In this document: positions 1 to 64,000 of the stretch, one piece after another
How the letters are laid out: each line of letters begins with the position of its first letter
Numbering within the stretch: the stretch's first letter is position 1
NCBI RefSeq assembly: GCF_004216905.1
Contig: NZ_SGXJ01000005.1
Coordinates: forward strand, 496,001-560,000
Direction of reading: 5' to 3'
DNA: 64,000 nt
From: Kribbella sp. VKM Ac-2569
GTDB lineage: Bacteria; Actinomycetota; Actinomycetes; Propionibacteriales; Kribbellaceae
The notes under the pieces: model-generated
Told to the model about the DNA's origin: nothing
Seen by the model: the letters and a program-made list of their open reading frames with translations, nothing else
Database searches by the model: none
Program-made: the position numbers and the translations under genes

Positions 1-1248
1 TTCTACGGGAAGCTGTTCCTGATCAACATCGCGATGGGCGTCGTCACCGGCCTGGTGCAGGAGTTCCAGTTCGGGATGAACTGGAGCGACTACTCGCGGT
101 TCGTCGGCGACGTGTTCGGCGCGCCGCTGGCGCTCGAGGGCCTGCTCGCGTTCTTCCTCGAGTCGACGTTCATCGGCCTGTGGATCTTCGGCTGGGAGCG
201 GTTGCCTCGGTTGGTCCACCTCGGCTGCATCTGGATGGTGGTGCTCGGCACGCAACTGTCGGCGTACTTCATCCTCGCGGCCAACTCGTGGATGCAGAAC
301 CCGGTCGGCTTCCGCTACAACGCTGATCGTGGTCGTGCGGAGCTGACGGATCTGTGGGCGGTGCTGACCAACAAGGTCGTGCTGGTGACCTTTCCGCACA
401 CGATCTTCGCCGCGTTCATGGTCGGCGGCGGGTTCGTGGCGGGTGTGGCGTTGTGGCATCTGATCCGTCGGCCGGGCACGGACCGGGATGTGTTCCGGTC
501 GGCGCTGAAGATCGGCGCGTCCGTCGTCCTGGTGGCCAGTGTCGGTGTCGCGATCAGCGGTGACCTGCAGGGCAAGGTGATGACCGAGGTGCAGCCGATG
601 AAGATGGCGGCGGCCGAGGCGTTGTACGAGACCGAGAAGCCGGCGTCGTTCTCGGTGTTCACCGTCGGCACGCTGGACGGTTCGAAGGAGATCTTCTCGA
701 TCAAGCTGCCGTACCTGCTTTCCTTCCTCGCCACCGGGCACTTCGACGGTGAGGTAAAGGGGATCAACTCGCTGCAGGACGCGTACGAACAGCTGTACGG
801 ACCGGGGTCGTACAAACCGAACATCCCCCTGACCTACTGGACCTTCCGGTTGATGATCGGCGTCGGGATGGCGTCGGCCGCGATCGCGCTCTGGCTGCTG
901 TGGACCACGCGCCGCGGCCGAGCTCCTACCCGCTGGCTGGTCTGGCTGGCGGCCCCGTTGCCGTTGCTGCCCCTGGTGGCGAACACATTCGGCTGGATCT
1001 TCACCGAGACCGGTCGGCAGCCGTGGCTGGTGTTCGGCCTGTTGCCGACGGCGTCGGGCGTCTCACCCAGTACGACGAGCGGCGAGGTGATCACGTCCCT
1101 GGTCGGGTTCACCGCGCTATACGGCGTACTCGCGGTGGTCGAGACCAAGCTGCTGCTGCGGACGATCCGGGCCGGCCTGGCGGGGACGGATGCGCCGCCG
1201 GACACGGCTCCGGATCAGCCCGACAAACCACTGTCGTTCGCGTACTGA
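1..1248 (+). CDS. cydA: Cytochrome bd ubiquinol oxidase subunit I (5'-partial)
   Basis: Haem-bearing subunit of cytochrome bd oxidase, a membrane terminal oxidase that oxidises quinol and reduces O2 to water. The reading frame is open from base 1, and the residues before the first in-window ATG (FYGKLFLINIA) already match the family, so the start lies upstream of the window. Visible are EFQFGMNWSDYSRFVG near the start, the quinol-binding side region KLPYLLSFLATG, and the GRQPW signature (about residues 339-343 of the visible chain) in TETGRQPW. Several transmembrane segments are evident. The Q-loop appears short, as in other actinobacteria. cydB follows after 10 bp with its own ribosome-binding site, then cydD and cydC, so this is the first visible gene of a cydABDC operon. 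Confidence 0.96.
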   Translation, partial: FYGKLFLINIAMGVVTGLVQEFQFGMNWSDYSRFVGDVFGAPLALEGLLAFFLESTFIGLWIFGWERLPRLVHLGCIWMVVLGTQLSAYFILAANSWMQNPVGFRYNADRGRAELTDLWAVLTNKVVLVTFPHTIFAAFMVGGGFVAGVALWHLIRRPGTDRDVFRSALKIGASVVLVASVGVAISGDLQGKVMTEVQPMKMAAAEALYETEKPASFSVFTVGTLDGSKEIFSIKLPYLLSFLATGHFDGEVKGINSLQDAYEQLYGPGSYKPNIPLTYWTFRLMIGVGMASAAIALWLLWTTRRGRAPTRWLVWLAAPLPLLPLVANTFGWIFTETGRQPWLVFGLLPTASGVSPSTTSGEVITSLVGFTALYGVLAVVETKLLLRTIRAGLAGTDAPPDTAPDQPDKPLSFAY

Positions 1249-1258
1249 GGGGCCTCTG

Positions 1259-2242
1259 ATGGAACTGACGACTGTATGGTTCGTCGCGATCGCGACGCTG
1301 TGGACCGGGTACTTCGTGCTCGAGGGCTTCGACTTCGGAGTCGGGATGCTGTACCGCGTGCTGGGCCGGAACGAGCCCGAACGGCGGGCCGCGATCAGCA
1401 CGATCGGCCCGGTCTGGGACGGGAACGAGGTCTGGCTGATCATGGCCGGTGCCGCCACGTTCGCGGCGTTCCCGGAGTGGTACGCGACGCTCTTCAGCGG
1501 GTTCTACCTGCCGTTGTTCGCGATCCTGGTGGGGCTGATCGTGCGCGGCGTCGCACTCGAGTACCGCGGCAAACGGGACGAGCCGGCGTGGCGCGCGCGG
1601 ATGGACGCGATGATCGTCGTCGGGTCGGTGCTGCCGGCCCTGCTCTGGGGTGTTGCCTTCGGCAACATCGTGCGCGGTGTGCCGCTGGATGCCGATCACG
1701 AGTACGTCGGCGGCTTCGGCACGCTGCTCAACCCGTTCGCGCTGCTCGGCGGCCTGACCTTCGTCGCGGTGTTCGTCACCCACGGCGCGATCTTCCTCGC
1801 GCTGCGCACCACCGACGAGCTGCGCGTTCGCGCCAACCGGCTCGCCACCCGCACCGGTGCCGTCGCCGCGGTGCTGACGATCGCCTTCCTCGCCTGGGCG
1901 CAGGCGTTGCGCGGGGACACCGTGTCCGTCATCGTGACGATCGCCGCGATCGTCGCGTTCGCCGGCGGCCTGGTCGCGAACCTGCTGCGCCGCGAGGGCT
2001 GGGCCTTCGTCGGTACGACGCTTGCCATCGGACTGGCCGTGGTGTCGTTGTTCGTCGCGCTGTTCCCGGACGTGATGCCGTCCACGCTGGATCCCGGGTC
2101 GACGCTGACCGCGGTCGAGGCAGCGTCCTCGGCGTACACGATGAAGGCGATGACGATCATCACGGCGATCTTCTTCCCCCTGGTACTGGTCTATCAGGGG
2201 TGGACGTACTGGGTCTTCCGTAAGCGGGTCGTGGTCGCATGA
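1259..2242 (+). CDS. cydB: Cytochrome bd ubiquinol oxidase subunit II
   Basis: Second structural subunit of cytochrome bd oxidase, a multi-pass membrane protein without haem that pairs with CydA. The 327-residue product begins MELTTVWF and shows the family N-terminus FVLEGFDFGVGML followed by GPVWDGNEVWL, both typical of CydB. The frame stays open further upstream, but ATG 1259 is chosen because TGAGGGGCC just before it is a good ribosome-binding site and the protein then starts like its relatives. The end overlaps the cydD start in an ATGA, indicating translational coupling. Length is close to the usual 330-380 residues. Confidence 0.97.
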   Translation: MELTTVWFVAIATLWTGYFVLEGFDFGVGMLYRVLGRNEPERRAAISTIGPVWDGNEVWLIMAGAATFAAFPEWYATLFSGFYLPLFAILVGLIVRGVALEYRGKRDEPAWRARMDAMIVVGSVLPALLWGVAFGNIVRGVPLDADHEYVGGFGTLLNPFALLGGLTFVAVFVTHGAIFLALRTTDELRVRANRLATRTGAVAAVLTIAFLAWAQALRGDTVSVIVTIAAIVAFAGGLVANLLRREGWAFVGTTLAIGLAVVSLFVALFPDVMPSTLDPGSTLTAVEAASSAYTMKAMTIITAIFFPLVLVYQGWTYWVFRKRVVVA

Positions 2243-3873
2243 AGCCGCTCGACCCGCGGCTGCTGAAGCGCGCCCGTGGTGCCCGGGTCTTCCTGTTGGC
2301 GTCTGTCCTGATCGGCGTTCTTAGCGGTGTGCTGATCATCGTGCAGGCGGTGCTGCTCGCACACGGCATTGCAGGCGTCGTACTGCGGGGCAGCGGGGTG
2401 ACTGCTGTCGCCTGGGGTCTGGCTGCAGTCGTTGCCGGGCGGGCATTGCTGGTGTGGGCGCAGGAGGTGGTCGCACAACGCGCAGCCGCCGCAGTGAAGT
2501 CCACGCTGCGGCGGCAGGTGCTGGAGCACTCACTGAAGCTCGGACCGGTCTGGCTGAGCGGTGAACGCAGCAGTGCGCTGACAACCCTGCTGACCAAGGG
2601 CCTGGACGATCTGGACCCGTACTTCGCCCGCTACCTGCCACAGCTCATCCTGGCCGCCACTGTGCCGGCCGGCGTGATCGGCTGGATGGCAACCGGTGAC
2701 CTGATCGCTGCTGGCACAGTGCTGATCACCCTGCCGCTGATCCCGATCTTCATGGCACTGATCGGCTGGGTGACGCAGGCGCGCAGCCGGCAGCGTCAGC
2801 ACGCCTTGGCCGTGCTGGCGCATCACTTCGCGGATGTGGTCAGCGGACTGACCACACTGAAGCTGTTCGGCCGCGCGAAGTCGCAGGAGTCCGCCGTACG
2901 ACGGGTTACCGACCAGCACCGGGCTGCGTCGATGGGGAGCCTGCGGCTGGCGTTCCTGTCGTCGTTCGCGTTGGAGCTGTTGGCGAGCCTGTCGGTCGCA
3001 CTGGTTGCTGTGGGCGTCGGTCTTCGGCTGGTTGACGGGAAGCTCGGGCTCGAGACCGCGTTGATGGTGCTGATCCTGGCGCCGGAGGCGTACCTGCCGT
3101 TGCGACAGGTGGGCATGCAGTTCCACGCGAGCGCGGACGGGGTCGCGGCCAGCGAAGAGGTGTTCCGCGTGCTGGAGACGCCGCTGCCTGTACGTGGCGA
3201 GCGCACCGACGTACCCGATCTTCGGGTGAATCCGCTGTACCTGTACGACGTGACAGTGACCTACCCGGGGCGGGACGTGCCTGCGCTGGAGGGGTTCGAT
3301 CTGGAGTTGCGGCCGGGTGAGGTGGTGGCGCTGACCGGACCGAGTGGCGCTGGGAAGTCGACGGCGCTGGCTGTGCTGCTCGGATTCGTCGCGCCGGAGC
3401 GTGGGGTGGTCGTCGCCGCTGGCAGTGCCGCGGACGAGTTCGATCCGGCGGAGTGGCGGCGGCAGTTCGCGTGGGTGCCGCAGCGTCCCGGCCTGCGGCT
3501 GGGAACTGTGGCCGACAACGTGCGGTTGGGCCGGCCGGATGCATCGGACGACGAGGTCCGCTTGGCACTCCTCGCCGCGGGTGCTGCCGACCTGCCGCTC
3601 GACAAGGCGGTGGGGGAGCAGGGACAGCAACTCTCAGGCGGTCAGCAACGTCGGGTCGCACTCGCTCGCGCGCTCCTCACCGACGCCCCGGTGCTGCTGC
3701 TCGACGAACCAACAGCCGGCCTCGACCCCGAGACCGAAGCCAGAGTCATCACCGCCCTCCGCTCGACCGGCCGCACCGTCCTGATGGTCGCCCACCGTCC
3801 CACTCTGATCGCAGCCGCCGACCGGACAATCACCGTAGAACCAGCGGCACCAAGAGAGTTGGTGAACGCTTGA
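2239..3873 (+). CDS. cydD: Thiol/haem ABC exporter, CydD-type half-transporter
   Basis: Half of the heterodimeric CydDC ABC transporter, which in studied bacteria exports cysteine/glutathione or handles haem and is needed to assemble cytochrome bd. The N-terminal half is a membrane domain; the ATPase domain has Walker A GPSGAGKST (about residues 370-378), the signature LSGGQQRR (465-472) and Walker B VLLLDEP (485-491). The start overlaps the cydB stop (ATGA). The stop TGA at 3871-3873 lies at the edge of an inserted tnpB element. Joining the sequence across the element extends the frame by SIWPIQ and ends in a TGA overlapping the cydC ATG. The protein therefore appears to have lost its last six residues, far from the catalytic motifs, and is probably still functional (inference). 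Confidence 0.95.
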   Translation: MKPLDPRLLKRARGARVFLLASVLIGVLSGVLIIVQAVLLAHGIAGVVLRGSGVTAVAWGLAAVVAGRALLVWAQEVVAQRAAAAVKSTLRRQVLEHSLKLGPVWLSGERSSALTTLLTKGLDDLDPYFARYLPQLILAATVPAGVIGWMATGDLIAAGTVLITLPLIPIFMALIGWVTQARSRQRQHALAVLAHHFADVVSGLTTLKLFGRAKSQESAVRRVTDQHRAASMGSLRLAFLSSFALELLASLSVALVAVGVGLRLVDGKLGLETALMVLILAPEAYLPLRQVGMQFHASADGVAASEEVFRVLETPLPVRGERTDVPDLRVNPLYLYDVTVTYPGRDVPALEGFDLELRPGEVVALTGPSGAGKSTALAVLLGFVAPERGVVVAAGSAADEFDPAEWRRQFAWVPQRPGLRLGTVADNVRLGRPDASDDEVRLALLAAGAADLPLDKAVGEQGQQLSGGQQRRVALARALLTDAPVLLLDEPTAGLDPETEARVITALRSTGRTVLMVAHRPTLIAAADRTITVEPAAPRELVNA

Positions 3874-4010
3874 CGTCCTCCCTGCTGTCAATGGCGGGGA
3901 TTCCAACGACTACGCGGAGGTAGCGAGTTGAGGTTCACGCTTCGGCGAGACTCGTGGTGGCGTCTCTTGGCGTGCGCTGACGGCCCGTCCGGCCGCGATG
4001 TTGACTGCCG
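3872..4010 (-). ncRNA. Candidate omega RNA (reRNA) at the tnpB 3' end
   Basis: In studied TnpB elements the guide RNA overlaps the 3' end of tnpB and runs through the right end into flanking DNA. Here the segment past the stop, read on the minus strand, contains TCCCCGC and GCAGGGA, which can form an imperfect stem, and ends in GTCAA. A guide would then start in the flank, in sequence from the 3' end of cydD. The position and the stem are read from sequence; the existence of the RNA is inferred from the family, and the upstream limit is arbitrary. Confidence 0.35.
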
Positions 4011-5106
4011 CGTTCACGTCCGCGTTCGCCTGGTGTCCGCAGGCTACGCATCGGAAAACCGCTTGGCTCTCGCGGTTCTCCGACGCCCTATGCCCGCAGA
4101 CGCTGCAGGTCTGCGACGTATACGCAGGATTCACCTTCTGGACTCGTCCTGTGGCCTTGTCCTCGAGTCGTCGGACGAGGTGACCCCAACCGTTGGCCAG
4201 GATGCCCCGGTTGAGCCCGGCTTTGGCGCGGCGCCGGTTCGGCAGGTGGGCGCCCGATCGTTCGGGATCGGGCTTAGGCTTGGGACGTCTGATCATCTGT
4301 GGGATGCGCAGATCCTCCACGCGGATCACGTCGTACCGTCGGGCGAGGTCTGTGCTGGTCCTTTCGACCCAGTTCTTGCGGCGGTCGGCGCCGCGAGCAT
4401 GCAGTCTGGCGATCGCGGCCATCACCCGCTGGCGGCGATTGGAGCGACGACGGCAGCGCGCGAGGCGGCGCTGCAGGTGCTTGAGGCGGTCCTGCTCGGT
4501 CTCCGACAGCCCTGGGCACGACAGGAGTTCACCGGTGGACAAGGCCGCCGAGACGGTGACACCGCGGTCCACGCCGACCACTTCACCCGTCCCGGGCGCC
4601 GGAATCGGTGCCGGGATGACGGCGAAGGCGATGTGCCAACGGCCGGCCCCATCGCGGGTGATGCGGTACGACTTCGCATCCGATATGGCACGGGACAGGC
4701 GGAACCGGATCCAGCCGACCTTCGGCACCAGCACTCGCGCCCACGTGCGGTTCAGGTTCTCGACCCGAGACGCTTGGGTTCCGACGATTCGGAACCCTTC
4801 GTGCCGTCCGGCTTTGCGCCACGTCGGTCGCCGGTGGGTTCCTGCGTAGAAGTACCTGACCGCTTGGTCGAAGTCTCGCAAAGCCTGCTGCTGGACGGTT
4901 TGCGACCCAGCCCGCAGCCATCCGAACACGGCTCGCGCCTCCGTCAATTGGCGCGCCTGCTCGACGTACCCCGGCGTTGGCGGTTTGTCGCGGGTCCACA
5001 TCAACCATTGCTCAAGCGCCAGGTTCCACACATGTCGCGCATGTCTGCAGTGCTCGAGCAACGCAGCCTGCTGCTCGGCAGTTGGGCACATCCGGAACCG
5101 GGACAT
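3910..5106 (-). CDS. tnpB: RNA-guided endonuclease TnpB (IS200/IS605 superfamily)
   Basis: A 398-residue TnpB, the compact RNA-guided nuclease ancestral to Cas12. The RuvC site looks complete: D180 in VGVDRGVTVS, E264 in IRVEDL and D363 in NADVNAAVNI. The zinc ribbon is C334-x2-C337 and C353-x2-C356. The N-terminus MSRFRMCPTAEQ matches the usual TnpB opening, so ATG 5106 is preferred over an in-frame start 84 bp further up; no strong ribosome-binding site is visible. All key residues are present, so the nuclease is probably active. Known family members use an RNA from their own 3' end to cut DNA next to a short target motif, which helps the element persist. No tnpA is adjacent. Confidence 0.93.
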   Translation of the reverse strand: MSRFRMCPTAEQQAALLEHCRHARHVWNLALEQWLMWTRDKPPTPGYVEQARQLTEARAVFGWLRAGSQTVQQQALRDFDQAVRYFYAGTHRRPTWRKAGRHEGFRIVGTQASRVENLNRTWARVLVPKVGWIRFRLSRAISDAKSYRITRDGAGRWHIAFAVIPAPIPAPGTGEVVGVDRGVTVSAALSTGELLSCPGLSETEQDRLKHLQRRLARCRRRSNRRQRVMAAIARLHARGADRRKNWVERTSTDLARRYDVIRVEDLRIPQMIRRPKPKPDPERSGAHLPNRRRAKAGLNRGILANGWGHLVRRLEDKATGRVQKVNPAYTSQTCSVCGHRASENRESQAVFRCVACGHQANADVNAAVNIAAGRAVSARQETPPRVSPKREPQLATSA

Positions 5107-5213
5107 GCTACAAATCCAAACAGCTACCGCCGACAACTTGCCCGAGTCTGCGAAGCGGGCCAGTCGCGGTGCCTCGCCACCCTGGAACACCGCGCTTCAA
5201 TCTGGCCAATCCA

Positions 5214-6821
5214 ATGATCGACCTCGTGCGCCCGGCGGATCGGGCGTGGTGGCAGCTGGGCTTGGCTTTGGGGCTTGGTGTTTCGGCGGCCGGGTCAGCT
5301 GTCGCTCTGCTCGCCACGTCGGCCTGGCTGATCACAGCGGCGTCGGCACAACCACCTGTGCTGTTGCTGATGGTCCCGATCGTCGCGGTGCGCGCCTTCG
5401 GTGTCGGGCGCGGCGTCTTCCGGTACGTCGAACGGCTCGTCGGACACGATGCGGCGTACCGGGTGCTGGGGGAGACCCGTGCGCGCATCACTGGGCGTCT
5501 GGAGAAGCTCGCGCCACTCGGTTCGCAGCGGAAGGGCGATCTGCTCGCCCGCCTCGTGCTGGACGTCGATGCGGTCCTCGACCTCTGGCTGCGAGTGCTC
5601 CTGCCCGTTGCAGTCGCAACCGTCACAGCAGCCGCCACGGTGGGTCTCCTCGCGGTGCTGCTTCCAACAGCCGGTGCCGCCGTCGCACTGGCGGTCCTGA
5701 TCGCGAGCACCGTCGTACCGTGGCTGACTGCCCGGACCGCTGAGCGAGCCGAGCGCAACGTCGCTGGTGCCCGTGGGGACGTCGCAGCCACCACCACCGA
5801 GGCCCTGCTCACAGCAGCGGATGTGGTCGCCTACAACGCGATCGACTCGGTGCTGGACGACTTCAGCCGCCGCGACGCGCACCTGGCCGCCGCCGAACGC
5901 CGGTCCGCCTGGAGCGCCGGCTTAGGCAGCGCCCTGCTCGTCCTGTGCGTCGGCGGCGCCAGCGTGGCTGCCCTGGTCCTCGGCAGCACGGCGAACATCA
6001 CCGGCGCGGTCTTCGCCGTACTTGTCCTGACCCCGCTCGCCCTGGCCGACGTACTCGGCGGAATCCCGGCTGCCGCCCAGCTGGCGATCCGGGTACGGGC
6101 GTCCCTCGACAGAGTGCAGGAACTCGTAGACACCCCCGCGCCGGTCACCGAGCCGACCAAGCCGCTGCCCCTCCCAACCGGACGCGACCTGCAGGTGAAC
6201 CTGCTGCGAGCCGGGTACGACGGCCCCGACGTGCTGGATGGACTCAGCCTGGACATGCCGGCAGGGAGCCGTGTGGTGATCACCGGCCCGAGCGGCTCGG
6301 GTAAGAGCACGCTGGCCTCGGTCCTGCTCCGGTTCCTCGATCCGCGCGGGGGAGAGGTGCTGCTGGACGGTGTGGATCTCGCCAGGCTCGAAGGCGACCA
6401 GGTGCGGTCCGTCGTCGGGTTGCTGACCCAGGAGAGCCACGTGTTCGACACGAGCATCCGGGAGAACCTGCTGCTCGCGAAGCCGGGTGTCAGCGACCTG
6501 CAGGTGTGGAAGGCGCTCTACCGGGCGCGGCTCGGGCTGCTCGTCGAGAAGTTGCCGGAAGGCCTCGACACCATGGTCGGGGAGCACGGTGCGCGGCTGT
6601 CGGGTGGTGAGCGCCAGCGGCTCGCGTTCGCGCGGCTGCTGCTGGCCGATCGCGACGTACTGGTGCTCGACGAGCCGACCGAGCACCTGGACGAGGAAAC
6701 CGGACGGGCGCTGCTGGCCGACCTGTTCGCTGCGGCGGGCGACCGGACCGTGGTTCTGCTGACTCATCGCCCGGAGTTGGTGCCTCCTCACGTACCGCGA
6801 CAACTGGTTTGCCTGACGTGA
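5214..6821 (+). CDS. cydC: Thiol reductant ABC exporter, CydC-type half-transporter
   Basis: Partner of CydD in the ABC exporter required for cytochrome bd assembly. The 535-residue product has an N-terminal membrane domain (IDLVRPADRAWW, then hydrophobic helices) and an ATPase domain with Walker A GPSGSGKST (358-366), signature LSGGERQR (462-469) and Walker B VLVLDEPTEHLDEE. The frame is open upstream into the tnpB element, but those residues do not belong to the family. ATG 5214 is chosen because the protein then opens like other CydC and because it would overlap the restored cydD stop as ATGA. With the element present, coupling to cydD is lost and no good ribosome-binding site is seen directly upstream. 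Confidence 0.94.
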   Translation: MIDLVRPADRAWWQLGLALGLGVSAAGSAVALLATSAWLITAASAQPPVLLLMVPIVAVRAFGVGRGVFRYVERLVGHDAAYRVLGETRARITGRLEKLAPLGSQRKGDLLARLVLDVDAVLDLWLRVLLPVAVATVTAAATVGLLAVLLPTAGAAVALAVLIASTVVPWLTARTAERAERNVAGARGDVAATTTEALLTAADVVAYNAIDSVLDDFSRRDAHLAAAERRSAWSAGLGSALLVLCVGGASVAALVLGSTANITGAVFAVLVLTPLALADVLGGIPAAAQLAIRVRASLDRVQELVDTPAPVTEPTKPLPLPTGRDLQVNLLRAGYDGPDVLDGLSLDMPAGSRVVITGPSGSGKSTLASVLLRFLDPRGGEVLLDGVDLARLEGDQVRSVVGLLTQESHVFDTSIRENLLLAKPGVSDLQVWKALYRARLGLLVEKLPEGLDTMVGEHGARLSGGERQRLAFARLLLADRDVLVLDEPTEHLDEETGRALLADLFAAAGDRTVVLLTHRPELVPPHVPRQLVCLT

Positions 6822-6864
6822 CAAATGCGGGCGGCGGGCCGGGCGTCTGTCAAGATGGGGAACC

Positions 6865-8064
6865 GTGTTGACCCCACTGCTCGTTTCACTGCTCACCGAC
6901 CAGGCTCTCATCACGATCGTCGTGGTCATCGCGGTCGTTCTGGTCGTCGGAACCACCGGCCTGGTCGTCACGCGGCGGCGTCGCGCCGAACTCCCGCCGA
7001 AGGCTTCGAAGCCCGCCGTGGAATCCGCGGAGGTCGCCGAGCCGAAGGTCGGTGACGACGCGGAGGAACCGCGGGACACGCCGACCCGCACGCTGGAGGA
7101 CACGGAGCTACCGGAGCCCGCAGCGACCGAGACGGTCGAGAAGCCCGAGTCCGCGCAGGGCCGGCTGGTCCGGCTCCGCGCCCGTCTGGCACGTTCGCAG
7201 GGCTCCCTCGGCAAGGGGCTGCTCGCGCTGCTCTCCCGCGACAAGCTCGACGAGGAGGCGTGGGAGGACATCGAAACCACGCTGATCACCGCTGACGTCG
7301 GTGTGGCGCCCACGCAGGAGCTGGTCGAGAAGCTGCGCACCCGCATGCGCGTCGAGGGCGTCGGCGCCGCACAGGCCCGGGAGATCCTCCGCGAGGAGTT
7401 GGTGGCGCTGGTCGACCCGTCGCTGGACCGCTCGCTGAAGGTGAGCCGCAAAAACGGGCAGCCTTCCGTCATCCTGATGGTCGGCGTGAACGGCACCGGC
7501 AAGACCACGACCGTCGGCCGGCTGGCCCGGGTGCTGATCGCCGAGGACAAGCACGTCGTCCTCGGCGCCGCCGACACCTTCCGTGCGGCCGCCGCCGATC
7601 AGCTGCAGACCTGGGGGGAGCGGGTCGGTGCCCGCACCGTCCGGGGACCCGAGGGCGGCGACCCGGCCAGCATCGCGTTCGACTCGGTCAAGCAGGGCAT
7701 CGAGGAGGAGGCGGACGTCGTCCTGGTCGACACCGCCGGCCGCCTGCACACCAAGACCGGCCTGATGGACGAGCTCGGCAAGGTGAAGCGGGTCATCGAG
7801 AAGTCCGCCGAGGTGGACGAGGTCCTGCTCGTCATCGACGCCACCACCGGCCAGAACGGCCTCACCCAGGCCCGGGTGTTCGCAGAGGTCATCGACGTCA
7901 CCGGCCTGGTCCTGACCAAGCTGGACGGTACGGCGAAGGGCGGCATCGTGATCGCGGTGCAGCGCGAACTCGGCGTACCGGTCAAACTCGTCGGCCTCGG
8001 TGAGGGTCCGGACGACCTGGCCCCGTTCGACCCCGAAGAATTCGTCGACGCCCTGCTGGACTGA
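6865..8064 (+). CDS. ftsY: Signal recognition particle receptor FtsY
   Basis: SRP receptor GTPase that docks Ffh-bound ribosomes at the membrane. The 399-residue chain starts with one membrane segment (about residues 12-34) ended by RRRR. An acidic linker follows, then the NG domain: helical N domain, G1 GVNGTGKTTT (207-216), ADTFRAAA, DTAGR and TKLDGTAKGG. The start is GTG at 6865; a TTG directly follows and cannot be excluded. The N-terminal anchor is typical of actinobacterial FtsY. Its partner gene ffh lies about 14 kb downstream rather than adjacent. An inverted repeat follows the stop. Confidence 0.96.
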   Translation: MLTPLLVSLLTDQALITIVVVIAVVLVVGTTGLVVTRRRRAELPPKASKPAVESAEVAEPKVGDDAEEPRDTPTRTLEDTELPEPAATETVEKPESAQGRLVRLRARLARSQGSLGKGLLALLSRDKLDEEAWEDIETTLITADVGVAPTQELVEKLRTRMRVEGVGAAQAREILREELVALVDPSLDRSLKVSRKNGQPSVILMVGVNGTGKTTTVGRLARVLIAEDKHVVLGAADTFRAAAADQLQTWGERVGARTVRGPEGGDPASIAFDSVKQGIEEEADVVLVDTAGRLHTKTGLMDELGKVKRVIEKSAEVDEVLLVIDATTGQNGLTQARVFAEVIDVTGLVLTKLDGTAKGGIVIAVQRELGVPVKLVGLGEGPDDLAPFDPEEFVDALLD

Positions 8065-8065
8065 T

Positions 8066-8109
8066 GTAGAGAACCCGCGACCGGCTCCGTCTCCGGGTAA
8101 AGGCTCTAC
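8066..8109 (+). terminator. Stem-loop after ftsY
   Basis: GTAGAG (8066-8071) pairs with CTCTAC (8104-8109), and ACCCG (8073-8077) with CGGGT (8094-8098), giving a two-part stem just after the ftsY stop. There is no T-run, as is common in high-GC actinobacteria. It may terminate ftsY or form the leader of the next gene. Confidence 0.4.
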
Positions 8110-8124
8110 GAAGAGGAGAAGGAC

Positions 8125-8532
8125 ATGACCAAGTTCATGCTGCTGATGAACATGGACGGCGGAAACAGCGACACCCCGATGCTGGAGTGGGACCAGGCCG
8201 ACATGAAGGCCCACATGGACCACCTCGGCGAGGGCATCGAGCGACTGCGGAAGAGCGGCGAGCTGGTCGAGGTGCAGGGGCTGACCTGGCCGGCGCACGC
8301 CAAGGTGGTGCGGGCGGCCAGTGTGAGCGCGCCGGTGCTGACGGACGGTCCGTACGCCGAGTCGAAGGAGGTCCTGGCCGGCTACACGATGATCGACGTG
8401 GAGTCGGAGGAGCGGGCCTACGAGATCGCGGCGTGGCAGTCCGCCGCACCCGGACCCGGCGGCGTACCGCTCGAGCAACCGATCGAGGTCCGCCGCGTGA
8501 TGGAGTCGGATGCCGATCTCCACGACTTCTGA
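8125..8532 (+). CDS. YCII/DGPF-domain protein
   Basis: A 135-residue YCII-related (DGPF) protein: the N-terminus KFMLLMNMDGG and the DGPYAESKEVLAGYTMIDV block contain the DGPF-like signature (LTDGPYAE). The biochemical role of the family is not settled; its fold is a dimeric ferredoxin-like barrel. A strong ribosome-binding site (AGAGGAGAAGGA) precedes the ATG. The 3' end overlaps the following ECF sigma gene by 23 bp, so the two are co-translated. Pairing of DGPF proteins with ECF42 sigma factors is a known arrangement, and DGPF genes are their usual targets. Confidence 0.88.
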   Translation: MTKFMLLMNMDGGNSDTPMLEWDQADMKAHMDHLGEGIERLRKSGELVEVQGLTWPAHAKVVRAASVSAPVLTDGPYAESKEVLAGYTMIDVESEERAYEIAAWQSAAPGPGGVPLEQPIEVRRVMESDADLHDF

Positions 8533-9721
8533 ACCGGACGGCGAGCTCGAGGACCTGCTGCGGGAGTTGACGCCGCGGGTCCTCGGCGCCGTCGTGCGTT
8601 GGTCCGGTGATTTCGCCGCGGCCGAGGACGCGGTCCAGGAGGCACTGCTCGCAGCAGCGACCACCTGGCCGCGGGACGGCCGGCCGGACAATCCGAAGAG
8701 CTGGCTGATCCAGACGGCCTCACGGCGGCTGATCGACGAGGTTCGCCAGCAGCAGGCCCGTCGGCGTCGCGAGGAGCGGGCGGCGCTGCGGGAGGTGCCG
8801 GCCGGCGAGGTCGAGGAGCACGACGACACACTGCGGTTGTTGTTCCTGTGCTGCCACCCGACGCTCACACCGGCGTCGGCGATCGCACTGACCTTGCGGG
8901 CGGTCGGCGGTCTCACCACGGCCGAGATCGCCACGGCGTACCTCGTGCCTGAGGCGACGATGGCGCAGCGCATCAGCAGGGCGAAGTCGAAGCTCAAGGG
9001 CTCCAGCTTCGAACTGGACGCCGACCCGGATCGGCTGCGCAACGTGCTGCATGTGCTGTACCTGATGTTCAACGAGGGCTACACCAGCACCAGTGGCCCG
9101 GAGCTGCACCGCAGCGACCTCTCCAGTGAGGCGATCCGCCTGACTCGCGCTGTACGGACTCAGCTGCCGGACGACGGACAGGTCACCGGACTGCTCGCTC
9201 TGATGCTGCTGACCGACGCTCGTCGCGCAGCGCGGACCGGTAAGGGCGGGGAGATCATCCCGCTGGCTGAGCAGGACAGGTCGCAGTGGGACCACGACGC
9301 CATCACAGAAGGCGTGGCACTCGCGGTCGACGCGTTCAACACGCCTCCGCTGGGCGAGTACCAGATCCAGGCAGCGATCGCCGCACTGCACGACGAGGTG
9401 GACCGCGCCGAGGACACCGACTGGCCGCAGATCCTTGGGCTGTACGGCCTCCTCGAGGACCTGTCCGGAAACCCGATGGTGAAGCTCAACCGCGCGATCG
9501 CCGCCGCCATGGTGGACGGACCGGACGCCGGCCTGAAGCTCCTCGCACCGCTGGACGACGAGCTGGCCGGCCACTACCGCCTCGACGCCACCCGCGGTCA
9601 CCTCTACGAGATGCGCGGCGACCGCGAGACCGCCGCCGAGCACTTTCGGGCGGCGGCCCGCGGTACGACGAGCTTGCCGGAACGCGACTACCTGATGACC
9701 AAGGCCGCGTCCCTGAGCTAG
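8510..9721 (+). CDS. ECF42-type RNA polymerase sigma factor with C-terminal extension
   Basis: A 403-residue extracytoplasmic-function sigma factor. Region 2 (DFAAAEDAVQEALLAA, PKSWLIQTASRRLIDEVR) and region 4 (GGLTTAEIATAYLVPEATMAQRISRAK) occupy about the first 170 residues. A long helical C-terminal extension (about 175-403) resembles TPR-type repeats, including YLMFNEGYTSTSG and LNRAIAAAM. This architecture and the overlapping upstream DGPF gene identify the ECF42 group, whose extension is thought to replace an anti-sigma factor in controlling activity. No anti-sigma gene lies nearby, consistent with that. The end overlaps the convergent asparaginase gene by 4 bp. Confidence 0.9.
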   Translation: MPISTTSEPDGELEDLLRELTPRVLGAVVRWSGDFAAAEDAVQEALLAAATTWPRDGRPDNPKSWLIQTASRRLIDEVRQQQARRRREERAALREVPAGEVEEHDDTLRLLFLCCHPTLTPASAIALTLRAVGGLTTAEIATAYLVPEATMAQRISRAKSKLKGSSFELDADPDRLRNVLHVLYLMFNEGYTSTSGPELHRSDLSSEAIRLTRAVRTQLPDDGQVTGLLALMLLTDARRAARTGKGGEIIPLAEQDRSQWDHDAITEGVALAVDAFNTPPLGEYQIQAAIAALHDEVDRAEDTDWPQILGLYGLLEDLSGNPMVKLNRAIAAAMVDGPDAGLKLLAPLDDELAGHYRLDATRGHLYEMRGDRETAAEHFRAAARGTTSLPERDYLMTKAASLS

Positions 9722-10692
9722 CTGTACTGCGCGAACGCCGCGGCGAGGTCGTCGTCCGTTGCCAGGAGCAACCGGAGCAGGATGCGCGCCTTGTACGGAT
9801 CGAGGAACCCGCCGTCGATCAGGCCGCGCTGCAACAGGTCGGTCTCCGAGCCGGGGGAGTCGTACGTGTTGCGGACGATCGAGCCGGCGCCGGTCCGTGA
9901 CGTGAGGACGACCGGCATCCGGGTCGCCAGCTCGCCGAGAACCGGTGCGAGCGTCGCCGGCACGTGTCCGACGCCGTACCCGGCGACGACGAGCCCCTGG
10001 TGTGTGTCGGCCAGGCCCTGCAGCAGCAGACCGTCGTCGTCCAGCGTGACGGTGTAGAGCGCGACGTGGATGGTGTCGAGCTCGGCAGGTTCAGCATTGC
10101 CCTGTACGCCGTCCAGCCGCAGCGGGCGTGTGAGTACGCGGACCTGGTCTTCGACGACGTGGCCGATCGGACCGGTGTTCGGTGACACGAACGTCGCCGT
10201 ACTCGTGCTGTGCGTCTTGCGCACCCAGCGCGCCGCGTGGATCTCTTCCTTGAAGACGACCAGTGCGCCCAGGTCACGTGCTGCGGGGGAGCAGGCGACG
10301 CGCAGCGCGGCCAGCAGGTTCGCAGGGCCGTCGGGACCGGCCAGGGTCGGGTTGCGCATCGCACCCGTGAACACGAGCGGCTGCGGGTGCGGCCAGACCA
10401 GGTCGGCGAGGAACGCGCTCTCTTCCAGGGTGTCGGTTCCCTGGGTGACGACGACTCCCGCGGCTCCAGCGGCGACGGCCTTGGAGGCGGCGTCGACGAC
10501 CTCGAGCAGCTTGGCGGCCGTGAGGTTGGCGCTGGGAACCTTCTCGATGTCCTGGATCTCGACCGCATGGCCAAGCTCGGGGAGCCCGGGCATCGCGGCG
10601 GTGAGGTCGTCACCGGTAAGGCGACGGGTGCCGGCCATCGAGATGGTCCCGCCCAGCGTGAACAACGCGACGCTCACTAGGTCTCTCCTCAT
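9718..10692 (-). CDS. L-asparaginase, type I/II fold
   Basis: Hydrolyses L-asparagine to aspartate and ammonia. The 324-residue product begins MRRDLVSVALFTLGGTIS with the nucleophile T12 in the TLGGTI signature. The second catalytic cluster is TQGTDTLEES (T86, D87), with the catalytic Lys likely K159 in VRKTHS. No signal peptide is seen, so it is probably cytoplasmic. ATG 10692 is chosen over an in-frame ATG 51 bp upstream because it makes an ATGA overlap with the preceding XRE-cupin gene and gives the normal family N-terminus. Coupling to a regulator gene suggests controlled nitrogen or amino-acid catabolism. Confidence 0.93.
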   Translation of the reverse strand: MRRDLVSVALFTLGGTISMAGTRRLTGDDLTAAMPGLPELGHAVEIQDIEKVPSANLTAAKLLEVVDAASKAVAAGAAGVVVTQGTDTLEESAFLADLVWPHPQPLVFTGAMRNPTLAGPDGPANLLAALRVACSPAARDLGALVVFKEEIHAARWVRKTHSTSTATFVSPNTGPIGHVVEDQVRVLTRPLRLDGVQGNAEPAELDTIHVALYTVTLDDDGLLLQGLADTHQGLVVAGYGVGHVPATLAPVLGELATRMPVVLTSRTGAGSIVRNTYDSPGSETDLLQRGLIDGGFLDPYKARILLRLLLATDDDLAAAFAQYS

Positions 10693-11264
10693 GTAGTGCG
10701 AGCTCTGACGTGCATCCGCTCCCCCTGCGGGCCGTAAAGACATAGCACCTCGGTCGGTCCAGGTCCCGGGTTGGAGAACCAGTGCGGCACCCGGCAGTCG
10801 AACTCGACCGCCTCACCCTCCTTGACGATGAAGTCCTGGTCACCGAGCTTCAGCCGGATGCGGCCCGAAAGCACGTAGAACCAGTCGTAGCCCTCGTGGG
10901 TCTTCTGCACCACGTCATTGCCCGGATAACCCGCCGGCAGGATCTGCTTGAACGCCTGCAGCCCGCCCGGCCGCCGACTCAGGGGAACGTGAATGGTGCC
11001 GTGACGCTTGATCGGTTTCTGGTAGATCCGCGGGTCTCCGGTCGGCGGTGCGTCGACCAGTTCGTCCAGCTGCACCTGGTGCGCCCGGGCCAGCGGCAGC
11101 AGCAGTTCCAGCGTCGGGCGGCGCTGCCCGGACTCCAGCCGGGACAGTGTGCTGACCGAGATACCGGTCGTCTCGGACAGCTGGGCGAGCGTCGTGCCAC
11201 GCTCGCTTCGGAGCGCCCGCAGCCGCGGTCCGACCGACTCGAGAACGTCCTCGTCGTTTGCCAT
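10689..11264 (-). CDS. XRE-family regulator with C-terminal cupin domain
   Basis: A 191-residue transcriptional regulator. The N-terminal helix-turn-helix (about residues 12-66) contains TLAQLSETTGISVSTLSRLE; the C-terminal half is a cupin sensor (EGYDWFYVLSGRIRLKLG, EAVEFDCRVPHWF). HTH_3-cupin proteins often sense small metabolites and control an adjacent gene. Here the stop overlaps the L-asparaginase start (ATGA), so the two form an operon and local control is likely. It is divergent from a flavoprotein gene across 76 bp, which has AT-rich DNA with ACAA-n3-TTGT arms just upstream of this start. Confidence 0.92.
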   Translation of the reverse strand: MANDEDVLESVGPRLRALRSERGTTLAQLSETTGISVSTLSRLESGQRRPTLELLLPLARAHQVQLDELVDAPPTGDPRIYQKPIKRHGTIHVPLSRRPGGLQAFKQILPAGYPGNDVVQKTHEGYDWFYVLSGRIRLKLGDQDFIVKEGEAVEFDCRVPHWFSNPGPGPTEVLCLYGPQGERMHVRARTT

Positions 11265-11340
11265 ACCGGCAACAATACTTGTCGAAAATGAAAATCACGA
11301 CGCATCCTCGGTTCAGACGCTAGAAGAGAGGAGTCCAGAG

Positions 11341-12288
11341 ATGACGAAGTACGACGTGATCGTGATCGGCGGCGGCGCGGCCGGGCTGAGCGGGGCGCTG
11401 GCACTGGTCCGGTTCCGCCGGTCCGTGCTCGTGATCGACGACGGTACGCCGCGCAACGCGCCCGCCGACGGCGTGCACAACTTCCTGACGCGTGACGGCG
11501 TACCGCCCGGGGAGATCTACGCGATCGGCCGCCAGGAGGTGCAGGGGTACGGCGGTGAGTTCGTCGACGGCACGGTGACCACGGCCCGGCGCGACGACGA
11601 TGGGTTCACGGTCGAGTTGGCCGACGGTACGACGTACCGGAGCAGGCGACTGCTGGTGACGACAGGGCTGACTGACGTGCTGCCCGACGTACCTGGGCTG
11701 GTGGAGCGGTGGGGAAAGGACGTGGTGCATTGCCCGTACTGCCACGGGTGGGAGGTACAGGACCAGGCCATCGGCGTACTGGCGACCAGTTCCATGGCAA
11801 TGCACCAGGTGCAGCTCTTCCGGCAGTTGAGTGATGACGTGACGCTGTTCCTGCACACCGCGCCGGAGCCGACCGAGGAGCAGTGGGAGGCGCTGGCTGC
11901 TCGCGGAATCGCCGTAGTACAAGGGAAGGTCGAGCAGGTCGAGATCACGGACGACCGGATCACCGGTGTACGGCTGGAGGGCGGCACGGTCGTTCCGCGG
12001 CAGGCGCTGGCGATTCAGACGACCATGCGGGCACGCGCCGGCTTCCTGGCCGACCTGGGCCTGGAGACCACTCTGGTGGAGTCGAACGGAGTAGAGGTCG
12101 GTACTGCGGTCCAGGTCGACGCCATGGGTGCCACGGAAGTCCCTGGTGTTTTCGCGGCCGGCAACGTCAGCAACCCGATGGCGCAGGTCATGCCGTCCGC
12201 AGCGGCCGGATTGGCGGCTGCTGGAGGTATCAACTTCGACCTGATCACCGAAGAGACGCGTCTGGCAGTAGCAGCGCGCAGTAGTTGA
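11341..12288 (+). CDS. Thioredoxin-reductase-like NAD(P)/FAD-dependent oxidoreductase
   Basis: A 315-residue two-dinucleotide-fold flavoprotein. The FAD motif VIGGGAAGLSGALAL is at the N-terminus, the redox-active pair C131-x2-C134 sits in HCPYCHGWEV, and the C-terminal FAD-binding segment is GVFAAGNVSNPMAQV. This resembles thioredoxin reductase and the related bacillithiol/dithiol oxidoreductases, but thioredoxin is not adjacent, so the substrate is unknown. ATG 11341 is preferred over an in-frame start 192 bp upstream because AGAGAGGAG lies just before it and the fold begins directly after. It is divergent from the XRE-cupin gene. Confidence 0.9.
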   Translation: MTKYDVIVIGGGAAGLSGALALVRFRRSVLVIDDGTPRNAPADGVHNFLTRDGVPPGEIYAIGRQEVQGYGGEFVDGTVTTARRDDDGFTVELADGTTYRSRRLLVTTGLTDVLPDVPGLVERWGKDVVHCPYCHGWEVQDQAIGVLATSSMAMHQVQLFRQLSDDVTLFLHTAPEPTEEQWEALAARGIAVVQGKVEQVEITDDRITGVRLEGGTVVPRQALAIQTTMRARAGFLADLGLETTLVESNGVEVGTAVQVDAMGATEVPGVFAAGNVSNPMAQVMPSAAAGLAAAGGINFDLITEETRLAVAARSS

Positions 12289-12315
12289 GGAGTTGAATAG
12301 GGGCCGGGAGGGTGG

Positions 12316-12759
12316 ATGCAAGACACGGTCGACCCGGACTTCGCCTCGTTCGTCGATGCGCGGCAGGGCAGATGGCTCCGTTCGGCGTACCTCGTGTACG
12401 GCGACCTGCACCGAGCCGAAGAGCTACTGCTGCGCGCCTTCACTCAGCTGTCCGTGCGCTGGACCAGGGTCGACGACCCGGACGCCTTCGTCCAGCGCAT
12501 GCTCTACCAGCCGGCCCTGCGTCCGTGGAACCGGGCGAAACCGTTTCCGGACGAGGAAGACCCGGTGAAGCTCGCACTGGCCGAGCTGACGCCCGCACAA
12601 CGCACGGTGTTTGTGCTGCTGCACCTGGAGGAGCTGACCGAGTTCGAGGTGTCCGAGCTGCTCGGTCTCTCGCACACCGCCGTACACGCCCACGGCATGA
12701 GCGCCTTCGGCCGCTTCCGTACGGCGATGGGCGCGGGGGACTGGCGTGATGCCCGATGA
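12316..12759 (+). CDS. SigE-family ECF RNA polymerase sigma factor
   Basis: A short (147-residue) ECF sigma factor of the actinobacterial SigE-like group. Region 2 is reduced (DFASFVDARQGRWLRSAYLVYGD, AEELLLRAF) and region 4 contains LTPAQRTVFVLLHLEELTEFEVSELLGLSHTAV-type sequence at about residues 90-130. ATG 12316 is preceded by GGGAGGG. The 3' end overlaps the next gene by an ATGA, pointing to a sigma factor/membrane-partner operon. Such proteins are typically 150-180 residues, so this one is at the short end. The regulon cannot be told from sequence. Confidence 0.85.
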   Translation: MQDTVDPDFASFVDARQGRWLRSAYLVYGDLHRAEELLLRAFTQLSVRWTRVDDPDAFVQRMLYQPALRPWNRAKPFPDEEDPVKLALAELTPAQRTVFVLLHLEELTEFEVSELLGLSHTAVHAHGMSAFGRFRTAMGAGDWRDAR

Positions 12760-13991
12760 GGCGGGAGGACGTGCAGCCTCTGCTGCTCCAGGCGGCCGAC
12801 CAGCTACCTGAGCCTGAGCTGGCCGACGCAGCGTGGGCAGCCGGCGTGAGAGTCAGCCGGCGTCGGCGCCGTACCGTCGTGATCAGCGTGATCGCCTTCA
12901 TCGTGCTGGCGATCGTCGCGTCGATCCTGATCGAGGTCGGTACGTCGGGCAACGCCGACATCACACCCCCGACGACTCCGCCCGGGTACATCGAAGCGTC
13001 CGGCAAGATCAGCGGGATCGACTACTGGGTCGCGCCGCCGCCGGGCAGCGAACGCTTCCTCGACCGGCTCGATACTCCGCTCGGCGATCGCCTGGAGTTG
13101 CCGGACAAGGTCCGTCCACTGGCGAAACACACGCTCGAGACCGTCGCTGCCGTCGTTCTGGTGAAGCAGGGCGATCGCTATGCACCGGTGCTGCTCGGCG
13201 CGGACGGGTCCTGGGCCAAGGCCGACGTCGGCCTCGTCACGGTCGGCGGCGAGTCGCCTCTCAGCCCGGGAGCGATCTCTCCGTACGGTCGGGTCGTCGC
13301 GTTCCCCCAGCCGGGTGAGCTGATCACGGTGAATGCGACGACGGCCGAGATCTCGCGCATTCCCCTGCCCGCCGGTGAGTTCCGCAGCGTGTCCTGGGTG
13401 CAGGACGAGCAGCGCGTGCTGATCAGCGGGCCGGGCGCCGCCTACCAGGTGGTCGTCGGAGAAGGTGGTGACGGAGAGCAGGCAGTGATCCCGGTCTCCG
13501 CGACGGACGACCCGGAAGAGATCACGTCGCCGTACCGGATCCAGACCGGCGCCGTCATGCGGTACCTGTTCAACGGCCGGTGGATGGAGGACGGTCCTCT
13601 CACCCTGCCCGTCCGGTCCTGGCAGGGGCAGACGATGTCGTCGAACTCCGCCGCGGCGCGCCTCTTCATCGCGGAGAAGCTCCCGGAGGTCCCGACGAGG
13701 GTGTCACAGCCTCAGGTGCTGGCCGCGATCTCCACGCTGCGGACGCTGCCCAGCCGGCTGCTGGTGCTCGGAGAACCACAAGACAATCCCCCGACCTACG
13801 AGGGGGCGGGGGATCGTCCGTTCGTGCGTGTGGCAGGCTGCTGCGCCGTACTCGGCTGGTACGACGACAGCAACGTGCTGTTCCGGGTCCACGGCTGGGT
13901 CTTGGCCTGGAACCTTGAAAGCGGACGGGTCCGACGCGTCACCGAGATGCGCGTGGACCAGGTGGCTCTGGGCCCCGGACTACGGCTCTGA
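12756..13991 (+). CDS. Single-pass membrane protein, likely partner of the SigE-type sigma factor
   Basis: A 411-residue protein of unknown function. The cytoplasmic N-terminus (about 1-38) is followed by a basic patch SRRRRRT and one membrane helix (about 39-61, VVISVIAFIVLAIVASILI), then a roughly 350-residue outward-facing domain rich in short beta-like stretches. The start overlaps the sigma gene stop (ATGA), so the two are translationally coupled. Position and topology fit an anti-sigma or signal-input protein, but I see no zinc-binding ZAS motif in the short N-terminal part. The end overlaps the convergent TetR gene by 12 bp. Confidence 0.72.
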   Translation: MRREDVQPLLLQAADQLPEPELADAAWAAGVRVSRRRRRTVVISVIAFIVLAIVASILIEVGTSGNADITPPTTPPGYIEASGKISGIDYWVAPPPGSERFLDRLDTPLGDRLELPDKVRPLAKHTLETVAAVVLVKQGDRYAPVLLGADGSWAKADVGLVTVGGESPLSPGAISPYGRVVAFPQPGELITVNATTAEISRIPLPAGEFRSVSWVQDEQRVLISGPGAAYQVVVGEGGDGEQAVIPVSATDDPEEITSPYRIQTGAVMRYLFNGRWMEDGPLTLPVRSWQGQTMSSNSAAARLFIAEKLPEVPTRVSQPQVLAAISTLRTLPSRLLVLGEPQDNPPTYEGAGDRPFVRVAGCCAVLGWYDDSNVLFRVHGWVLAWNLESGRVRRVTEMRVDQVALGPGLRL

Positions 13992-14594
13992 GACAGGCAA
14001 CTCGAGTACTGCGCGCAGTGTGATGTCGGCCAGGCGATCGGCATCGTCGGGCGGCGGCATCGGTTGTCCGGTCAGGGCTCGGATCACGAACACCCCGGCC
14101 ATCCACTCGACCATCAGCACCGGGTCCGCGGTGCTCTTGATCGGTTCGCCACGCTCCCGTGCGCGCTCAAGTGCTTGCCGGGTGAGCTCGATCCGGCGTT
14201 CCAGTACACCTCGGTAGATCGCGGCGGACCGCTCGTCGCGGTTCGCCTCCGAGACCGCCAGGCGAATCATCGCCCGGCCGTACTCGCTGTTCGCGAACGC
14301 CAGCGCGACGCGGTAGACCTGGCGCAGGTCACCCGCGATCGAACCGGTGTCAGCGTCCGGGATCTCCAGGTCGAACAAATCGGCCATGGCGTCGTTGGCG
14401 AGCTGCTCCTTGCTGGCCCACCGCCGATAGATCGTCGCTTTGCCGACCCCCGCGGCCTCGGCGACGTCGTCCACCGTCATTCCTTCGAATCCCCGCTCCA
14501 GCAGTAGTTGCACGGCGTACCGGCGGATCCTCGGCTCCGCTTCCGGGTCCCGTGGTCTGCCGCGGCGCGGCCTCACCCCGTGGTTCGGCTCCAT
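13980..14594 (-). CDS. TetR/AcrR-family transcriptional regulator
   Basis: A 204-residue TetR regulator. The DNA-binding domain follows a basic leader (VRPRRGRPRDPEAEPRIRRY) and has the helix-turn-helix MTVDDVAEAAGVGKATIYRR (about residues 39-58). The C-terminal ligand domain is of the TetR_C_11-like kind (AVSEANRDERSAAIYRGVLE). ATG 14594 is chosen because GGGGAACGACGAA precedes it and the usual basic N-terminus follows; a longer frame upstream does not look like the family. It is divergent from amtB but has no evident functional link to nitrogen control. Confidence 0.9.
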   Translation of the reverse strand: MEPNHGVRPRRGRPRDPEAEPRIRRYAVQLLLERGFEGMTVDDVAEAAGVGKATIYRRWASKEQLANDAMADLFDLEIPDADTGSIAGDLRQVYRVALAFANSEYGRAMIRLAVSEANRDERSAAIYRGVLERRIELTRQALERARERGEPIKSTADPVLMVEWMAGVFVIRALTGQPMPPPDDADRLADITLRAVLELPVSEP

Positions 14595-14718
14595 TTCGTC
14601 GTTCCCCAGCTCAGACGGGTGCAGTGGCGCGGCTGCTGCCCGTGTGGTCCAGGCCAGAGTGCCACATGTTGGCCTTCGGTGAGCCATGTCACCTCGATGT
14701 CACCTGGGAGCCCGCTTT

Positions 14719-14756
14719 GTCACATGCCTGAAACAAACGGACCGATCGGCTGAAAC
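14719..14756 (+). promoter_or_regulatory. GlnR-type nitrogen box upstream of amtB
   Basis: GTCAC (14719-14723), six bases, GAAAC (14730-14734), six bases, a degenerate ACCGA (14741-14745), six bases, GAAAC (14752-14756). This 11-bp phasing is the known a-b-a-b layout of actinobacterial GlnR boxes, GTnAC-n6-GAAAC repeated. Two further GTCAC motifs at 14688 and 14699 are also 11 bp apart. amtB-glnK-glnD operons are established GlnR targets in Streptomyces and Mycobacterium. Confidence 0.75.
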
Positions 14757-14867
14757 GGCGCGCCGACACCGTGTGCGTTGTGGCCAGCGGCGGGCTCCCC
14801 GGCGTTGTGGAGACCTCCCCGACTGAGGACGCCGGCCACCCCCAGTTCGATGGAAGGGATGACGTTG

Positions 14868-16537
<1,670 letters not shown>

Positions 16538-18796
16538 ATGCTGGATCGAGCAGAGCAGCGGCGCGGTCGTGCCGAAGAGGCCGACGCGCTGCTGCAGTTG
16601 CTGCTCGCAAAGGCTTGTGACGCCCTCGGTGTACCTACCGAGGGCGTCGCCCTGGTTGCGGTGGGCGGCTACGGGCGTGAGGAGCTGTCGCCGTACAGCG
16701 ACCTCGACGTGATGCTCGTGCACGCCGAGGGGTACCCGCGGCTCGACGAGCTGGCTGCCCAGATCTGGTACCCGCTGTGGGACTCGAGGACCAAGCTGGA
16801 CCACAGCGTCCGCACCCTGGCCGAAGCGCGGCAGGCCGCAGCAGACGACGACCGCGTGGCCCTGGGACTGCTCGACGCACGACATGTCGCGGGGGACACG
16901 CATCTGACGCTGCAGCTGCGTTCGGTGCTGATGGCGGACTGGCGACGTACTGCGAAGTCCCGGCTGCCCGGGCTGGCCGAGGCGTGCCGCGACCGGGCGT
17001 CCACGGTCGGAGAGCTCGCACACCTCGCGGAGCCCGACCTGAAGGAGGCGTACGGCGGTCTGCGCGATGCCGTCGTACTGCGGGCGTTGGTGGCGTCGTG
17101 GTTGGTCGACGTACCGCATCCTGTGCTGGAGCGCGCACGGCGGGACCTGCTCGAAGTCCGCGACGCACTGCACGAGGTGGCTGGTCGCGCGACCGACAGG
17201 CTTGTCGCCGACCTGGCCGGGGAAGTGGCGGCTGGGCTCGGGATGTCGGGGCGGGACGAGCTGCTGCGGCACGTGTACGCGACGGGTCGGACGCTCGCGC
17301 ACGTGTGTGACGTGTCCTGGCGGCGCGTCGAGAGCTTGATGACCAAGCCGCCGCGGTCCCGGCGTCGTCAGCGGAGCGGTGGGCCGTTGCTGCTCGCACT
17401 GGACGAGGGTGTGGGCCAGCACGAGGGCGAAGTCGTGCTGATGCCGGACGCGCGTCCGGAGCGGGACCCTGTCCTCGGACTGCGTGCTGCTGCAGTTGCT
17501 GCGGACCGTGAGCTCGTGCTGTCGCCTGCTGTCTGTGCGCGGCTGGCAGCGTCGGCTGCGGACCTGCCCGAGCCGTGGCCGGGGGAGGCGCGGCGGTTGC
17601 TGTGCGCCCTGCTCGGTGCGGGCAGCGGATTGCTTGAAGTGTGGGAAGCGCTGGATCAGGCCGGGTACATCTCCCGGATCCTGCCCGAGTGGGACGCCGT
17701 ACGGTTCCGGCCGCCGCAGTCGGCGATCCACCGGTTCACCGTCGACCGGCATTTGCTGGAGACCTGTGTCGAGGCGTCCGCGATGGTGCGCGACGTACGG
17801 CGACCTGACTTGTTGCTGGTGGCTGCTCTGGTGCATGACCTGGGCAAGTCGCTCGACGGCGACCACAGCGTCACCGGTGCCGGCATCGCGGCTCGGGTGG
17901 CCCGTCGCATCGGCTTCAGCGAGGCCGACGCCGACACGATCACGCTGCTGGTCCGACAGCACCTCATGCTCGCGCAGGTCGCCACCCGGCGAGACCTGGA
18001 AGACCCGATGACCGTGGACATGGTCGTCGGCATCGTGCGCAGCACCGAGACGCTGGACCTACTGGAGGCCCTCACGTACGCCGATGCGCGGGCAGCCGGT
18101 CCGGCTGCGTCGTCGCCGTGGCGGATGCGCCTGGTCGGTGAGCTCTGCCGGCGCGTGCGCGGTGAGCTGGCTGGTGGTGGCGAGGGCATGTGGACCGAGG
18201 CACCGCCCGTTGCGGTGCCCGTGCTGCATCAGGTGGTTGGTGTGGGGCGGCTCGGCGTCACAGTGTCCGACCATCACGGCGACCTGCGAGTGAACGTCGC
18301 CGTACCCGATCAAGTGGGGACGCTGTCGACCGTTGCCGCCGTACTCGCGGTGGAGCGGCTGGCGGTCCGGTCCGCGGTCATAACGTCTGTTGACGGGCTG
18401 GGCATTTCGCAGTGGACCGTCGCTGGATCGCCTCCCGATCCGGTGCGGCTACGTGACCGGCTCGCGGTGGCGCTGCGTGACTCGACCGACGTCGTACGGC
18501 GGTTGGCCGCACGGGACTCGTCGCGCGCTCGTGTCGCGAGTCGCGTGGACCTGTTGCCGGAAGCGTCGGAGACAGCCACGGTGCTGCAGGTGCGTGCCCA
18601 CGACCGTCCGGGCCTGCTGTACGACGTCACGGCGGCGATCGCCTCGACTGGTGCGGACATCCGCTCCGCACACGTCAGCACCCTCGGTGCAGAGTGTGTG
18701 GACGTCTTCTACCTCACCGACAGCCACGGTGCGCCGCTCGAATCCGAGGACGCGCGGACGACCGCAAAGTCAGTGCTGGATCGACTGACCTTCTAG
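16538..18796 (+). CDS. glnD: PII nucleotidyltransferase/deadenylylase GlnD
   Basis: Bifunctional enzyme that modifies and demodifies PII according to nitrogen status. The 752-residue product has the nucleotidyltransferase motif GGYGREELSPYSDLDV (43-58, D55 and D57 metal ligands), a central helical GlnD domain, an HD hydrolase domain with H433-D434 in VHDLGKSLDGDHS, and two C-terminal ACT domains (about 583-655 and 682-752, the latter with HDRPGLLYDVTAAIA). In actinobacteria the modification is adenylylation. Length is shorter than the roughly 860-890 residues of enterobacterial GlnD but normal for this group. It starts directly after the glnK TAG. Confidence 0.95.
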   Translation: MLDRAEQRRGRAEEADALLQLLLAKACDALGVPTEGVALVAVGGYGREELSPYSDLDVMLVHAEGYPRLDELAAQIWYPLWDSRTKLDHSVRTLAEARQAAADDDRVALGLLDARHVAGDTHLTLQLRSVLMADWRRTAKSRLPGLAEACRDRASTVGELAHLAEPDLKEAYGGLRDAVVLRALVASWLVDVPHPVLERARRDLLEVRDALHEVAGRATDRLVADLAGEVAAGLGMSGRDELLRHVYATGRTLAHVCDVSWRRVESLMTKPPRSRRRQRSGGPLLLALDEGVGQHEGEVVLMPDARPERDPVLGLRAAAVAADRELVLSPAVCARLAASAADLPEPWPGEARRLLCALLGAGSGLLEVWEALDQAGYISRILPEWDAVRFRPPQSAIHRFTVDRHLLETCVEASAMVRDVRRPDLLLVAALVHDLGKSLDGDHSVTGAGIAARVARRIGFSEADADTITLLVRQHLMLAQVATRRDLEDPMTVDMVVGIVRSTETLDLLEALTYADARAAGPAASSPWRMRLVGELCRRVRGELAGGGEGMWTEAPPVAVPVLHQVVGVGRLGVTVSDHHGDLRVNVAVPDQVGTLSTVAAVLAVERLAVRSAVITSVDGLGISQWTVAGSPPDPVRLRDRLAVALRDSTDVVRRLAARDSSRARVASRVDLLPEASETATVLQVRAHDRPGLLYDVTAAIASTGADIRSAHVSTLGAECVDVFYLTDSHGAPLESEDARTTAKSVLDRLTF

Positions 18797-18805
18797 TCTC
18801 GGCAC

Positions 18806-19867
18806 GTGGATGTTGTAGAGGCTCTCCAGCGACAAGCGACCGCCTGCGAGGACCTGGGGTCCCCAATGTATGCCGAGCTGCTCCGGCTGCTCGTGGACGA
18901 CTACGAGGTCGGCGGGGTGTCGGTCGAAGTACTGGCCGGGTATGAGGGCCGTTCGTTCGGTGAGGCGATCGGTCTGCGCTTGCTGGCAGCTGTGCATGGC
19001 ATGGTGCTGTCCGGTACGGCGCCTGAGCTGGCAGCGTTCTACCCGAGCGTTGGCGGGACGTGGGACCCGGTGCTCGGCTGGGAGGCGTTCGAGCAGGTAC
19101 TGCAGTCGCGGCTGGGCGAGGTGCGGTCGCTACTGACACAGCCGCCGCAGACGAACGAGGTAGGGCGGTCGGCTGCGCTGTACGGCGGCCTGCTGCAGCT
19201 GGTCGAGGCGGTGCCGCTGCCGGTGCGGCTGTTCGAGATCGGTGCCAGCGGTGGTCTGAACCTGCGGGCCGATCAGTACCGGTACGTGACGGACGAGGCG
19301 TCGTACGGGCCTGCTGACAGTCCGGTGGTGTTTGACTCGGCTTGGTCCGGACAGGTGCCGTCAGTGGAGTTGCGGATCGCTGAGCGGGTGGGGTGCGACA
19401 TCGCCCCGGTGAACCCGCTGACGACGGACGGTGCGCTCACGCTGACGTCGTACGTGTGGCCGGACATGGCTGATCGCCTGGAGCGGCTCCGTGGTGCGCT
19501 GAAGGTCGCGCGGGATGTGCCGGCCGACGTACGACGGGAGGACGCGGTCTCGTTCTTGCGCGGGCTGGAGCTGTCGTCGGGGCATGTGACTGTCGTGTGG
19601 CACTCGATCATGTGGCAGTACCTGCGCCGCCCGGACCGAGCCGCGATCGAGGCGCGCCTGGAGGAGCTCGGTGCAACGGCCACCGCGTCCGCACCACTGG
19701 CCCGTCTGCGGCTCGAGCCGCACCAGGTGATCGCCCATGGTCCCGGCGCGACCGGCTGGGAGTACCGCGTCGACCTGCAGACCTGGCCGGGCGGAAAGCG
19801 CCAAGTCCTCGGGCACGCCGAGCCACACGGCCAGGGCCTCGTGTGGGGATCGGAAGAGATCAGCTGA
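18806..19867 (+). CDS. DUF2332 domain-containing protein
   Basis: A 353-residue member of DUF2332, found mainly in actinobacteria and proteobacteria, with no proven function. Characteristic stretches are SPMYAELLRLLVDDYE near the N-terminus, RLFEIGASGGLNLRADQY in the middle (a glycine-rich turn recalling methyltransferase folds) and VTVVWHSIMWQYL in the C-terminal half. The start is GTG 18806, 9 bases after the glnD stop, so it may be read through from glnD. The end overlaps the convergent arginase-fold gene by 8 bp. Confidence 0.85.
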   Translation: MDVVEALQRQATACEDLGSPMYAELLRLLVDDYEVGGVSVEVLAGYEGRSFGEAIGLRLLAAVHGMVLSGTAPELAAFYPSVGGTWDPVLGWEAFEQVLQSRLGEVRSLLTQPPQTNEVGRSAALYGGLLQLVEAVPLPVRLFEIGASGGLNLRADQYRYVTDEASYGPADSPVVFDSAWSGQVPSVELRIAERVGCDIAPVNPLTTDGALTLTSYVWPDMADRLERLRGALKVARDVPADVRREDAVSFLRGLELSSGHVTVVWHSIMWQYLRRPDRAAIEARLEELGATATASAPLARLRLEPHQVIAHGPGATGWEYRVDLQTWPGGKRQVLGHAEPHGQGLVWGSEEIS

Positions 19868-20735
19868 GTGCTGCGACCAGTGTGTCGGTGAGTTCGGTGG
19901 CGTAAGTGCCGTCGGGGTCGAGGTCGGGGTCGAAGATGCCGATGTCGACCCCGACGCATTTCGGGGACGCGAGCAGTGGCTGGAGGAGCGCCCGCAGCTG
20001 CTCGCGGTCGACCCCGCCCGGGTCGGGGCTGTCGACGGCCGGCATGATCGCCGCGTCGAGGATGTCCACGTCGAGATGCACCCAGAACCCGTCCAGCTCG
20101 GCCAGGTGCGCCAACGTTCCTTGGGCGGCCGCATTCGGGTCGTCCGCAATCTTCGAGGCCGGCCAGACCGGTATCCCGGCCTTCTCGACATCGCCGACGT
20201 ACTCGTCGTCCGCCCGGATCCCGAGCAGCACCGCGTCGCTGTCCCGCGTGTACGGCCCCAGCCCTCCGAGATCGGTCAGGTCCGCCTGCCCCCGGCCGGT
20301 GACCAGCGCCAGCGCCTCACCGCCCGCAGCCCCGACGTACGGCGAGTTGTCGACGGTCCGGAAGTCCGAGTGCCCGTCGAGGTACACCACGCCGTACCGC
20401 CCGAGCCGCTTCAACGCCAACGCCGGCCCGAGCAGGTTGCTGCACTCACCGCCCAGCAACACCACGAACTTCCCCTGCCCGACGAACCCGGCAACCCGAT
20501 CCGCCAGTTGCACTGTGTACGACGCCATCGCTGCCGCGTTGAACACGCCGTCCCCGGGTTTCCAGTCGTGCATGTCGTACCGCGGCGGCGTCACACACCC
20601 ACCGTCCTCCGCCCCGATCCGCCCCAAGAACCCCCGATCCCGCACCGCCCCCGCCAACTTGTAACACCCCGGCACCACCCCCGCCTTCGGCGCCCGCAAC
20701 CCCAAATTAGAAGGCCCGTCCACCACAACCCGCAC
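19860..20735 (-). CDS. Arginase/ureohydrolase-family protein with altered metal site
   Basis: A 291-residue protein of the arginase/agmatinase/formiminoglutamase fold. Metal-binding motifs are recognisable but changed: GGECSN replaces GGDHS, so the usual first histidine ligand is cysteine; YLDGHSDF corresponds to DAHxD; and HLDVDILDAA corresponds to the SxDxDxxDP motif. The substrate cannot be assigned, and agmatine, arginine or another guanidino compound are all possible. The start is GTG 20735 with AGGAG six bases upstream. The end overlaps the DUF2332 gene tail to tail. Confidence 0.85.
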   Translation of the reverse strand: MRVVVDGPSNLGLRAPKAGVVPGCYKLAGAVRDRGFLGRIGAEDGGCVTPPRYDMHDWKPGDGVFNAAAMASYTVQLADRVAGFVGQGKFVVLLGGECSNLLGPALALKRLGRYGVVYLDGHSDFRTVDNSPYVGAAGGEALALVTGRGQADLTDLGGLGPYTRDSDAVLLGIRADDEYVGDVEKAGIPVWPASKIADDPNAAAQGTLAHLAELDGFWVHLDVDILDAAIMPAVDSPDPGGVDREQLRALLQPLLASPKCVGVDIGIFDPDLDPDGTYATELTDTLVAALS

Positions 20736-20744
20736 CCGAGTCTC

Positions 20745-20774
20745 CTAACCTGTAAATATCATCGAATTGGTTAG
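20745..20774 (-). promoter_or_regulatory. AT-rich promoter region with inverted repeat upstream of the arginase-fold gene
   Basis: CTAACC (20745-20750) and GGTTAG (20769-20774) form a perfect inverted repeat around an AT-rich core that reads GATGATATTTACA on the minus strand. The core could supply a -10 element and the repeat an operator just upstream of the ribosome-binding site. Confidence 0.4.
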
Positions 20775-20808
20775 ATCCTCGATCCTGCATCCCACCCTGT
20801 CAACCAGC

Positions 20809-21816
20809 TCAGTCGCCCCATCTGCGCGGGGATTCACCAGGACCGCGCGACCGCACCGTCGCAGTCCCACGCTCAACCGCCGCCCGCGATCCGTCCCCCA
20901 GCGAGGGCCGCTGTCCCAGCGCTCCGGCAGCCGGCGCAACACCACTCAAGAACCGCGCCGCCGGCACCTCCGACTGCTTGCTGTCCCGTACGGGCGTCGG
21001 CTCCACAGCCTGCTGCCGTACGCCGTCCGCCGCAGGTTCCTGCACCGTGTGCTGGAACCTCTGCCGAATCTCGTCCACCTTCGCGTTGAGTGCCTTGCCG
21101 ATCTCGCCGGCCACATGCTGTCCCGCTTCGGGTGATCGCTGAGCCAACGAGTCCCACTGCGGGTGCAGCATCGTCGTGATCAGTTCGCGTCGAACTGCCT
21201 GCCGGTCCGCGCCCTCGGATGGAGCGACTTCCTGCAGCCGGTTCCGTACGACGGCCTCCGCCAGTTGGTCGAAATGCATCACTGCCGGCCCGTTGTTGAG
21301 GCGGTTGATCAACTTCAGACGATCGACGCTCGGGCCCGAGGCTTGCTGGATCAGATCGTTCGCAGCGACGTACGCGCCGGATTGCTGAGTGCCGTCGAAC
21401 GCCAGGTGTGGGTATCCGGCCGATCTGGTGAAGACGTCGAAGTCGTTGGCGGCCCGGACCGCCGCCACGCCCTCGTGCAGCCCCTGGGACTGTGTCGTCC
21501 CGACGGCGTTGACCTCGCCCGGTGCGTCCACCTCCATCCCGGCCTGCGTGACCCGGTTGAGAACCGTCGCCAGTGCACGCCCCTGCCGTCGAGGGTTGTC
21601 AGTCGGATTCCTGGTCAGCCCGGCGCGAAGCAGCGGCTCGTGGATCCCGATCGCACCGGTCCGCTGGTCGAGGCCGCCGGGTCCGCTTGTTGCGTACAAC
21701 TCGCGGTTCCAGCGGTCGACGCCGGTGGGGCGGAGTTGCCGCGCCAGGTCGTACAGCCGGCTGAATTCGCGGTACGTCGGCGAGTCCTCGGGGACGCGCT
21801 GAGCGGACTCAGCCAT
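20809..21816 (-). CDS. Hypothetical protein, 335 residues
   Basis: Not recognised. The predicted product is mostly helical and soluble. The N-terminus (about 1-60) contains EFSRLYDLARQLRPTGVDRW. The middle (about 60-235) has alternating helices with motifs such as TNPTDNPRRQGRALA-like turns and HFDQLAEAVVRNRL. The C-terminal 70 residues are Pro/Ala/Arg-rich and probably disordered. No signal peptide or membrane segment is seen. The ATG overlaps the stop of the upstream 147-residue gene by 8 bp, so the two are co-translated and likely act together. Coding bias is normal for the genome. It could be a substrate-binding or structural protein; I give no function. Confidence 0.7.
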   Translation of the reverse strand: MAESAQRVPEDSPTYREFSRLYDLARQLRPTGVDRWNRELYATSGPGGLDQRTGAIGIHEPLLRAGLTRNPTDNPRRQGRALATVLNRVTQAGMEVDAPGEVNAVGTTQSQGLHEGVAAVRAANDFDVFTRSAGYPHLAFDGTQQSGAYVAANDLIQQASGPSVDRLKLINRLNNGPAVMHFDQLAEAVVRNRLQEVAPSEGADRQAVRRELITTMLHPQWDSLAQRSPEAGQHVAGEIGKALNAKVDEIRQRFQHTVQEPAADGVRQQAVEPTPVRDSKQSEVPAARFLSGVAPAAGALGQRPSLGDGSRAAVERGTATVRSRGPGESPRRWGD

Positions 21817-22252
21817 TGGGGAACGGTGTATCGGTCAGCGGGACCGGTGGGTCGCGGAGCCAGTCCTCCATGGACTTGAGATCCTCCGTCATCGCGCGGA
21901 TGTCGTCCTCCTCGTCCGCGGTGGCGCGATCGGCGATTTCCCAGATCCTGCGGCGCCCTTCTGCCAGCATCGCCATCTTTTCCTCGGTGGTCCCCTTCGG
22001 TGGGTAGACAGCGATGTGGATCCGCACTGCCTCGCGGTACAGGTCGCTTCGGACAGGCGGCGGAGGTGGTGGCTCGGCGAGGTCGTCGATGAGCTGGGTG
22101 GTCCAGGTGCGGTCGTGGTCCGACGCGTCAGCAGGTACGAGCGCTCGCAGCTTCTCCTGCTCGGCTGCCACGTCCACAGCTTGTACGCCGCCGCGCACCC
22201 GATCGCGGGCGCGCCCGAACGCGTCGTTGAAGGCGGGGAGGTCGAGGGGCAT
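21809..22252 (-). CDS. Hypothetical protein, 147 residues
   Basis: Not recognised. A small, acidic, helix-rich soluble protein opening MPLDLPAFNDAFGRARDRVRG. It carries a run of prolines (EPPPPPPVRSDLY, about 78-90) that splits it into two parts; the second half (VRIHIAVYPPKGTTEEKMAM) is likely a small helical bundle. The stop lies inside the start of the 335-residue gene downstream, so it heads a two-gene operon. It is divergent from ffh across 135 bp that hold the ffh promoter. The size ratio and tight coupling fit a two-component complex, for example an effector and its chaperone or partner, but nothing in the sequence proves this. Confidence 0.7.
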   Translation of the reverse strand: MPLDLPAFNDAFGRARDRVRGGVQAVDVAAEQEKLRALVPADASDHDRTWTTQLIDDLAEPPPPPPVRSDLYREAVRIHIAVYPPKGTTEEKMAMLAEGRRRIWEIADRATADEEDDIRAMTEDLKSMEDWLRDPPVPLTDTPFPNG

Positions 22253-22320
22253 CGTGCGGCTCCTTGGGGGATGTGGGGAATGGGAGCACGGTAGCGAGAA
22301 AGAGGCCTGCGTTGCCGGAG

Positions 22321-22349
22321 TTATCCACAGGTTGGGGGGCCGGTAGACT
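22321..22349 (+). promoter_or_regulatory. Putative ffh promoter overlapping a DnaA-box-like sequence
   Basis: TTATCC (22321-22326), a 17-base spacer and TAGACT (22344-22349) form a plausible promoter upstream of ffh. The -35 part lies in TTATCCACA, a perfect copy of the classic DnaA box. Confidence 0.4.
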
Positions 22350-22387
22350 CGGGGAGTTCATCGCTTCGAGGAAACGGACTGTTTCTC

Positions 22388-23944
22388 GTGTTCGACACGC
22401 TTTCCGATCGGCTCTCCACCGCGTTCAAGAATCTGCGGGGCAAGGGCAAGCTGACCGACGCCGACATCGACGCGACCGCCCGGGAGATCCGGGTCGCGTT
22501 GCTGGAGGCCGATGTCGCGCTGCCCGTCGTGCGGGAGTTCATCGCGGCGGTCAAGGAACGTGCCGCCGGGGCGGAGGTGCGGGGCGGGCTGAACCCGGCG
22601 CAGCAGGTCATCAAGATCGTCAACGAGGAACTGGTCAACATCCTCGGCGGCGAGACCCGCGAGCTGCGGATGGCGAAGCGGCCGCCGACGGTGATCATGC
22701 TCGCCGGTCTGCAGGGTGCCGGTAAGACCACCCTGGCCGGAAAGCTCGCCAAGTGGCTGAAGGAAACCAAGCACCAGACCCCGATGCTGGTCGCCGCCGA
22801 CCTCCAGCGGCCGAACGCGGTGACCCAGCTGCAGGTGGTCGGTGACCGCGCCGGCGTACCGGTGTTCGCGCCGGAGGCCGGCAACGGCGTCGGTGACCCG
22901 GTCGACGTCGCCCGCAGGGCGATGGACGAGGCGCGCACCAAGCAGCACAGCGTGGTCATCGTCGACACCGCCGGCCGGCTGGGTGTCGACGAAGTGCTGA
23001 TGAAGCAGGCTGCGGACATCCGCGACGCGGTCAGCCCGGACGAGATCCTGTTCGTCGTCGACGCGATGATCGGTCAGGACGCGGTCACCACCGCGCAGGC
23101 CTTCCTGGACGGAGTCGGGTTCGACGGTGTCGTGCTGTCGAAGCTCGACGGTGACGCCCGGGGTGGTGCCGCGCTGTCGATCGCGCAGGTCACCGGCCGC
23201 CAGGTGATGTTCGCCAGCAACGGCGAGAAGCTCGAGGACTTCGACGTCTTCCACCCCGACCGGATGGCGTCGCGCATCCTCGGCATGGGCGACGTGATGA
23301 GCCTGATCGAGTCCGCCGAGCGCTCCTTCGACGCGGAGGAGGCCGCCAAGACCGCGGCCAAGCTGCAGAAGAAGGGTGGCAAGGACTTCACCCTGGACGA
23401 CTTCCTCGCCCAGATGCAGTCGGTCCGGAAGATGGGACCGCTGACCAAGATCTTCGGCATGCTGCCGGGCGCGAACCAGTTCAAGGACCAGCTGGAGAAC
23501 TTCGACGAGCGCGAGATCGACCGGATCGAGGCGGTCATCCACTCGATGACGCCGGCCGAGCGGAACGACCCGAACATCATCAACGGCTCCCGCCGGGCCC
23601 GGATCGCGAAGGGTTCCGGGACGGAGGTGTCGACCGTCAGCGGCCTGGTCGAGCGGTTCTTCGAGGCCCGCAAGATGATGTCCGCGATGGCGTCCGGCAA
23701 GGGGATGCCGGGAATGCCCGGGATGCCGGGCATGCCGGGGATGGGCGCCGGCGGCCGGAAGGCCAAGCAGCAGCAGAAGAAGGGCAAGAAGCGCGGCTCC
23801 GGCAACCCCGCCAAGCGGGCGAACCAGGGCAACCAGCAGCCGCAGGCCCCGCAGCCGGGTCAGCTGCCGGCCGCGTTCGGTGGGCAGGACGGCGGCGACT
23901 TCGAGCTGCCGGACGACCTGAAGAAGATGCTCGGCGGCAACTGA
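22388..23944 (+). CDS. ffh: Signal recognition particle protein Ffh
   Basis: GTPase of the signal recognition particle, which binds 4.5S RNA and signal sequences at the ribosome and docks at FtsY. The 518-residue product has the N domain, G1 GLQGAGKTT (107-115), DTAGRLGVD, the SKLDGDARGG motif and a methionine-rich M domain. Near residues 437-452 is a short run of Met-Pro-Gly units (GMPGMPGMPGMPGM), followed by a Lys/Gln-rich tail ending LPDDLKKMLGGN. The start is GTG 22388. The tail is longer than in E. coli Ffh but usual in actinobacteria. No SRP RNA gene was found in the window. Confidence 0.97.
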   Translation: MFDTLSDRLSTAFKNLRGKGKLTDADIDATAREIRVALLEADVALPVVREFIAAVKERAAGAEVRGGLNPAQQVIKIVNEELVNILGGETRELRMAKRPPTVIMLAGLQGAGKTTLAGKLAKWLKETKHQTPMLVAADLQRPNAVTQLQVVGDRAGVPVFAPEAGNGVGDPVDVARRAMDEARTKQHSVVIVDTAGRLGVDEVLMKQAADIRDAVSPDEILFVVDAMIGQDAVTTAQAFLDGVGFDGVVLSKLDGDARGGAALSIAQVTGRQVMFASNGEKLEDFDVFHPDRMASRILGMGDVMSLIESAERSFDAEEAAKTAAKLQKKGGKDFTLDDFLAQMQSVRKMGPLTKIFGMLPGANQFKDQLENFDEREIDRIEAVIHSMTPAERNDPNIINGSRRARIAKGSGTEVSTVSGLVERFFEARKMMSAMASGKGMPGMPGMPGMPGMGAGGRKAKQQQKKGKKRGSGNPAKRANQGNQQPQAPQPGQLPAAFGGQDGGDFELPDDLKKMLGGN

Positions 23945-24062
23945 ACCCTTCCCGAAAGGGCACATCAGCGGTTTGGTGGGTAGGGGTGAACTCTGGGCGG
24001 CCGACGCCTGAACAGCGCTGGCCGGTACCCGGTGACGGTGGGGAGCGGCGCACCGTCAGCGG

Positions 24063-24090
24063 TTGTCGACGACCCGGTGACGGCTAAGAT
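24063..24090 (+). promoter_or_regulatory. Putative promoter of the first lytic transglycosylase gene
   Basis: TTGTCG (24063-24068), a 16-base spacer and TAAGAT (24085-24090) resemble a housekeeping actinobacterial promoter about 55 bases before the ATG at 24145. The 200-bp gap also holds a weak stem (CCCTT/AAGGG, 23946-23960) just after ffh. Confidence 0.45.
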
Positions 24091-24144
24091 CGACCCTACG
24101 CCCGAGAGACACACCACCTGCGGAATGCGTCGAGGACGGTTCGG

Positions 24145-25500
24145 ATGAGGCAGCAGTTCAAGAACCTGGACACGTGGCGGGGAAAGCTGACCGCCACCTG
24201 GGTCTGCCTGGCTCCGCCCACCGCCATGGTCGCCGTGTTCGTGGTCGGCGGAGTCACCTCGAACACGTTCATCGTCGACGCGCACGCGCTGGCCGCCCCG
24301 CGGCAGGACGCGGTGTTCGACGATCTGGCCGACGCCGTGCCGAACCAGCCGGGTGTCGACGGCAGCCTGCCGACCCAGGAGAAGTCCACCGTCCAGGTCC
24401 CGATCACGGGGACGACGGACGGCACCGTGAAGCCGATCCCCGGCGTGTTCGGGGACGCTTCGGGGATCCCGGGCACCGTGCTGGCGGCGTACCAGAAGGC
24501 TGCGCGCGACCTCGCGATGTCGATGCCGGGCTGTCACATCACGTGGCCGCTGCTGGCCGGCATCGGCAAGGTCGAGTCCGGGCACGCCAGCGGCGGCAAG
24601 GTGGACGCGAACGGCAACACCCGCGGCAAGATCCTCGGCCCGGTCCTCGACGGCGGCCCCGGGATGGCGTCGATCGCCGATACCGACCAGGGCGTGTACG
24701 ACGGGAACGCGACGTGGGACCGCGCCGTCGGGCCGATGCAGTTCGTGCCGGGCACCTGGAACGCGTTCGGTGCCGACGGCAACGGTGACGGGCTCAAGGA
24801 CCCGCACAACGTGTTCGACGCGTCGCGGGCGGCGGGCGACTACCTCTGCTCCGGCGGCGCGAACCTGTCCGACCCACAGGGCCTGGTCCAGGCGGTGCTG
24901 CGCTACAACCACTCGATGGACTACGTGTCGACGGTCCTGCGGTGGATGCAGACGTACAGCAAGGACACCGTGACGATCCCGGACAAGCCGGGGATCATCG
25001 ACGCACCGGACGACGACGGGAACAACGACGAGCGGGATTCGACCCGTACGACGACCTCGACGTCGACCACCGCACCGACGTCGGCGCCCACGACAGTCCC
25101 GACCACCGTGCCCACCACGGCGCCGGCGACCACGCGGCCGACGACCGTCCCGACGTCACCTCGCCCGAGCGCGACCGGTTCGACGACGCCGACCCCGTCC
25201 GTGACGAACAGTCCCGGCACGACGAACCCGACGACGAAGCCGACCAGGCCACCGCTGAGCCCGCCGCCGTCGACGCCGACCACGACCACACCGGCGACGA
25301 CCACGCCGACGACCACCACGCCGACGACGCCGACTCCGACCGACCCGACCTGTACGCCGACGCCGACTCCGACCGGGACGCCGACCACCACGCCGACGGT
25401 GACGCCCACGCCGACTCCGAGCCCGTGCAGCTCCACCGCCCCGGAGTCGAACCCGAGCGAGCCGGCGTCCAGCCCGAGCGACGCCCCGGCTGCCGGCTGA
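24145..25500 (+). CDS. Membrane-anchored lytic transglycosylase with Pro/Thr-rich tail
   Basis: Predicted murein lytic transglycosylase (SLT/MltB-like) that cleaves the glycan strand of peptidoglycan. A membrane segment (about 18-40) directs export. The catalytic domain (about 105-275) has the likely acid E144 in GIGKVESGH, the conserved GPMQFVPGTW motif, and ADGNGDG, a calcium-loop-like element. From residue about 301 to the end the chain is a low-complexity Thr/Pro/Ser tail, probably extended through the wall and perhaps glycosylated. A paralogue of the same architecture follows 182 bp downstream. Confidence 0.88.
   Translation: MRQQFKNLDTWRGKLTATWVCLAPPTAMVAVFVVGGVTSNTFIVDAHALAAPRQDAVFDDLADAVPNQPGVDGSLPTQEKSTVQVPITGTTDGTVKPIPGVFGDASGIPGTVLAAYQKAARDLAMSMPGCHITWPLLAGIGKVESGHASGGKVDANGNTRGKILGPVLDGGPGMASIADTDQGVYDGNATWDRAVGPMQFVPGTWNAFGADGNGDGLKDPHNVFDASRAAGDYLCSGGANLSDPQGLVQAVLRYNHSMDYVSTVLRWMQTYSKDTVTIPDKPGIIDAPDDDGNNDERDSTRTTTSTSTTAPTSAPTTVPTTVPTTAPATTRPTTVPTSPRPSATGSTTPTPSVTNSPGTTNPTTKPTRPPLSPPPSTPTTTTPATTTPTTTTPTTPTPTDPTCTPTPTPTGTPTTTPTVTPTPTPSPCSSTAPESNPSEPASSPSDAPAAG
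25080..25440 (+). repeat. Low-complexity Thr/Pro-coding repeat tract
   Basis: Degenerate tandem units of the type ACG-ACC-CCG coding runs of Thr and Pro in the C-terminal tail of the first lytic transglycosylase. The units vary, so this is a coding low-complexity tract rather than a clean microsatellite. Confidence 0.7.
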
Positions 25501-25682
25501 GCCCGCCTGCCGGCAGCCCCGTCCGGGATCGACCTCAGCGATTGGTGTCCGGTCGCTGACGTTCGGTAGTGTGAGGTAGCGGCGATCGTTACCTCGGTGC
25601 CGGTTTTCCGAGGGGTTTCTGGGCGCCGTAACTTTGCGTCGTCTTGATGTAACTTTCTGGCGCATGGTTCGTTGAAGGGGCT

Positions 25683-26951
25683 ATGCGCCTAACCCGTAGT
25701 GGTAACCGTCGGGTCAAAATCATCATCGCTTCATTGTGTACGGCCCCGCTCCTGGTCGGGGCCATCGTGACCGTCGCCTCGGGCGGAGCCGGTGCCTCCG
25801 GACCGCTCACGGCAGGCAACCCGGTCGCCCCATCGCCTGGGGCCGGGCTGAACAGCGGTGAGTTCGACGAACTGACGATGATCGTGCCGCAGCGTCCCGG
25901 AGTGGACGGCCGGCTCGGATCCGACAAACCTGCCCGCGCCGACGTCCCCGTGCAGGGGGCCACCGACGGCCGATCGGTCGTCCGTCCCGGGCGTCCGGGT
26001 GCCGTGAACGGCATCCCGCGCGGGGTGTTCCCCGCGTACCGCCGCGCCACCGCCAACCTCGCGGTCGTGCGGCCGAACTGTGGGCTGACCTGGCCGCTGC
26101 TGGCCGGGGTCGGCAAGGTCGAGTCCGACCACGCGAGCGGCGGCCGCGTCGACGTGGCCGGCACCACCCGCGGCCGGATCCTCGGCCCGGTGCTGAACGG
26201 CCGGCACGGCAACGGCCGGATCACCGACTCCGACAAGGGCAAGTACGACGCGGACTCGACCTGGGACCGCGCGGTCGGCCCGATGCAGATCATCCCGCAG
26301 GTCTGGGACGAGTACGGGGCCGATGGCAACGGTGACGGCTACCGCAACCCGAACAACGTGTACGACGCGGTCACCACGGTCGCTGTCGTGCTCTGCTCCG
26401 AGGGCGACGACCTGCGCAGCCCGCGTGACCTGGTCGCCGCTCTGCTCCGCTACCAGCACTCCAAGGACTTCGTCGCCACTGTGCTGAAGTGGATGCGCGT
26501 CTACAGCAAGAACGCGGTCCTGGTGCCGAACGCGAAGGGCAACATCGCGAGCGCCAAGACGGACGGCAACGCCGACCGCCGGGTCGACCCGCGGGACGTG
26601 CCGGACGTGCCGGACGACACCAAGACGCCGACGCCGACCCCGACCGCGGTGCCGACGACCACGCCGACCGCGGTGCCGCCGTCCACGCCGTGGGCGACGC
26701 CGACGCTGCCGAAGCCGGTGGACACGCCGACGAAGACGCCGACCCGGACGCCGACGACGACGCCGACGAAGACCCCCACCAAGACGCCGACGAAGACGCC
26801 GACGCCGACCCCGACTCCTACCCCCACGCCGACGCCGACCCCGACCCCGACGCCCACACCGACCCCGACGGCCACCCCGTCCGGATCGCCGTGCGCCGGC
26901 AACGAGACCACCACCCCGACCTGCACACCAGGCACTGGCTCGCACGGATAA
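25683..26951 (+). CDS. Secreted lytic transglycosylase with Thr-Pro repeat tail (paralogue)
   Basis: A 422-residue paralogue of the preceding gene. A basic N-terminus and hydrophobic segment (about 11-33) form a signal peptide or anchor. The catalytic domain has E147 in GVGKVESDH, the [10 protein letters not shown] motif and the ADGNGDG loop, followed by the shared (L/Q)RY(N/Q)HS block. The tail (about 313-410) is nearly pure Thr-Pro/Thr-Lys dipeptide repeats. The domain order is the same as in its neighbour, so the pair probably arose by tandem duplication. The 182-bp gap before it has AT-rich stretches but no riboswitch I can recognise. Confidence 0.88.
26623..26880 (+). repeat. Thr-Pro-coding tandem repeat tract
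   Basis: About 40 imperfect ACN-CCN units coding (TP)n and (TPTK)n in the tail of the second lytic transglycosylase. Such tracts are prone to slippage, so length may differ between strains. Confidence 0.8.
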
Positions 26952-26975
26952 CAGTTCGCCGGATACGGTCGCTCC

Positions 26976-28070
26976 ATGAGTGATTCCGGCGTACTCAGGC
27001 TGGTCGGCACCGTCTTGCCGGCCGGTGAGCAGCAGGAGCTTCACCTCAGCGGTGGGCTGGTCGTCGACCGGCCCGCCGCTGCTGATGTGACGACCGTGCA
27101 CACCGGCGGCTGGATCGTGCCGGGTCTGGTCGACGCGCACTGCCACATCGGCCTCGACCAGCACGGCGGTGTCGGCGAGGAGATCCAGGAGCAGCAGGCG
27201 ATCGCCGACCGCGAGGCCGGTGCGCTGCTCGTCCGGGACGCCGGTTCGCCGGTCGACACCCGCTGGATCGACGACCGCGCGGACCTGCCGAAGATCATTC
27301 GCGCCGGCCGGCACATCGCCCGCTCGAAGCGGTACATCCGGAACTACGGCTGGGAGATCGAGCCCGACGAACTGGTCGCGTATGTCGAGCAGGAGGCCCG
27401 CCGTGGTGACGGCTGGGTGAAGCTCGTCGGCGACTGGATCGACCGCGACGCCGGCGATCTGACCCCGTGCTGGCCGGCCGAAGCGCTGAACGCCGCGATC
27501 GCACGCGCCCACGAGCTCGGCGCCCGGGTAACCGCGCACGTCTTCGGCGAACACGCCCTCCCGGATCTGCTGGCCGCGGGCATCGACTGCCTCGAACACG
27601 GCACCGGCATCGAGCCCAGCCTGCTCAGCGAGATGGCCGAGCGTCAGGTGGCCGTCGTACCCACCCTGATCCAGCTCGAGAACTTCCCGCAGTACGCCGA
27701 CCAGGCCGCGGCCAAGTTCCCGATCTACGCGGCCCATATGCGCGATCTGTACGAGCGCCGCCTGCACCGGCTGCGGGACGCGTTCGAGGCAGGCGTCCCC
27801 GTGTACGCCGGGACCGACGCAGGCGGTGTCCTCGGACACGGACTAGTCGCGCAGGAGGTGCAGGCGCTCACCGAGATCGGCCTGTCGGGGGAGCAGGCGC
27901 TCGCCGCCGGGTCGTGGGCGGCCCGCGCCTGGCTCGGTGCGCCCAGCGAGCTGCGCCTCGGCGATCCGGCCGATCTGGTCGTGTACGACGAGGATCCGCG
28001 CGCGAATCCCGCCGTACTGACGCATCCGCGGCTGATCGCACTGCGTGGAAACGTCGTCTTCTCCCGGTGA
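26976..28070 (+). CDS. Metal-dependent amidohydrolase family protein
   Basis: A 364-residue amidohydrolase-superfamily enzyme (imidazolonepropionase/prolidase-like branch). Likely metal ligands are the HxH pair in [11 protein letters not shown] (near residues 52-54), a lysine in [10 protein letters not shown] that could be carboxylated, histidines in TAHVFGEHA and LEHGTGIEP, and an aspartate in YAGTDAGG. The small C-terminal beta domain ends with a [12 protein letters not shown] stretch, common in this family. No signal peptide is seen, so it acts in the cytoplasm. The substrate is unknown. It follows the lytic transglycosylase by 24 bp and could be co-transcribed. Confidence 0.88.
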
Positions 28071-28181
28071 CGGGAAACAATTCACTCAAACACTGGATGG
28101 AACGGAAGATCTTCCCTTAGCGTGGCTCTCGGGACCGCCGACGCCCCTCGGCGGACCAGACACGGGAAGGAATCCGCCCCG

Positions 28182-29510
28182 ATGGGTAAAACTGCCCTGA
28201 TACCCGCAGTCCTGGCCGTCGGCGCACTCGCGCTGACCGCCCTTCCGAGCAACGCCGCCGAGCCGGCGCAGCCCACCGGTCAACCGGACCTCGCGGCCGC
28301 GTTCAAGACGGCGTCCGCGAAGTACGACGTACCGCGGGAAGTGCTGATCGGTGTCGGCTTCGCCGAGACGCATCTCGACGGCCACAACGGCACACCGAGC
28401 CAGGCGAACGGCTACGGCGTGATGCACCTGGCCAGCAACAACGTGAACAAGACGATGTCCGAAGCAAGCAAACTGACCGGGGTGCCGGTCGCCGAGCTGT
28501 CCAAGGACGACACCTCGAACATCCTCGGCGCCGCAGCCGTGCTCGACTCCTACGCCGATCAGGCCAAGCTGACCGACAGAGACAACCTCAGCAAGTGGTA
28601 CGGCGTGATTGCGAAGTACTCGCACTCCGCCGACGCCCCGACCGCGCGGCTGTACACCGACGAGGTCTACCGCGTGATCGCCCGCGGCGTCCGCACCGCA
28701 GGCGTTTCGACGGACCCGAAGAGGGTCACACCGGACCGTGGCGCGTACGCGAAGGCCGCGCCGCTCGGGACTGCCGCCGTCGACTACCCGGGCGCGATCT
28801 GGAACCCGGCCAGCACCAGCAACTACCGCGTCGGCCGGACCGCGGCGATCACGACGATCGTGATCCACGTGACCCAGGGCTCGTACGCCGGCACCATCAG
28901 CTGGTTCAAGAACCCGTCCGCACAGGTCAGCGCGCACTACGTGGTCCGCTCCAGCGACGGCGAGGTCACCCAGATGGTGGCCGAGAAGGACACCGCCTGG
29001 CACGTCCGGACCGAGAACCCGTACACGGTCGGCATCGAGCACGAAGGGTACGTCGACCAGCCGTCCTGGTTCACCGACGCGATGTATCGCTCGTCCGCGG
29101 CGCTGACCCGCAACATCGCCGACCGGCGAGGCATCCCGAAGGACCGGGCCCACATCAAGGGCCACAGCGAGATGCCGAACAACGACCACACCGACCCGGG
29201 ACCGAACTGGAACTGGGACTACTACATGCAGCTGGTGAACGGCGGCGACCCGAACCCGCCGGAGTACAACTTCACCACCTGGGGCAGCGGCGTGAACGTC
29301 CGCTCGGCGCCGAAGCTGTCCGCGTCGGTCGTGACCACGCTGGCCGGCCCGACCCGGGTGTTCGTCGAGTGCCAGGTCCAAGGCGACACGGTGACCGCCG
29401 GCGGCTACACCAACAACTGGTGGGCCAAGCTGCGCGACCAGAAGGGCTACATGACCAACATCTACATCGACGACCCGAACGCGAAGCTGCCCGGCGTACC
29501 GGACTGCTAG
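28182..29510 (+). CDS. Secreted N-acetylmuramoyl-L-alanine amidase with SH3-like domain
   Basis: A 442-residue exported peptidoglycan hydrolase. The signal peptide spans about 1-25 (LTALPSNAAE). A helical domain at about 35-170 (YDVPREVLIGVGFAETHLDG) resembles a lysozyme/SLT-like fold. An Amidase_2/PGRP domain (about 220-350) carries zinc ligands H229 (IVIHVTQGS) and those in GHSEMPNNDHTDPG (H328 or H336, D338). A C-terminal SH3b-type domain (about 370-435, WGSGVNVRSAPKLSASV) probably binds the wall. ATG 28182 is chosen because GGGAAGGA precedes it and a signal peptide follows directly. A GGAAGATCTTCC palindrome lies upstream at 28104-28115. Confidence 0.92.
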   Translation: MGKTALIPAVLAVGALALTALPSNAAEPAQPTGQPDLAAAFKTASAKYDVPREVLIGVGFAETHLDGHNGTPSQANGYGVMHLASNNVNKTMSEASKLTGVPVAELSKDDTSNILGAAAVLDSYADQAKLTDRDNLSKWYGVIAKYSHSADAPTARLYTDEVYRVIARGVRTAGVSTDPKRVTPDRGAYAKAAPLGTAAVDYPGAIWNPASTSNYRVGRTAAITTIVIHVTQGSYAGTISWFKNPSAQVSAHYVVRSSDGEVTQMVAEKDTAWHVRTENPYTVGIEHEGYVDQPSWFTDAMYRSSAALTRNIADRRGIPKDRAHIKGHSEMPNNDHTDPGPNWNWDYYMQLVNGGDPNPPEYNFTTWGSGVNVRSAPKLSASVVTTLAGPTRVFVECQVQGDTVTAGGYTNNWWAKLRDQKGYMTNIYIDDPNAKLPGVPDC

Positions 29511-29570
29511 AAGTCGAAAGGTAGAGCCTGCTGTACCGACAGGTCCGGCTGCCTGGCGGAGGATTGAGGC

Positions 29571-30803
29571 ATGTTGACCAAGATCCTTGCGCGCGGCGGC
29601 CGGGCCAGTGGGTACCTGGCGATCCGGTACGTGCGGTCGCTGCTGCTCTTGCTGGCACTGCCCAACGCCCTGCTGCTCGGCTGGCTGATCCCCGCCTTCA
29701 CCGGCGGTCTGGTGCGGCTGGCCAACAGCGAGCGGGATCGCGCGGCGAAGTACCTCGGCCAGCCGCAGGCAGAGCCGTTGCCACCCGCGCTGCCCCGCCG
29801 GCCTGGGGACGTGGTGACGCTGTTCCGGGACAAGTCGTTCAAGCGGAGTCTGCGCTGCCTGCTGATGCCAGTGGTGATGATCCCGGAGCTGTTCGTCGCA
29901 GTGATCGCGGTGGTCGGTGCGCCTGCAGCGGTGCTCGGCATGCTGCTGTGGAAGTTTGACCCGGGCAACTTCAGCCTGATGGGCGTCGGGGTGGACAGCT
30001 GGCTCGAGGCGCTCACGAACGGTCCGATGCAGATCCTGGTCAGTCTGGGCTTCCTGGGGTGGGTAGCGCCCGCTGTGGCCCGTGGCCATGCCCGGACGGT
30101 GCTGAGGACACTCGCACCGAGTCAGGAGCAGCTGGAGACAGCCAAGCTGGAGCAGCGCGTCGAAGAGCTCACCAAGAGCAGGGCAGGTGCTGTCGACTCA
30201 CACGGCGCTGAGCTGCGCCGTATCGAGCGAGACCTGCACGACGGCACGCAGGCGCAGCTGGTGTCGCTGGCGATGCGGATCGGCGTTGCCAAGCAGATGA
30301 TGGCTGACGACCCTGAGCGGGCCGCCAAGCTACTGGACGACGCCCGTGACGGCGCAGAGCAGGCCATGACCGAGCTGCGCGGCGTACTGCGGACCATGTA
30401 CCCACCGATCCTTGCGGACCGCGGTCTGACCGGGGCAGTCTCCGCACTGGCTGCTCGCTGCCCGCTACCGGTTGAGCTCCGCATCGGCGAGCTGGGTGAG
30501 GTCCCGGCAGCAGTAGAGGCCGCCGCGTACTTCGTAGTCGCGGAGTCCCTCACCAACATCACCAAGCACAGTGCTGCGGGACATGTCGACATACAGCTCG
30601 AGCGACGCGGTACTGAGCTCTACCTGGCGGTCACGGACGACGGGATCGGCGGAGCGCGAGTCAGCGAGCAGTCCGACCTGCTGGGCCGGGGGAGCGGTCT
30701 GCATGGCATGCTCCATCGCGTGCAGGCGATCGACGGTCACATGGAGCTGAACAGTCCGATCGGCGGGCCGACCACCGTCGAGGTGATCCTTCCGTGCGGG
30801 TGA
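29571..30803 (+). CDS. Sensor histidine kinase, NarL/DesK class
   Basis: A 410-residue membrane histidine kinase. The N-terminal sensor domain (about 1-190) has some four hydrophobic segments in two pairs and resembles the actinobacterial 'Sensor' domain; no extracellular loop of note is seen. The HisKA_3 dimerisation domain carries the phosphorylated H223 in RDLHDGTQAQ, and the HATPase domain has the N-box ESLTNITKHSAAG and DDGIGGA. The 3' end overlaps the response regulator by 10 bp, forming a two-component system. It sits between a secreted amidase and a secreted protease, so control of exported enzymes is possible but unproven. Confidence 0.93.
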   Translation: MLTKILARGGRASGYLAIRYVRSLLLLLALPNALLLGWLIPAFTGGLVRLANSERDRAAKYLGQPQAEPLPPALPRRPGDVVTLFRDKSFKRSLRCLLMPVVMIPELFVAVIAVVGAPAAVLGMLLWKFDPGNFSLMGVGVDSWLEALTNGPMQILVSLGFLGWVAPAVARGHARTVLRTLAPSQEQLETAKLEQRVEELTKSRAGAVDSHGAELRRIERDLHDGTQAQLVSLAMRIGVAKQMMADDPERAAKLLDDARDGAEQAMTELRGVLRTMYPPILADRGLTGAVSALAARCPLPVELRIGELGEVPAAVEAAAYFVVAESLTNITKHSAAGHVDIQLERRGTELYLAVTDDGIGGARVSEQSDLLGRGSGLHGMLHRVQAIDGHMELNSPIGGPTTVEVILPCG

Positions 30804-31432
30804 TCATCCTCGAGGACAATCCGATCCTCGCGGAGGGCCTGAGTCTGCTGCTCGACAACTCCGGCTTCCAGGTCGCCGCCGTCGCCACCGACGCGGACGA
30901 GTTCGCCAAGGCGATCGACGAGCACCAGGTGGATATCGCGATCGTCGACGTACGGCTGCCACCGACCTTCACCGACGAGGGTCTCCGCGCCGCGATCGAG
31001 GCCCGACGCGTCCGGCCGGGGCTGCCGGTGCTGGTGTTCTCGCAGTACGTCGAGGAGGTGTACGCCGCCGAGCTCCTGGCGGCCGGTAGCGAAGGGGTCG
31101 GCTACCTCCTGAAGGACCGGGTGTCCCGCGTCGACGAGTTCCTGGAAGCGGTACGCCGGGTTGCGGGCGGAGGGACTGTGCTGGACCCGGAGGTGGTCCG
31201 CCAGCTCATGGTGAAGCGGAGCAGCCCGCTGGACCGGCTCACAGCGCGCGAACGCGAAGTACTCGCACTGATGGCCGAAGGCCTCGGCAACACCGCGATC
31301 GGGGAGAAGCTGGTCATCTCCGACGGCGCGGTGCACAAGCATGTCGGCAACGTGTTCCTGAAACTCGACCTGCCGCCGACCGACTCCGGCCACCGCCGTG
31401 TCCTGGCCGTTCTCGCCTACCTCGGACTCTGA
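30794..31432 (+). CDS. LuxR/NarL-family response regulator
   Basis: A 212-residue DNA-binding response regulator. The receiver domain has acidic residues near E7-D8, the phospho-acceptor D52 in IAIVDVRLPP and K107 in LLKDRV. The C-terminal LuxR helix-turn-helix (about 149-205) includes LTAREREVLALMAEGLGNTA. It starts with GTG inside the end of the kinase gene, so the two proteins are made together. Targets cannot be told from sequence; the secreted protease gene directly downstream is a natural candidate. Confidence 0.94.
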   Translation: MRVIILEDNPILAEGLSLLLDNSGFQVAAVATDADEFAKAIDEHQVDIAIVDVRLPPTFTDEGLRAAIEARRVRPGLPVLVFSQYVEEVYAAELLAAGSEGVGYLLKDRVSRVDEFLEAVRRVAGGGTVLDPEVVRQLMVKRSSPLDRLTAREREVLALMAEGLGNTAIGEKLVISDGAVHKHVGNVFLKLDLPPTDSGHRRVLAVLAYLGL

Positions 31433-31470
31433 ACTCTTGACGCGCCTGACAACGTAGGCCACTCTCGACC

Positions 31471-31484
31471 TGAGAGCGCTCTCA
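31471..31484 (+). promoter_or_regulatory. LacI-type operator palindrome upstream of the secreted protease
   Basis: TGAGAGCGCTCTCA is a perfect 14-bp palindrome with the central CG typical of LacI-family operators; it differs by two symmetric bases from the actinobacterial CebR box TGGGAGCGCTCCCA. It lies 34 bp before the protease ATG and downstream of TTGACG (31437-31442), a possible -35 element. Confidence 0.5.
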
Positions 31485-31518
31485 TCCACCGAACCGCCCC
31501 TAGGTGAGGAGAGTTCCG

Positions 31519-32637
31519 ATGAAGGTCCTACTGGCCGCCGTACTCACGGCGGCTGTCCTGACTGTGCCCGCGCAGGCGTTGGCAGCACCAGAGCCGCTGG
31601 CTGTGCCCGGCCAGTCTGCCGCCATGCAACGTGACTTCGGGCTGACCGAGCAGCAGATGCAGCAGCGCCTGGCCGCCGAGACCTCGGCGGCCAAGCTGTT
31701 GCCCGCGGCCCAGAAAGCGGCCGGCGCCGCGTTCGGCGGAGCCTGGTACGACGCGACCACGCAGAAGCTGGTCGTCGGCGTGGTCGGCTCAGCGCGCGCG
31801 GCCGCAGTACGCGCCACAGGTGCGCAAGTGGCCGCCGTACCGGTGCCGGCAAAGGCGCTGGATCAGCAGAAGGCAGTAGTCGACAAGCTGGCCGGCAAAG
31901 CGGTGCCTGCTGCGGTCAGCGGCTGGGCTGCCGACCCGCGCACCGGCAGCGTGGTGATCAACGTCCAAGCAGGCAAGCGTTCCCAGGCCGTCGACGCGTT
32001 CGTCGCCAAGGTCGCCAAGGCCGGAGCGGTCACGGTCAAGGAGGTCGCGGCGCAGGCGCCACGCACCTTCGCGGCCGGCACCGTCGGCGGTGACCCGTAC
32101 TACGTCAGCAACATCCGCTGCTCGATCGGCTTCTCGGTGTACGGCGGATTCGTCACGGCCGGACACTGTGGTCGCAGCGGCACGGTCAGCGGCTGGGACG
32201 GCTCGGCCATCGGGTCGTTCCAGGGCTGGTCGTTCCCCGGCAACGACTACGGGTGGGTCTCGGTCGGCAACGGCTGGTGGACCGTACCGGTCGTGCTCGG
32301 CTGGGGACAGGTGAGCGACCAGCTGGTCCGCGGGTCGTGGGAGGCGCCGATCGGCTCGTCGGTGTGCCGGAGCGGTTCGACGACGCACTGGCACTGCGGG
32401 TCGATCCTGGCCAAGAACGAGACGGTGAACTACGGCAACGGCCAGCTGTTCTACGGCGCGACCAAGACCAGCGTCTGCGCCGAGGGCGGCGACTCCGGTG
32501 GGTCGTTCATCACCGGTGACCAGGCGCAGGGCGTGACGTCCGGCGGCTGGGGCAACTGCAGCAGCGGCGGCGAGACGTGGTTCCAGCCGGTCAACGAGAT
32601 CCTGCAGGCGTACGGCCTGACCCTGCACACCGCCTAA
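31519..32637 (+). CDS. Secreted S1-family (streptogrisin/alpha-lytic type) serine protease precursor
   Basis: A 372-residue pre-pro-protease. The signal peptide is about 1-23 (ALAAPEP). A pro-region (about 24-185) has the usual form for this family, which assists folding and is cleaved off. The mature chymotrypsin-fold domain carries the triad H216 (FVTAGHCGRSG), D243 (PGNDYGWV) and S326 (EGGDSGGSFI). Cysteines are positioned for disulfides typical of streptogrisins. ATG 31519 is preferred to an in-frame GTG 15 bases upstream because GAGGAGAG lies just before it. It likely degrades extracellular protein, perhaps under the control of the adjacent palindrome. Confidence 0.93.
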   Translation: MKVLLAAVLTAAVLTVPAQALAAPEPLAVPGQSAAMQRDFGLTEQQMQQRLAAETSAAKLLPAAQKAAGAAFGGAWYDATTQKLVVGVVGSARAAAVRATGAQVAAVPVPAKALDQQKAVVDKLAGKAVPAAVSGWAADPRTGSVVINVQAGKRSQAVDAFVAKVAKAGAVTVKEVAAQAPRTFAAGTVGGDPYYVSNIRCSIGFSVYGGFVTAGHCGRSGTVSGWDGSAIGSFQGWSFPGNDYGWVSVGNGWWTVPVVLGWGQVSDQLVRGSWEAPIGSSVCRSGSTTHWHCGSILAKNETVNYGNGQLFYGATKTSVCAEGGDSGGSFITGDQAQGVTSGGWGNCSSGGETWFQPVNEILQAYGLTLHTA

Positions 32638-32641
32638 CGGA

Positions 32642-32677
32642 CTGTGGGATCCCCTTGCGTGCAAGGGGATCCCACAG
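32642..32677. terminator. Bidirectional terminator, 17-bp perfect stem
   Basis: CTGTGGGATCCCCTTGC (32642-32658) pairs perfectly with its complement (32661-32677) across a two-base loop. It sits between the convergent protease and flotillin genes, 4 bp after one stop and 10 bp from the other, so it probably ends transcription from both sides. Confidence 0.85.
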
Positions 32678-32687
32678 GTGCCAATTG

Positions 32688-34037
32688 TCAGGCGGTTTCG
32701 TCCGGAACCGGCTCCAGTTTCGGGGTCTCGTCCTTCTTCGTGGCCAGCGAATCGATCAGCTGCTTGGCCAGTGCGAAGCCGGAACCTCCCATCGTGATGG
32801 TCTTCACCAGGGTGTCCTCGATGCCCTGGGCACCGTTCAGCACGACCATGTTGCCGACCTTGTCGAACGAGCTCGCCGCGGCGGTGACGATCGCCGGGTA
32901 GGCCTCGGCCAGCTGCTGCGCGACGACGGCCTCGGTGTTGGTGGCCAGCGCCTCGGCGCGCGCCTTGATACCGGCCGCTTCCGCCATCGCCTTGGCCTGT
33001 ACGGCGGACGCCTCGGCCTTACCGTTCAGCTCGGTGGCCTTCGCCTGCGCCTCACCACGCAGCTGGACCTCCCGGGCGTTCGCCTCGGCGGCCGCGATCT
33101 GCGCATCCCGGGCGGCCTGGGCCAGCGTGCGCTGCCGGTACGCTTCGGCGTCGGCCGGCTTCAGCACCGTGGACTCCAGTTGCTTCTCCGACAGCGACGC
33201 GTTCAGCTTGGCGGTCTCCGTCTCGGCTACGACGACCTGCTGGCGGGCCAGCGCCTCGGCCAGCGGACCGGACTGGGATGCCTTCGAGTTCGCCTGGTCG
33301 ACCTCGGCCTGGTAACCGGCCTGGGCGATCGAGCTCTCCCGGACGGCCGCGGCCTTCTTCGCGGCAGCCGCCTGCTCGCGTTCGGTCGCCTCCCGGTCCC
33401 GCTCGGCCTGCGCGATCCGGGCCGCGGCCTCGACCGCGGCGGCCTGCGGACGGCCGAGGTTCTTGATGTAGCCGGACTCGTCGTCGATCTCCTGGATCTG
33501 GAGCGAGTCCACCACCAGGCCGAGCTTCTCCATGTCCCCGGCCAGCGAGCCGCGGATGTTGGTGGTCAGCGTCTCCCGGTCGTGCAGCATCTCCTCGACC
33601 GTCGTGGAGCCGACGATCGCCCGCAGATGACCCGCGAACAGCTCGTGGATGGTGCTCATCACCTGCTCGTCGCTCTGCTCCAGGAACCGCCGGGCCGCGT
33701 TCGCGATCGAGCCGTAGTCGTCACCGACCTTGTACGCCGTGACGCCCTTGATGTGCAGCGGGATGCCCTGGCTGGACACACACGTCACGGTCAGCGGCGT
33801 CGCGCGGATGTCCAGCGGCAACCGCCGTACCGTCTGGAAACCCGGTAGCACCGCGGTGCCGCGGCCGACGACGATCTTGAAACCGAGGGTCTCGTTGACC
33901 TGCTCGGTGCTCGAGTGCGCGCCGAGGCCGGAGATGATCAGCGCCTCGTTCGGCTCCGCCACCCGCCAGACCATCCGGAACAGGATCAGAAGGACGACCA
34001 CCGCGATCGCCGCGATGATCAGGTACGTCCAGAGCAT
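32688..34037 (-). CDS. Flotillin-like SPFH-domain membrane protein
   Basis: A 449-residue flotillin (FloT/YuaG-like) scaffold of ordered membrane domains. One N-terminal membrane segment (about 4-22, LIIAAIAVVVLLILF) is followed by the SPFH/PHB domain (about 25-190, NEALIISGLGAHSS). A long coiled coil (about 195-370) is rich in Ala/Glu/Lys/Arg with EA-type repeats, and a flexible end follows. Bacterial flotillins cluster membrane proteins and affect fluidity and signalling. A minimal NfeD-like gene lies 22 bp upstream in the same direction, the usual flotillin partner. The divergent neighbour is an EACC1-caspase module. Confidence 0.94.
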   Translation of the reverse strand: MLWTYLIIAAIAVVVLLILFRMVWRVAEPNEALIISGLGAHSSTEQVNETLGFKIVVGRGTAVLPGFQTVRRLPLDIRATPLTVTCVSSQGIPLHIKGVTAYKVGDDYGSIANAARRFLEQSDEQVMSTIHELFAGHLRAIVGSTTVEEMLHDRETLTTNIRGSLAGDMEKLGLVVDSLQIQEIDDESGYIKNLGRPQAAAVEAAARIAQAERDREATEREQAAAAKKAAAVRESSIAQAGYQAEVDQANSKASQSGPLAEALARQQVVVAETETAKLNASLSEKQLESTVLKPADAEAYRQRTLAQAARDAQIAAAEANAREVQLRGEAQAKATELNGKAEASAVQAKAMAEAAGIKARAEALATNTEAVVAQQLAEAYPAIVTAAASSFDKVGNMVVLNGAQGIEDTLVKTITMGGSGFALAKQLIDSLATKKDETPKLEPVPDETA

Positions 34038-34059
34038 TTCCCCTCCAAGGGAACTTCAA

Positions 34060-34254
34060 TTAAATGGCGCGAGCGACGTACACGGTGCGGGGTGGGTCGA
34101 AGTCGACGACGACGACCTGCGTCCCCACCTCGAGCACCTCGTCGGTCGCCGGGTAAGCGTAGAAGGCCTCGGTGGCACCCCGGACCGGCAACATCACCTC
34201 GCCGACGATCCCGGGTGCGATCCGGCCGATCACCCGCCCCCGCTTGCCTACCAT
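34060..34254 (-). CDS. Minimal NfeD-like OB-fold protein, flotillin partner
   Basis: A 64-residue protein that matches only the C-terminal OB-fold of NfeD proteins: VGKRGRVIGRIAPGIVGEVM followed by VLEVGTQVVVVDFDPPRTVYV. A longer frame runs upstream, but ATG 34254 has a strong GGAGGGG ribosome-binding site five bases away and the recognisable domain begins there. The membrane and protease parts of full NfeD are absent. Its position 22 bp before the flotillin gene fits the known NfeD-flotillin pairing, where the OB-fold is thought to contact the flotillin assembly. Confidence 0.75.
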   Translation of the reverse strand: MVGKRGRVIGRIAPGIVGEVMLPVRGATEAFYAYPATDEVLEVGTQVVVVDFDPPRTVYVARAI

Positions 34255-34383
34255 GTTGCCCCTCCGACGCACGTCCGGCTGCTGCAGTTCCCCGAATGCT
34301 AGCTGGCTGTGCGTCTTGTCGCCGGGTCGGTGCAGGAGGATGGTGGAGGAGTCGGTTCGGCCTGGGGGATGGGGGAGGGGGCC

Positions 34384-34767
34384 ATGGGCCACGACGTACT
34401 CGTGGGTGTCGCCGAGGAGGGCGCGGACGACGCGCGCCTCGAGGATCTGGCACTGCTGTTGCGGCGGGAGCTGTTGTCCCTCGAGGTCCGCGCGGTCGAG
34501 CCATATCGCGAAGGCCAAGCGCCGGACGGGACTCGCGGCGCGCTGGCCGCGATCGCCGGCGTGCTGAGTGTTTCGCTCGCCCCAGGTCTGCAGGTACTCG
34601 GTTCGGTGGTGGCTGTCGTGCGGGAATGGCTGCGGCGGGCCGGGGACGGCCGGACGGTGAAGCTCACCATCGACAACGACGTGATCGAGCTGACCGGCAC
34701 CAGCGACGAGCTGCAGCAGCAGCTGGTCGATGCCTTCGTACGCCGGCATGCCGGGGCGGACGTGTGA
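34384..34767 (+). CDS. Effector-associated constant component EACC1-like protein
   Basis: A 127-residue protein that matches the EACC1 family of actinobacterial conflict systems. It has an N-terminal region with DDARLEDLALLLRRELL, a glycine-containing hydrophobic centre (GTRGALAAIAGVLSVSL) and a C-terminal strand-rich part (GRTVKLTIDNDVIELTG). EACC1 proteins are encoded with effectors such as caspases and are thought to be an adaptor or sensor. ATG 34384 is chosen because of the strong GGGGGAGGGGG ribosome-binding site. The caspase gene starts one base after its stop. Confidence 0.75.
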   Translation: MGHDVLVGVAEEGADDARLEDLALLLRRELLSLEVRAVEPYREGQAPDGTRGALAAIAGVLSVSLAPGLQVLGSVVAVVREWLRRAGDGRTVKLTIDNDVIELTGTSDELQQQLVDAFVRRHAGADV

Positions 34768-34768
34768 G

Positions 34769-36889
34769 ATGGACGGTTCGCGCGTCGCGCTCGTGGTGGC
34801 GAACGATCAGTACGACGATCCCGGTCTGAAGCGACTGGTCGCGCCGGCGCAGGACGCTGCCGCGCTCGCGGAGGTGCTGGCGGATCCGTCGGTCGGGGGC
34901 TTCGAGGTCCGCGTGCTGCACAACGAGTCCGCGCAGGAGATCCGGCTCGCCGTCGAGGACTTCTTCGCGGATCGGGCGCCCGAGGACCTGTTGTTGCTGC
35001 ACTTCTCCTGCCACGGGCTCAAGAACGCGGCGGGTGAACTGTTCCTGGCGGTCGCGGACACGAAGCCGGCCCGGCTCGCGTCGACCGCTGTGGCCGCGGA
35101 CTTCGTCAACCGGCAGATGGCGGACAGCCGGGCGCAGCGGATCGCGCTGTTCCTCGACTGTTGTTACGGCGGCGCGTTCCCACGGGGCATGGTTGTCCGC
35201 GCTGCCGGTGAGGCGCAGGTCCGGGACGCGTTCGCGGGCCAGGCCGAGGTCGGCGGTGGTCGAGGTCGCGTGATCGTCACGGCGTCCAGCGCGATGGAGT
35301 ACGCCTTCGAGGGTGGCCAACTGGCGACCGACGCGGCGAAGCCGGCGCCGTCGGTCTTCACCGGCGCGGTCGTGGACGGTCTGAGCACCGGTGAGGCGGA
35401 CAAGGACGGTGACGGCTGGGTGGGCCTGAGCGAGCTGGTCGGGTACGTCACCGACCGGATTCACCGGGTCACGCCGAACCAGAACCCGCAGATGTGGACG
35501 TTCGGCTCGCAGGGCGAGCTGCTGATCGCCCGCAGCCGGGTCCGTCGGATCACTCCCGCTCCGCTCGCTCCGGCACTGCTCGAGGCGATGGAGAGTCCGT
35601 TGCCGGCAGCAAGGTTCGGCGTGGTCGACTACCTGCGCGAACGTCTGTACGACGCCGACCTCGGTCAGGCCTACGCCGCCTGGCAGGCGCTGCACCGGAT
35701 GATCGGCGACGACAGCCGCCGGGTCTCCGACGCGGTGGCCGGCGCGATCGCCGGAGCCGAGCTGGTCGTCACGCCGCCCGAGGTGGAGCTCACCGGCGAG
35801 ACGGCGGAGCTGCGGCTCGAGGGACCGCCGATCGCCTTGACGGCCTCGGCGTCGGCGAGTGTCTCCTGGCTGAAGGTCGAGCAGGACGGTGCGATCGTCC
35901 GGGTCCGCGCCGACGAGGCGGGCGATGCGTCGGTGATCCTCAGCGGGCCGATCGGCGAACGCACGATCCCGGTCCGCGCGACGCTGCCGGACACCGAGTC
36001 CGAACCGCCGGCGCCGCCGCCCGAGCCGGAGCCGGAGCCCGTACCCCGGCCGGCTCCCGTACCCGAGCCACCACAGACCGAGCCACGACAGACCGAGCCA
36101 CCACAGGCCGGGCCGCTCCCCGAGCCGGCCGTCGAGACAGGTCGACCTCCTTGGTGGCTGATCGCCGTACTGATCGTCGGGTCGGTGCTCCTGATCGGGA
36201 TCAACTGGCCGGGTGAGGCCGAGTCGAGCAATCTGTGGTACGACGTCGAGACGACCGGCTGGCACGTGTACCGGAGCTGGCACGATCCGGTCTTCCTGTC
36301 GTCCGTCACAGCACTCGTGGTAAGCCTGATCTCCCGGTGGGCGGGACCTGTCGCTCTCGGTGTCGTCGCGGGCGCGGTCGCCGGCGTCCTCCAGGACGCG
36401 ATCCTGATCCTCGGTGCCGGCATCTGGGAGAACGACACCGAGACGCCGTGGTCCTGGCTCGCGGTGCTCGGGATCGGCTTGGTCCTGGCCGCCGTACTCC
36501 TCGTCGTGCTGAGGCCCGAGCGATGGCGCCTCCGGCCGGTGCCGGTCCGGAGCGCGGCCCTGGTCGTTGCCGGCGGCATCCTCCTGCTGGCGAGTGGGCT
36601 CATCAATCATCCAGACGGCTTCGCCTTCGTCGACGTCACGGTCCTGGCCGTGCTCGAGCCGGTCGTGGTCGTCGCCCTGGCATGGCTCGCACTGGCCGCT
36701 GTCGAGGCACGGGCCCTGACCTGGCTTGTCGCCACAGCGACGACGTACGCCGTGATCAGCGCGATTGCCGCCGTACCTGCGCTGACCGGAGGGGACGCAC
36801 CGGTCGTCTTCCTCGCCGCGCTGCTGGGCAGCGCGCTGATCGTAGCCGGAGTTCTCAGCCGCGTACTGCGCCTTCAGTCGCGCCCTTGA
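34769..36889 (+). CDS. Caspase-like peptidase fused to a multi-pass membrane domain
   Basis: A 706-residue fusion. The N-terminal caspase-like (C14) domain (about 1-260) has the catalytic pair H82 (HFSCHG) and C132 (FLDCCYGG) with a downstream DKDGDGW loop. A helical segment (about 270-330, SPLPAARFGVVDYLRERLYD) and a beta-rich stretch (about 332-405) follow. Then a Pro/Glu linker (about 410-458, with repeated TEP units) leads to a C-terminal part with about eight membrane helices. So the protease should be cytoplasmic and tethered to the membrane. It directly follows EACC1, the known module layout. Such systems are proposed to cause self-killing after a trigger. The last 35 bases overlap a convergent permease gene. 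Confidence 0.9.
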   Translation: MDGSRVALVVANDQYDDPGLKRLVAPAQDAAALAEVLADPSVGGFEVRVLHNESAQEIRLAVEDFFADRAPEDLLLLHFSCHGLKNAAGELFLAVADTKPARLASTAVAADFVNRQMADSRAQRIALFLDCCYGGAFPRGMVVRAAGEAQVRDAFAGQAEVGGGRGRVIVTASSAMEYAFEGGQLATDAAKPAPSVFTGAVVDGLSTGEADKDGDGWVGLSELVGYVTDRIHRVTPNQNPQMWTFGSQGELLIARSRVRRITPAPLAPALLEAMESPLPAARFGVVDYLRERLYDADLGQAYAAWQALHRMIGDDSRRVSDAVAGAIAGAELVVTPPEVELTGETAELRLEGPPIALTASASASVSWLKVEQDGAIVRVRADEAGDASVILSGPIGERTIPVRATLPDTESEPPAPPPEPEPEPVPRPAPVPEPPQTEPRQTEPPQAGPLPEPAVETGRPPWWLIAVLIVGSVLLIGINWPGEAESSNLWYDVETTGWHVYRSWHDPVFLSSVTALVVSLISRWAGPVALGVVAGAVAGVLQDAILILGAGIWENDTETPWSWLAVLGIGLVLAAVLLVVLRPERWRLRPVPVRSAALVVAGGILLLASGLINHPDGFAFVDVTVLAVLEPVVVVALAWLALAAVEARALTWLVATATTYAVISAIAAVPALTGGDAPVVFLAALLGSALIVAGVLSRVLRLQSRP

Positions 36890-37682
36890 TGAACTGGCGA
36901 GCGAAGATCGCGAACACGATCACCAGCGGGATCATCGCCAGCAGCGCGCCGGTCATCACCATGCTGTAGTCCACGCCGTGGGAGCGGTTCAGTGTCGACA
37001 GGGCGACCTGCAGCGTCACGTGGTCCGGGTTGGTCAGCACGATCAGCGGCCACATGTAGTCGTTCCAGGAACCGACGAACGTGAAGATGCCGAGGAACGC
37101 CAGCGCCGGCCGCGCCGACGGCAGCGCGACGTGCCAGTACGTTCCGAAGAAGCCGCAGCCGTCCAGCGTCGCGGCCTCGATCAGCTCGTCGTGGATCGAG
37201 TTCTTGAAGTACTGACGCATCCAGAAGATGCCGAACGCGTTCGCCGCGCCGGGGATGATCAGCGCCTTCAGCGAGCCGACCCAGCCGAGGATCGCCATCG
37301 TCTGGAACTGCGGTACGGCGGCCAGTTGCGCCGGCAGCAGCATCGTCGCCAGCAGGATCACGAACAACGCGTTCCGCCCCGGGAACCGGAACTTGGCGAA
37401 CGTGAACGCCGCCAGTGAGTCGAAGAACAGCACCAGCAACGTGGTCGAGATCGCCACGACCGCGGTGTTCGCCATCGACTGGAAGAACGCGACGTTCTCG
37501 AGCACCTGACGGACGTTGTCGCCGAAATGGCCGCCGAAGCTGAACTTCGGCGGGAAGCGGTAGATGTCCGCGGTCGTGTTGGACGCCATCACGATCGTCC
37601 ACACGAACGGGAACATGAACACCAGCAGCGCCAGCACGAGCGCCGCATGCAGCGCGACGCCGCGCAGCCGGTACCGCGTCAT
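36855..37682 (-). CDS. Carbohydrate ABC transporter permease (MalG type)
   Basis: A 275-residue inner permease subunit of a sugar importer. It has six membrane segments and the EAA loop EAATLDGCGFFGTYWHVALP, where the ATPase docks. Last gene of the four-gene operon pfkB-SBP-permease-permease. The start overlaps the upstream permease stop (ATGA). The C-terminus ends IKGATEGAVRG, typical of the MalG branch. No ATPase gene is in the operon, so it probably shares an MsmK/MalK-like ATPase, as many actinobacterial importers do. Confidence 0.95.
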   Translation of the reverse strand: MTRYRLRGVALHAALVLALLVFMFPFVWTIVMASNTTADIYRFPPKFSFGGHFGDNVRQVLENVAFFQSMANTAVVAISTTLLVLFFDSLAAFTFAKFRFPGRNALFVILLATMLLPAQLAAVPQFQTMAILGWVGSLKALIIPGAANAFGIFWMRQYFKNSIHDELIEAATLDGCGFFGTYWHVALPSARPALAFLGIFTFVGSWNDYMWPLIVLTNPDHVTLQVALSTLNRSHGVDYSMVMTGALLAMIPLVIVFAIFARQFIKGATEGAVRG

Positions 37683-38620
37683 CGGTCCTCACCCCGTCCA
37701 CGGAAGATCCGCCAGTTGATTGCCGTGAACAACAACACGAGCGCGAAGATGCTCAGCGCGATTGCGGCGGCGTACCCGTAGTCGTTGTCCAGGAACGCGG
37801 CCCGGTAGAAGAACAGCACCACGGTCATCCCGCTCTGCCCGGTGCCGCCGCTGTTGCCGACCATCACCTGCGGTTCGGTGAACGTCTGCAGTCCGCCGAT
37901 CGTCGACATGATGACGGTGAACAGTACGACGGGACGCAGCTGCGGCAAGGTGATCGAGAAGAACGTCCGTACCGCTCCCGCGCCGTCCACCTTGGCGGCC
38001 TCGTACTGGTCCTTCGGGATCGCCTGCAGACCGGCCAGGTAGATCAGCGTGTTGTACCCGACCCACTGCCACACGATCATCGTGGAGATCGCGATCTTGA
38101 TACCCCACGGCTGCCCGAGCCAGTCCTGCTGCGGGATGCCGAGCGACCGCAGCGCGGCGTTCACCAGACCGAAGTTCGTGCTGAAGATCGAGCTGAAGAA
38201 GATCGCCATCGCGACCAGCGAGGTGACGTTCGGGATGAAGTACGCGATCCGGTACACGTTGGTGAACCGGACCGCCGACTGCAGCATCACCGCCAGCAGC
38301 AGCGCGAGCACCAGCGTCGGGACCGTCGACATCAGGAACAGTACGACGGTGTTCTCCAGCGCCGTCCAGAACGTCGGGTCCTTGACCAGGAACGCGAAGT
38401 TGTCCAGCCCGGTGAACCTGCGGGCGCTCAGGCCGTCCCAGCGCTGGAACGCCAGCAAGATCGTGGACAGCATCGGGTACAACCCGAACACCGCGAACAG
38501 GACGTAGAACGGCGACAGCGCCAGGTAGAACCGCCAGTACGACCAGACGTTTCGACCGCGCCGCTGACCGGTAGAGGATCCGGTCAGTGGCGCAGTCCGC
38601 ACTGTTGTCAATCCGGTCAC
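37679..38620 (-). CDS. Carbohydrate ABC transporter permease (MalF type)
   Basis: A 313-residue permease subunit. It has six membrane segments, the first in FYLALSPFYVLFAVFGLYP, and the EAA loop EAAKVDGAGAVRTFFSITLP. The frame runs on upstream through the binding-protein gene, but that part is not family-like. GTG 38620 is chosen because it overlaps the binding-protein stop (GTGA) and places about 25 residues before the first helix. It pairs with the MalG-type permease downstream. Confidence 0.94.
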   Translation of the reverse strand: MTGLTTVRTAPLTGSSTGQRRGRNVWSYWRFYLALSPFYVLFAVFGLYPMLSTILLAFQRWDGLSARRFTGLDNFAFLVKDPTFWTALENTVVLFLMSTVPTLVLALLLAVMLQSAVRFTNVYRIAYFIPNVTSLVAMAIFFSSIFSTNFGLVNAALRSLGIPQQDWLGQPWGIKIAISTMIVWQWVGYNTLIYLAGLQAIPKDQYEAAKVDGAGAVRTFFSITLPQLRPVVLFTVIMSTIGGLQTFTEPQVMVGNSGGTGQSGMTVVLFFYRAAFLDNDYGYAAAIALSIFALVLLFTAINWRIFRGRGEDR

Positions 38621-39906
38621 TGGACTCCCTGGCGCTTGGCGATCGCCTTCGCCTTCGAGACGGCGGCGGACCACGCCGCGTCCGAGGTCTTGGCGCCGGA
38701 CTGCACGGTCTTCAGCTCGTCGTGGAACGGCGCGGCGACCGAGTCGTCGAACGGGCTCTGGTACGCGACCGGGATCTCCTTCGCGGCCGGACCGAAGATG
38801 TCGATCGGGACCTGGCCGCCGAAGAACGTGTCGGCCGCCTTGAGCTGCGGCTTGTCGTACGCCGCCGGCGTCGACGGGAAGATCTGCGCGTCGGCGAACG
38901 CCTTGGCCTCGTTGTCGGCGCTGAGCATGTACTTGATCACGTCGAACGCCTTCTGCGGATCGGCGGCGTTCTTGGTGATCGCGAGGAACGAGCCGCCGAA
39001 GTTCGCCGGGCCGCCCGGCGTCGGCGCGAGCCGCCACTTGCCCGCGGTCTTCTTCACCGCGGACTTGATGTCCAGCGCGACCCAGGCCGCCCCGATGTGC
39101 GCGGGCACCGTGCCCTGGTCGAGGCCGGCGTTCCAGTCCGGCGAGCCGCTCGGCGTCTTGCCGTCGATCTTCATCGTCATCGCCTTGACCGAGGTGTCCC
39201 AGGCCTTGCGGATGTGGTCCTGGTCGCCGATGAACTTGTTGTCCTTGGAGATGTACCGCTCGGTGCCCTGGCCGACGACCATGTCGTAGAGGTCGGTGGC
39301 GTCCCAGACCAGCAACGCCTTCGGGTTCTTCGCCTTCAGCTGGACACCGGCGGCGAAGAAGTCGTCCCAGGTCTTCAGCTGCTCGGCCACCTTCGCGGGG
39401 TCGCTCGGCAGCCCGGCCGCCGCGAAGACGTCCTCGCGGTAGTACAGCGCGGTCGGGCCGACGTCGATCGGCAGACCGATGACCTTGCCGTCCAGCGTGG
39501 TGGCCTGCTTGACCTTCCACTCCAGGTAGTCGCCGAGGATCGAGTCCGCGCCGACGGTCTTCAGGTCCACGAACCGCTCGGCCTGGGGGAGCAGCGACGC
39601 GATGTCCTCGCCCTTCAGGCCGGTGATGTCCGGGATCGACGTACCGCCGTTGAAGGTGGTGATCAGCTTCTGCTTGAAGTCGCCGCCGATCTCGGAGTAC
39701 TTGATCTTCGGGTCCGGGAAGTGCGTGATCGTGTCGTCCAGCACCGACTTGCCGAGACCGCCCGGCCAGCACCACATGGTGAGCTCGGTGGCGACGTTCT
39801 TCTTGGCCGGCGTATCGGTGCTGTTCATTCCTGACGAGCAGCCGACCAGCGACCCGCCTGCTACGGCTGCGAAGCCCCCGAGCAATGTCCGACGTGAGAG
39901 CTCCAT
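38617..39906 (-). CDS. Sugar ABC transporter substrate-binding lipoprotein
   Basis: A 429-residue solute-binding lipoprotein of the extracellular family 1. The N-terminus has SRRTLLGGFAAVAGGS and the lipobox LVGC, so the mature protein is probably anchored at C23; the twin-arginine start suggests Tat export. Family features include the TMWCWPGG strand and FGGSFLAITKNAADPQKAFD near residues 290-310. The sugar is not evident, but the GH4 glycosidase in the divergent operon suggests a glucoside or galactoside. It lies 4 bp after pfkB and overlaps the permease. Confidence 0.94.
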   Translation of the reverse strand: MELSRRTLLGGFAAVAGGSLVGCSSGMNSTDTPAKKNVATELTMWCWPGGLGKSVLDDTITHFPDPKIKYSEIGGDFKQKLITTFNGGTSIPDITGLKGEDIASLLPQAERFVDLKTVGADSILGDYLEWKVKQATTLDGKVIGLPIDVGPTALYYREDVFAAAGLPSDPAKVAEQLKTWDDFFAAGVQLKAKNPKALLVWDATDLYDMVVGQGTERYISKDNKFIGDQDHIRKAWDTSVKAMTMKIDGKTPSGSPDWNAGLDQGTVPAHIGAAWVALDIKSAVKKTAGKWRLAPTPGGPANFGGSFLAITKNAADPQKAFDVIKYMLSADNEAKAFADAQIFPSTPAAYDKPQLKAADTFFGGQVPIDIFGPAAKEIPVAYQSPFDDSVAAPFHDELKTVQSGAKTSDAAWSAAVSKAKAIAKRQGVQ

Positions 39907-39910
39907 GGTT

Positions 39911-40858
39911 CTACCTTCCTGAGTGTGCGCTGATCAGCGCCTGGAGGTGGTGGTCTTCGGGATGCGCGGCCTGCCAGGCCACGAGGTCCGCCCAGCGCGG
40001 TGCGGCGTCCGCACCACCCAGCCGGGTGACAGAGAGCGCCGCGGTGAGTGCTGCGAACCGCACCCGCTGCGCCAGCGGCAGCTCCCAGAGCGTGGCGGCG
40101 ATGAAACCGGCGGCGAACACATCACCCGCCCCGGTGGTGTCCGCCGCCGGGACGGCATACGCAGGTACGACGACCTGCTCGCCAGTACTCGCGTCGAGTG
40201 CAGTCGCGCCCGCAGCGCCGTTGGACACGACCACCAGCGGCACCTGCTCCGCCAACTGGCGCATGGCCTGCTCTGGTGAGTCCGTCCGTGTGTACTGCAT
40301 GGCCTCGTCGGCGTTCGGCAGGAACACGTCGCAGTGCTGGAGCTGGTCGAGCACTGCCGGGTCCCACTGCTCGGTCGGGTCCCAGCCGACGTCTGCGAAC
40401 ACCACGCTGCCGGCCGCCTTCGCCTTCGCCAGCCACTCGTTCGGCCAGGATCCGATGTGGGCGGCGACGGCTCGAGCAGCCGGCGGCGTGGTGATCAGCT
40501 CGTCGGCTGACAGCAGGGGAGGGGTACCCCGGGTGACCAGTGCCCTGTCGTTGTCGTAGGCAAGGGCCACGGTGAGGGGCGTCTGCCAGCCGGCGAGTCT
40601 TCGGGAGAGTGTCAGATCGATGCCCTCGGCGGTCAAGTACGTCCAGACGCGGTCACCGTCGGCGTCCGCCCCGAAGACGGCGGCCATGCCCGTCCGCAGA
40701 CCGAGCCGGGCGAGCGCGACCGCGAAGTTCGCGATACCGCCCGGGCTCTCGTGCGACTCGGTGGCCCAGACCTCGGTGCCGGGACGCGGTGCGGTGGGCA
40801 GGCCAAGCACCAGGTCCTGGAACACCAGACCGGACACCACAACGTCCAGCTCGTGCAT
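39911..40858 (-). CDS. PfkB-family carbohydrate kinase
   Basis: A 315-residue ribokinase-like kinase. The N-terminal glycine motif is ESPGGIANFAVALARLGL, and the C-terminal signature DTTGAGDVFAAGFIAA holds the catalytic aspartate. The substrate could be a sugar or sugar derivative brought in by the ABC system. ATG 40858 is chosen over an upstream in-frame ATG because AGGAG precedes it and the fold opens normally (MHELDVVVSGLVFQD). It is the first gene of the import operon and faces the DeoR gene across 125 bp with likely operator sites. Confidence 0.93.
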   Translation of the reverse strand: MHELDVVVSGLVFQDLVLGLPTAPRPGTEVWATESHESPGGIANFAVALARLGLRTGMAAVFGADADGDRVWTYLTAEGIDLTLSRRLAGWQTPLTVALAYDNDRALVTRGTPPLLSADELITTPPAARAVAAHIGSWPNEWLAKAKAAGSVVFADVGWDPTEQWDPAVLDQLQHCDVFLPNADEAMQYTRTDSPEQAMRQLAEQVPLVVVSNGAAGATALDASTGEQVVVPAYAVPAADTTGAGDVFAAGFIAATLWELPLAQRVRFAALTAALSVTRLGGADAAPRWADLVAWQAAHPEDHHLQALISAHSGR

Positions 40859-40885
40859 GCTTGGCACACTCCTGCAGGGTCGATC

Positions 40886-40974
40886 AAACTCGTGCATGAA
40901 TCTTGAAACTCTTGCTCAGGATCCGCAATACCTGATCAGAAGATTGACTGAAAATGACGGAGTTTGCGTGATAC
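40886..40974. promoter_or_regulatory. DeoR-type divergent control region with three AAACTC half-sites
   Basis: AAACTCGTGC (40886-40895) and AAACTCTTGC (40906-40915) are direct repeats exactly 20 bp apart. The inverse GAGTTT occurs at 40960-40965. TTGACT (40944-40949) and TGATAC (40969-40974) could be a promoter for the DeoR gene; its start would lie close to the GTG at 40984, suggesting a leaderless message. The half-sites flank promoters for both directions. Confidence 0.5.
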
Positions 40975-40983
40975 GGTCTCTCT

Positions 40984-41736
40984 GTGTTGCCGAAGCAGCG
41001 TCAGGATCAGATAGTCCGCGCGCTCCGGGCCGACGGGGCCGGGGGCGTCAAGGTGCTGGCCGGGAAGCTCGGCGTCAGCGAGGCCACCATCCGGCGCGAC
41101 CTCGAGCAACTGCACGCCGAGGGTCGTCTGACCCGCGTGTACGGCGGTGCGCTCGCGGTCGACGGCGGTGACGAGCCGTTCGCGGACGTCAACGCCGTCC
41201 ATGCCGAGGAGAAGGACCGGATCGCGCTACGTGCTGCCGAGCTGGTCGCCGACGGCGAGTCGGTGCTGCTGGACATCGGTACGACGGCACTCCGGGTCGC
41301 ACAGCACCTGCACGGGCGGTCGTTGACCGTGGTGACCAGCAATCTCGCCGTACTGGAGGAATTGCAGTACGACGAGCAGATCGAGCTGATCGTGCTGGGC
41401 GGGTTCGTACGGCGCAGCTACCGGTCGCTGGTCGGCTACCTGACCGAGGAGAGCCTGCGGCAGATCCACGTCGACTGGCTGTTCCTGGGGACCAGTGGGG
41501 TCCGGCCGGACGGCCGGGTCATGGACAGCACGATGATCGAGGTGCCGGTCAAGCGGGCGATGATCAACGCCGCCGACCGGGTGGTCCTGCTCGCGGACCG
41601 GACGAAGTTCCCGGGCCACGGCGTCGCCCGGGTGTGCGAGCCGGGAGAGCTCTCCATCGTCGTCACCGAACCTGACTCCGACGCGGCAACCCGTGCCCAA
41701 CTGACCGAAGCTGGAGTAGAGGTGGTTCTGGCGTGA
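40984..41736 (+). CDS. DeoR/GlpR-family transcriptional regulator
   Basis: A 250-residue sugar-phosphate-sensing regulator. The N-terminal winged helix (about 1-57) has KLGVSEATIRRDLEQL and the typical RVYGGAL end. The C-terminal DeoRC domain (about 75-235) has LLDIGTTALRVAQHL and VLLADRTKFPGHG. The start is GTG 40984 (MLPKQRQDQI), followed by a TTG that could also serve. The stop overlaps the GH4 gene (GTGA). It probably represses both this operon and the divergent import operon, released by a phosphorylated sugar (inference from family). Confidence 0.94.
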   Translation: MLPKQRQDQIVRALRADGAGGVKVLAGKLGVSEATIRRDLEQLHAEGRLTRVYGGALAVDGGDEPFADVNAVHAEEKDRIALRAAELVADGESVLLDIGTTALRVAQHLHGRSLTVVTSNLAVLEELQYDEQIELIVLGGFVRRSYRSLVGYLTEESLRQIHVDWLFLGTSGVRPDGRVMDSTMIEVPVKRAMINAADRVVLLADRTKFPGHGVARVCEPGELSIVVTEPDSDAATRAQLTEAGVEVVLA

Positions 41737-43076
41737 AGCTGACGATCCTGGGTGGGGGCGGCTTCCGGGTTCCGCTCGTGTACCACGCGTTGCTCGGAGA
41801 CGGTGGGCCTGGACGGATCACCTCGGTTGTCCTGTACGACGCCGATTCATCCCGCCTGTCCGCCATCGCCGCGGTCCTCCGCCAGCAGGCGGCCGGCTCA
41901 GAGCGGCCCCCGGTCGTGACGGAGACGACCGACCTGGATACGGCGTTGCGCGGCGCCGACTTCATCTTCTCGGCCATCCGTGTGGGCGGCCTCGAGGGGC
42001 GCACCGTCGACGAGCGAGTCGCCCTAGGCCTCGGCGTACTGGGGCAGGAGACCGTCGGCGCCGGCGGGATCGCCTACGGGCTGCGGACTCTCCCGGTTGC
42101 CATACAGATCGCTCAGCGGATCGCGGCGGTTGCTCCGGAAGCGTGGACCATCAACTTCACCAACCCGGCCGGGATGGTGACGGAGGCGATGATTCCGTAC
42201 CTGGGCGACCGGGTGATCGGCATCTGCGACTCCCCGTCGGGGCTGGGGCGCCGGGCGGCGCTGGCACTCGGTGTGGACCCGTCTACTGCGTTCTACGACT
42301 ACGCCGGTCTGAACCACCTCGGATGGCTGCGCGGGCTGCGGTCTGGCGGCGTGGACCGGTTGCCGGACCTGCTGCAGTCGGCTGACGCGTTGGCCTCCTT
42401 CGAGGAGGGCCGGCTGTTCGGTGAGGACTGGCTGCGGTCGCTGGGGTCGATTCCGAACGAGTACCTGCACTACTACTACTTCGCGCGCGAGACGCTGGCC
42501 GCCGTACAAGGGGTGCGGCAGACGCGTGGCACGTTCCTCCTGGAGCAGCAGTCCGCGTTCTACGCCGAGACCGGCGAGCACCCCGAGCGGGCGTTCGAGC
42601 TGTGGCAGAAGACCCGGGCCGAGCGCGAGTCGACGTACATGGTGGAAAGCCGTGAGGTCGCGGACGCGGGGGAGCGAGACGAGCGCGACATGGCGGCCGG
42701 TGGGTACGAGCAGGTCGCGCTGTCGCTGATGCGGGCGATCGCGCACAACGAGCGGGCCTCGCTGATCCTGAACGTCCGCAACCGCGGCGTACTGCACCAC
42801 CTCGACGACGACGCCGTGGTGGAGATCCCCTGCACCGTGGACGCCAACGGGGCACTGCCAGTGACCTTGTCGCAACTGACCGATCATCAGGCCGGTCTGG
42901 TCAGTGCTGTGAAGGCTGTCGAGCGTGCCACGATCGAGGCTGCCACCACTGCCTCCCGGGCCACCGCTGTGAAGGCCTTCGCCTACCACCCGCTCGTAGA
43001 CTCGGTGACGGTCGCCCGGAGCCTCCTGGACACGTACGTCGACCAACTCCCGAACCTGGCCTATCTACGTCCCTGA
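41733..43076 (+). CDS. GH4 family glycosidase (6-phospho-beta-glucosidase-like)
   Basis: A 447-residue NAD- and metal-dependent glycosidase of family GH4. The N-terminal NAD fold has TILGGGGFRVPLVYHAL; NFTNPAGMV follows, the likely metal ligands are C165 (GICDSP) and H195 (GLNHLGW), and QETVGAGG is family-typical. Known members use a redox mechanism on 6-phosphoglycosides or on free alpha-galactosides/glucuronides. In this locus uptake is by an ABC system rather than a phosphotransferase system, so either the PfkB kinase phosphorylates the sugar first or the substrate is unphosphorylated. GTG start overlapping the DeoR stop. Confidence 0.93.
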   Translation: MKLTILGGGGFRVPLVYHALLGDGGPGRITSVVLYDADSSRLSAIAAVLRQQAAGSERPPVVTETTDLDTALRGADFIFSAIRVGGLEGRTVDERVALGLGVLGQETVGAGGIAYGLRTLPVAIQIAQRIAAVAPEAWTINFTNPAGMVTEAMIPYLGDRVIGICDSPSGLGRRAALALGVDPSTAFYDYAGLNHLGWLRGLRSGGVDRLPDLLQSADALASFEEGRLFGEDWLRSLGSIPNEYLHYYYFARETLAAVQGVRQTRGTFLLEQQSAFYAETGEHPERAFELWQKTRAERESTYMVESREVADAGERDERDMAAGGYEQVALSLMRAIAHNERASLILNVRNRGVLHHLDDDAVVEIPCTVDANGALPVTLSQLTDHQAGLVSAVKAVERATIEAATTASRATAVKAFAYHPLVDSVTVARSLLDTYVDQLPNLAYLRP

Positions 43077-43082
43077 GGCCAA

Positions 43083-43112
43083 TTGGTTGGGCAGCGTGGT
43101 TTCTGGCACAAT
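43083..43112 (+). promoter_or_regulatory. Putative rpsP operon promoter
   Basis: TTGGTT (43083-43088), an 18-base spacer and CACAAT (43107-43112) resemble a housekeeping promoter. The leader to the rpsP GTG is about 130 bases and contains CACGACGCGTCGTG (43195-43208), a perfect palindrome. Confidence 0.5.
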
Positions 43113-43250
43113 GGCCTGCTGAGTCCGTCCAGGTTCGTGCAGCCCTCTAACTCCACTGCCCGGCCGGCCCATCGAGCTGTCACTGCGTTGTCCCCACGAC
43201 GCGTCGTGCAGTTCATCAAGACAGTAATTTCCAAGGGAGACCCCACAAAC

Positions 43251-43790
43251 GTGGCAGTCAAGATCCGTTTGAAGCGCATCGGCAAGAAGCGCACCCCGCA
43301 CTACCGCATCGTCGTGATGGACGCCCGCGCCAAGCGGGACGGCCGCGCGATCGAGGAGATCGGGATCTACAACCCGAAGACCGAGCCCTCGTTCATCCGC
43401 GTCGAGTCGGAGCGGGCGCAGTACTGGCTGGGCGTCGGCGCGCAGCCGAGCGAGGCCGTCGAGGCGCTCTTCAAGGCGACCGGCGACTGGCAGAAGTTCA
43501 AGGGCCTGGACGCCCCGGCGCCGCTGCGGGTGGCCGAGCCGAAGCGGGACAAGCAGGAGATCTTCAACGAGGCGCTGGCCGAGGCCCACGGCTCGCTGAA
43601 GACCGAGGCGGTCACCGCCAAGAAGACGGCGAAGAAGGCCGAGAAGAAGGAAGAGGCCGCCGCCGAGGCGCCGAAGGCCGACGAGACTCCGAAGGCTGAC
43701 AAGGCTGACAAGGCGGACGACGCGAAGGCCGCGGCCAAGGCCGACGAGCCGAAGGCCGACGAGGCTGCGGCCGAGACCACCGAGGCCTGA
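43251..43790 (+). CDS. rpsP: 30S ribosomal protein S16 with long C-terminal tail
   Basis: Small-subunit ribosomal protein. The first 85 residues are standard S16 ([40 protein letters not shown]). The 179-residue product is about twice the usual length, ending in a Lys/Ala/Glu/Asp-rich tail (about 118-179) with KADE/KADKADK repeats. GTG 43251 is chosen because GGGAGA precedes it and the family N-terminus begins there; an in-frame extension upstream is not S16-like. khpA follows 2 bp after the stop. Confidence 0.96.
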
Positions 43791-43792
43791 CG

Positions 43793-44047
43793 ATGATGGA
43801 GACCGAGGCGCTCGAGCACCTGGTCCGAGGCATCGTGGACAACCCCGACGACGTCAGCGTCCGGGCCCGGACGCTGCGGCGTGGCCGCACCCTCGAGGTG
43901 CACGTCCACCCCGACGACATCGGCAAGGTGATCGGCCGCAACGGCCGCACCGCCACCGCGATCCGCACCGTCGTCGGCGCCCTCAGCTCCGAGTCGTCCC
44001 TGCGCATCGACTTCGTCGACGAGTTCAACCGGCGCCCGCGCCGCTGA
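43793..44047 (+). CDS. khpA: KH-domain RNA-binding protein KhpA
   Basis: An 84-residue single KH-domain protein. The GXXG loop is GRNG in KVIGRNGRTATAIRTV (about residues 42-57), preceded by LEVHVHPDDI. KhpA binds RNA broadly and affects cell size in firmicutes. The gene sits between rpsP and rimM, its conserved place in actinobacteria. Two adjacent ATG codons (43793, 43796) are possible starts. A strong stem-loop follows. Confidence 0.94.
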   Translation: MMETEALEHLVRGIVDNPDDVSVRARTLRRGRTLEVHVHPDDIGKVIGRNGRTATAIRTVVGALSSESSLRIDFVDEFNRRPRR

Positions 44048-44071
44048 CTCGGTAGTCCACAGCAGTCCTGT

Positions 44072-44105
44072 GAGGGGCCGCACCCGGTCTGGGGTGCGGC
44101 CCCTC
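44072..44105 (+). terminator. Stem-loop between khpA and rimM
   Basis: A 14-bp stem, GAGGGGCCGCACCC (44072-44085) with its complement (44092-44105), and a six-base loop. It is a typical GC-rich terminator or attenuator with only a short T/C run behind it. It may lower rimM-trmD expression relative to rpsP. Confidence 0.7.
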
Positions 44106-44122
44106 TCTCGTACAAAGGAGTA

Positions 44123-44674
44123 ATGCAGGTGTTGGTGACTGTCGGTCGGATCGGCCGCGCGCATGGGATCAAGGGCGAGGTCGGCATCGACGTGCGTACC
44201 GACGAGCCGGATCGCCGGTTCGCCGACGGCGCGACCGTCGTGACCGATGCGAAGGTGTCGCGGACGCTGACGATCGCTTCGAGCCGCTGGCACAGCGGGA
44301 AGTTGCTGGTGAAGTTCGCCGAGGTGCCGGATCGGACCGCGGCGGAGCAACTGCGCAACCTGGTCATCCAGTGCGAGATCGACGAGGACGAGCGCCCGGA
44401 GGACCCGGAGGAGTACTACGACCGCGACCTGATCGGCCTCGCGGTCCGCACCACCGACGGCGCTGACGTGGGCGAGGTGACCGACGTCGTGCATCTGCCG
44501 TCGCAGGACCTCCTGGAGATCCGGCGTACCGCGGGCAACCTCGTGCTGGTCCCGATGGTGGAGGAACTCGTCCCGGAGATCGACATCGACAAGCGGTACG
44601 TCGTCGTGGCGGACCGCCCCGGCCTGCTCGACCCCGAGGGCGCAGAGGTGGTCCAGACCGAGCCGGGGGACTGA
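44123..44674 (+). CDS. rimM: 16S rRNA processing protein RimM
   Basis: A 183-residue ribosome maturation factor that acts on the 30S head near S19. The N-terminal barrel has [18 protein letters not shown] and the C-terminal PRC-barrel domain has [13 protein letters not shown] and [19 protein letters not shown]. The ATG has AAAGGAG upstream. trmD starts 2 bp after the stop, the usual rimM-trmD arrangement. Confidence 0.96.
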
Positions 44675-44675
44675 C

Positions 44676-45875
44676 ATGCGCCTGGATGTCGTCACGATCT
44701 TCCCGGAGTACCTGGCGGCCCTCGACGTCTCCCTGGTCGGGAAGGCGGCCAAGAGCGGGCTGCTGGACATCCACCTGCACGACCTGCGGGAGTGGACCCA
44801 TGACCGGCACCGGACCGTCGACGACACCCCGTACGGCGGGGGAGCGGGCATGGTGATGAAGCCAGAGCCCTGGGGACAGGCGCTGGACGCGATCGCCCCC
44901 GTGGACGGTCCCGCGCAGCCGCGGCTGATCGTGCCGACACCAGCCGGGCGGCCCTTCACCCAGGAGCTCGCGTACGAGCTCGCCGCCGAGCCCTGGCTCG
45001 CGTTCGCGTGTGGCCGGTACGAAGGCATCGACGCGCGTGTGGCGTCGTACGCCGGCGAGCGGATGCGCGTCGACGAGGTGTCCATCGGCGACTACGTGCT
45101 GAACGGCGGTGAGGTCGCCGTACTCGTGATGGTCGAGGCCGTGGCTCGCCTGCTGCCCGGCGTGATCGGCAACCCGGAGTCGCTGGCGGAGGAGTCCCAC
45201 TCGGGCGACGGCCTGCTCGAGTACCCGGTCTACACGAAGCCGCCGAGCTGGCGTGGGTACGACGTACCTGAGGTCCTGCTGTCCGGGAACCACGGCCTGA
45301 TCGCCGACTGGCGCCACGACGAGTCGGTACGGCGTACTGCGGAACGCCGGCCGGACCTCCTGGCCGCGTGGGGCGACGTGGTCGCTCAGAAGGAAGACGC
45401 GACCTCAGCGGTCCGCCTGCTGCCCGCTACGGCTGCTGACGCAGGCGAGATCCACGTACTGCAGCTGGCCGCGTTCCTGTCCGAAGCGCAGCTGTACGAC
45501 GACTACACGATTCCGCCGCTGACAGACGACCCTGCCGCGACTGCCGCCCGCCTGGAGCGGGGGACCGTCCTGAAGGCCGTCGCCGGCACCCGCATCGTCG
45601 GATCGGTCCAGCTCCTCGTCGACGACACGGTCGGACAGATCGAACGGCTCATCGTCGCCCCGGACTGGCAGGGCCGCGGGCTCGGTGCCCGCCTGCTGCG
45701 TGCCGCCGAGCAGGTGGCCCCCGCCGAAGTCACGTCGTACACGCTGAACACGGGCGCCCTGAGCGACCGGAACCTCGCCTTGTACCGGAAAGCGGGCTAT
45801 CGGGAGCTCAGCCGGGAGCCCCAGACGCCGAAGGTCGACCTGGTCCGGCTCGGCAAACGCAGACGCCGTAAGTGA
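44676..45875 (+). CDS. trmD: tRNA (guanine37-N1)-methyltransferase TrmD fused to a GNAT domain
   Basis: TrmD methylates G37 of tRNAs reading CCN, CGG and CUN codons, preventing frameshifts. Residues 1-236 are complete Trm[14 protein letters not shown], the SAM-knot motifs [10 protein letters not shown] (113-122) and [11 protein letters not shown] (136-146), and the C-terminal [18 protein letters not shown]. Residues about 245-399 form a GNAT acetyltransferase domain: [11 protein letters not shown] start, [18 protein letters not shown] with the acetyl-CoA loop QGRGLG (332-337), and [12 protein letters not shown]. The frame is continuous, with no stop between the domains. The usual TrmD is about 240-260 residues, so the fusion is real by length. 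The acceptor of the acetyl group is unknown. Confidence 0.95.
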
Positions 45876-45905
45876 TCACCCTGCGCGGTCGACGGGGCAC
45901 CGGAT

Positions 45906-45935
45906 TTCGTCGCCGTGTGGGGCGTGTGGCAAGAT
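45906..45935 (+). promoter_or_regulatory. Putative rplS promoter
   Basis: TTCGTC (45906-45911), an 18-base spacer and CAAGAT (45930-45935). The GGCAAGAT context resembles GGCACAAT before rpsP. The leader to rplS is about 120 bases with no clear terminator. Confidence 0.35.
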
Positions 45936-46059
45936 TGTCTGTTGCTGCCCTTCGGTGCTCCTGCCACAGGGGGTGACCACCGACCGGCAGCCTTTTGATG
46001 ACTTCATCACCACCGACATTCGTGGGTGACCTGTGGCACGCGCGAGGAAGAGACACCTG

Positions 46060-46419
46060 ATGAGCAACATCCTGAACGAGCTCGACAACGCGAGCAAGCG
46101 CGACGACATCCCGGCCTTCCGCGCCGGTGACACCGTGAACGTGCACGTGAAGGTCGTCGAAGGAAACCGGTCCCGCGTCCAGGTGTTCAAGGGTGTCGTG
46201 ATCCGCCGCCAGGGTGGTGGCCTGCAGGAGACCTTCACGGTCCGCAAGGTCAGCTTCGGCGTCGGCGTCGAGCGGACCTTCCCGCTGCACACCCCGATCG
46301 TCGACAAGATCGAGGTCGTGACCCGCGGCGACGTCCGCCGCGCCAAGCTGTACTACCTGCGCGAGCTGCGCGGTAAGGCGGCGAAGATCAAGGAGAAGCG
46401 CGAAGTCCCGGCCTCCTGA
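46060..46419 (+). CDS. rplS: 50S ribosomal protein L19
   Basis: A 119-residue large-subunit protein at the subunit interface. It opens [20 protein letters not shown] and has [34 protein letters not shown] and the C-terminal [21 protein letters not shown] 46060 is chosen because GAGGAAGAG precedes it and the family starts there, rather than an in-frame GTG 27 bp upstream. It lies after trmD with a promoter-bearing gap, as is common. Confidence 0.97.
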
Positions 46420-46443
46420 CGCCCGTAACGACGACGGTCACCT

Positions 46444-47193
46444 ATGGCGCCGAGCACTGCGACTCGCGCTCGCCCTCGACCGGTATCCAAGAGGGCACGT
46501 CGCAGCAAAGGACGTCACCGCAGGCTGAAGCAGCGGAATCCGCTGCTCAGCCTGCTCGTCGAGATGAGCACCGTCACGGTGCTCGCGCTCGTCATCACGG
46601 TGGTCCTGCGGCTGTTCGTCGCCGAGGCGTTCTACGTCCCGTCGGAGTCGATGTACGACACCCTGACGAAGGACGACCGGATCCTCGCCGAGAAGATCAG
46701 CTACCTGCACCGCGACGTCGACCGCGGTGACATCATCGTCTTCAAGGACCCGGACAACTGGCTGAACGAGGAAGAGGTCAAGCCGGGCACGGTGCGCCGG
46801 ATCGGTGAGTTCGTCGGCATCCTGCCGCGCAGCGGCGAGGGTCACCTGGTGAAGCGGGTGATCGGCATCGGCGGCGACCGGGTGGTCTGCTGCAACAAGC
46901 AGGGCCAGATCACCGTCAACGGCATCCCGCTGGACGAGCGGGAGTACCTCCTGAAGGACGCCAAACCGTCCGAGCTGCCCTTCAACGTGCTGGTTCCGGC
47001 CGGTCACCTGTGGGTGATGGGCGACAACCGGGCCGAGTCCGCCGATTCCCGCGCCCACATGGGCGGCCCCGGCGGCGGATTCGTGCCGGTCGAGAACGTG
47101 GTTGGCCGGGCCTGTTGCGTAATCTGGCCGTCTGACCGGATGACGATGCTGCGTCCTCCGGAAACCTTCAAGAAGCCGGGGCTGAAGAAGTGA
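46444..47193 (+). CDS. lepB: Type I signal peptidase (first of tandem pair)
   Basis: A 249-residue membrane peptidase that removes signal peptides. A basic N-terminus (about 7-31) precedes one membrane segment (about 42-60). The catalytic serine is S69 in YVPSESM and the general base is K137 in HLVKRVIGIGGD; the later box is VMGDNRAESADSR. The gene overlaps the next lepB by a GTGA. The Arg-rich cytoplasmic leader is longer than in the second copy. Confidence 0.95.
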   Translation: MAPSTATRARPRPVSKRARRSKGRHRRLKQRNPLLSLLVEMSTVTVLALVITVVLRLFVAEAFYVPSESMYDTLTKDDRILAEKISYLHRDVDRGDIIVFKDPDNWLNEEEVKPGTVRRIGEFVGILPRSGEGHLVKRVIGIGGDRVVCCNKQGQITVNGIPLDEREYLLKDAKPSELPFNVLVPAGHLWVMGDNRAESADSRAHMGGPGGGFVPVENVVGRACCVIWPSDRMTMLRPPETFKKPGLKK

Positions 47194-47954
47194 CCGATAC
47201 ACCGACCAAGACGGACGCCAAACCTGCCCACCGCTCGGGCTTCGCGGCGGCCGCCCGCGAGTTCGTGCTGATCGTGGTCGGTGCCCTGATCGTTTCCTCG
47301 ATCCTGCGGGCGTTCGTCGGGCAGATGTTCATCATCCCGAGCGAGTCGATGGAGAACACCCTGCTGGTCGGCGACCGGGTCGTGGTGGAGAAGCTCACCG
47401 ACGTCAAGCGCGGTGACGTGGTCGTGTTCGAGGACCCGGGCGGCTGGCTCGGCGCCGAGGAGAGCGGCCAGAAGCGCGGCTCGATCGGTCGGTTCTTCGA
47501 GATCGTCGGCCTGCTGCCGGACTCCAGCCACGGCCACCTGATCAAGCGCCTCATCGGCATGCCCGGCGACAAGGTCGCCTGCTGCGACGCGAAGGGCCGG
47601 CTGCTCGTGAACGGCCAGCCGCTCGACGAGACCAGTTACCTGTATCCGGGCGACGCCCCGTCCCAGATGGACTTCCAGGTCACCGTCCCGGCCGGCCGGA
47701 TCTTCGTGATGGGCGACCACCGCTCCGCCTCCGGGGACTCCCGCGTGCACCTGCAGGACCTCGACGCGAACGGCGGCAACCAGGGCGACGCGGCGTTCGT
47801 CCCGCTCGACAAGGTCACCGGACGGGCGATCATGATCGTCTGGCCGGCGGGCCGCTGGGGCAAACTCGGCGTACCGGACACGTTCAAGGCGGTGCCGGCG
47901 GCCGGTCCGGCGCCTGACAAACCTTCGATATCGCTCACGCCACCACCCAAGTAA
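47190..47954 (+). CDS. lepB: Type I signal peptidase (second of tandem pair)
   Basis: A 254-residue signal peptidase with one membrane segment (about 24-42), catalytic S53 in FIIPSESM, K119 in HLIKRLIGMPGD, and VMGDHRSASGDSR. It is translationally coupled to the first copy (GTGA). Both keep the full catalytic dyad and box order, so both are probably active. Multiple type I signal peptidases are known in Streptomyces, where they differ in substrate preference. Confidence 0.95.
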   Translation: MTDTPTKTDAKPAHRSGFAAAAREFVLIVVGALIVSSILRAFVGQMFIIPSESMENTLLVGDRVVVEKLTDVKRGDVVVFEDPGGWLGAEESGQKRGSIGRFFEIVGLLPDSSHGHLIKRLIGMPGDKVACCDAKGRLLVNGQPLDETSYLYPGDAPSQMDFQVTVPAGRIFVMGDHRSASGDSRVHLQDLDANGGNQGDAAFVPLDKVTGRAIMIVWPAGRWGKLGVPDTFKAVPAAGPAPDKPSISLTPPPK

Positions 47955-48006
47955 CCGTTCTGTCGCCTCGGACGCCTAGGGTGAGTTGTGTGATGCGGAG
48001 GGCTGG

Positions 48007-48705
48007 ATGAGCGCGTTACCGCGCGGGAGCACGGTACGGCGGGACGCCGGGCTGTACGGGTACGAGCGCGCGCTGCGCCGCGTCGGCCTGGACCCGATCG
48101 CCGGTGTCGACGAGGCCGGTCGTGGACCGTGCGCGGGACCGCTGGTGGCTGCCGCGGTGATCCTGCCGGAGGGCAAGCGCGGTCAGATCCCGGGGCTGGC
48201 CGACTCGAAGCTGCTCACCGCGAAGGCGCGGGAGCGCTGCTACAAAGAGGTCCGCAAGCGTGCCCTGGCCTGGTCGGTGGTGTCCATCGAGGCGGACGAG
48301 TGCGATCGGCTCGGTATGCACGTCGCGAACGTGGAGGCGCTCCGCCGGGCGCTGTTCCGGCTCGACGTGCGGCCGTCATACGTGCTGACCGACGGTTTCG
48401 GTGTCGACGGTCTCGGCGTACCGGGCCTGGCGATGTGGAAGGGCGACCGGGTGGCCGCCTGCATCTCTGCCGCGTCAGTGATCGCCAAGGTGACGCGGGA
48501 TCGCGTGATGGAGCACTGGGACAAGGTGTACCCGCAGTACGGGTTCGGGATCCACAAGGGGTACTGCACCCCTGAACACCAGGCGGCACTGGACGAATAC
48601 GGCCCGTGCCCACAACATCGACGCCGGTTTGAGAATGTCCGCCGCAGTCTGCGGCCCGTTATGGGACAGAATGTCACCAGTCCCACCGGAGTGGAGAACC
48701 GATGA
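48007..48705 (+). CDS. rnhB: Ribonuclease HII
   Basis: Cleaves RNA in RNA-DNA hybrids and removes misincorporated ribonucleotides. The 232-residue product has the DEAGRGP motif with D35-E36 in AGVDEAGRGPCAGPL, the ADSKLL element and KGDRVAACISAASVIAKVTRD. ATG 48007 is chosen because GCGGAGGG precedes it; an in-frame GTG at 47986 is less likely. The stop overlaps the DUF2469 gene by an ATGA. Confidence 0.96.
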   Translation: MSALPRGSTVRRDAGLYGYERALRRVGLDPIAGVDEAGRGPCAGPLVAAAVILPEGKRGQIPGLADSKLLTAKARERCYKEVRKRALAWSVVSIEADECDRLGMHVANVEALRRALFRLDVRPSYVLTDGFGVDGLGVPGLAMWKGDRVAACISAASVIAKVTRDRVMEHWDKVYPQYGFGIHKGYCTPEHQAALDEYGPCPQHRRRFENVRRSLRPVMGQNVTSPTGVENR

Positions 48706-49025
48706 GTGCAGACGACCTCGAGAAGTACGAGACCGATATGGAGCTTCAGCTCTATCGGGAGTACAAGGACGTCGTCGGGATCTTCAAATATGTCGTGGAG
48801 ACCGAGCGGCGCTTCTACCTGTGCAACGCGGTCGACCTGAAGGTCCGCACCGAGGGCGGCGACGTGTACTTCGAGGTGACGATGGCCGACGCCTGGGTCT
48901 GGGACGTGTACCGTTCCGCCCGCTTCGTCAAGAACGCCAAGGTCGTCACCTTCCGCGACGTCAACATCGAAGAGCTCGCCAAGTCCGACCTGGAAGTCCC
49001 GAAGGACTCCGACTTCGGCCGCTGA
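48702..49025 (+). CDS. DUF2469 family protein
   Basis: A 107-residue member of a small actinobacteria-specific family that almost always follows rnhB. It opens MSADDLEKYETDMELQLYRE and contains ERRFYLCNAVDLKVRTEGGD and DAWVWDVYRSARFV. Function is unproven. It is translationally coupled to rnhB (ATGA), so a role linked to that region, or simple co-regulation, is likely. Confidence 0.92.
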   Translation: MSADDLEKYETDMELQLYREYKDVVGIFKYVVETERRFYLCNAVDLKVRTEGGDVYFEVTMADAWVWDVYRSARFVKNAKVVTFRDVNIEELAKSDLEVPKDSDFGR

Positions 49026-49119
49026 CGTCGTCCACAGGCGCGCGGTTGTCCACAGTTTGAAGGTGAGGTCCGTTTCCGAGGCCTGATCCCGGCATCTTCT
49101 CTGCCGGAGGTGGTCATCG

Positions 49120-49476
49120 ATGCGGACCAGGAACACCGTCGGACGGTACGGCGAGGATCTCGCCGCGAGGTATCTCAGCACCCACGGTTTCGCCGTGCTC
49201 GAGCGCAACTGGCGCTGCGAGTTCGGCGAGATCGACATCGTCGCGCGCGAAGGCGACACACTTGTCGTCTGTGAGGTGAAGACCCGGCGCGGGCTGAACT
49301 ACGGCACCCCGCTGGAGGCGATCACCTACCGGAAGCTGGCCAGGCTCCGGAGGCTAGCCGGCCGCTGGCTGCAGACTCATCAGCTCAGACCCGCCGAGAT
49401 CCGGATCGACATCATCTCGATCCTGTTCGACCACAACACGCCACCGACCGTGGACCACGTCCGAGGTGCGATCTGA
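49120..49476 (+). CDS. YraN (UPF0102) family endonuclease-like protein
   Basis: A 118-residue protein of the UPF0102/YraN family with a PD-(D/E)XK-like core: NTVGRYGEDLAARYL, RNWRCEFGEIDIVAREGDTLVVCEVKTR and EIRIDIISI. The acid residues in GEIDIV and EVK are positioned as in Holliday-junction-resolvase-like nucleases, but activity is not established for most members. The gap before it holds a TTGTCCACA DnaA-box-like sequence (49046-49054). It overlaps comM by one base (TGATG). Confidence 0.92.
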   Translation: MRTRNTVGRYGEDLAARYLSTHGFAVLERNWRCEFGEIDIVAREGDTLVVCEVKTRRGLNYGTPLEAITYRKLARLRRLAGRWLQTHQLRPAEIRIDIISILFDHNTPPTVDHVRGAI

Positions 49477-51053
49477 TGGCCCTCGCACACACCTGGTCCG
49501 TCGCCCTGGTCGGTCTGGAGGGTCACCTGGTCGAGGTCGAGGCCGACATCGCCCAGGGCCTGCCGAAGACGACCCTGATCGGTCTTCCCGACACATCCCT
49601 GTCCGAAGCCCGCGACCGTGTCCGCGCCGCCGTGGTGAACAGCGGCGAGCGGTTCCCCGACCGCAAGCTCACGATCGGCCTGTCACCCGCCACTCTGCCC
49701 AAGACCGGCTCGCACTACGACGTCGCCATCGCTTTGTCGCTCCTCACGGCGGCCGGCGCGGTCGATCCCGGCGCGCTCCGCCGTACGGCGATCATCGGCG
49801 AACTGGGCCTCGACGGCCGCATCCGCGAGGTCCGCGGCGCGCTCGCGATGACCCTGGCCGCGTCCCGGGCCGGATTCGACCGCATCGTCGTCCCCGACCT
49901 CAACGTCGGCGAGGCCCGCCTGGTCCCCGGCATCGAGGTGTACGGCGCTCGCTCGCTCCGCCAGGTCCTCGCCCTGCTCCGTGGCACCGAGATCCCCGAC
50001 GAAGCACCACCCCGCGCCGAGCCACGCCTGGTGTCGGAATCGCTGATCCGACTGCCGGCGGTCGATCTCGAGGACATCATCGGCCAGCAGGAGGGTCGAC
50101 GCGCGATCGAGGCCGCAGCCGCCGGCGGTCACCACCTGTTCCTGCACGGCCCACCAGGGTCCGGCAAGACGATGCTGGCCGAGCGCCTGGCCGGGCTCAT
50201 GCCTGACCTCAGCACCGACGACTCGCTGGAAGTTTCAGCCGTGCACTCACTCGCCGGCCTGCTCACCAACGACGCCGAGCTGGTCCACCGACCACCATTC
50301 ATCGCGCCCCACCACACGGCGTCCCTGGCCAGCCTGGTCGGCGGCGGCACCGGCGTGCCGAGACCGGGCGCCATCAGCTGCGCGCACCGCGGCATCCTCT
50401 TCGTCGACGAGGCACCCGAGATGCATCCACTGGCCCTCGACAGCCTCCGGCAGCCACTCGAATCGGGATTCGTCGAAATCCACCGGGCGGCGGCCGTTGC
50501 CAAGTTCCCCGCCCGCTTTATGCTCGTCCTCGCCGCGAACCCTTGTCCGTGCGGCATGTCCGGTACGAACCAAGGCATCTGCAGTTGCACACCACAGCAC
50601 CTGGCGCGGTACCGCCAGCGGATCAGCGGCCCGATCAAGGACCGCCTCGACATTCAGCGCCAGATCCTGCCGGCCGCCCGCACCGTCACCGACGGCCAAC
50701 CCGTGGAGTCGACTGCCGTCGTCGCCGCTCGCGTCCAGGCCGCCCGCGATCGCCAGACGCACCGCTACCGCGAGACCGCCTGGACCCTCAACAGCGAGAT
50801 CCCCGGCCCCGTCCTGCGTCGCGAACACCCGCTGGACGACGCCAGCCAGAAGCTCCTGGAAGACCACTACACAGCCGGCCGCCTCACCGCCCGAGGCTTC
50901 GACCGCGTAGTCCGCCTCGCCTGGACCTTGACCGACCTAGCCGGCGCCACCATCCCCACAGTCGACGAAACCCACGAAGCCTTCCAACTCCGCTCAGGCG
51001 AACCCCTAACCCACCTAGCCGACCTCCGCCCCCTCAAAGGATCCACCCCATGA
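49476..51053 (+). CDS. ComM-type Mg-chelatase-like AAA ATPase
   Basis: A 525-residue YifB/ComM family protein, a hexameric helicase that promotes branch migration during uptake and integration of DNA. An N-terminal Lon-S5-like domain (about 1-170, KLTIGLSPATLPKTGSHYD) is followed by an AAA domain with Walker A GPPGSGKT (225-232), Walker B region ILFVDEAPE and a C-terminal Mg-chelatase domain. It overlaps yraN and dprA, forming the conserved yraN-comM-dprA operon of DNA-uptake genes. Confidence 0.95.
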   Translation: MALAHTWSVALVGLEGHLVEVEADIAQGLPKTTLIGLPDTSLSEARDRVRAAVVNSGERFPDRKLTIGLSPATLPKTGSHYDVAIALSLLTAAGAVDPGALRRTAIIGELGLDGRIREVRGALAMTLAASRAGFDRIVVPDLNVGEARLVPGIEVYGARSLRQVLALLRGTEIPDEAPPRAEPRLVSESLIRLPAVDLEDIIGQQEGRRAIEAAAAGGHHLFLHGPPGSGKTMLAERLAGLMPDLSTDDSLEVSAVHSLAGLLTNDAELVHRPPFIAPHHTASLASLVGGGTGVPRPGAISCAHRGILFVDEAPEMHPLALDSLRQPLESGFVEIHRAAAVAKFPARFMLVLAANPCPCGMSGTNQGICSCTPQHLARYRQRISGPIKDRLDIQRQILPAARTVTDGQPVESTAVVAARVQAARDRQTHRYRETAWTLNSEIPGPVLRREHPLDDASQKLLEDHYTAGRLTARGFDRVVRLAWTLTDLAGATIPTVDETHEAFQLRSGEPLTHLADLRPLKGSTP

Positions 51054-52258
51054 CACCCACCTACGCACTCACGACCGAAGGTTCCGGCTCCGGGCGAGGG
51101 GCGGATGGCTACGAGTCGGTTGCTAGCGGCAACGGAGATGAGGAGCGTCTGGCGCGCGCCGGCCTGTCGCGGGTGGTCGAGCCAGGCGACCTCGCCGCCC
51201 TGAAGGCCTTCGACGGCCTTCCCCCGTTGGAGATCTGGGACCGCCTCCAGCACAACGCCGCCGGCCTGGAGCGCTGGTCCACCCGACTCGCCACGGCCGA
51301 CCCACACCGAGATCTCGAGCGAGCCGCAGCCGCTGGCGCTCGGTTCGTGATCCCCGGCGACGACGAATGGCCGGCCGAAGTCGAGGTCCTCGACGAAGCC
51401 GGTCAGCTGACCCGGCGAGCCGGCGTACCGTTCGGCATCTGGGTCCGCGGCCGCGCGAACCTCCGCCACGCCCTAACCCGAGCCGTCGCCATCGTCGGCG
51501 CCCGCGCCTGCTCGTCGTACGGCGAACACGTATCCGCCGAACTGTCCTCGGGCCTCGCCGACAACGGCCTCACGATCGTCTCCGGAGGCGCCTACGGCAT
51601 CGACGCGGCCGCACACCGCGGAGCCCTCGCAGCCGCCGGCACGACAATCGCAGTCCTCGCCTGTGGCGTCGACGTCAGCTACCCGAAGCGAAACTCCGCC
51701 CTGCTCAGCCGCATCGCCGAGGACGGCCTGGTCGTCGCCGAACTCCCACCCGGCTGCGCCCCGACCAAGCTCCGCTTCCTCGCCCGCAACCGGCTCATCG
51801 CCGCCATCACCCAAGGCACCGTCGTCATCGAGGCCGCAGTACGCAGCGGTGCCCTCAACACCGCCGGCTGGGCCGAACAATGCGGCCGCCCCGTCCTCGC
51901 CGTCCCCGGCCCGATCACCTCGCGAATGTCGGCGGGCAGCCACCTACTCGTCCGCGAACGCAATGCCGTCCTGGCCACCAACGTTGCCGACATCATCGAA
52001 GCAATCTCCCCCTTCGGCACCAACCTCACCCAACCCCCAAGAGCCGCCCCAACCCTCACCGACACCCTCGACCCCGACCTCCAACGAACCCTGGACGCCG
52101 TCCCGGTCCACAACCCCGCCCCCACAGACCGCATAGCCAGCACCGCAGGCTTGGACCTCCCCACCACCCAGCAATGCCTACAAACCCTCACGACCCTGAC
52201 CCTCATAACCCAAACCCCCACCGGCTGGCGCCTAACACCCGCCACACCATGCCCGTAA
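51050..52258 (+). CDS. dprA: DNA-processing protein DprA
   Basis: A 402-residue protein that binds single-stranded DNA and loads RecA during natural transformation. The Rossmann-like core has AIVGARACSSYGE (GxRxxS-type), IVSGGAYGIDAAAHRGAL, GVDVSYPKRN and LARNRLIAA. A C-terminal winged-helix-like stretch (about 340-400) follows. The first 40 residues are a poorly conserved extension. ATG 51050 makes an ATGA with comM; the longer in-frame extension upstream is not coding. Confidence 0.94.
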   Translation: MTPTYALTTEGSGSGRGADGYESVASGNGDEERLARAGLSRVVEPGDLAALKAFDGLPPLEIWDRLQHNAAGLERWSTRLATADPHRDLERAAAAGARFVIPGDDEWPAEVEVLDEAGQLTRRAGVPFGIWVRGRANLRHALTRAVAIVGARACSSYGEHVSAELSSGLADNGLTIVSGGAYGIDAAAHRGALAAAGTTIAVLACGVDVSYPKRNSALLSRIAEDGLVVAELPPGCAPTKLRFLARNRLIAAITQGTVVIEAAVRSGALNTAGWAEQCGRPVLAVPGPITSRMSAGSHLLVRERNAVLATNVADIIEAISPFGTNLTQPPRAAPTLTDTLDPDLQRTLDAVPVHNPAPTDRIASTAGLDLPTTQQCLQTLTTLTLITQTPTGWRLTPATPCP

Positions 52259-52286
52259 CAACCAGGAGATCAATCCACCGACTCGC

Positions 52287-52326
52287 CCACCTCTGCCGGT
52301 CCCGCAGGGCACCCATTCGGAGGTGG
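52287..52326 (+). terminator. Possible terminator after dprA
   Basis: CCACCTC (52287-52293) pairs with GAGGTGG (52320-52326), with an inner TGCC/GGCA pairing. The stem lies 28 bp after the dprA stop. No T-run follows. Confidence 0.35.
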
Positions 52327-52373
52327 TCAGGAATCGAGAAGCGGGGCGCGGTCTGGCTCCCTAGTTTGGAGAC

Positions 52374-53012
52374 ATGACAACTCTTCACAGTGTGGTTCTC
52401 GAAGTGGCCGACGGTGCATCGGCGGAGCGGTTCCTGACGGATGCTTTCGGGCTGACTGATCAAGTACGGGTGCGTGAATCCAGCGCGGAAACGGCCGGTT
52501 TCCGTGACTTCACGTTGTCCCTGACGGTGGCCCAGCCGAGTACGGTGAGCAGCCTGTTCGAGACGGCGGTCGACGCCGGCGCGACGGTGGTGAAGCCGGT
52601 AACCAAGTCGCTCTGGGGGTACGGCGGCGTCGTCCAGGCGCCCGACGGCACGACCTGGAAGGTGGCCACCTCGGCGAAGAAGGACACCGGTCCGGCGACA
52701 CGCGCGATCGACTCCGTCGTACTGCTGCTCGGATGCGCTGACGTTGCCGTGAGCAAGAAGTTCTATGTGGACCATGGGCTGTCCGTGGCCAGGAGCTTCG
52801 GACGCAAGTACGTCGAGTTCGCCACCACGGGCCCGATCAAGCTGGGCCTGTACGGGCGAAAGGCCCTGGCCAAGGACGCCGGCGTACCGGCCGACGGCAG
52901 CGGCTCGCACCGGATCGCCGTGAGCGCGGACGCGGGCACCTTCGTCGACCCGGACGGATTCGCGTGGGAACCCGTGCCCTCATCGGTCGATGAAGGTCTG
53001 ACGAGTCGATGA
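52374..53012 (+). CDS. VOC (glyoxalase/bleomycin-resistance) superfamily protein
   Basis: A 212-residue protein with two VOC half-domains. The first has LHSVVLEVADGASAERFL and VVQAPDGTTWKV (about 1-105); the second has RAIDSVVLLLGCADVAVSKK and DPDGFAWEPV. The superfamily includes glyoxalases, dioxygenases and drug-binding proteins, and the substrate cannot be called from sequence. The promoter may lie in the 115 bp before it, where TAGTTT is seen ten bases before the ATG, so the message may be short-leadered. Confidence 0.85.
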   Translation: MTTLHSVVLEVADGASAERFLTDAFGLTDQVRVRESSAETAGFRDFTLSLTVAQPSTVSSLFETAVDAGATVVKPVTKSLWGYGGVVQAPDGTTWKVATSAKKDTGPATRAIDSVVLLLGCADVAVSKKFYVDHGLSVARSFGRKYVEFATTGPIKLGLYGRKALAKDAGVPADGSGSHRIAVSADAGTFVDPDGFAWEPVPSSVDEGLTSR

Positions 53013-53058
53013 GTTGGCGGCGACTCGTCTGCAGTCGGCGAGATTTGTTGTCGAGGGG

Positions 53059-54693
53059 CTAGTTGCGCATGTGTTTGCCGCGGGTGGGTTTGTGGGGTTG
53101 CTGTTGGGGTGGGGTGCGAATGGCGCGGAGTTCGGTGGGGCGGTCGTGGTCCTGGCGGACGGCCTGGAGGCCGCCGGTGCCGGGGTCGGTGTCGCCGAGG
53201 TCGAAGTCCCAGCTGTCCTCGTTGGCGAGGCGGCTGTGCCAGCGGCCGTAGAGGCCGTAGATCGCGATGCCGATGACCATCCAGATGCCGAACTTGGTCC
53301 AGGTGCTCGTCTTCAGGTTGAGCATCAGCCAGACCGTGGCGGCGAGTGAGAGGAGTGGGATCAGCGGGACCATCGGTACCCGGAAACCGCGCTCCAGGTT
53401 GGGCTCCGAGCGACGCAGCGTGAGTACGCCGACCGCGCAGAACGCGAAGCAGAACAGGGCGCCGATGACCAGCAGCTCCTCGAGCTCGAGCACCTTCGGA
53501 TAGAGCGTGAGCGCCAGCGCGGCGAGACCTGCGAAGGCGGCGGCGCGGGCGGGGGAGGAGTACACGCGGCTGACCCGGCCGAGGCTCTTCGGGAGCAGGC
53601 CGTCACGGCCCATGTTGAACAGCACCCGGCTCTGCGCGATGAGGACCACCATGATCACCGTCATCAACGCGAGCAACGCACCCAGGTTGACCACTTTGGC
53701 GGCCCACCCGACCCCAACTGCGGCCAGCGCTTCGGAGACCGGCGCACCGCCGCCCAACTGGCCGTACGGGCGCATGCCGACCAGGACGACTGCCATCGCG
53801 ATGTAGAGGATCGTCACCGCGCCGACGCCGAGCAGCATGCCCTGTGGGACGGTCTTCCGCGGGCTGCGGGCGTCCTCGGACGCGGTCGCGATCAGGTCGA
53901 AGCCGATGTAGGCGAACACGATCGTGCTCGCGGCCGTGAAGATGCCCATCGTCCCGAACGAGCCGAACGACGAGTCCAGGATCCAGCCCAGCAACGTCGG
54001 GCTCGCGGTCGCGGGCGCGGCCCGGGACGGCGGCACGAACGGGTGGTAGTTGTCCATGTTGATGTGCGCGGCGCCGACAATCACCACCAGCAGGATCACC
54101 GCGACCTTCGCGATCACCACGACGGTCAGCACGCGGGAGGAGAGCTTGGTGCCGGTCACGATCAACGCGGTCAGGATCAGCAGCAGCAGCGGGGCCACCA
54201 GGTTCAATTTGGCCTCGGGGCCGAAGAACTGGGCCACTCCGGCGGGCAGCGTCACTCCGAAGCCGTCGAGCGTGGCCAGGAAGTACGCCGACCAGACCCG
54301 GGCGACGATCGCCGCCGCGGTGACGAGTTCGAGCACGAGCGCCCAGCCGACCAGCCACGCCCACGCTTCGCCGAAGGTGACGTAGCTGAATGTGTACGCG
54401 CTACCGGAAACCGGGATGGTGGACGACAGTTCGGCGTAACAGGCCGCGGCCAGCAGACAGACGATCGCGGCGATGACGAACGACAGAATGACTGCCGGTC
54501 CGGCGACATTCGCCGCCTGAACGCCGCTGATGCTGAAAATGCCGGAGCCGATCATCACGCCCAGGCCGAGTACAACCAGGTCGCGACGACCGAACAAACG
54601 CGGCAGACGGTGCCGCGCGTCCTCGACTCGAGTGAACGCCGACTCGACCGGCAGGCGCCGGCCTACGGTCTGTCCGTTCGCTGAGGGGGCCAT
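53059..54693 (-). CDS. APC-family amino acid permease
   Basis: A 544-residue transporter of the amino acid-polyamine-organocation superfamily. About 12 membrane segments follow a cytoplasmic start; the first has LVVLGLGVMIGSGIFSISG, where the GxG(I/V)F unwound helix binds the amino group, and SGSAYTFSYVTFGE and FAYIGFDLIATASED are typical of cationic-amino-acid-like transporters. The C-terminal 60 residues are hydrophilic (DFDLGDTDPGTGG). It stands alone on the minus strand, with 135 bp upstream shared with xerC. The substrate is unknown. Confidence 0.93.
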   Translation of the reverse strand: MAPSANGQTVGRRLPVESAFTRVEDARHRLPRLFGRRDLVVLGLGVMIGSGIFSISGVQAANVAGPAVILSFVIAAIVCLLAAACYAELSSTIPVSGSAYTFSYVTFGEAWAWLVGWALVLELVTAAAIVARVWSAYFLATLDGFGVTLPAGVAQFFGPEAKLNLVAPLLLLILTALIVTGTKLSSRVLTVVVIAKVAVILLVVIVGAAHINMDNYHPFVPPSRAAPATASPTLLGWILDSSFGSFGTMGIFTAASTIVFAYIGFDLIATASEDARSPRKTVPQGMLLGVGAVTILYIAMAVVLVGMRPYGQLGGGAPVSEALAAVGVGWAAKVVNLGALLALMTVIMVVLIAQSRVLFNMGRDGLLPKSLGRVSRVYSSPARAAAFAGLAALALTLYPKVLELEELLVIGALFCFAFCAVGVLTLRRSEPNLERGFRVPMVPLIPLLSLAATVWLMLNLKTSTWTKFGIWMVIGIAIYGLYGRWHSRLANEDSWDFDLGDTDPGTGGLQAVRQDHDRPTELRAIRTPPQQQPHKPTRGKHMRN

Positions 54694-54828
54694 GGTCAGG
54701 GGTGCCTCCGTTGCTACTAGGGCAATCGGGCCGAACAGTAGTCGACCGTTGGGCTATCGACCAGCCCTCCTCTCGTCGGTCCCGCGCGGTGGCTTGCGAT
54801 GCAGGGCCACCTCACGCATCGTCGAGGT

Positions 54829-55770
54829 ATGACGCCGGACGAAGTCAGCGGAAACCGTTCCTGGCCGGAGGGTTTCGCTGTGTTACTGGCCGACTACGAA
54901 AGGCATCTGACGGCGGAAAGAGACCTCAGCACTCACTCGGTGAGAGCCTACATCGGAGATGTCGCGGATTTACTCGATCATTTGATTCGGCTTGGTCACG
55001 ATGATCTCGGGCAGTTGGATATTCGGAGCCTGCGGTCATGGTTGGCCAAACAGCAAAGTCTGGGGAAATCCCGCAGCACGATGGCTCGCCGGGCGACGGC
55101 CGCAAGGGTGTTCACCGCCTGGGCGCAGCGGACCGGGCGGATCGATACGGATCCCGGAGCGTTGCTGGCCAGCCCGAAGGGGCACAAGACCCTTCCTGGG
55201 GTGCTCGGTCAGGCTGACACCCGCGCGGTGCTCGACGCTGCAGCGGTTGCGGCGGACGACGGCAGTCCGGTCGGGCTGCGTGATCTCGCGATCATGGAGT
55301 TGCTCTATGCAACCGGGATCCGCGTCGGCGAGCTGTGTGCCCTCGACGTAGACGACGTGGACGACTCGCGCCGCGTCGTACGGGTCTTCGGTAAGGGGCG
55401 GAAGGAGCGGTCGGTTCCGTACGGCGTACCGGCTGGGCAGGCGCTCGAGCGGTGGCTGGTCGAGGCGCGGCCGAAATTGGCGCGCGAGGGGAGTGGGCCG
55501 GCGGCCTTTCTCGGGGCGCGGGGCGGCCGGATCGATCAGCGGGCGGTACGGCGGATGGTGCATGAGCGGCTCGCTGTCGTCGACGTACCGGATCTCGCGC
55601 CGCACGGTCTGCGCCATACGGCCGCCACTCATTTGCTGGAGGGCGGCGCGGATCTGCGGAGCGTGCAGGAGCTCCTGGGGCACGCGTCGCTCGCGACGAC
55701 CCAGATCTACACCCATGTGTCCACGGACCGTCTCCGCCAGGCCTACCAGCAGGCGCACCCCAGGGCATGA
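54829..55770 (+). CDS. xerC: Tyrosine recombinase XerC-like
   Basis: A 313-residue site-specific recombinase, probably for chromosome dimer resolution. The N-terminal SAM-like domain (about 10-105) has YERHLTAERDLSTHSVRAYI. The catalytic domain has the family arginine in ATGIRVGELCAL, the HGLRH box, LGHASLATTQIYTHV and the nucleophile Tyr in IYTHV. ATG 54829 is uncertain, as GAGG is nearly touching it; an in-frame ATG at 54799 is the alternative. The gene lies between dprA and rpsB, its place in many actinobacteria. Confidence 0.92.
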   Translation: MTPDEVSGNRSWPEGFAVLLADYERHLTAERDLSTHSVRAYIGDVADLLDHLIRLGHDDLGQLDIRSLRSWLAKQQSLGKSRSTMARRATAARVFTAWAQRTGRIDTDPGALLASPKGHKTLPGVLGQADTRAVLDAAAVAADDGSPVGLRDLAIMELLYATGIRVGELCALDVDDVDDSRRVVRVFGKGRKERSVPYGVPAGQALERWLVEARPKLAREGSGPAAFLGARGGRIDQRAVRRMVHERLAVVDVPDLAPHGLRHTAATHLLEGGADLRSVQELLGHASLATTQIYTHVSTDRLRQAYQQAHPRA

Positions 55771-55822
55771 CATTCGCAGGGGATGCGGCGCGTGGGCGCC
55801 GGGATGCGGCAGACTGCGGGAC

Positions 55823-56302
55823 ATGCGGGTTTCGGCGAAGTCTGACTATGCGTTGCGAGCTCTGATCGAGATCACCCAGCGGTGGGTGGCCGGCGATGCT
55901 GCTGTGGTGTCGGCCGAGGAGCTGAGCCGGGCGCAGGGCATTCCGCACGGGTTCCTGCAGGGCATCCTGGCCGATCTGCGGCGAGCCGGCGTCCTGTCCA
56001 GCCAGCGTGGGCAGTCGGGTGGCTGGCGGCTGGCCGTCGACCCCAACGAGATCTCCGTCGCCGACGTGATGCGCGCGGTCGACGGCCCGATCGTGAGCAT
56101 CTCGGGTGTCCGGCCGGAGAGCGTCACGTACAACGAGCACGCGGTCGTCCTGCAGCGGGTCTGGATCGCCGCCCGCGCGAGCCTCCGGGACGTGCTCGAG
56201 AACACCACGCTGATCGATCTCGCCAAGAACAAGCTCCCGGCCGGCGTCGAGCGCCGGTCGAAGGACGAGGACGCCTGGCAGGCCCGGGTCCCCGGCAGCT
56301 GA
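55823..56302 (+). CDS. Rrf2-family transcriptional regulator without cysteines
   Basis: A 159-residue Rrf2 regulator. The winged helix opens MRVSAKSDYALRALIEI and has AEELSRAQGIPHGFLQGIL and QRGQSGGWRLAVDP. Many Rrf2 proteins bind an iron-sulfur cluster through three cysteines, but this one has no cysteine at all, so it must sense something else. ATG 55823 is the family start; the frame is open farther up. Two GGGATGCGGC repeats (55780-55789, 55801-55810) just upstream may be its operator. A VOC gene follows 51 bp downstream. Confidence 0.9.
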   Translation: MRVSAKSDYALRALIEITQRWVAGDAAVVSAEELSRAQGIPHGFLQGILADLRRAGVLSSQRGQSGGWRLAVDPNEISVADVMRAVDGPIVSISGVRPESVTYNEHAVVLQRVWIAARASLRDVLENTTLIDLAKNKLPAGVERRSKDEDAWQARVPGS

Positions 56303-56310
56303 CCGCATGT

Positions 56311-56342
56311 TACAGTCGTGACTTATATAAGCAGCGACTGTA
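56311..56342 (+). promoter_or_regulatory. 32-bp operator-like inverted repeat upstream of the VOC gene
   Basis: TACAGTCG (56311-56318) and CGACTGTA (56335-56342) are perfect inverted arms around the palindrome CTTATATAAG (56322-56331). An AT-rich core in so GC-rich a genome suggests a promoter -10 region covered by a repressor site. It lies 11 bp before the VOC ATG. Confidence 0.55.
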
Positions 56343-56353
56343 GGAGATGAGCG

Positions 56354-56752
56354 ATGCAGCAGATCAAGACGTTCCTCATGTTCGAGGGCGGTGCGGAGAA
56401 GGCGATGACCTTCTACCTGTCGCTGTTCGAGGACGCCGAGGTCGTGTCGATGGTCAAGTACGGCGCCGAAGGGCCGGGTCCCGAGGGGTCTGTGATGGTG
56501 GCCGTGTTCCGGCTGGCCGGGCAGCAGTTCATGTGCAGCGACAGCTATCAGCATCATGGCTTCACCTTCACTCCTTCGATGTCGTTGTTCGTGGACTGTG
56601 CGGACGAGGCGGAGCTCGATCGGCTGTACGGCGCGCTGGTCGAGGGCGGGAGCGCGCTGATGCCGCTGGGTGACTACGGGTTCAGCAAGAAGTTCGGGTG
56701 GGTCAACGACCGGTACGGGGTGTCGTGGCAGCTGAACCTGCCGCACGCGTGA
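56354..56752 (+). CDS. VOC/PhnB-like protein
   Basis: A 132-residue protein of the PhnB/3-demethylubiquinone-like VOC group: MQQIKTFLMFEGGAEKAMTFY, VFRLAGQQFMCSDS and the C-terminal FGWVNDRYGVSWQLNLP. Members are often annotated as methyltransferases, but the fold is a metal- or substrate-binding VOC barrel and function is unproven. GTAGGAG precedes the ATG. The preceding palindrome suggests regulated expression. It ends 3 bp from the convergent M23 peptidase gene. Confidence 0.88.
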   Translation: MQQIKTFLMFEGGAEKAMTFYLSLFEDAEVVSMVKYGAEGPGPEGSVMVAVFRLAGQQFMCSDSYQHHGFTFTPSMSLFVDCADEAELDRLYGALVEGGSALMPLGDYGFSKKFGWVNDRYGVSWQLNLPHA

Positions 56753-56755
56753 GGC

Positions 56756-57409
56756 TCATTCGCGCCTGATCAGCAGGCCGGCGGTGAGTGTCAGGGCCGC
56801 GGTGGCAGCGATGACGAGCTTGGCCGCGCGTCCGTTGCTGTCCGGCGGGCCGTCAGGTGCCGGGGCGGGCGGCAGATCGCGCGACAGGTCAGGCGACGTG
56901 CCGCGGGGTGCGGCTGCGGCCGGTTGGCTCTGTCGGTCGGTGAGTGGGAGCAGGCGGACCGGGCGGTTGGGGAGCAGGGTCAGGGGGTTGAGGTACTGCT
57001 TGCCCTGGAGCAGGCCCCAGTGCAGGCAGGATCTGGGCAGGCAGTGCGAGCCCGCGGCGGACAGGCGGCCGATGACGGTGCCGGTCTTGACCGTGGTTCC
57101 GACCGAGACCGCGGGGACAACGGGTTCGTACGTCGTACGGCGGGGACCGGTGGTGATCGTGACGACGCCGCGGCCGGCGAGTGCACCGGCGTACGTGATC
57201 GTGCCTGGAGTGGCTGCGAGGACGGGTTGGCCGGGGCGGCCGGCGAGGTCGACGCCACGATGGCCGGGTAGCCAGGGTTTCGCGGGTAGCTCGAAGCCGC
57301 GCACGACCTCCGGGCGGGGTTGGAGCGGCCAGGCGGCGACGGCGTGCAGGGGTGGGCTGGGTGTGGGTGGCGGGGGCGGGGCTGCGAGGGGGAGCAAGGC
57401 GAGGTTCAT
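56756..57409 (-). CDS. M23-family (LytM-like) peptidase
   Basis: A 217-residue predicted peptidoglycan endopeptidase. An Ala/Pro-rich N-terminus (about 1-25) could be a signal segment. The M23 domain (about 45-150) has the zinc-site motif HRGVDLAG (H and D), and the HxH-type element appears as HWG in CLHWGLLQG, so the last histidine is not canonical. A C-terminal membrane segment (LVIAATAALTLTAGLLI) ends in RRE. ATG 57409 is one choice; the frame is open 39 codons further. The gene is divergent from rpsB, a layout common in actinobacteria. Confidence 0.82.
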   Translation of the reverse strand: MNLALLPLAAPPPPPTPSPPLHAVAAWPLQPRPEVVRGFELPAKPWLPGHRGVDLAGRPGQPVLAATPGTITYAGALAGRGVVTITTGPRRTTYEPVVPAVSVGTTVKTGTVIGRLSAAGSHCLPRSCLHWGLLQGKQYLNPLTLLPNRPVRLLPLTDRQSQPAAAAPRGTSPDLSRDLPPAPAPDGPPDSNGRAAKLVIAATAALTLTAGLLIRRE

Positions 57410-57655
57410 GCCAGGGAAGATGCCGGTTTCGGGGTGGCTGCGGACCGGCGATCCGGGATTTGTGGACAACCTGACCCGGTTCGCGTTGGGCGTGCGTGGT
57501 CCCGTACACTTCCGGTGGCGCCACACCTAGGTGGGGCGACTACGCATGCCCGCACAAGAGCGTCGAATCCAACGGTCCCGGAGCGATCCGGGTGGATTCG
57601 TGCGACGGGCATCAGGAGCCACGGATCATCCGGTCAGTGGCGAGACAACCGAGTA

Positions 57656-57677
57656 GACCCGGAGAGCACTCCGGGTC
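57656..57677 (+). promoter_or_regulatory. rpsB leader hairpin
   Basis: A perfect 9-bp stem GACCCGGAG/CTCCGGGTC with an AGCA loop, six bases before the rpsB ribosome-binding site (AAGGAG). It could be an autoregulatory S2 site or a terminator-like attenuator. The 287-bp gap also holds TACACT (57505-57510), a possible -10, and a reverse DnaA-box-like TGTGGACAA (57461-57469). Confidence 0.5.
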
Positions 57678-57696
57678 GCAATAAGGAGACCACCTC

Positions 57697-58686
57697 ATGG
57701 CCGTCGTGACCATGAAGCAGCTGCTCGAGAGCGGCGTGCACTTCGGGCACCAGACCCGGCGCTGGAACCCCAAGATGAAGCGCTACATCCTCACCGAGCG
57801 CAACGGCATCTACATCATCGACCTGCAGCAGTCGCTGTCGTACATCGACCGCGCCTACGAGTTCGTTCGTAGCACGGTCGCCTCCGGCGGCGCGATCCTG
57901 TTCGTCGGCACCAAGAAGCAGGCCCAGGAAGCGATCGCCGAGCAGGCGACCCGCGTCGGGATGCCGTACGTGAACCAGCGCTGGCTGGGCGGCATGCTGA
58001 CGAACTTCCAGACGGTGAACAAGCGCCTGCAGCGGCTCAAGGAGCTCGAGCTCATCGACTTCGACGACGTCGCCGCCTCCGGTGTCACCAAGAAGGAGCT
58101 GCTGCAGAAGCGTCGCGAGCACGACAAGCTGCTCAAGACCCTCGGCGGTATCCGCGACATGGCCCGGGTTCCGGCCGCCGTGTGGATCGTGGACACCAAG
58201 AAGGAGCACCTCGCCGTCGACGAGGCGCGCAAGCTGAAGCTGCCGATCATCGGCATCCTGGACACCAACTGCGACCCGGACGAGGTCGACTACCCGATTC
58301 CGGGGAACGACGACGCGATCCGCTCGGTCGGCCTGCTCACGCGGGTCGTCGCCGACGCCGTCGCCGACGGCCTGATGGGCCGCTCCGGCCAGGGCTCCGC
58401 CGCCGCCGGCGAGGAGCTGGGTCAGGAAGAGCCGATGGCTGCCTGGGAGCGCGAGCTGCTGGAGAGCCAGAACGGCACCGCCAAGGCCACCGAGACCGCT
58501 GAGGCCGCTCCGGCCGCCGAGGCTGCCCCGGCTGCTGAGGCCACCGAGACCGCCGAGGTTGCTCCGGCCGCTGAGGTTGCCGAGGCCGCTCCGGCGACCG
58601 ACGTCGTGACCGAGCCGGTCGCGACCGACGCCGAGGTCACCGAGGCGAAGAAGGACGACGACGCTCCGAAGGCCGACGAGGCCTGA
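57697..58686 (+). CDS. rpsB: 30S ribosomal protein S2 with Ala/Glu-rich tail
   Basis: Small-subunit protein. The standard S2 core is residues 1 to about 240: [36 protein letters not shown] and [20 protein letters not shown]. The remaining 75-90 residues form an Ala/Glu/Thr-rich tail with AAEA/TETAE repeats ending [10 protein letters not shown], making 329 residues against about 240-260 usual. AAGGAG precedes the ATG. tsf follows after a hairpin, the conserved rpsB-tsf pair. Confidence 0.97.
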
Positions 58687-58697
58687 CAGCCCGCTGG

Positions 58698-58724
58698 TGC
58701 CGCCCGGGTCGATCCCGGGCGGCA
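58698..58724 (+). terminator. Stem-loop between rpsB and tsf
   Basis: TGCCGCCCGGG (58698-58708) pairs with CCCGGGCGGCA (58714-58724) around TCGAT; flanking CTGGTG/CACCAG may extend it. It is probably a partial terminator or attenuator that lowers tsf relative to rpsB. Confidence 0.65.
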
Positions 58725-58800
58725 TCACCAGCTGCCGCGGCCCGGCCGCCGGCGCTGCCCGCCCACCCAGCCGCATCAGAACAAGACGAGAGATCGAGGA

Positions 58801-59619
58801 ATGGCGAACTACACCGCCGCTGACGTGAAGAAGCTCCGCGACGCCACCGGCGCGGGCATGATGGACGCGAAGAAGGCGCTCGAGACCACCGACGGCGACT
58901 TCGAGAAGGCGATCGAGGAGCTGCGCATCCACGGCGCGGCCAAGGCGGCCAAGCGCGGCGCCGAGCGGTCCGCCACCAACGGCCTCGTGGCCGCGGCGGA
59001 GAACGCTCTGGTCCAGCTGAACTGCGAGACCGACTTCGTTGCCAAGAACGAGCAGTTCCAGCAGCTGGCCGCCGACATCGTCGCGCACGCTGCGGCGAGC
59101 AAGGTCGGCGACGTCGAGGGTCTGCTCAGCGAGAAGCTGACCGACGGCAAGTCGGTCGCCGAGAACATCGAGGCGCTGGCCGCGGTCATCGGCGAGAAGC
59201 TGGAGCTCGGCAAGGTGGCCGTCTTCGACGGCAAGGTCACGGCGTACATGCACAAGCGCGCCGCGGACCTGCCGGCCCAGGTCGGCGTACTGGTCGAGTT
59301 CGAGGGCGACGACGTGGAGGCCGCCCGTGGCGCCGCCATGCAGGCCGCCGCGATGCGCCCGCTGTACACCACCCGCGACGAGGTCCCGGCCGAGACGGTC
59401 GAGAACGAGAAGCGGATCGCCGAGGCGACCGCGCGCGAGGAGGGCAAGCCGGAAGGCGCCCTGCCGAAGATCGTCGAGGGCCGGGTCAACGGCTTCTTCA
59501 AGGACGTCGTGCTGCTCGAGCAGCCGTCGGTCACGGAGAACAAGAAGAGCGTGAAGGCTGTGCTCGACGCCGCCGGTGTCACCGTGAAGCGGTTCGCCCG
59601 CTTCGAGGTCGGCGCCTGA
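58801..59619 (+). CDS. tsf: Translation elongation factor Ts
   Basis: A 272-residue nucleotide exchange factor for EF-Tu. The N-terminal UBA-like domain has [24 protein letters not shown] and the core has [17 protein letters not shown], the TDFV motif that enters EF-Tu. Length matches actinobacterial EF-Ts. ATG 58801 follows GAGATCGAGGA. It is part of the rpsB-tsf-pyrH-frr group. Confidence 0.97.
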
Positions 59620-59680
59620 TCCCGCGAAGGATCTGAGCGCAGGCACCGAAGTACAGGCAATGAACGAGGAGGCCGGAATC

Positions 59681-60442
59681 GTGACGGAAACCCTGGGTAC
59701 CGAGACGAGTCCGGCCTCTTCGCCGTCCTCGCCCGCCTACCACCGTGTGCTGCTGAAGCTGTCGGGGGAGGTGTTCGGCGGCGGCAAGCTTGGCGTCGAC
59801 CCCGATGTGGTGAACTCGATCGCCAAGCAGATCGCGGACGTGGCGCGGGCGGGAGTGCAGGTCGCCGTGGTGGTCGGCGGCGGGAACTTCTTCCGCGGCG
59901 CCGAGCTCCAGCAGCGCGGCATGGAGCGGAACCGGGCCGACTACATGGGCATGCTCGGCACCGTGATGAACTGCCTGGCGCTGCAGGACTTCCTCGAGAA
60001 GCTCGGCATCGAGACGCGGGTGCAGACCGCGATCACGATGGGCCAGGTCGCCGAGCCGTACATCCCGCGCAAGGCCGAGCGGCACCTGGAGAAGGGCCGC
60101 GTGGTCATCTTCGGCGCCGGCTCCGGTATGCCGTACTTCTCCACCGACACGGTCGCCGCCCAGCGTGCGCTGGAGGTCGGCGCCGAGGCGCTGCTGATGG
60201 GCAAGCAGGGCGTTGACGGTGTCTACGACTCCGACCCGAAGAAGAACCCGGACGCGGTGAAGTTCGACCAGCTGTCGTACGACGACTTCCTGGCCCGCGG
60301 TCTCCGGGTCGCCGACGCGACCGCGATCAGCCTGGCCCGCGACAACGCGCTGCCGATCGTGATCTTCGGTCTCGAGGAGGGCAACATCGCCCGGGTGATC
60401 CACGGCGAGAAGATCGGCACGGTCGTCTCCCGGGGCCAGTAA
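59681..60442 (+). CDS. pyrH: UMP kinase
   Basis: Phosphorylates UMP to UDP in pyrimidine synthesis. The 253-residue product has [14 protein letters not shown] (ATP site), [11 protein letters not shown] and the [18 protein letters not shown] motif, all of the amino-acid-kinase-fold PyrH. GTG 59681 is chosen because GAGGAGG lies eight bases upstream; ATG 59660 is in frame but that ribosome-binding site would then be inside the gene. Residues 1-18 are a variable Ser/Pro-rich leader. Confidence 0.94.
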
Positions 60443-60458
60443 CTGGGCGTACCCGGCA

Positions 60459-60488
60459 TTACTCGGTACCCGCCCGTACGACTAGGAT
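60459..60488 (+). promoter_or_regulatory. Possible frr promoter
   Basis: TTACTC (60459-60464), an 18-base spacer and TAGGAT (60483-60488), about 97 bp before the frr GTG. The match is moderate. Confidence 0.35.
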
Positions 60489-60585
60489 CGTCGGACACGG
60501 GTGGATGTCCGTTATCTGGTAGACCCGCGTTCGTAGGGTAGGAGTGTGGCCGCGCCGAGGTGGCCCAGAGGAAGCGAGGAATGTC

Positions 60586-61143
60586 GTGATCGACGAAGCT
60601 CTCCGCGATGCCGAGCAGAAGATGTCGAAGGCCGTGGAGGTTGCGAAGGACGACTTCGCCGCGATCCGCACCGGCCGGGCGCACCCGCAGATGTTCGCCG
60701 GCATTCTGGCCGACTACTACGGCAGCCCGACCCCGCTGCAGCAGCTGGCCGGTTTCCAGGTGCCGGAGCCCCGTACCGTGCTGATCTCGCCGTACGACAA
60801 GGGTGCGATGGCGGCGATCGAGAAGGCGATCCGCGACTCTGACCTGGGTGTGAACCCGGGCAACGACGGCGCGATCATCCGGGTCGTGCTGCCGGCGCTG
60901 ACCGAGGAGCGCCGCAAGGAGTACATCAAGGTCGCGAAGACCAAGGCCGAGGAGGCCAAGGTCTCGGTTCGCAACATCCGCCGGCACGCCATGGACCAGG
61001 TGCACAAGACCGTCAAGGACGGTGACGCCGGCGAGGACGAGGGCAAGAGTGCTGAGAAGCGGCTCGACGGGTTGACGAAGAAGTTCGTCGACTCCATCGA
61101 CGACCTGCTCAAGCACAAGGAAGCCGAACTGCTCGAGGTGTGA
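60586..61143 (+). CDS. frr: Ribosome recycling factor
   Basis: A 185-residue factor that, with EF-G, splits post-termination ribosomes. Features are [20 protein letters not shown], the [11 protein letters not shown] motif, [10 protein letters not shown] and [15 protein letters not shown] 60586 is chosen because AGCGAGGA precedes it and the length is then exactly that of the family; an in-frame ATG upstream adds 14 non-family residues. It overlaps cdsA by one base (TGATG). Confidence 0.96.
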
Positions 61144-61991
61144 TGGGCGTCGACAGCACGCCTGCGCCGAGTCCCAGCCCGAGCCGTGCCGGGCGCAATC
61201 TGCCCGCGGCGATCGCGGTGGGGGTCGGGCTCGGCGCACTGATCCTCGGATCGCTGTACTGGCAGAAAGTCCTGTTCACCGTCCTGGTGCTGGCCGTCGT
61301 GCTGGTCGCCGTCGACGAGATGATCAAGGCGCTGCGCACCGGCGGGGCGGTCATCCCGCGGATCCCGCTGTTCGCCGGTACGACGGCGATGCTGGTGGCG
61401 GCGTACTTCGGTGGACCGATGGCACTGCTCGTCGCGCTCGGGATCACCGTGCTCGGGACGATCTTCTGGCGGATGCCGGGCGGGTCGGTCGGGTTCGTCC
61501 GGGACGTGAGCGCCGGGGTGTTCCTGATCGGCTACGTGCCGCTGCTGGCCGGGTTCGCGATCCTGCTGGTCCAGCCGGAGGCGGACGGTCCCGGACGGGT
61601 GGTCACGTTCTTCGGGGTCGTGGTCGCCAGTGACGTCGGCGGATACGCGGCCGGCGTGCTGTTCGGCAAGCACCCGATGGCGCCGACAATCAGCCCGAAG
61701 AAGTCCTGGGAGGGCTTCGCCGGCTCGACGCTCGCGTGCATCGGCGCCGGTATCGCTGCGGTCGTCTTCCTGCTGGACGGTCACTGGTGGGTCGGCGCGA
61801 TCGTCGGCGCCGTCGCAGTCCTGACCGCGACGGTCGGTGACCTCGGCGAATCGATGATCAAGCGCGACCTGGGGATCAAGGACATGTCGAACCTGCTGCC
61901 CGGTCACGGCGGCGTGATGGACCGGCTGGACTCGCTGCTCGCGACGGCGCCGATCGTCTGGCTCCTCCTGCACTTGCTGGTGAAAGCATGA
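61143..61991 (+). CDS. cdsA: Phosphatidate cytidylyltransferase
   Basis: Makes CDP-diacylglycerol, the precursor of membrane phospholipids. The 282-residue product has about eight membrane segments and the family signature from SDVGGYAAGVLFGKHPMAP to SPKKSWEGF, then GDLGESMIKRDLGIKDM near the C-terminus with the metal-binding acids. ATG 61143 overlaps the frr stop; a GTG at 61140 is an alternative. The end overlaps a GNAT gene (ATGA). Confidence 0.95.
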   Translation: MGVDSTPAPSPSPSRAGRNLPAAIAVGVGLGALILGSLYWQKVLFTVLVLAVVLVAVDEMIKALRTGGAVIPRIPLFAGTTAMLVAAYFGGPMALLVALGITVLGTIFWRMPGGSVGFVRDVSAGVFLIGYVPLLAGFAILLVQPEADGPGRVVTFFGVVVASDVGGYAAGVLFGKHPMAPTISPKKSWEGFAGSTLACIGAGIAAVVFLLDGHWWVGAIVGAVAVLTATVGDLGESMIKRDLGIKDMSNLLPGHGGVMDRLDSLLATAPIVWLLLHLLVKA

Positions 61992-62578
61992 CGGTCGCAC
62001 CGGACGGACGTTCCCTGGTCGGCGACGTCGTACGTCTGGACCGGTTGCAGGAGTCCGACATCGACGAGTTGTACGCCGCAATCGCCAACGAGCAGGTGTA
62101 TGCGGGCGGTTTCGGCGGCGGCCCCGCCGCGATGCCGACCAGCTCGGAGGACATGCGCGCCAAGTGGATCCCGGCCGCGGCCAAGCGGTTCGCGTACGTC
62201 GTCCGCTTGGTTGCCGATGGCACCGTCGTCGGTACGTCGAGCCTCGCCGACGTCGACGTGGCGAACGAGGAGATCCACCTCGGCTACACCGGCTACGCGC
62301 CGGCCGTGTGGGGGACCGCGGTCAATCCGGCGGCCAAGCTGCTGCTGCTCGAGCACGCCTTCGAGACCTGCGGATTCGGGCGCGTGAAGATCCAGACCGG
62401 CTCGAAGAACACCCGCTCGCAGGCCGCGATCGCGAAGCTCGGTGCGACCCGCGAGGGCGTGCTGCGGCGGCACAAGCGTATGGCTGACGGCTCGTTCCGC
62501 GACACGGTGGTGTTCTCGATCCTGGCCGACGAGTGGCCGGACGTTCGGAAGCGGCTCGAGGACCGGATCAACCGGTGA
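61988..62578 (+). CDS. GNAT-family N-acetyltransferase (RimJ/RimL-like)
   Basis: A 196-residue acetyltransferase of the RimJ/RimL kind: VVRLDRLQESDIDELYAA, VGTSSLADVDVANEEIHLGY and RVKIQTGSKNTRSQAAIAKL, ending in KRMADGSFRDTVVFSILADE. Substrate unknown; relatives act on ribosomal protein N-termini or small amines. The start overlaps cdsA (ATGA) and the end overlaps the convergent LLM gene by 11 bp. Confidence 0.9.
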   Translation: MTVAPDGRSLVGDVVRLDRLQESDIDELYAAIANEQVYAGGFGGGPAAMPTSSEDMRAKWIPAAAKRFAYVVRLVADGTVVGTSSLADVDVANEEIHLGYTGYAPAVWGTAVNPAAKLLLLEHAFETCGFGRVKIQTGSKNTRSQAAIAKLGATREGVLRRHKRMADGSFRDTVVFSILADEWPDVRKRLEDRINR

Positions 62579-63533
62579 GCTTCGCCAGCGCCGCGTAGGT
62601 CGCCAGCAGCGCGGCGCGGTCGTAGGTGTTCGTGGTGATCAGGAGCTCGTCGGCAGCGGTACGACGTACCAGGTCGTTGAGCGCCTCGTCGACGTCGGCG
62701 GGCGTGCCGTAGATCTGACCGCGGAGCGCGTTCTCGAAGAACTCCTGCTCGCGCGCGGTCATTTCGTCCGGTACGTCGGGCCGCAGCGGAGGGAACACGC
62801 CCCGTGTACGCGAGTACGCGCTGGCCCATGCCTCCGGCAACAAGAGCTCTCGCGCTGCCTCGGTGGAGTCAGCTACCGCAGCGGTGACCGCGAGAATGAC
62901 GTACGGCTCCGACGCCCATACAGACGGGCGGAACGTGCTCCGGTAGTCCTCAAGCAGATCAGCCGAGTCTGAGCGCGCCGCCAGCACCACGGGCAGCCCC
63001 AGCGATGCCGCGATCGTCGCGCCTTCGCCGACAGCGAGAACGAACGGCGGGATGCGCAGTCCCTCACCCGGTCGCGCATGAACCTGGTCGGTCGACGTAC
63101 CGGCCAGATACCCGAGGAGCTCCCGGACCTGCGCGGTGAAGTCGTCCGCTGCGTCCTTCTCGACACCGAGAGCCCGCCGTACGCCGTTGGTGAAGCCGAC
63201 CGAGCGGCCGAGACCCATGTCGATCCGGCCCGGGTACAGCGACTCCAGTACGCCGAACTGCTCCGCAACGACGAGTGGTTTGTGGTTCGGCAGCATCACC
63301 CCGCCCGTGCCGACGCGGATCTGATCGGTGCGAGCGGCAACTGCCGCAGCCAGTACCGTCGGCGCAGAGCCGACCACTCCTGGCACGCTGTGGTGCTCCG
63401 ACACCCAGAAACGCTTGTAGCCAAGCTCTTCCACCTGCTGCGCCAGTGCGACGGTCGCGCGCAGTGTCTCCGCCTCTGACTCGCCTACTCGCGTCCGGGA
63501 GCGGTCCAGGACTGACAGCGGGACGGAAAGCAT
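62568..63533 (-). CDS. LLM-class flavin-dependent oxidoreductase
   Basis: A 321-residue luciferase-like monooxygenase-fold protein. It opens LSVPLSVLDRSRTRVGESE, and family stretches are KRFWVSEHHSVPGVVGSA, GGVMLPNHKPLVVAEQFG and GRIDMGLGRSVG. It binds FMN or F420. It is of the MsnO8/alkanal-like branch by its short length and HHS motif. It follows the MarR gene by 28 bp, so that regulator may control it. Confidence 0.92.
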   Translation of the reverse strand: MLSVPLSVLDRSRTRVGESEAETLRATVALAQQVEELGYKRFWVSEHHSVPGVVGSAPTVLAAAVAARTDQIRVGTGGVMLPNHKPLVVAEQFGVLESLYPGRIDMGLGRSVGFTNGVRRALGVEKDAADDFTAQVRELLGYLAGTSTDQVHARPGEGLRIPPFVLAVGEGATIAASLGLPVVLAARSDSADLLEDYRSTFRPSVWASEPYVILAVTAAVADSTEAARELLLPEAWASAYSRTRGVFPPLRPDVPDEMTAREQEFFENALRGQIYGTPADVDEALNDLVRRTAADELLITTNTYDRAALLATYAALAKLTG

Positions 63534-63561
63534 GCAGAGTCCAACCTGCTCGCCGGAGCGC

Positions 63562-63966
63562 TCATTCCCCGAGGAGCAGCCTCAGGTCGTCGCGGAAACG
63601 GTCCGCTGAGGACAGGGGAGCGAGGAACTCCCGCTCCACCTCCAACCGGATCCGTTCCGCGGTCTCGAACGTGGACTCGCCCAGCGGCGTCAGGACGACG
63701 ACGTTCCGGCGCCGATCCTCCGGGCTGCGCCGGCGTTCGACGAAGCCGCGTTCCTCGAGCCCGTCCAGCAGATCGCCGATCGACGTCCGGTCCACCCGCA
63801 GCCGCGCGGCGACCTCGAGCTGCGACAGCGGCTCACCGGACACGATCGCTGCCAGCACCGCCAGGTCACGTCCGTTCAGGCCGTGCGGCGCCAACGCCGA
63901 TGTCTGCGCGTCGGTGAGCTGCGCGAGGACGTGTTTGAGCAGGTACCCCAGCCGGTCGGACGCCAT
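63562..63966 (-). CDS. MarR-family transcriptional regulator
   Basis: A 134-residue winged-helix regulator. The DNA-binding part has LSQLEVAARLRVDRTSIGDLLDGLEERGFVERRRSPEDRR (shown in parts: LSQLEVAARLRVDRTS, RRRSPEDRRRN), with flanking dimerisation helices. ATG 63966 is chosen because the family fold starts there; ATG 63987 is in frame seven codons upstream. It is co-directional with the LLM gene. Such regulators often respond to phenolic or oxidised compounds. Confidence 0.92.
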   Translation of the reverse strand: MASDRLGYLLKHVLAQLTDAQTSALAPHGLNGRDLAVLAAIVSGEPLSQLEVAARLRVDRTSIGDLLDGLEERGFVERRRSPEDRRRNVVVLTPLGESTFETAERIRLEVEREFLAPLSSADRFRDDLRLLLGE

Positions 63967-64000
63967 ACCGGCAAATCTACCGGGCAACTGATCGTCAGGA

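Follow-up and report, generated by a model that had tools for sequence, protein, structure and literature searches.

A tnpB-only IS200/IS605-type element family of Kribbella positioned at gene starts, with a candidate replacement ribosome-binding site at its left end

Within the window (the whole stretch of DNA analysed, 64,000 nucleotides) a tnpB element lies antisense between cydD and cydC, and comparison of its copies identifies position at gene starts as a rule of the family and not an accident of this locus, since the target read on the opposite strand is a start codon. The best explanation, to which we give a probability of roughly two in three, is a tnpB-only element of the IS200/IS605 type whose target lands it at gene starts and whose left end would supply a replacement ribosome-binding site.

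The genes cydB, cydD and cydC follow one another on the + strand with tnpB on the - strand between the last two; the host belongs to Kribbella, contigs of the same genus bearing Kribbella titles. End comparison over about 85 copies, from which ends and target were derived, together with uninterrupted relatives, delimited a whole element of 1344 bp (3870..5213, - strand) carrying tnpB (3910..5106, - strand; 398 aa, with RuvC residues D180, E264 and D363 and zinc-ribbon cysteines). The right-end boundary falls at window position 3870, beginning TTGACGTCC; nearly all compared copies start with this sequence or a close variant, and the DNA before it is unrelated. The left end is the base before RTGA (R is A or G), window position 5213. 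The right-end terminus (3870..3873, - strand) reads TCAA on the tnpB strand and TTGA on the + strand, and a hairpin region conserved in sequence among the copies lies next to it at 3877..3905. Insertion took place between GC and ATGA, inside an ATGA stop/start overlap, and the retained ATGA (5214..5217, + strand; TCAT on the tnpB strand), recognized from the copies and uninterrupted relatives, is the start of cydC (5214..6821, + strand), whose natural start is kept as judged from its open reading frame and relatives.

The original prediction of a clean antisense insertion parting cydD from cydC with little damage was confirmed, as was its proposal that cydD takes its stop from the element, the TGA at 3871-3873 being element DNA. 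The search that it recommended for an uninterrupted cydD-cydC pair succeeded in 29 relatives, and the coupled junction has indeed been lost: once the element is taken out, cydD and cydC meet in an ATGA overlap, and an RTGA overlap of cydD stop and cydC start is present in 28 of the 29 Kribbella relatives. These relatives do not have the six-residue CydD extension that was expected of them. The C-terminal residue is Ala in 20 of the 29, the closest ending in ...RELVNA-stop, written GTGAACGCATGA, so the supposedly lost residues SIWPIQ are element DNA. The window cydD (2239..3873, + strand; 544 aa) is of full natural length and ends where its relatives end; host GC followed by element TTGA reads GCT-TGA, so CydD loses nothing, and the last codon GCT in place of the GCA of the closest relative is a silent change. 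The pentamer CGCTT, proposed to bound the insertion, does occur at 3867-3871 and 5193-5197 but does not mark the element ends, the right copy lying 16 bases inside the element; the pair is a coincidence, no repeat being expected at the ends because IS200/IS605 elements make no target duplication. A CGCTT-bounded insertion that removed six CydD residues is therefore refuted despite the two occurrences of the motif, given that relatives' cydD ends at the same Ala and that the ends map elsewhere from copies, two outcomes that the prediction had itself named as contrary to it. It did not foresee the start-adjacent position as a family habit or the ribosome-binding site that the left end appears to carry.

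The target reads TCAT or TCAC on the tnpB strand, which on the opposite strand is ATGA or GTGA (start codon plus A). When 69 copies were scored for a hairpin at the left end, the distance from its foot to RTGA was exactly 7 nt in 42 copies, 6 nt in 9 and 8 nt in 3. Gene starts, called with a codon model trained on the window, were found at 46 of 55 Kribbella-group insertion sites, a set picked by a stem near a purine-rich motif (a recognizable left-end hairpin), compared with 54 of the 740 RTGA sites of a single control window, this one with the element left out (7.3%, p = 2e-43). When only sites that break no gene were considered, starts made up 87% of insertions and 40% of available sites (p = 2e-12); the copies are related and not independent, so these p-values overstate certainty, although the effect is large nonetheless. 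Outside Kribbella, 15 of the 20 cases that could be read had RTGA 7-8 nt past the hairpin. In Frankia the RTGA target is often not a gene start, so it is in Kribbella that the start-codon habit shows most clearly. These data bear on an alternative that we consider unlikely but the most serious of those weighed, in which RTGA is a mere four-base target, insertions into gene bodies are lost whilst those at starts persist, and the purine block and hairpin are transposition signals with no role in translation. TCAT/TCAC is plausible as an IS200/IS605-type target, end hairpins are required for transposition in IS608, and the same target in other genera is often not a start; against selection alone, non-disruptive sites other than starts are under-used, as the 87% and 40% figures indicate.

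At the right end, the upstream coding frame enters the element as NN/T-TGA (the slash marking the boundary) in 50 of 85 copies; the same arrangement was found at 5.5% of RTGA sites in the control and at 26% of those resembling starts. Most copies thus occupy stop/start overlaps, and the element rebuilds the upstream stop. Of the 31 last codons whose original base could be read, 22 still specify the same residue and most of the others exchange one residue. Since target (ATGA/GTGA) and right end (TTGA) share TGA, stop and start are both kept. Several unusual copies were also observed. L118 (G009:C4:403112) is a lone right end with an upstream flank resembling that of L052 (G021), and the TGA of that right end continues to terminate the ORF upstream, as though the element were gone but its stop had survived. 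The upstream flank of L115 (G028:C1:3895060) apparently breaks off within a sugar ABC permease gene and its downstream flank opens with a gene start, which may reflect a deletion beside the element, and L120 (G052:C95:132114-132348) is a tnpB-less derivative of ~235 bp in which the right end is joined to left-end DNA.

The left end has a consistent order of near-perfect Shine-Dalgarno sequence GAAGGGAGG, 2 nt, covarying hairpin, 7 nt and start codon. This sequence is able to pair with the 16S tail over nine positions, with a mean pairing energy of -15.1 kcal/mol across the 55 copies compared with -2.8 for the 22 nt immediately preceding the start codon. With the stem-pairing test anchored on the Shine-Dalgarno sequence and ORF start only, without use of pairing, 364 of 399 stem cells were paired compared with 320 +/- 5.7 for shuffled partners, and both-side changes were seen at several positions. 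Insertion leaves the native ribosome-binding region ~1.3 kb away on the far side of the element, and folding of the hairpin would place the left-end Shine-Dalgarno sequence ~9 nt from the start. In hairpin-less copies (L003, L048, L051, L062 and L083) a motif resembling a Shine-Dalgarno sequence lies ~5-9 nt from the start, and another subgroup (L110, L113 and L121) has GGAG(G) between hairpin and start. Pairing with the ribosome far beyond chance, kept near the start by copies without a hairpin, argues against the left end serving transposition alone, and from this anatomy we infer that the downstream gene could be translated from left-end signals. The Shine-Dalgarno sequence might instead be the fossil leader of a lost divergent tnpA that now happens to point at the host gene, a reading prompted by the distant relative L126, whose Y1 tnpA starts just outside a conserved ACCGACA block and is divergent from tnpB. 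Pairing at -15 kcal/mol in 55 of 55 copies, with spacers constant at 2 nt and 7 nt, is not what a mere fossil would retain, and we consider this reading improbable as a competing account, although it could describe the origin of the arrangement in the preferred one.

The window copy has exact junctions, an intact tnpB and a preserved left-end stem, the predicted hairpin (5158..5207, + strand) having feet GGCCAG (5158-5163) and CTGGCC (5202-5207). Its Shine-Dalgarno sequence (5152..5159, + strand) has decayed from the family form to GAAGCGGG, weakening the pairing energy from ~-15 to -5.6 kcal/mol. Translation of cydC behind this copy may thus be less efficient, and loss of ATGA coupling combined with the weak site could lower CydC relative to CydD. 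In copies L130, L133 and L149 from other actinomycete genera, the left-end Shine-Dalgarno sequence is accompanied by a short ORF that runs through the hairpin, its TGA stop being the TGA of the host RTGA, which by eye resembles a built-in termination-reinitiation device. Such a leader mini-ORF was rejected as a general mechanism in the Kribbella group, where a usual start codon is present in the useful stretch of only 10 of 55 copies.

One copy in genome G031 (L039) is located between mraY and murD, and the 240-base site made by joining its two flanks is uninterrupted in most other Kribbella. G031 has a single murD above the family cut-off and murD is essential in bacteria, so the gene behind this copy must still be expressed, a further point against selection alone. 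A similar argument from ligA (L097) was dropped as G028 has two ligA genes.

In the preferred explanation, the Kribbella elements sit in antisense orientation immediately ahead of start codons, mostly within a 4-bp stop/start overlap. Comparison shows that the right end turns an upstream NNR-TGA into NNT-TGA with protein length kept and that the retained RTGA preserves the downstream start codon; the strong left-end Shine-Dalgarno sequence would stand in for the native ribosome-binding region once folding had bridged the distance to the start. By analogy with ISDra2, TnpB, its guide taken from the upstream flank, would cleave sites lacking the element and thereby help to retain it; in the window the predicted guide corresponds to the cydD-end flank adjoining the right end (3850..3869, - strand), a position as in ISDra2 (PMC8612924). 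Standing against this explanation are a genome without a Y1 transposase, Frankia targets that are often not starts, and a window copy without a strong Shine-Dalgarno sequence.

The protein itself matches PF07282, PF01385 and PF12323 and the solved ISDra2 TnpB structure 8bf8 (E 5e-21), and D180, E264 and D363 are invariant in an eight-member TnpB alignment. The window genome has four further copies (71-79% identical) and one broken copy, and a sample of 198 genomes of the class included 50 with TnpB relatives. Copies from a single genome often cluster, as do all six of G028 and six of G031 within eight tips, indicating that the family moved in recent lineages. The pairs L107/L109 and L003/L059 look inherited, whilst same-site copies in different species (L042/L048, L050/L077 and L058/L082) are not sisters, suggesting that each reached the shared junction independently. 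Apparently one junction is occupied by the two non-sister elements L050 (G023) and L077 (G017), and L050 is flanked by a TsaD-domain (TsaB-like) gene upstream and a GNAT acetyltransferase gene downstream. No Y1 transposase was found in the element or in the window's genome, and the only match in 38 Kribbella genomes (G031:C7:51482-51820, L128), an unrelated one, adjoins a different tnpB; a resident Y1 TnpA was therefore rejected as the mover. No serine recombinase, a trait of IS607, was present among the ORFs of the element. A small ORF upstream of tnpB in L146, and also in L132 and L134, resembles by eye a ribbon-helix-helix (Arc-like) protein.

In known IS200/IS605 elements, insertion occurs 3' of a short target, which is retained at the left flank (TTAC for IS608, with right cleavage site TCAA, and TTGAT for ISDra2), and IS608 transposition needs end hairpins (PMC5934647, PMC8612924). 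The Kribbella element agrees with this type in its TnpB with RuvC residues and zinc ribbon, related to that of ISDra2, in insertion without duplication 3' of a fixed target (RTGA/TCAY) kept at the left flank, and in hairpins near both ends (that of the right end by sequence). Its right end TCAA equals the right cleavage site of IS608, whilst its target TCAT/TCAC differs from both. Unlike IS608 and ISDra2 it has no tnpA, a Y1 TnpA being found neither in the element nor, to act in trans, elsewhere in the window's genome, and it has the start-codon/overlap habit and the left-end Shine-Dalgarno sequence. Elements of the IS1341 type likewise carry tnpB without tnpA between IS200/IS605-type ends; as this type lacks tnpA by definition, the missing Y1 TnpA does not exclude a tnpB-only element. 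No report of IS1341-type elements with start-codon targeting or a built-in ribosome-binding site was found in the open-access literature, and the search of that literature yielded no description of docking at start codons or overlaps.

Two other relatives of such elements were considered. IStrons, which combine an intron with an IS200/IS605 element, also limit damage to the host gene; the Kribbella element would do so by position and replacement signals and not by splicing, and IStron identity was rejected as no group I intron or other known RNA family was matched in it (Rfam, E up to 1). TldR proteins are nuclease-dead TnpB regulators, TnpB relatives encoded beside host genes. The catalytic residues D180, E264 and D363 are present here and copies occupy many different sites, so TldR identity was likewise rejected. 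A domesticated TnpB that regulates its neighbours would fit the position in operons and a guide matching DNA beside gene starts. It is very improbable given intact RuvC residues, a flank and hence guide that vary from site to site, and intragenomic clades that show spread.

Taking the preferred explanation further, we regard it as evenly balanced that evolution has equipped the family with a start-codon target, a portable translation-initiation region at one end (Shine-Dalgarno sequence, hairpin bridge and host start) and a stop codon at the other, giving it a harmless seat in operon junctions even before single-copy essential genes; the host gene would then depend on the element end, shielding that end from decay. 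Entry into neutral DNA and splicing out are the usual explanations for how mobile elements spare their hosts. The Kribbella element seems to avoid harm by using the start codon as target and bringing its own stop and ribosome-binding signals. If so, this would explain the persistence of such TnpB elements in crowded operons, provide a natural experiment on initiation from a Shine-Dalgarno sequence bridged by a hairpin, and predict that a set of TnpB nucleases recognizes a start-codon TAM (TCAT/TCAC); operon breaks beside tnpB should then not be read as inactivation.

What the first reader, a model, noticed from the sequence alone, without database searches (positions are those of the whole stretch)
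34384..36889. EACC1 plus caspase fused to a C-terminal multi-pass membrane domain
EACC1-effector pairs are known actinobacterial conflict modules. Here the caspase has an intact H82/C132 dyad, a helical segment, a beta-rich segment, a 50-residue Pro/Glu linker and about eight membrane helices. A membrane-tethered caspase could sense membrane disturbance, or cleave near pores it forms itself. No third gene (NTPase or other trigger) is in the unit, so the trigger may be in the membrane part or in the adjacent flotillin/NfeD pair.
Basis: partly seen in the sequence, partly recalled or inferred. Interest (0 to 1): 0.72.

Follow-up and report, generated by a model that had tools for sequence, protein, structure and literature searches.

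The report
Membrane-anchored bacterial caspase with calcium-loop motif
A soil bacterium carries a two-gene unit whose second protein is a caspase-like cutting enzyme tied to the cell membrane by eight helices; it belongs to a known but untested class of predicted bacterial self-defence or suicide modules, and a calcium-loop-like motif and a fast-changing membrane part make its trigger testable.

Summary
EACC1 (34384-34767) is followed by a 706-aa caspase (34769-36889; H82/C132) with a helical segment, a beta-sandwich, a Pro/Glu linker and eight TM helices (AlphaFold2 pLDDT 88). The frame and helices are conserved in Kribbella relatives. The pair belongs to a published class (Kaur 2020, 'System 4'), so the kind is known. 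Added here: (1) the caspase holds an EF-hand-like loop (D211-E222) in 70 of 72 relatives, but only 5 of 22 caspases of a broader sample have it, so it marks a subfamily. (2) Its best solved relative is MALT1; D29 and D130 align with MALT1 aspartates, so cleavage after Arg/Lys is predicted. (3) The unit sits at one address between nfeD-flotillin and a permease: 24 of 38 Kribbella genomes have it, 1 keeps a remnant, 13 lack it; the tree forces at least five changes. (4) The caspase is frozen (dN/dS 0.09), the membrane domain fast (0.52) and duplicated in 5 of 24; parts have conflicting trees. Flotillin/NfeD is an address, not a partner (0 of 57 loci elsewhere have it nearby). Best reading: a caspase held at the membrane and switched on there, perhaps by Ca2+ and clustering, with an exchangeable sensor. 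Function is untested.

The parts
34384..34767 (+). EACC1 gene, 127 aa, hydrophobic stretch around residues 53-79
   Evidence: hydropathy maximum 1.88
34315..34344 (+). promoter-like pair upstream of EACC1 (CTTGTC, 18 bases, GATGGT), divergent from nfeD; found by eye
   Evidence: similar pairs with the same spacing seen by eye in a few unit-bearing relatives; inference
34769..36889 (+). caspase-8TM gene, 706 aa; last 35 bases overlap the 3' end of the convergent permease gene
34769..35536 (+). caspase domain (residues 1-256), H82 at 35012-35014, C132 at 35162-35164
35399..35434 (+). EF-hand-like loop D211-x-D213-x-D215-G216-x-V218-x-x-x-E222 inside the caspase domain
   Evidence: pattern in 70 of 72; 0 elsewhere in 44,437 residues; helix-loop-helix in the model
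35570..35755 (+). helical segment, residues 268-329
   Evidence: sub-threshold Arm-repeat matches in two relatives
35765..35980 (+). beta-sandwich, residues 333-404, Ig/BACON-like (name inferred)
   Evidence: pLDDT 93-97 per block, 86 in the last; sub-threshold BACON match in one relative
35996..36148 (+). Pro/Glu-rich linker, residues 410-460
   Evidence: block pLDDT 44-62
36152..36865 (+). eight-TM domain, residues 462-699, N-in/C-in; outer loop 1 (479-506) with a beta-hairpin
   Evidence: no Pfam hit of the longer frame
32688..34037 (-). flotillin gene (left border; not held to be a functional part)
36855..37682 (-). permease gene, ABC-transporter type by reading, not searched (right border)

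Best explanation
A two-gene conflict (self-defence or programmed-death) module of the EACC1-caspase class. The second protein is a cytosolic caspase held at the membrane by a C-terminal eight-helix domain on a flexible Pro/Glu tether. SHOWN: sequence architecture, intact dyad, EF-hand-like loop, predicted topology, fixed chromosomal address with presence/absence turnover, frozen caspase and fast, mosaic membrane domain. INFERRED: the variable membrane domain (with EACC1) detects a change at the envelope; clustering and/or Ca2+ entering through a damaged membrane and binding the loop turns the caspase on; it then cuts host proteins after Arg/Lys and stops or kills the cell.
For: Family: NF047832 over cut-off, EACC1 one base upstream, class described in PMC7159879 section 33. 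Catalysis: H82, C132 and D130 in 72 of 72, D29 in 71 of 72; D29, H82, D130 and C132 align with MALT1 residues (profile E 7.7e-5; VIA Z 23.6, 203 residues, 2.5 A). Calcium: loop in 70 of 72, helix-loop-helix in the model; Asr1131, calmodulin and calcineurin B match within residues 206-240 weakly (E 0.06, 0.21, 0.28). Membrane: eight helices, positive-inside. Exchangeable C-terminus: related caspases carry beta-propeller, DnaJ_C, RDD or (under its cut-off) DUF1349 ends. Conflict-like evolution: 24 unit / 1 remnant / 13 empty of 38, at least 5 changes forced, dN/dS 0.09 caspase against 0.52 membrane, conflicting trees of the parts, second membrane domain in 5 of 24. Caspase without EACC1 (G023) and EACC1 without caspase (G022) both occur at this locus, so EACC1 is not a needed antidote there.
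Against: No experiment on an EACC1 system was seen in the listings (20 of 24 listed). G023 keeps an intact caspase without EACC1 in the roughly 170 bases up to nfeD, so the pair is not obligatory, though both G023 and G022 have other EACC1-caspases elsewhere. The beta-sandwich is missing in G023 and probably G050. The loop is absent in 17 of 22 caspases of the broader sample, some of them directly downstream of an over-cut-off EACC1, so Ca2+ cannot be the trigger of all EACC1-caspases. Pfam sees no EF-hand. dN/dS 0.52 does not show positive selection; outer loops are not the most variable part. No phage record matched; a defence-island context was not tested.
Confidence: 0.5

Rival explanations
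1. Published model for the class: EACC1 senses at the membrane, the caspase cuts itself off, and the C-terminal part is the released effector (here an eight-helix pore or membrane poison).
For: Proposed for EACC1 systems in PMC7159879; multi-TM ends that might form pores are proposed for the analogous EACC2 systems in PMC8195603 (passages); C-termini are variable, as effectors would be.
Against: No K/R is invariant or nearly invariant between residues 405 and 460 in 14 orthologues, although basic P1 is predicted; releasing an already embedded eight-helix domain changes little (inference); few polar TM residues are conserved.
Confidence: 0.22
2. A developmental or envelope-maintenance protease of a filamentous soil bacterium, not a conflict module.
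For: Chromosomal, at one address, caspase under strong purifying selection; no phage record matched.
Against: Absent or deleted in 14 of 38 genomes, with at least 5 forced changes; conflicting trees of the parts. Core developmental genes are not expected to behave so (inference).
Confidence: 0.18
3. Toxin-antitoxin pair with EACC1 as the antidote of the caspase.
For: Two closely spaced genes, small one first.
Against: G023 has the caspase and not EACC1 at the locus, and 5 of 71 collection loci have no detectable EACC1.
Confidence: 0.05
4. Partner of the neighbouring NfeD-flotillin pair (membrane-raft stress).
For: Adjacency kept in the unit-bearing Kribbella genomes whose locus was read.
Against: nfeD and flotillin present in 13 of 13 unit-less genomes; 0 of 57 loci outside this address have either nearby; divergent genes.
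Confidence: 0.05

Closest known systems
EACC1 two-gene conflict system ('System 4', Kaur et al. 2020, PMC7159879; NCBIfam NF047832; Pfam PF19953)
   Same: 5' EACC1, 3' N-terminal caspase, variable C-terminus, actinobacterial; the paper already states that at least 33% of the caspase proteins contain TM helices (section 33).
   Different: EF-hand-like loop in the caspase, EACC1 below the Pfam cut-off, an eight-helix family that section 33 does not describe, and a polymorphic chromosomal address.
MALT1 paracaspase
   Same: Caspase fold, H/C dyad, D-x-C motif, aligned D29. Foldseek's best row runs over 459 columns of a caspase-Ig3 construct, which suggests, without residues seen, that the beta-sandwich pairs with Ig3.
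   Different: No death or Ig domain in front, bacterial, membrane tail; rmsd 18.9 A over that long alignment; VIA aligned only residues 1-255; metacaspase-4 (Z 22.2) and caspase-7 (22.0) are close behind MALT1 (23.6).
EACC2-caspase systems (PMC8195603, passages)
   Same: Constant component plus caspase plus variable tail; multi-TM tails reported.
   Different: EACC2 is fused in front of the caspase and is described as a different alpha+beta domain; not compared by sequence here.
Orthocaspases / metacaspases
   Same: Cleavage after positively charged residues is stated for orthocaspases (abstract of PMC6426788); Ca2+ dependence of some metacaspases (passage).
   Different: There the calcium-related residue is an Asp at the start of p10, or EF-hand motifs are extra domains in 7 archaeal proteins; here the loop lies inside the caspase domain.

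Membership tests
EACC1-caspase two-gene system | 5' EACC1 gene | tested here: met
   By descent rather than by cut-off: PF19953 E 6.3e-4 but 20.1 bits, under the cut-off, and not listed; homologous (E 3e-10) to the own-genome gene that is over it
EACC1-caspase two-gene system | 3' gene with N-terminal caspase of the EACC1-associated type | tested here: met
   NF047832 160.9 bits, cut-off 140
EACC1-caspase two-gene system | variable C-terminal domain | tested here: met
EACC1-caspase two-gene system | TM helix with small-residue patch in EACC1 | tested here: inconclusive
   hydropathy 1.88; no structure made of EACC1
EACC1-caspase two-gene system | role in biological conflict | not testable with these tools
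   prediction only, also in the literature seen
MALT1-type paracaspase | caspase fold with H/C dyad and acidic S1 pocket | tested here: met
   the pocket role of the aspartates is recalled
MALT1-type paracaspase | N-terminal death domain and Ig domains (recalled) | tested here: not met
   protein begins with the caspase domain; so not filed as a member
EF-hand | 12-residue D-x-D-x-D-G loop between helices | tested here: met
EF-hand | recognised by Pfam EF-hand models | tested here: not met
   no EF-hand family among the Pfam hits to E 1; so 'EF-hand-like' only
EF-hand | binds Ca2+ | not testable with these tools
   needs titration

The most novel reading that the evidence does not exclude
A bacterial, MALT1-like, calcium-gated caspase parked at the membrane: Ca2+ entering through a breached membrane fills a loop built into the caspase domain and switches on Arg/Lys cleavage, while a recombining eight-helix domain sets what breach is noticed. 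A one-protein breach alarm of a kind not seen in the papers listed or read here.
Probability: 0.28. Interest if true: 0.78.

Novelty: new variant of a known kind. Interest (0 to 1): 0.52.

Why it matters
EACC1-caspase modules are predicted immune or suicide systems of multicellular actinobacteria, but no trigger is known to me and no test was seen in the searches. The loop gives a single-mutation, cell-free test of a trigger (Ca2+), D29/D130 predict the substrate class, and the polymorphic address gives natural pairs of close relatives with and without the unit (G000 and G011).

Tried and rejected
Flotillin/NfeD partnership: disfavoured. Antitoxin role of EACC1: disfavoured. EACC1 bound to the beta-sandwich because both are lost in G023: dropped, since G050 seems to lack the sandwich and keeps EACC1. 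Internal 4+4 helix repeat: not found. Membrane domain in Pfam or PDB by sequence: no convincing match. All membrane domains one family: unproven; cluster 0 (Kribbella, one Nocardioides, two Asanoa) against cluster 1 scores 31.6 over 258 columns, probability 68%. Taken singly, the two best of 14 cluster-1 members score 17.1 and 11.6 over more than 230 columns and two of three cluster-3 members 16.8 and 13.1, but most others lie near the 11 control membrane proteins, whose best is 6.7; that control is small. First AlphaFold job (14 close rows) was poor, pLDDT 52; the second (70 rows) gave 88. EACC1 structure was not predicted. Mobile DNA: phages no match; plasmids 21 records, all under 60% identity, and in the 15 rows shown only the caspase region matches. 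The EACC1 profile used was built from Kribbella alone, and its misses are not absences (compare).

Limits of the counts: the 71 loci were found with two Kribbella peptides, so 51 of 68 is not a class-wide rate; among 30 loci of the even class sample 27 could be read, 16 of these were cut by the end of the stretch, and 2 of 27 had four or more TM helices, one being this genome's own paralogue. TM counts are from a simple hydropathy rule. dN/dS (Nei-Gojobori) is from 120 sampled pairs per segment. AU tests used 22 of 24 genomes (G023 lacks EACC1, G039 the permease match); 19 of 20 foreign trees were rejected, the exception being membrane data on the EACC1 tree (AU 0.127, KH and SH 0); by the SH test the flank tree is not rejected by the middle segment (0.082) and barely by the caspase (0.048). 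G001 is split by contig ends. EACC1 starts of relatives were set by homology, not curated. In one search only 9 first-look candidates per genome were scored.

Full report
WHAT IS THERE. The window lies at G000:C5:496001-560000. EACC1 occupies 34384-34767 and the caspase gene 34769-36889, one base apart. H82 is at 35012-35014 and C132 at 35162-35164. The caspase's last 35 bases overlap the end of the convergent permease gene at 36855.

FAMILY. Peptidase_C14 (E 1.6e-18) and NCBIfam caspase_w_EACC1 (160.9 bits, cut-off 140). EACC1 scores 20.1 bits against a Pfam cut-off of 23.6 and was not listed in the genome-wide EACC1 search, but it is homologous to the gene upstream of the genome's second EACC1-caspase (908 aa, G000:C10), which is over the cut-off. 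[quoted passage not shown] I read section 33 of PMC7159879 and passages. It says that at least 33% of the caspase proteins have TM helices and that up to 50 different domains follow the caspase. So the general architecture is known. A word search for EACC1 listed 13 papers, of which two concern this domain by their titles; the full name is in one. No experiment was seen in the listings (20 of 24 listed).

STRUCTURE. AlphaFold2 with 70 sequences gives pLDDT 88: caspase 1-256, helices 268-329, beta-sandwich 333-404, a low-confidence Pro/Glu linker, eight TM helices within 462-699, and a beta-hairpin (488-501) in the first outer loop. K/R counts over 25 sequences fit N-in/C-in: inner loops and C-terminus 1.2-2.4, outer loops 2-4 0.04-0.36; outer loop 1 has 2.6 K/R and 3.3 D/E. 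Pfam gives nothing convincing for the membrane domain in 15 members (best E 0.0033, under the cut-off), and PDB sequences nothing to E 1. Its fold against the PDB was not tested apart from the caspase.

CASPASE. By sequence profile the nearest solved protein is MALT1 (E 7.7e-5). By structure too (VIA Z 23.6 over 203 residues at 2.5 A), with metacaspase-4 at 22.2 and caspase-7 at 22.0, so MALT1 leads only slightly. In the printed alignment D29, H82, D130 and C132 fall on the same letters in MALT1. That these aspartates line an Arg-accepting pocket in MALT1 is recalled; that MALT1 cuts after Arg and orthocaspases after positively charged residues is from abstracts in the listings (PMC3500650 and PMC6426788). 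H82, C132 and D130 are in 72 of 72 and D29 in 71 of 72 sequences.

EF-HAND-LIKE LOOP. Residues 211-222 read D-x-D-x-D-G-x-V-x-x-x-E. A slightly degenerate 12-residue pattern of this kind is in 70 of 72 sequences at this place; the other two lack only the glycine. It occurs 0 times in the other 44,437 residues of the same proteins. The model has helix 196-207, strand 217-219 and helix 220-234. Pfam reports no EF-hand. Of 30 loci drawn from the broader family, 22 showed a readable active-site motif, 5 with the loop (one is this genome's paralogue) and 17 without. At least five of those without it (L171-L175) have an over-cut-off EACC1 directly upstream. The loop therefore marks a subfamily, not the class. 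'Calcium' and 'EF-hand' do not occur in the main text of PMC7159879. In PMC8195603 'EF-hand' does not occur and the four places of 'calcium' concern other matters. PMC6426788 mentions EF-hand motifs as additional domains in 7 archaeal orthocaspases. Searches (12 of 17 listed; 12 of 53 listed) showed no title that reports such a loop; I did not read those papers, beyond the passages of PMC6426788.

RELATIVES. A scan of genome contigs gave 71 loci. EACC1 is detectable in 66 of 71. Of 68 complete proteins, 51 have four or more TM helices, under 21 of 26 genus labels. Membrane parts fall into families; the largest joins Kribbella, one Nocardioides and two Asanoa. Evidence for wider links is weak. 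The Kribbella-built profile of the membrane domain finds it in 24 of 38 Kribbella genomes and in 1 of 296 genomes of a class sample, the window's own. Related caspases carry other ends: beta-propeller (L050) and RDD (L110), both with EACC1 nearby; DnaJ_C (L056) and, under its cut-off, DUF1349 (L048), where no EACC1 was found; others a P-loop-like part by reading.

ADDRESS AND TURNOVER. In Kribbella the unit lies between nfeD-flotillin and the permease. Of 38 genomes 24 carry it, one (G022) keeps EACC1 with a 55-codon in-frame remnant of the caspase gene, and 13 lack it. In 9 of the 13, 45-73 bases separate the nfeD and permease matches; in 3 about 745-795 bases (another gene, listed in two); in 1 no permease was found in the stretch. 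On the tree of the flanking genes presence/absence needs 9 changes, at least 5 forced by starred branches; 30 of 500 shuffles were as low. G000 is sister to the empty G011 (100/95). G022 shows that loss occurs; the direction of the other changes is open. All 14 loci at this address have nfeD and flotillin; 0 of the other 57 have either within the fetched flank. Flotillin and nfeD are present in 13 of 13 unit-less genomes, in G014 with flotillin split over two contigs.

RATES. Median dN/dS: caspase 0.09, EACC1 0.22, middle 0.32, membrane 0.52, flotillin 0.16, permease 0.20. Median dS is 0.70-0.82 in the unit and 0.28-0.42 in the flanks. In AU tests on 22 genomes each part rejects the trees of the other parts and of the flanks in 19 of 20 comparisons; the milder SH test does not reject the flank tree for the middle segment. 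Nearest alleles of the window differ by part: EACC1 G009 (93%), caspase G040/G020/G008 (93%), middle G048 (81%), membrane G040 (62%). Five of 24 alleles (G007, G024, G039, G042, G047) have a second membrane domain: four by profile, G047 by reading; the profile of four second copies, G042 left out, matches the first at 99% probability. Outer loops (0.55) are slightly better conserved than helices (0.50), so there is no sign that the outside is the hypervariable face.

EXPLANATION. A frozen protease with a fast, exchangeable, duplicable membrane tail at a gain/loss locus fits a conflict module in which the tail recognises and the caspase acts. The loop offers a direct trigger: Ca2+ is low in the cytosol (established knowledge) and would rise at a breached membrane. 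Clustering, as for MALT1 (recalled), is the alternative or additional step. What is shown stops at sequence anatomy and evolution; sensing, Ca2+ binding, cleavage and death are inferred. EACC1 without caspase (G022) and caspase without EACC1 (G023) argue against an antidote role, with the reserve that both genomes hold other EACC1-caspases.

Noticed in passing
L050:6234-8954 (-): The same genome has a second EACC1-caspase (907-908 aa) with several TM helices and a C-terminal beta-propeller; similar-length relatives occur in other Kribbella genomes.
   Followed up: partly
L162:5302-5946 (-), L163:4027-4677 (+): In unit-less G044 and G019 (and by sequence start G005) the same address holds another gene of about 215 aa; it looks like a mycothiol-dependent isomerase/DinB-type protein (name recalled, not searched).
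   Followed up: no
L051, L052, L053: EACC1-caspases with similar helical and beta parts but a P-loop GTPase-like C-terminus (by reading) after a long Pro-rich linker.
   Followed up: partly
L090: Record named Streptomyces sp. SID13031 carries the Kribbella locus; its contig length equals that of G050 in the window's genus, so the name is probably wrong.
   Followed up: no
window 36855-36889: The caspase gene's last codons overlap the end of the permease gene on the other strand; the C-terminal SRP/SHP may be kept for that reason.
   Followed up: no
L093:3971-6856 (+), Asanoa iriomotensis: A 962-aa caspase with 15 predicted TM helices and no detectable EACC1 in the locus.
   Followed up: no
G006:C12:43773-44463 (L054): A second EACC1-caspase of G006 is split over two frames, so it may be decaying.
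   Followed up: no
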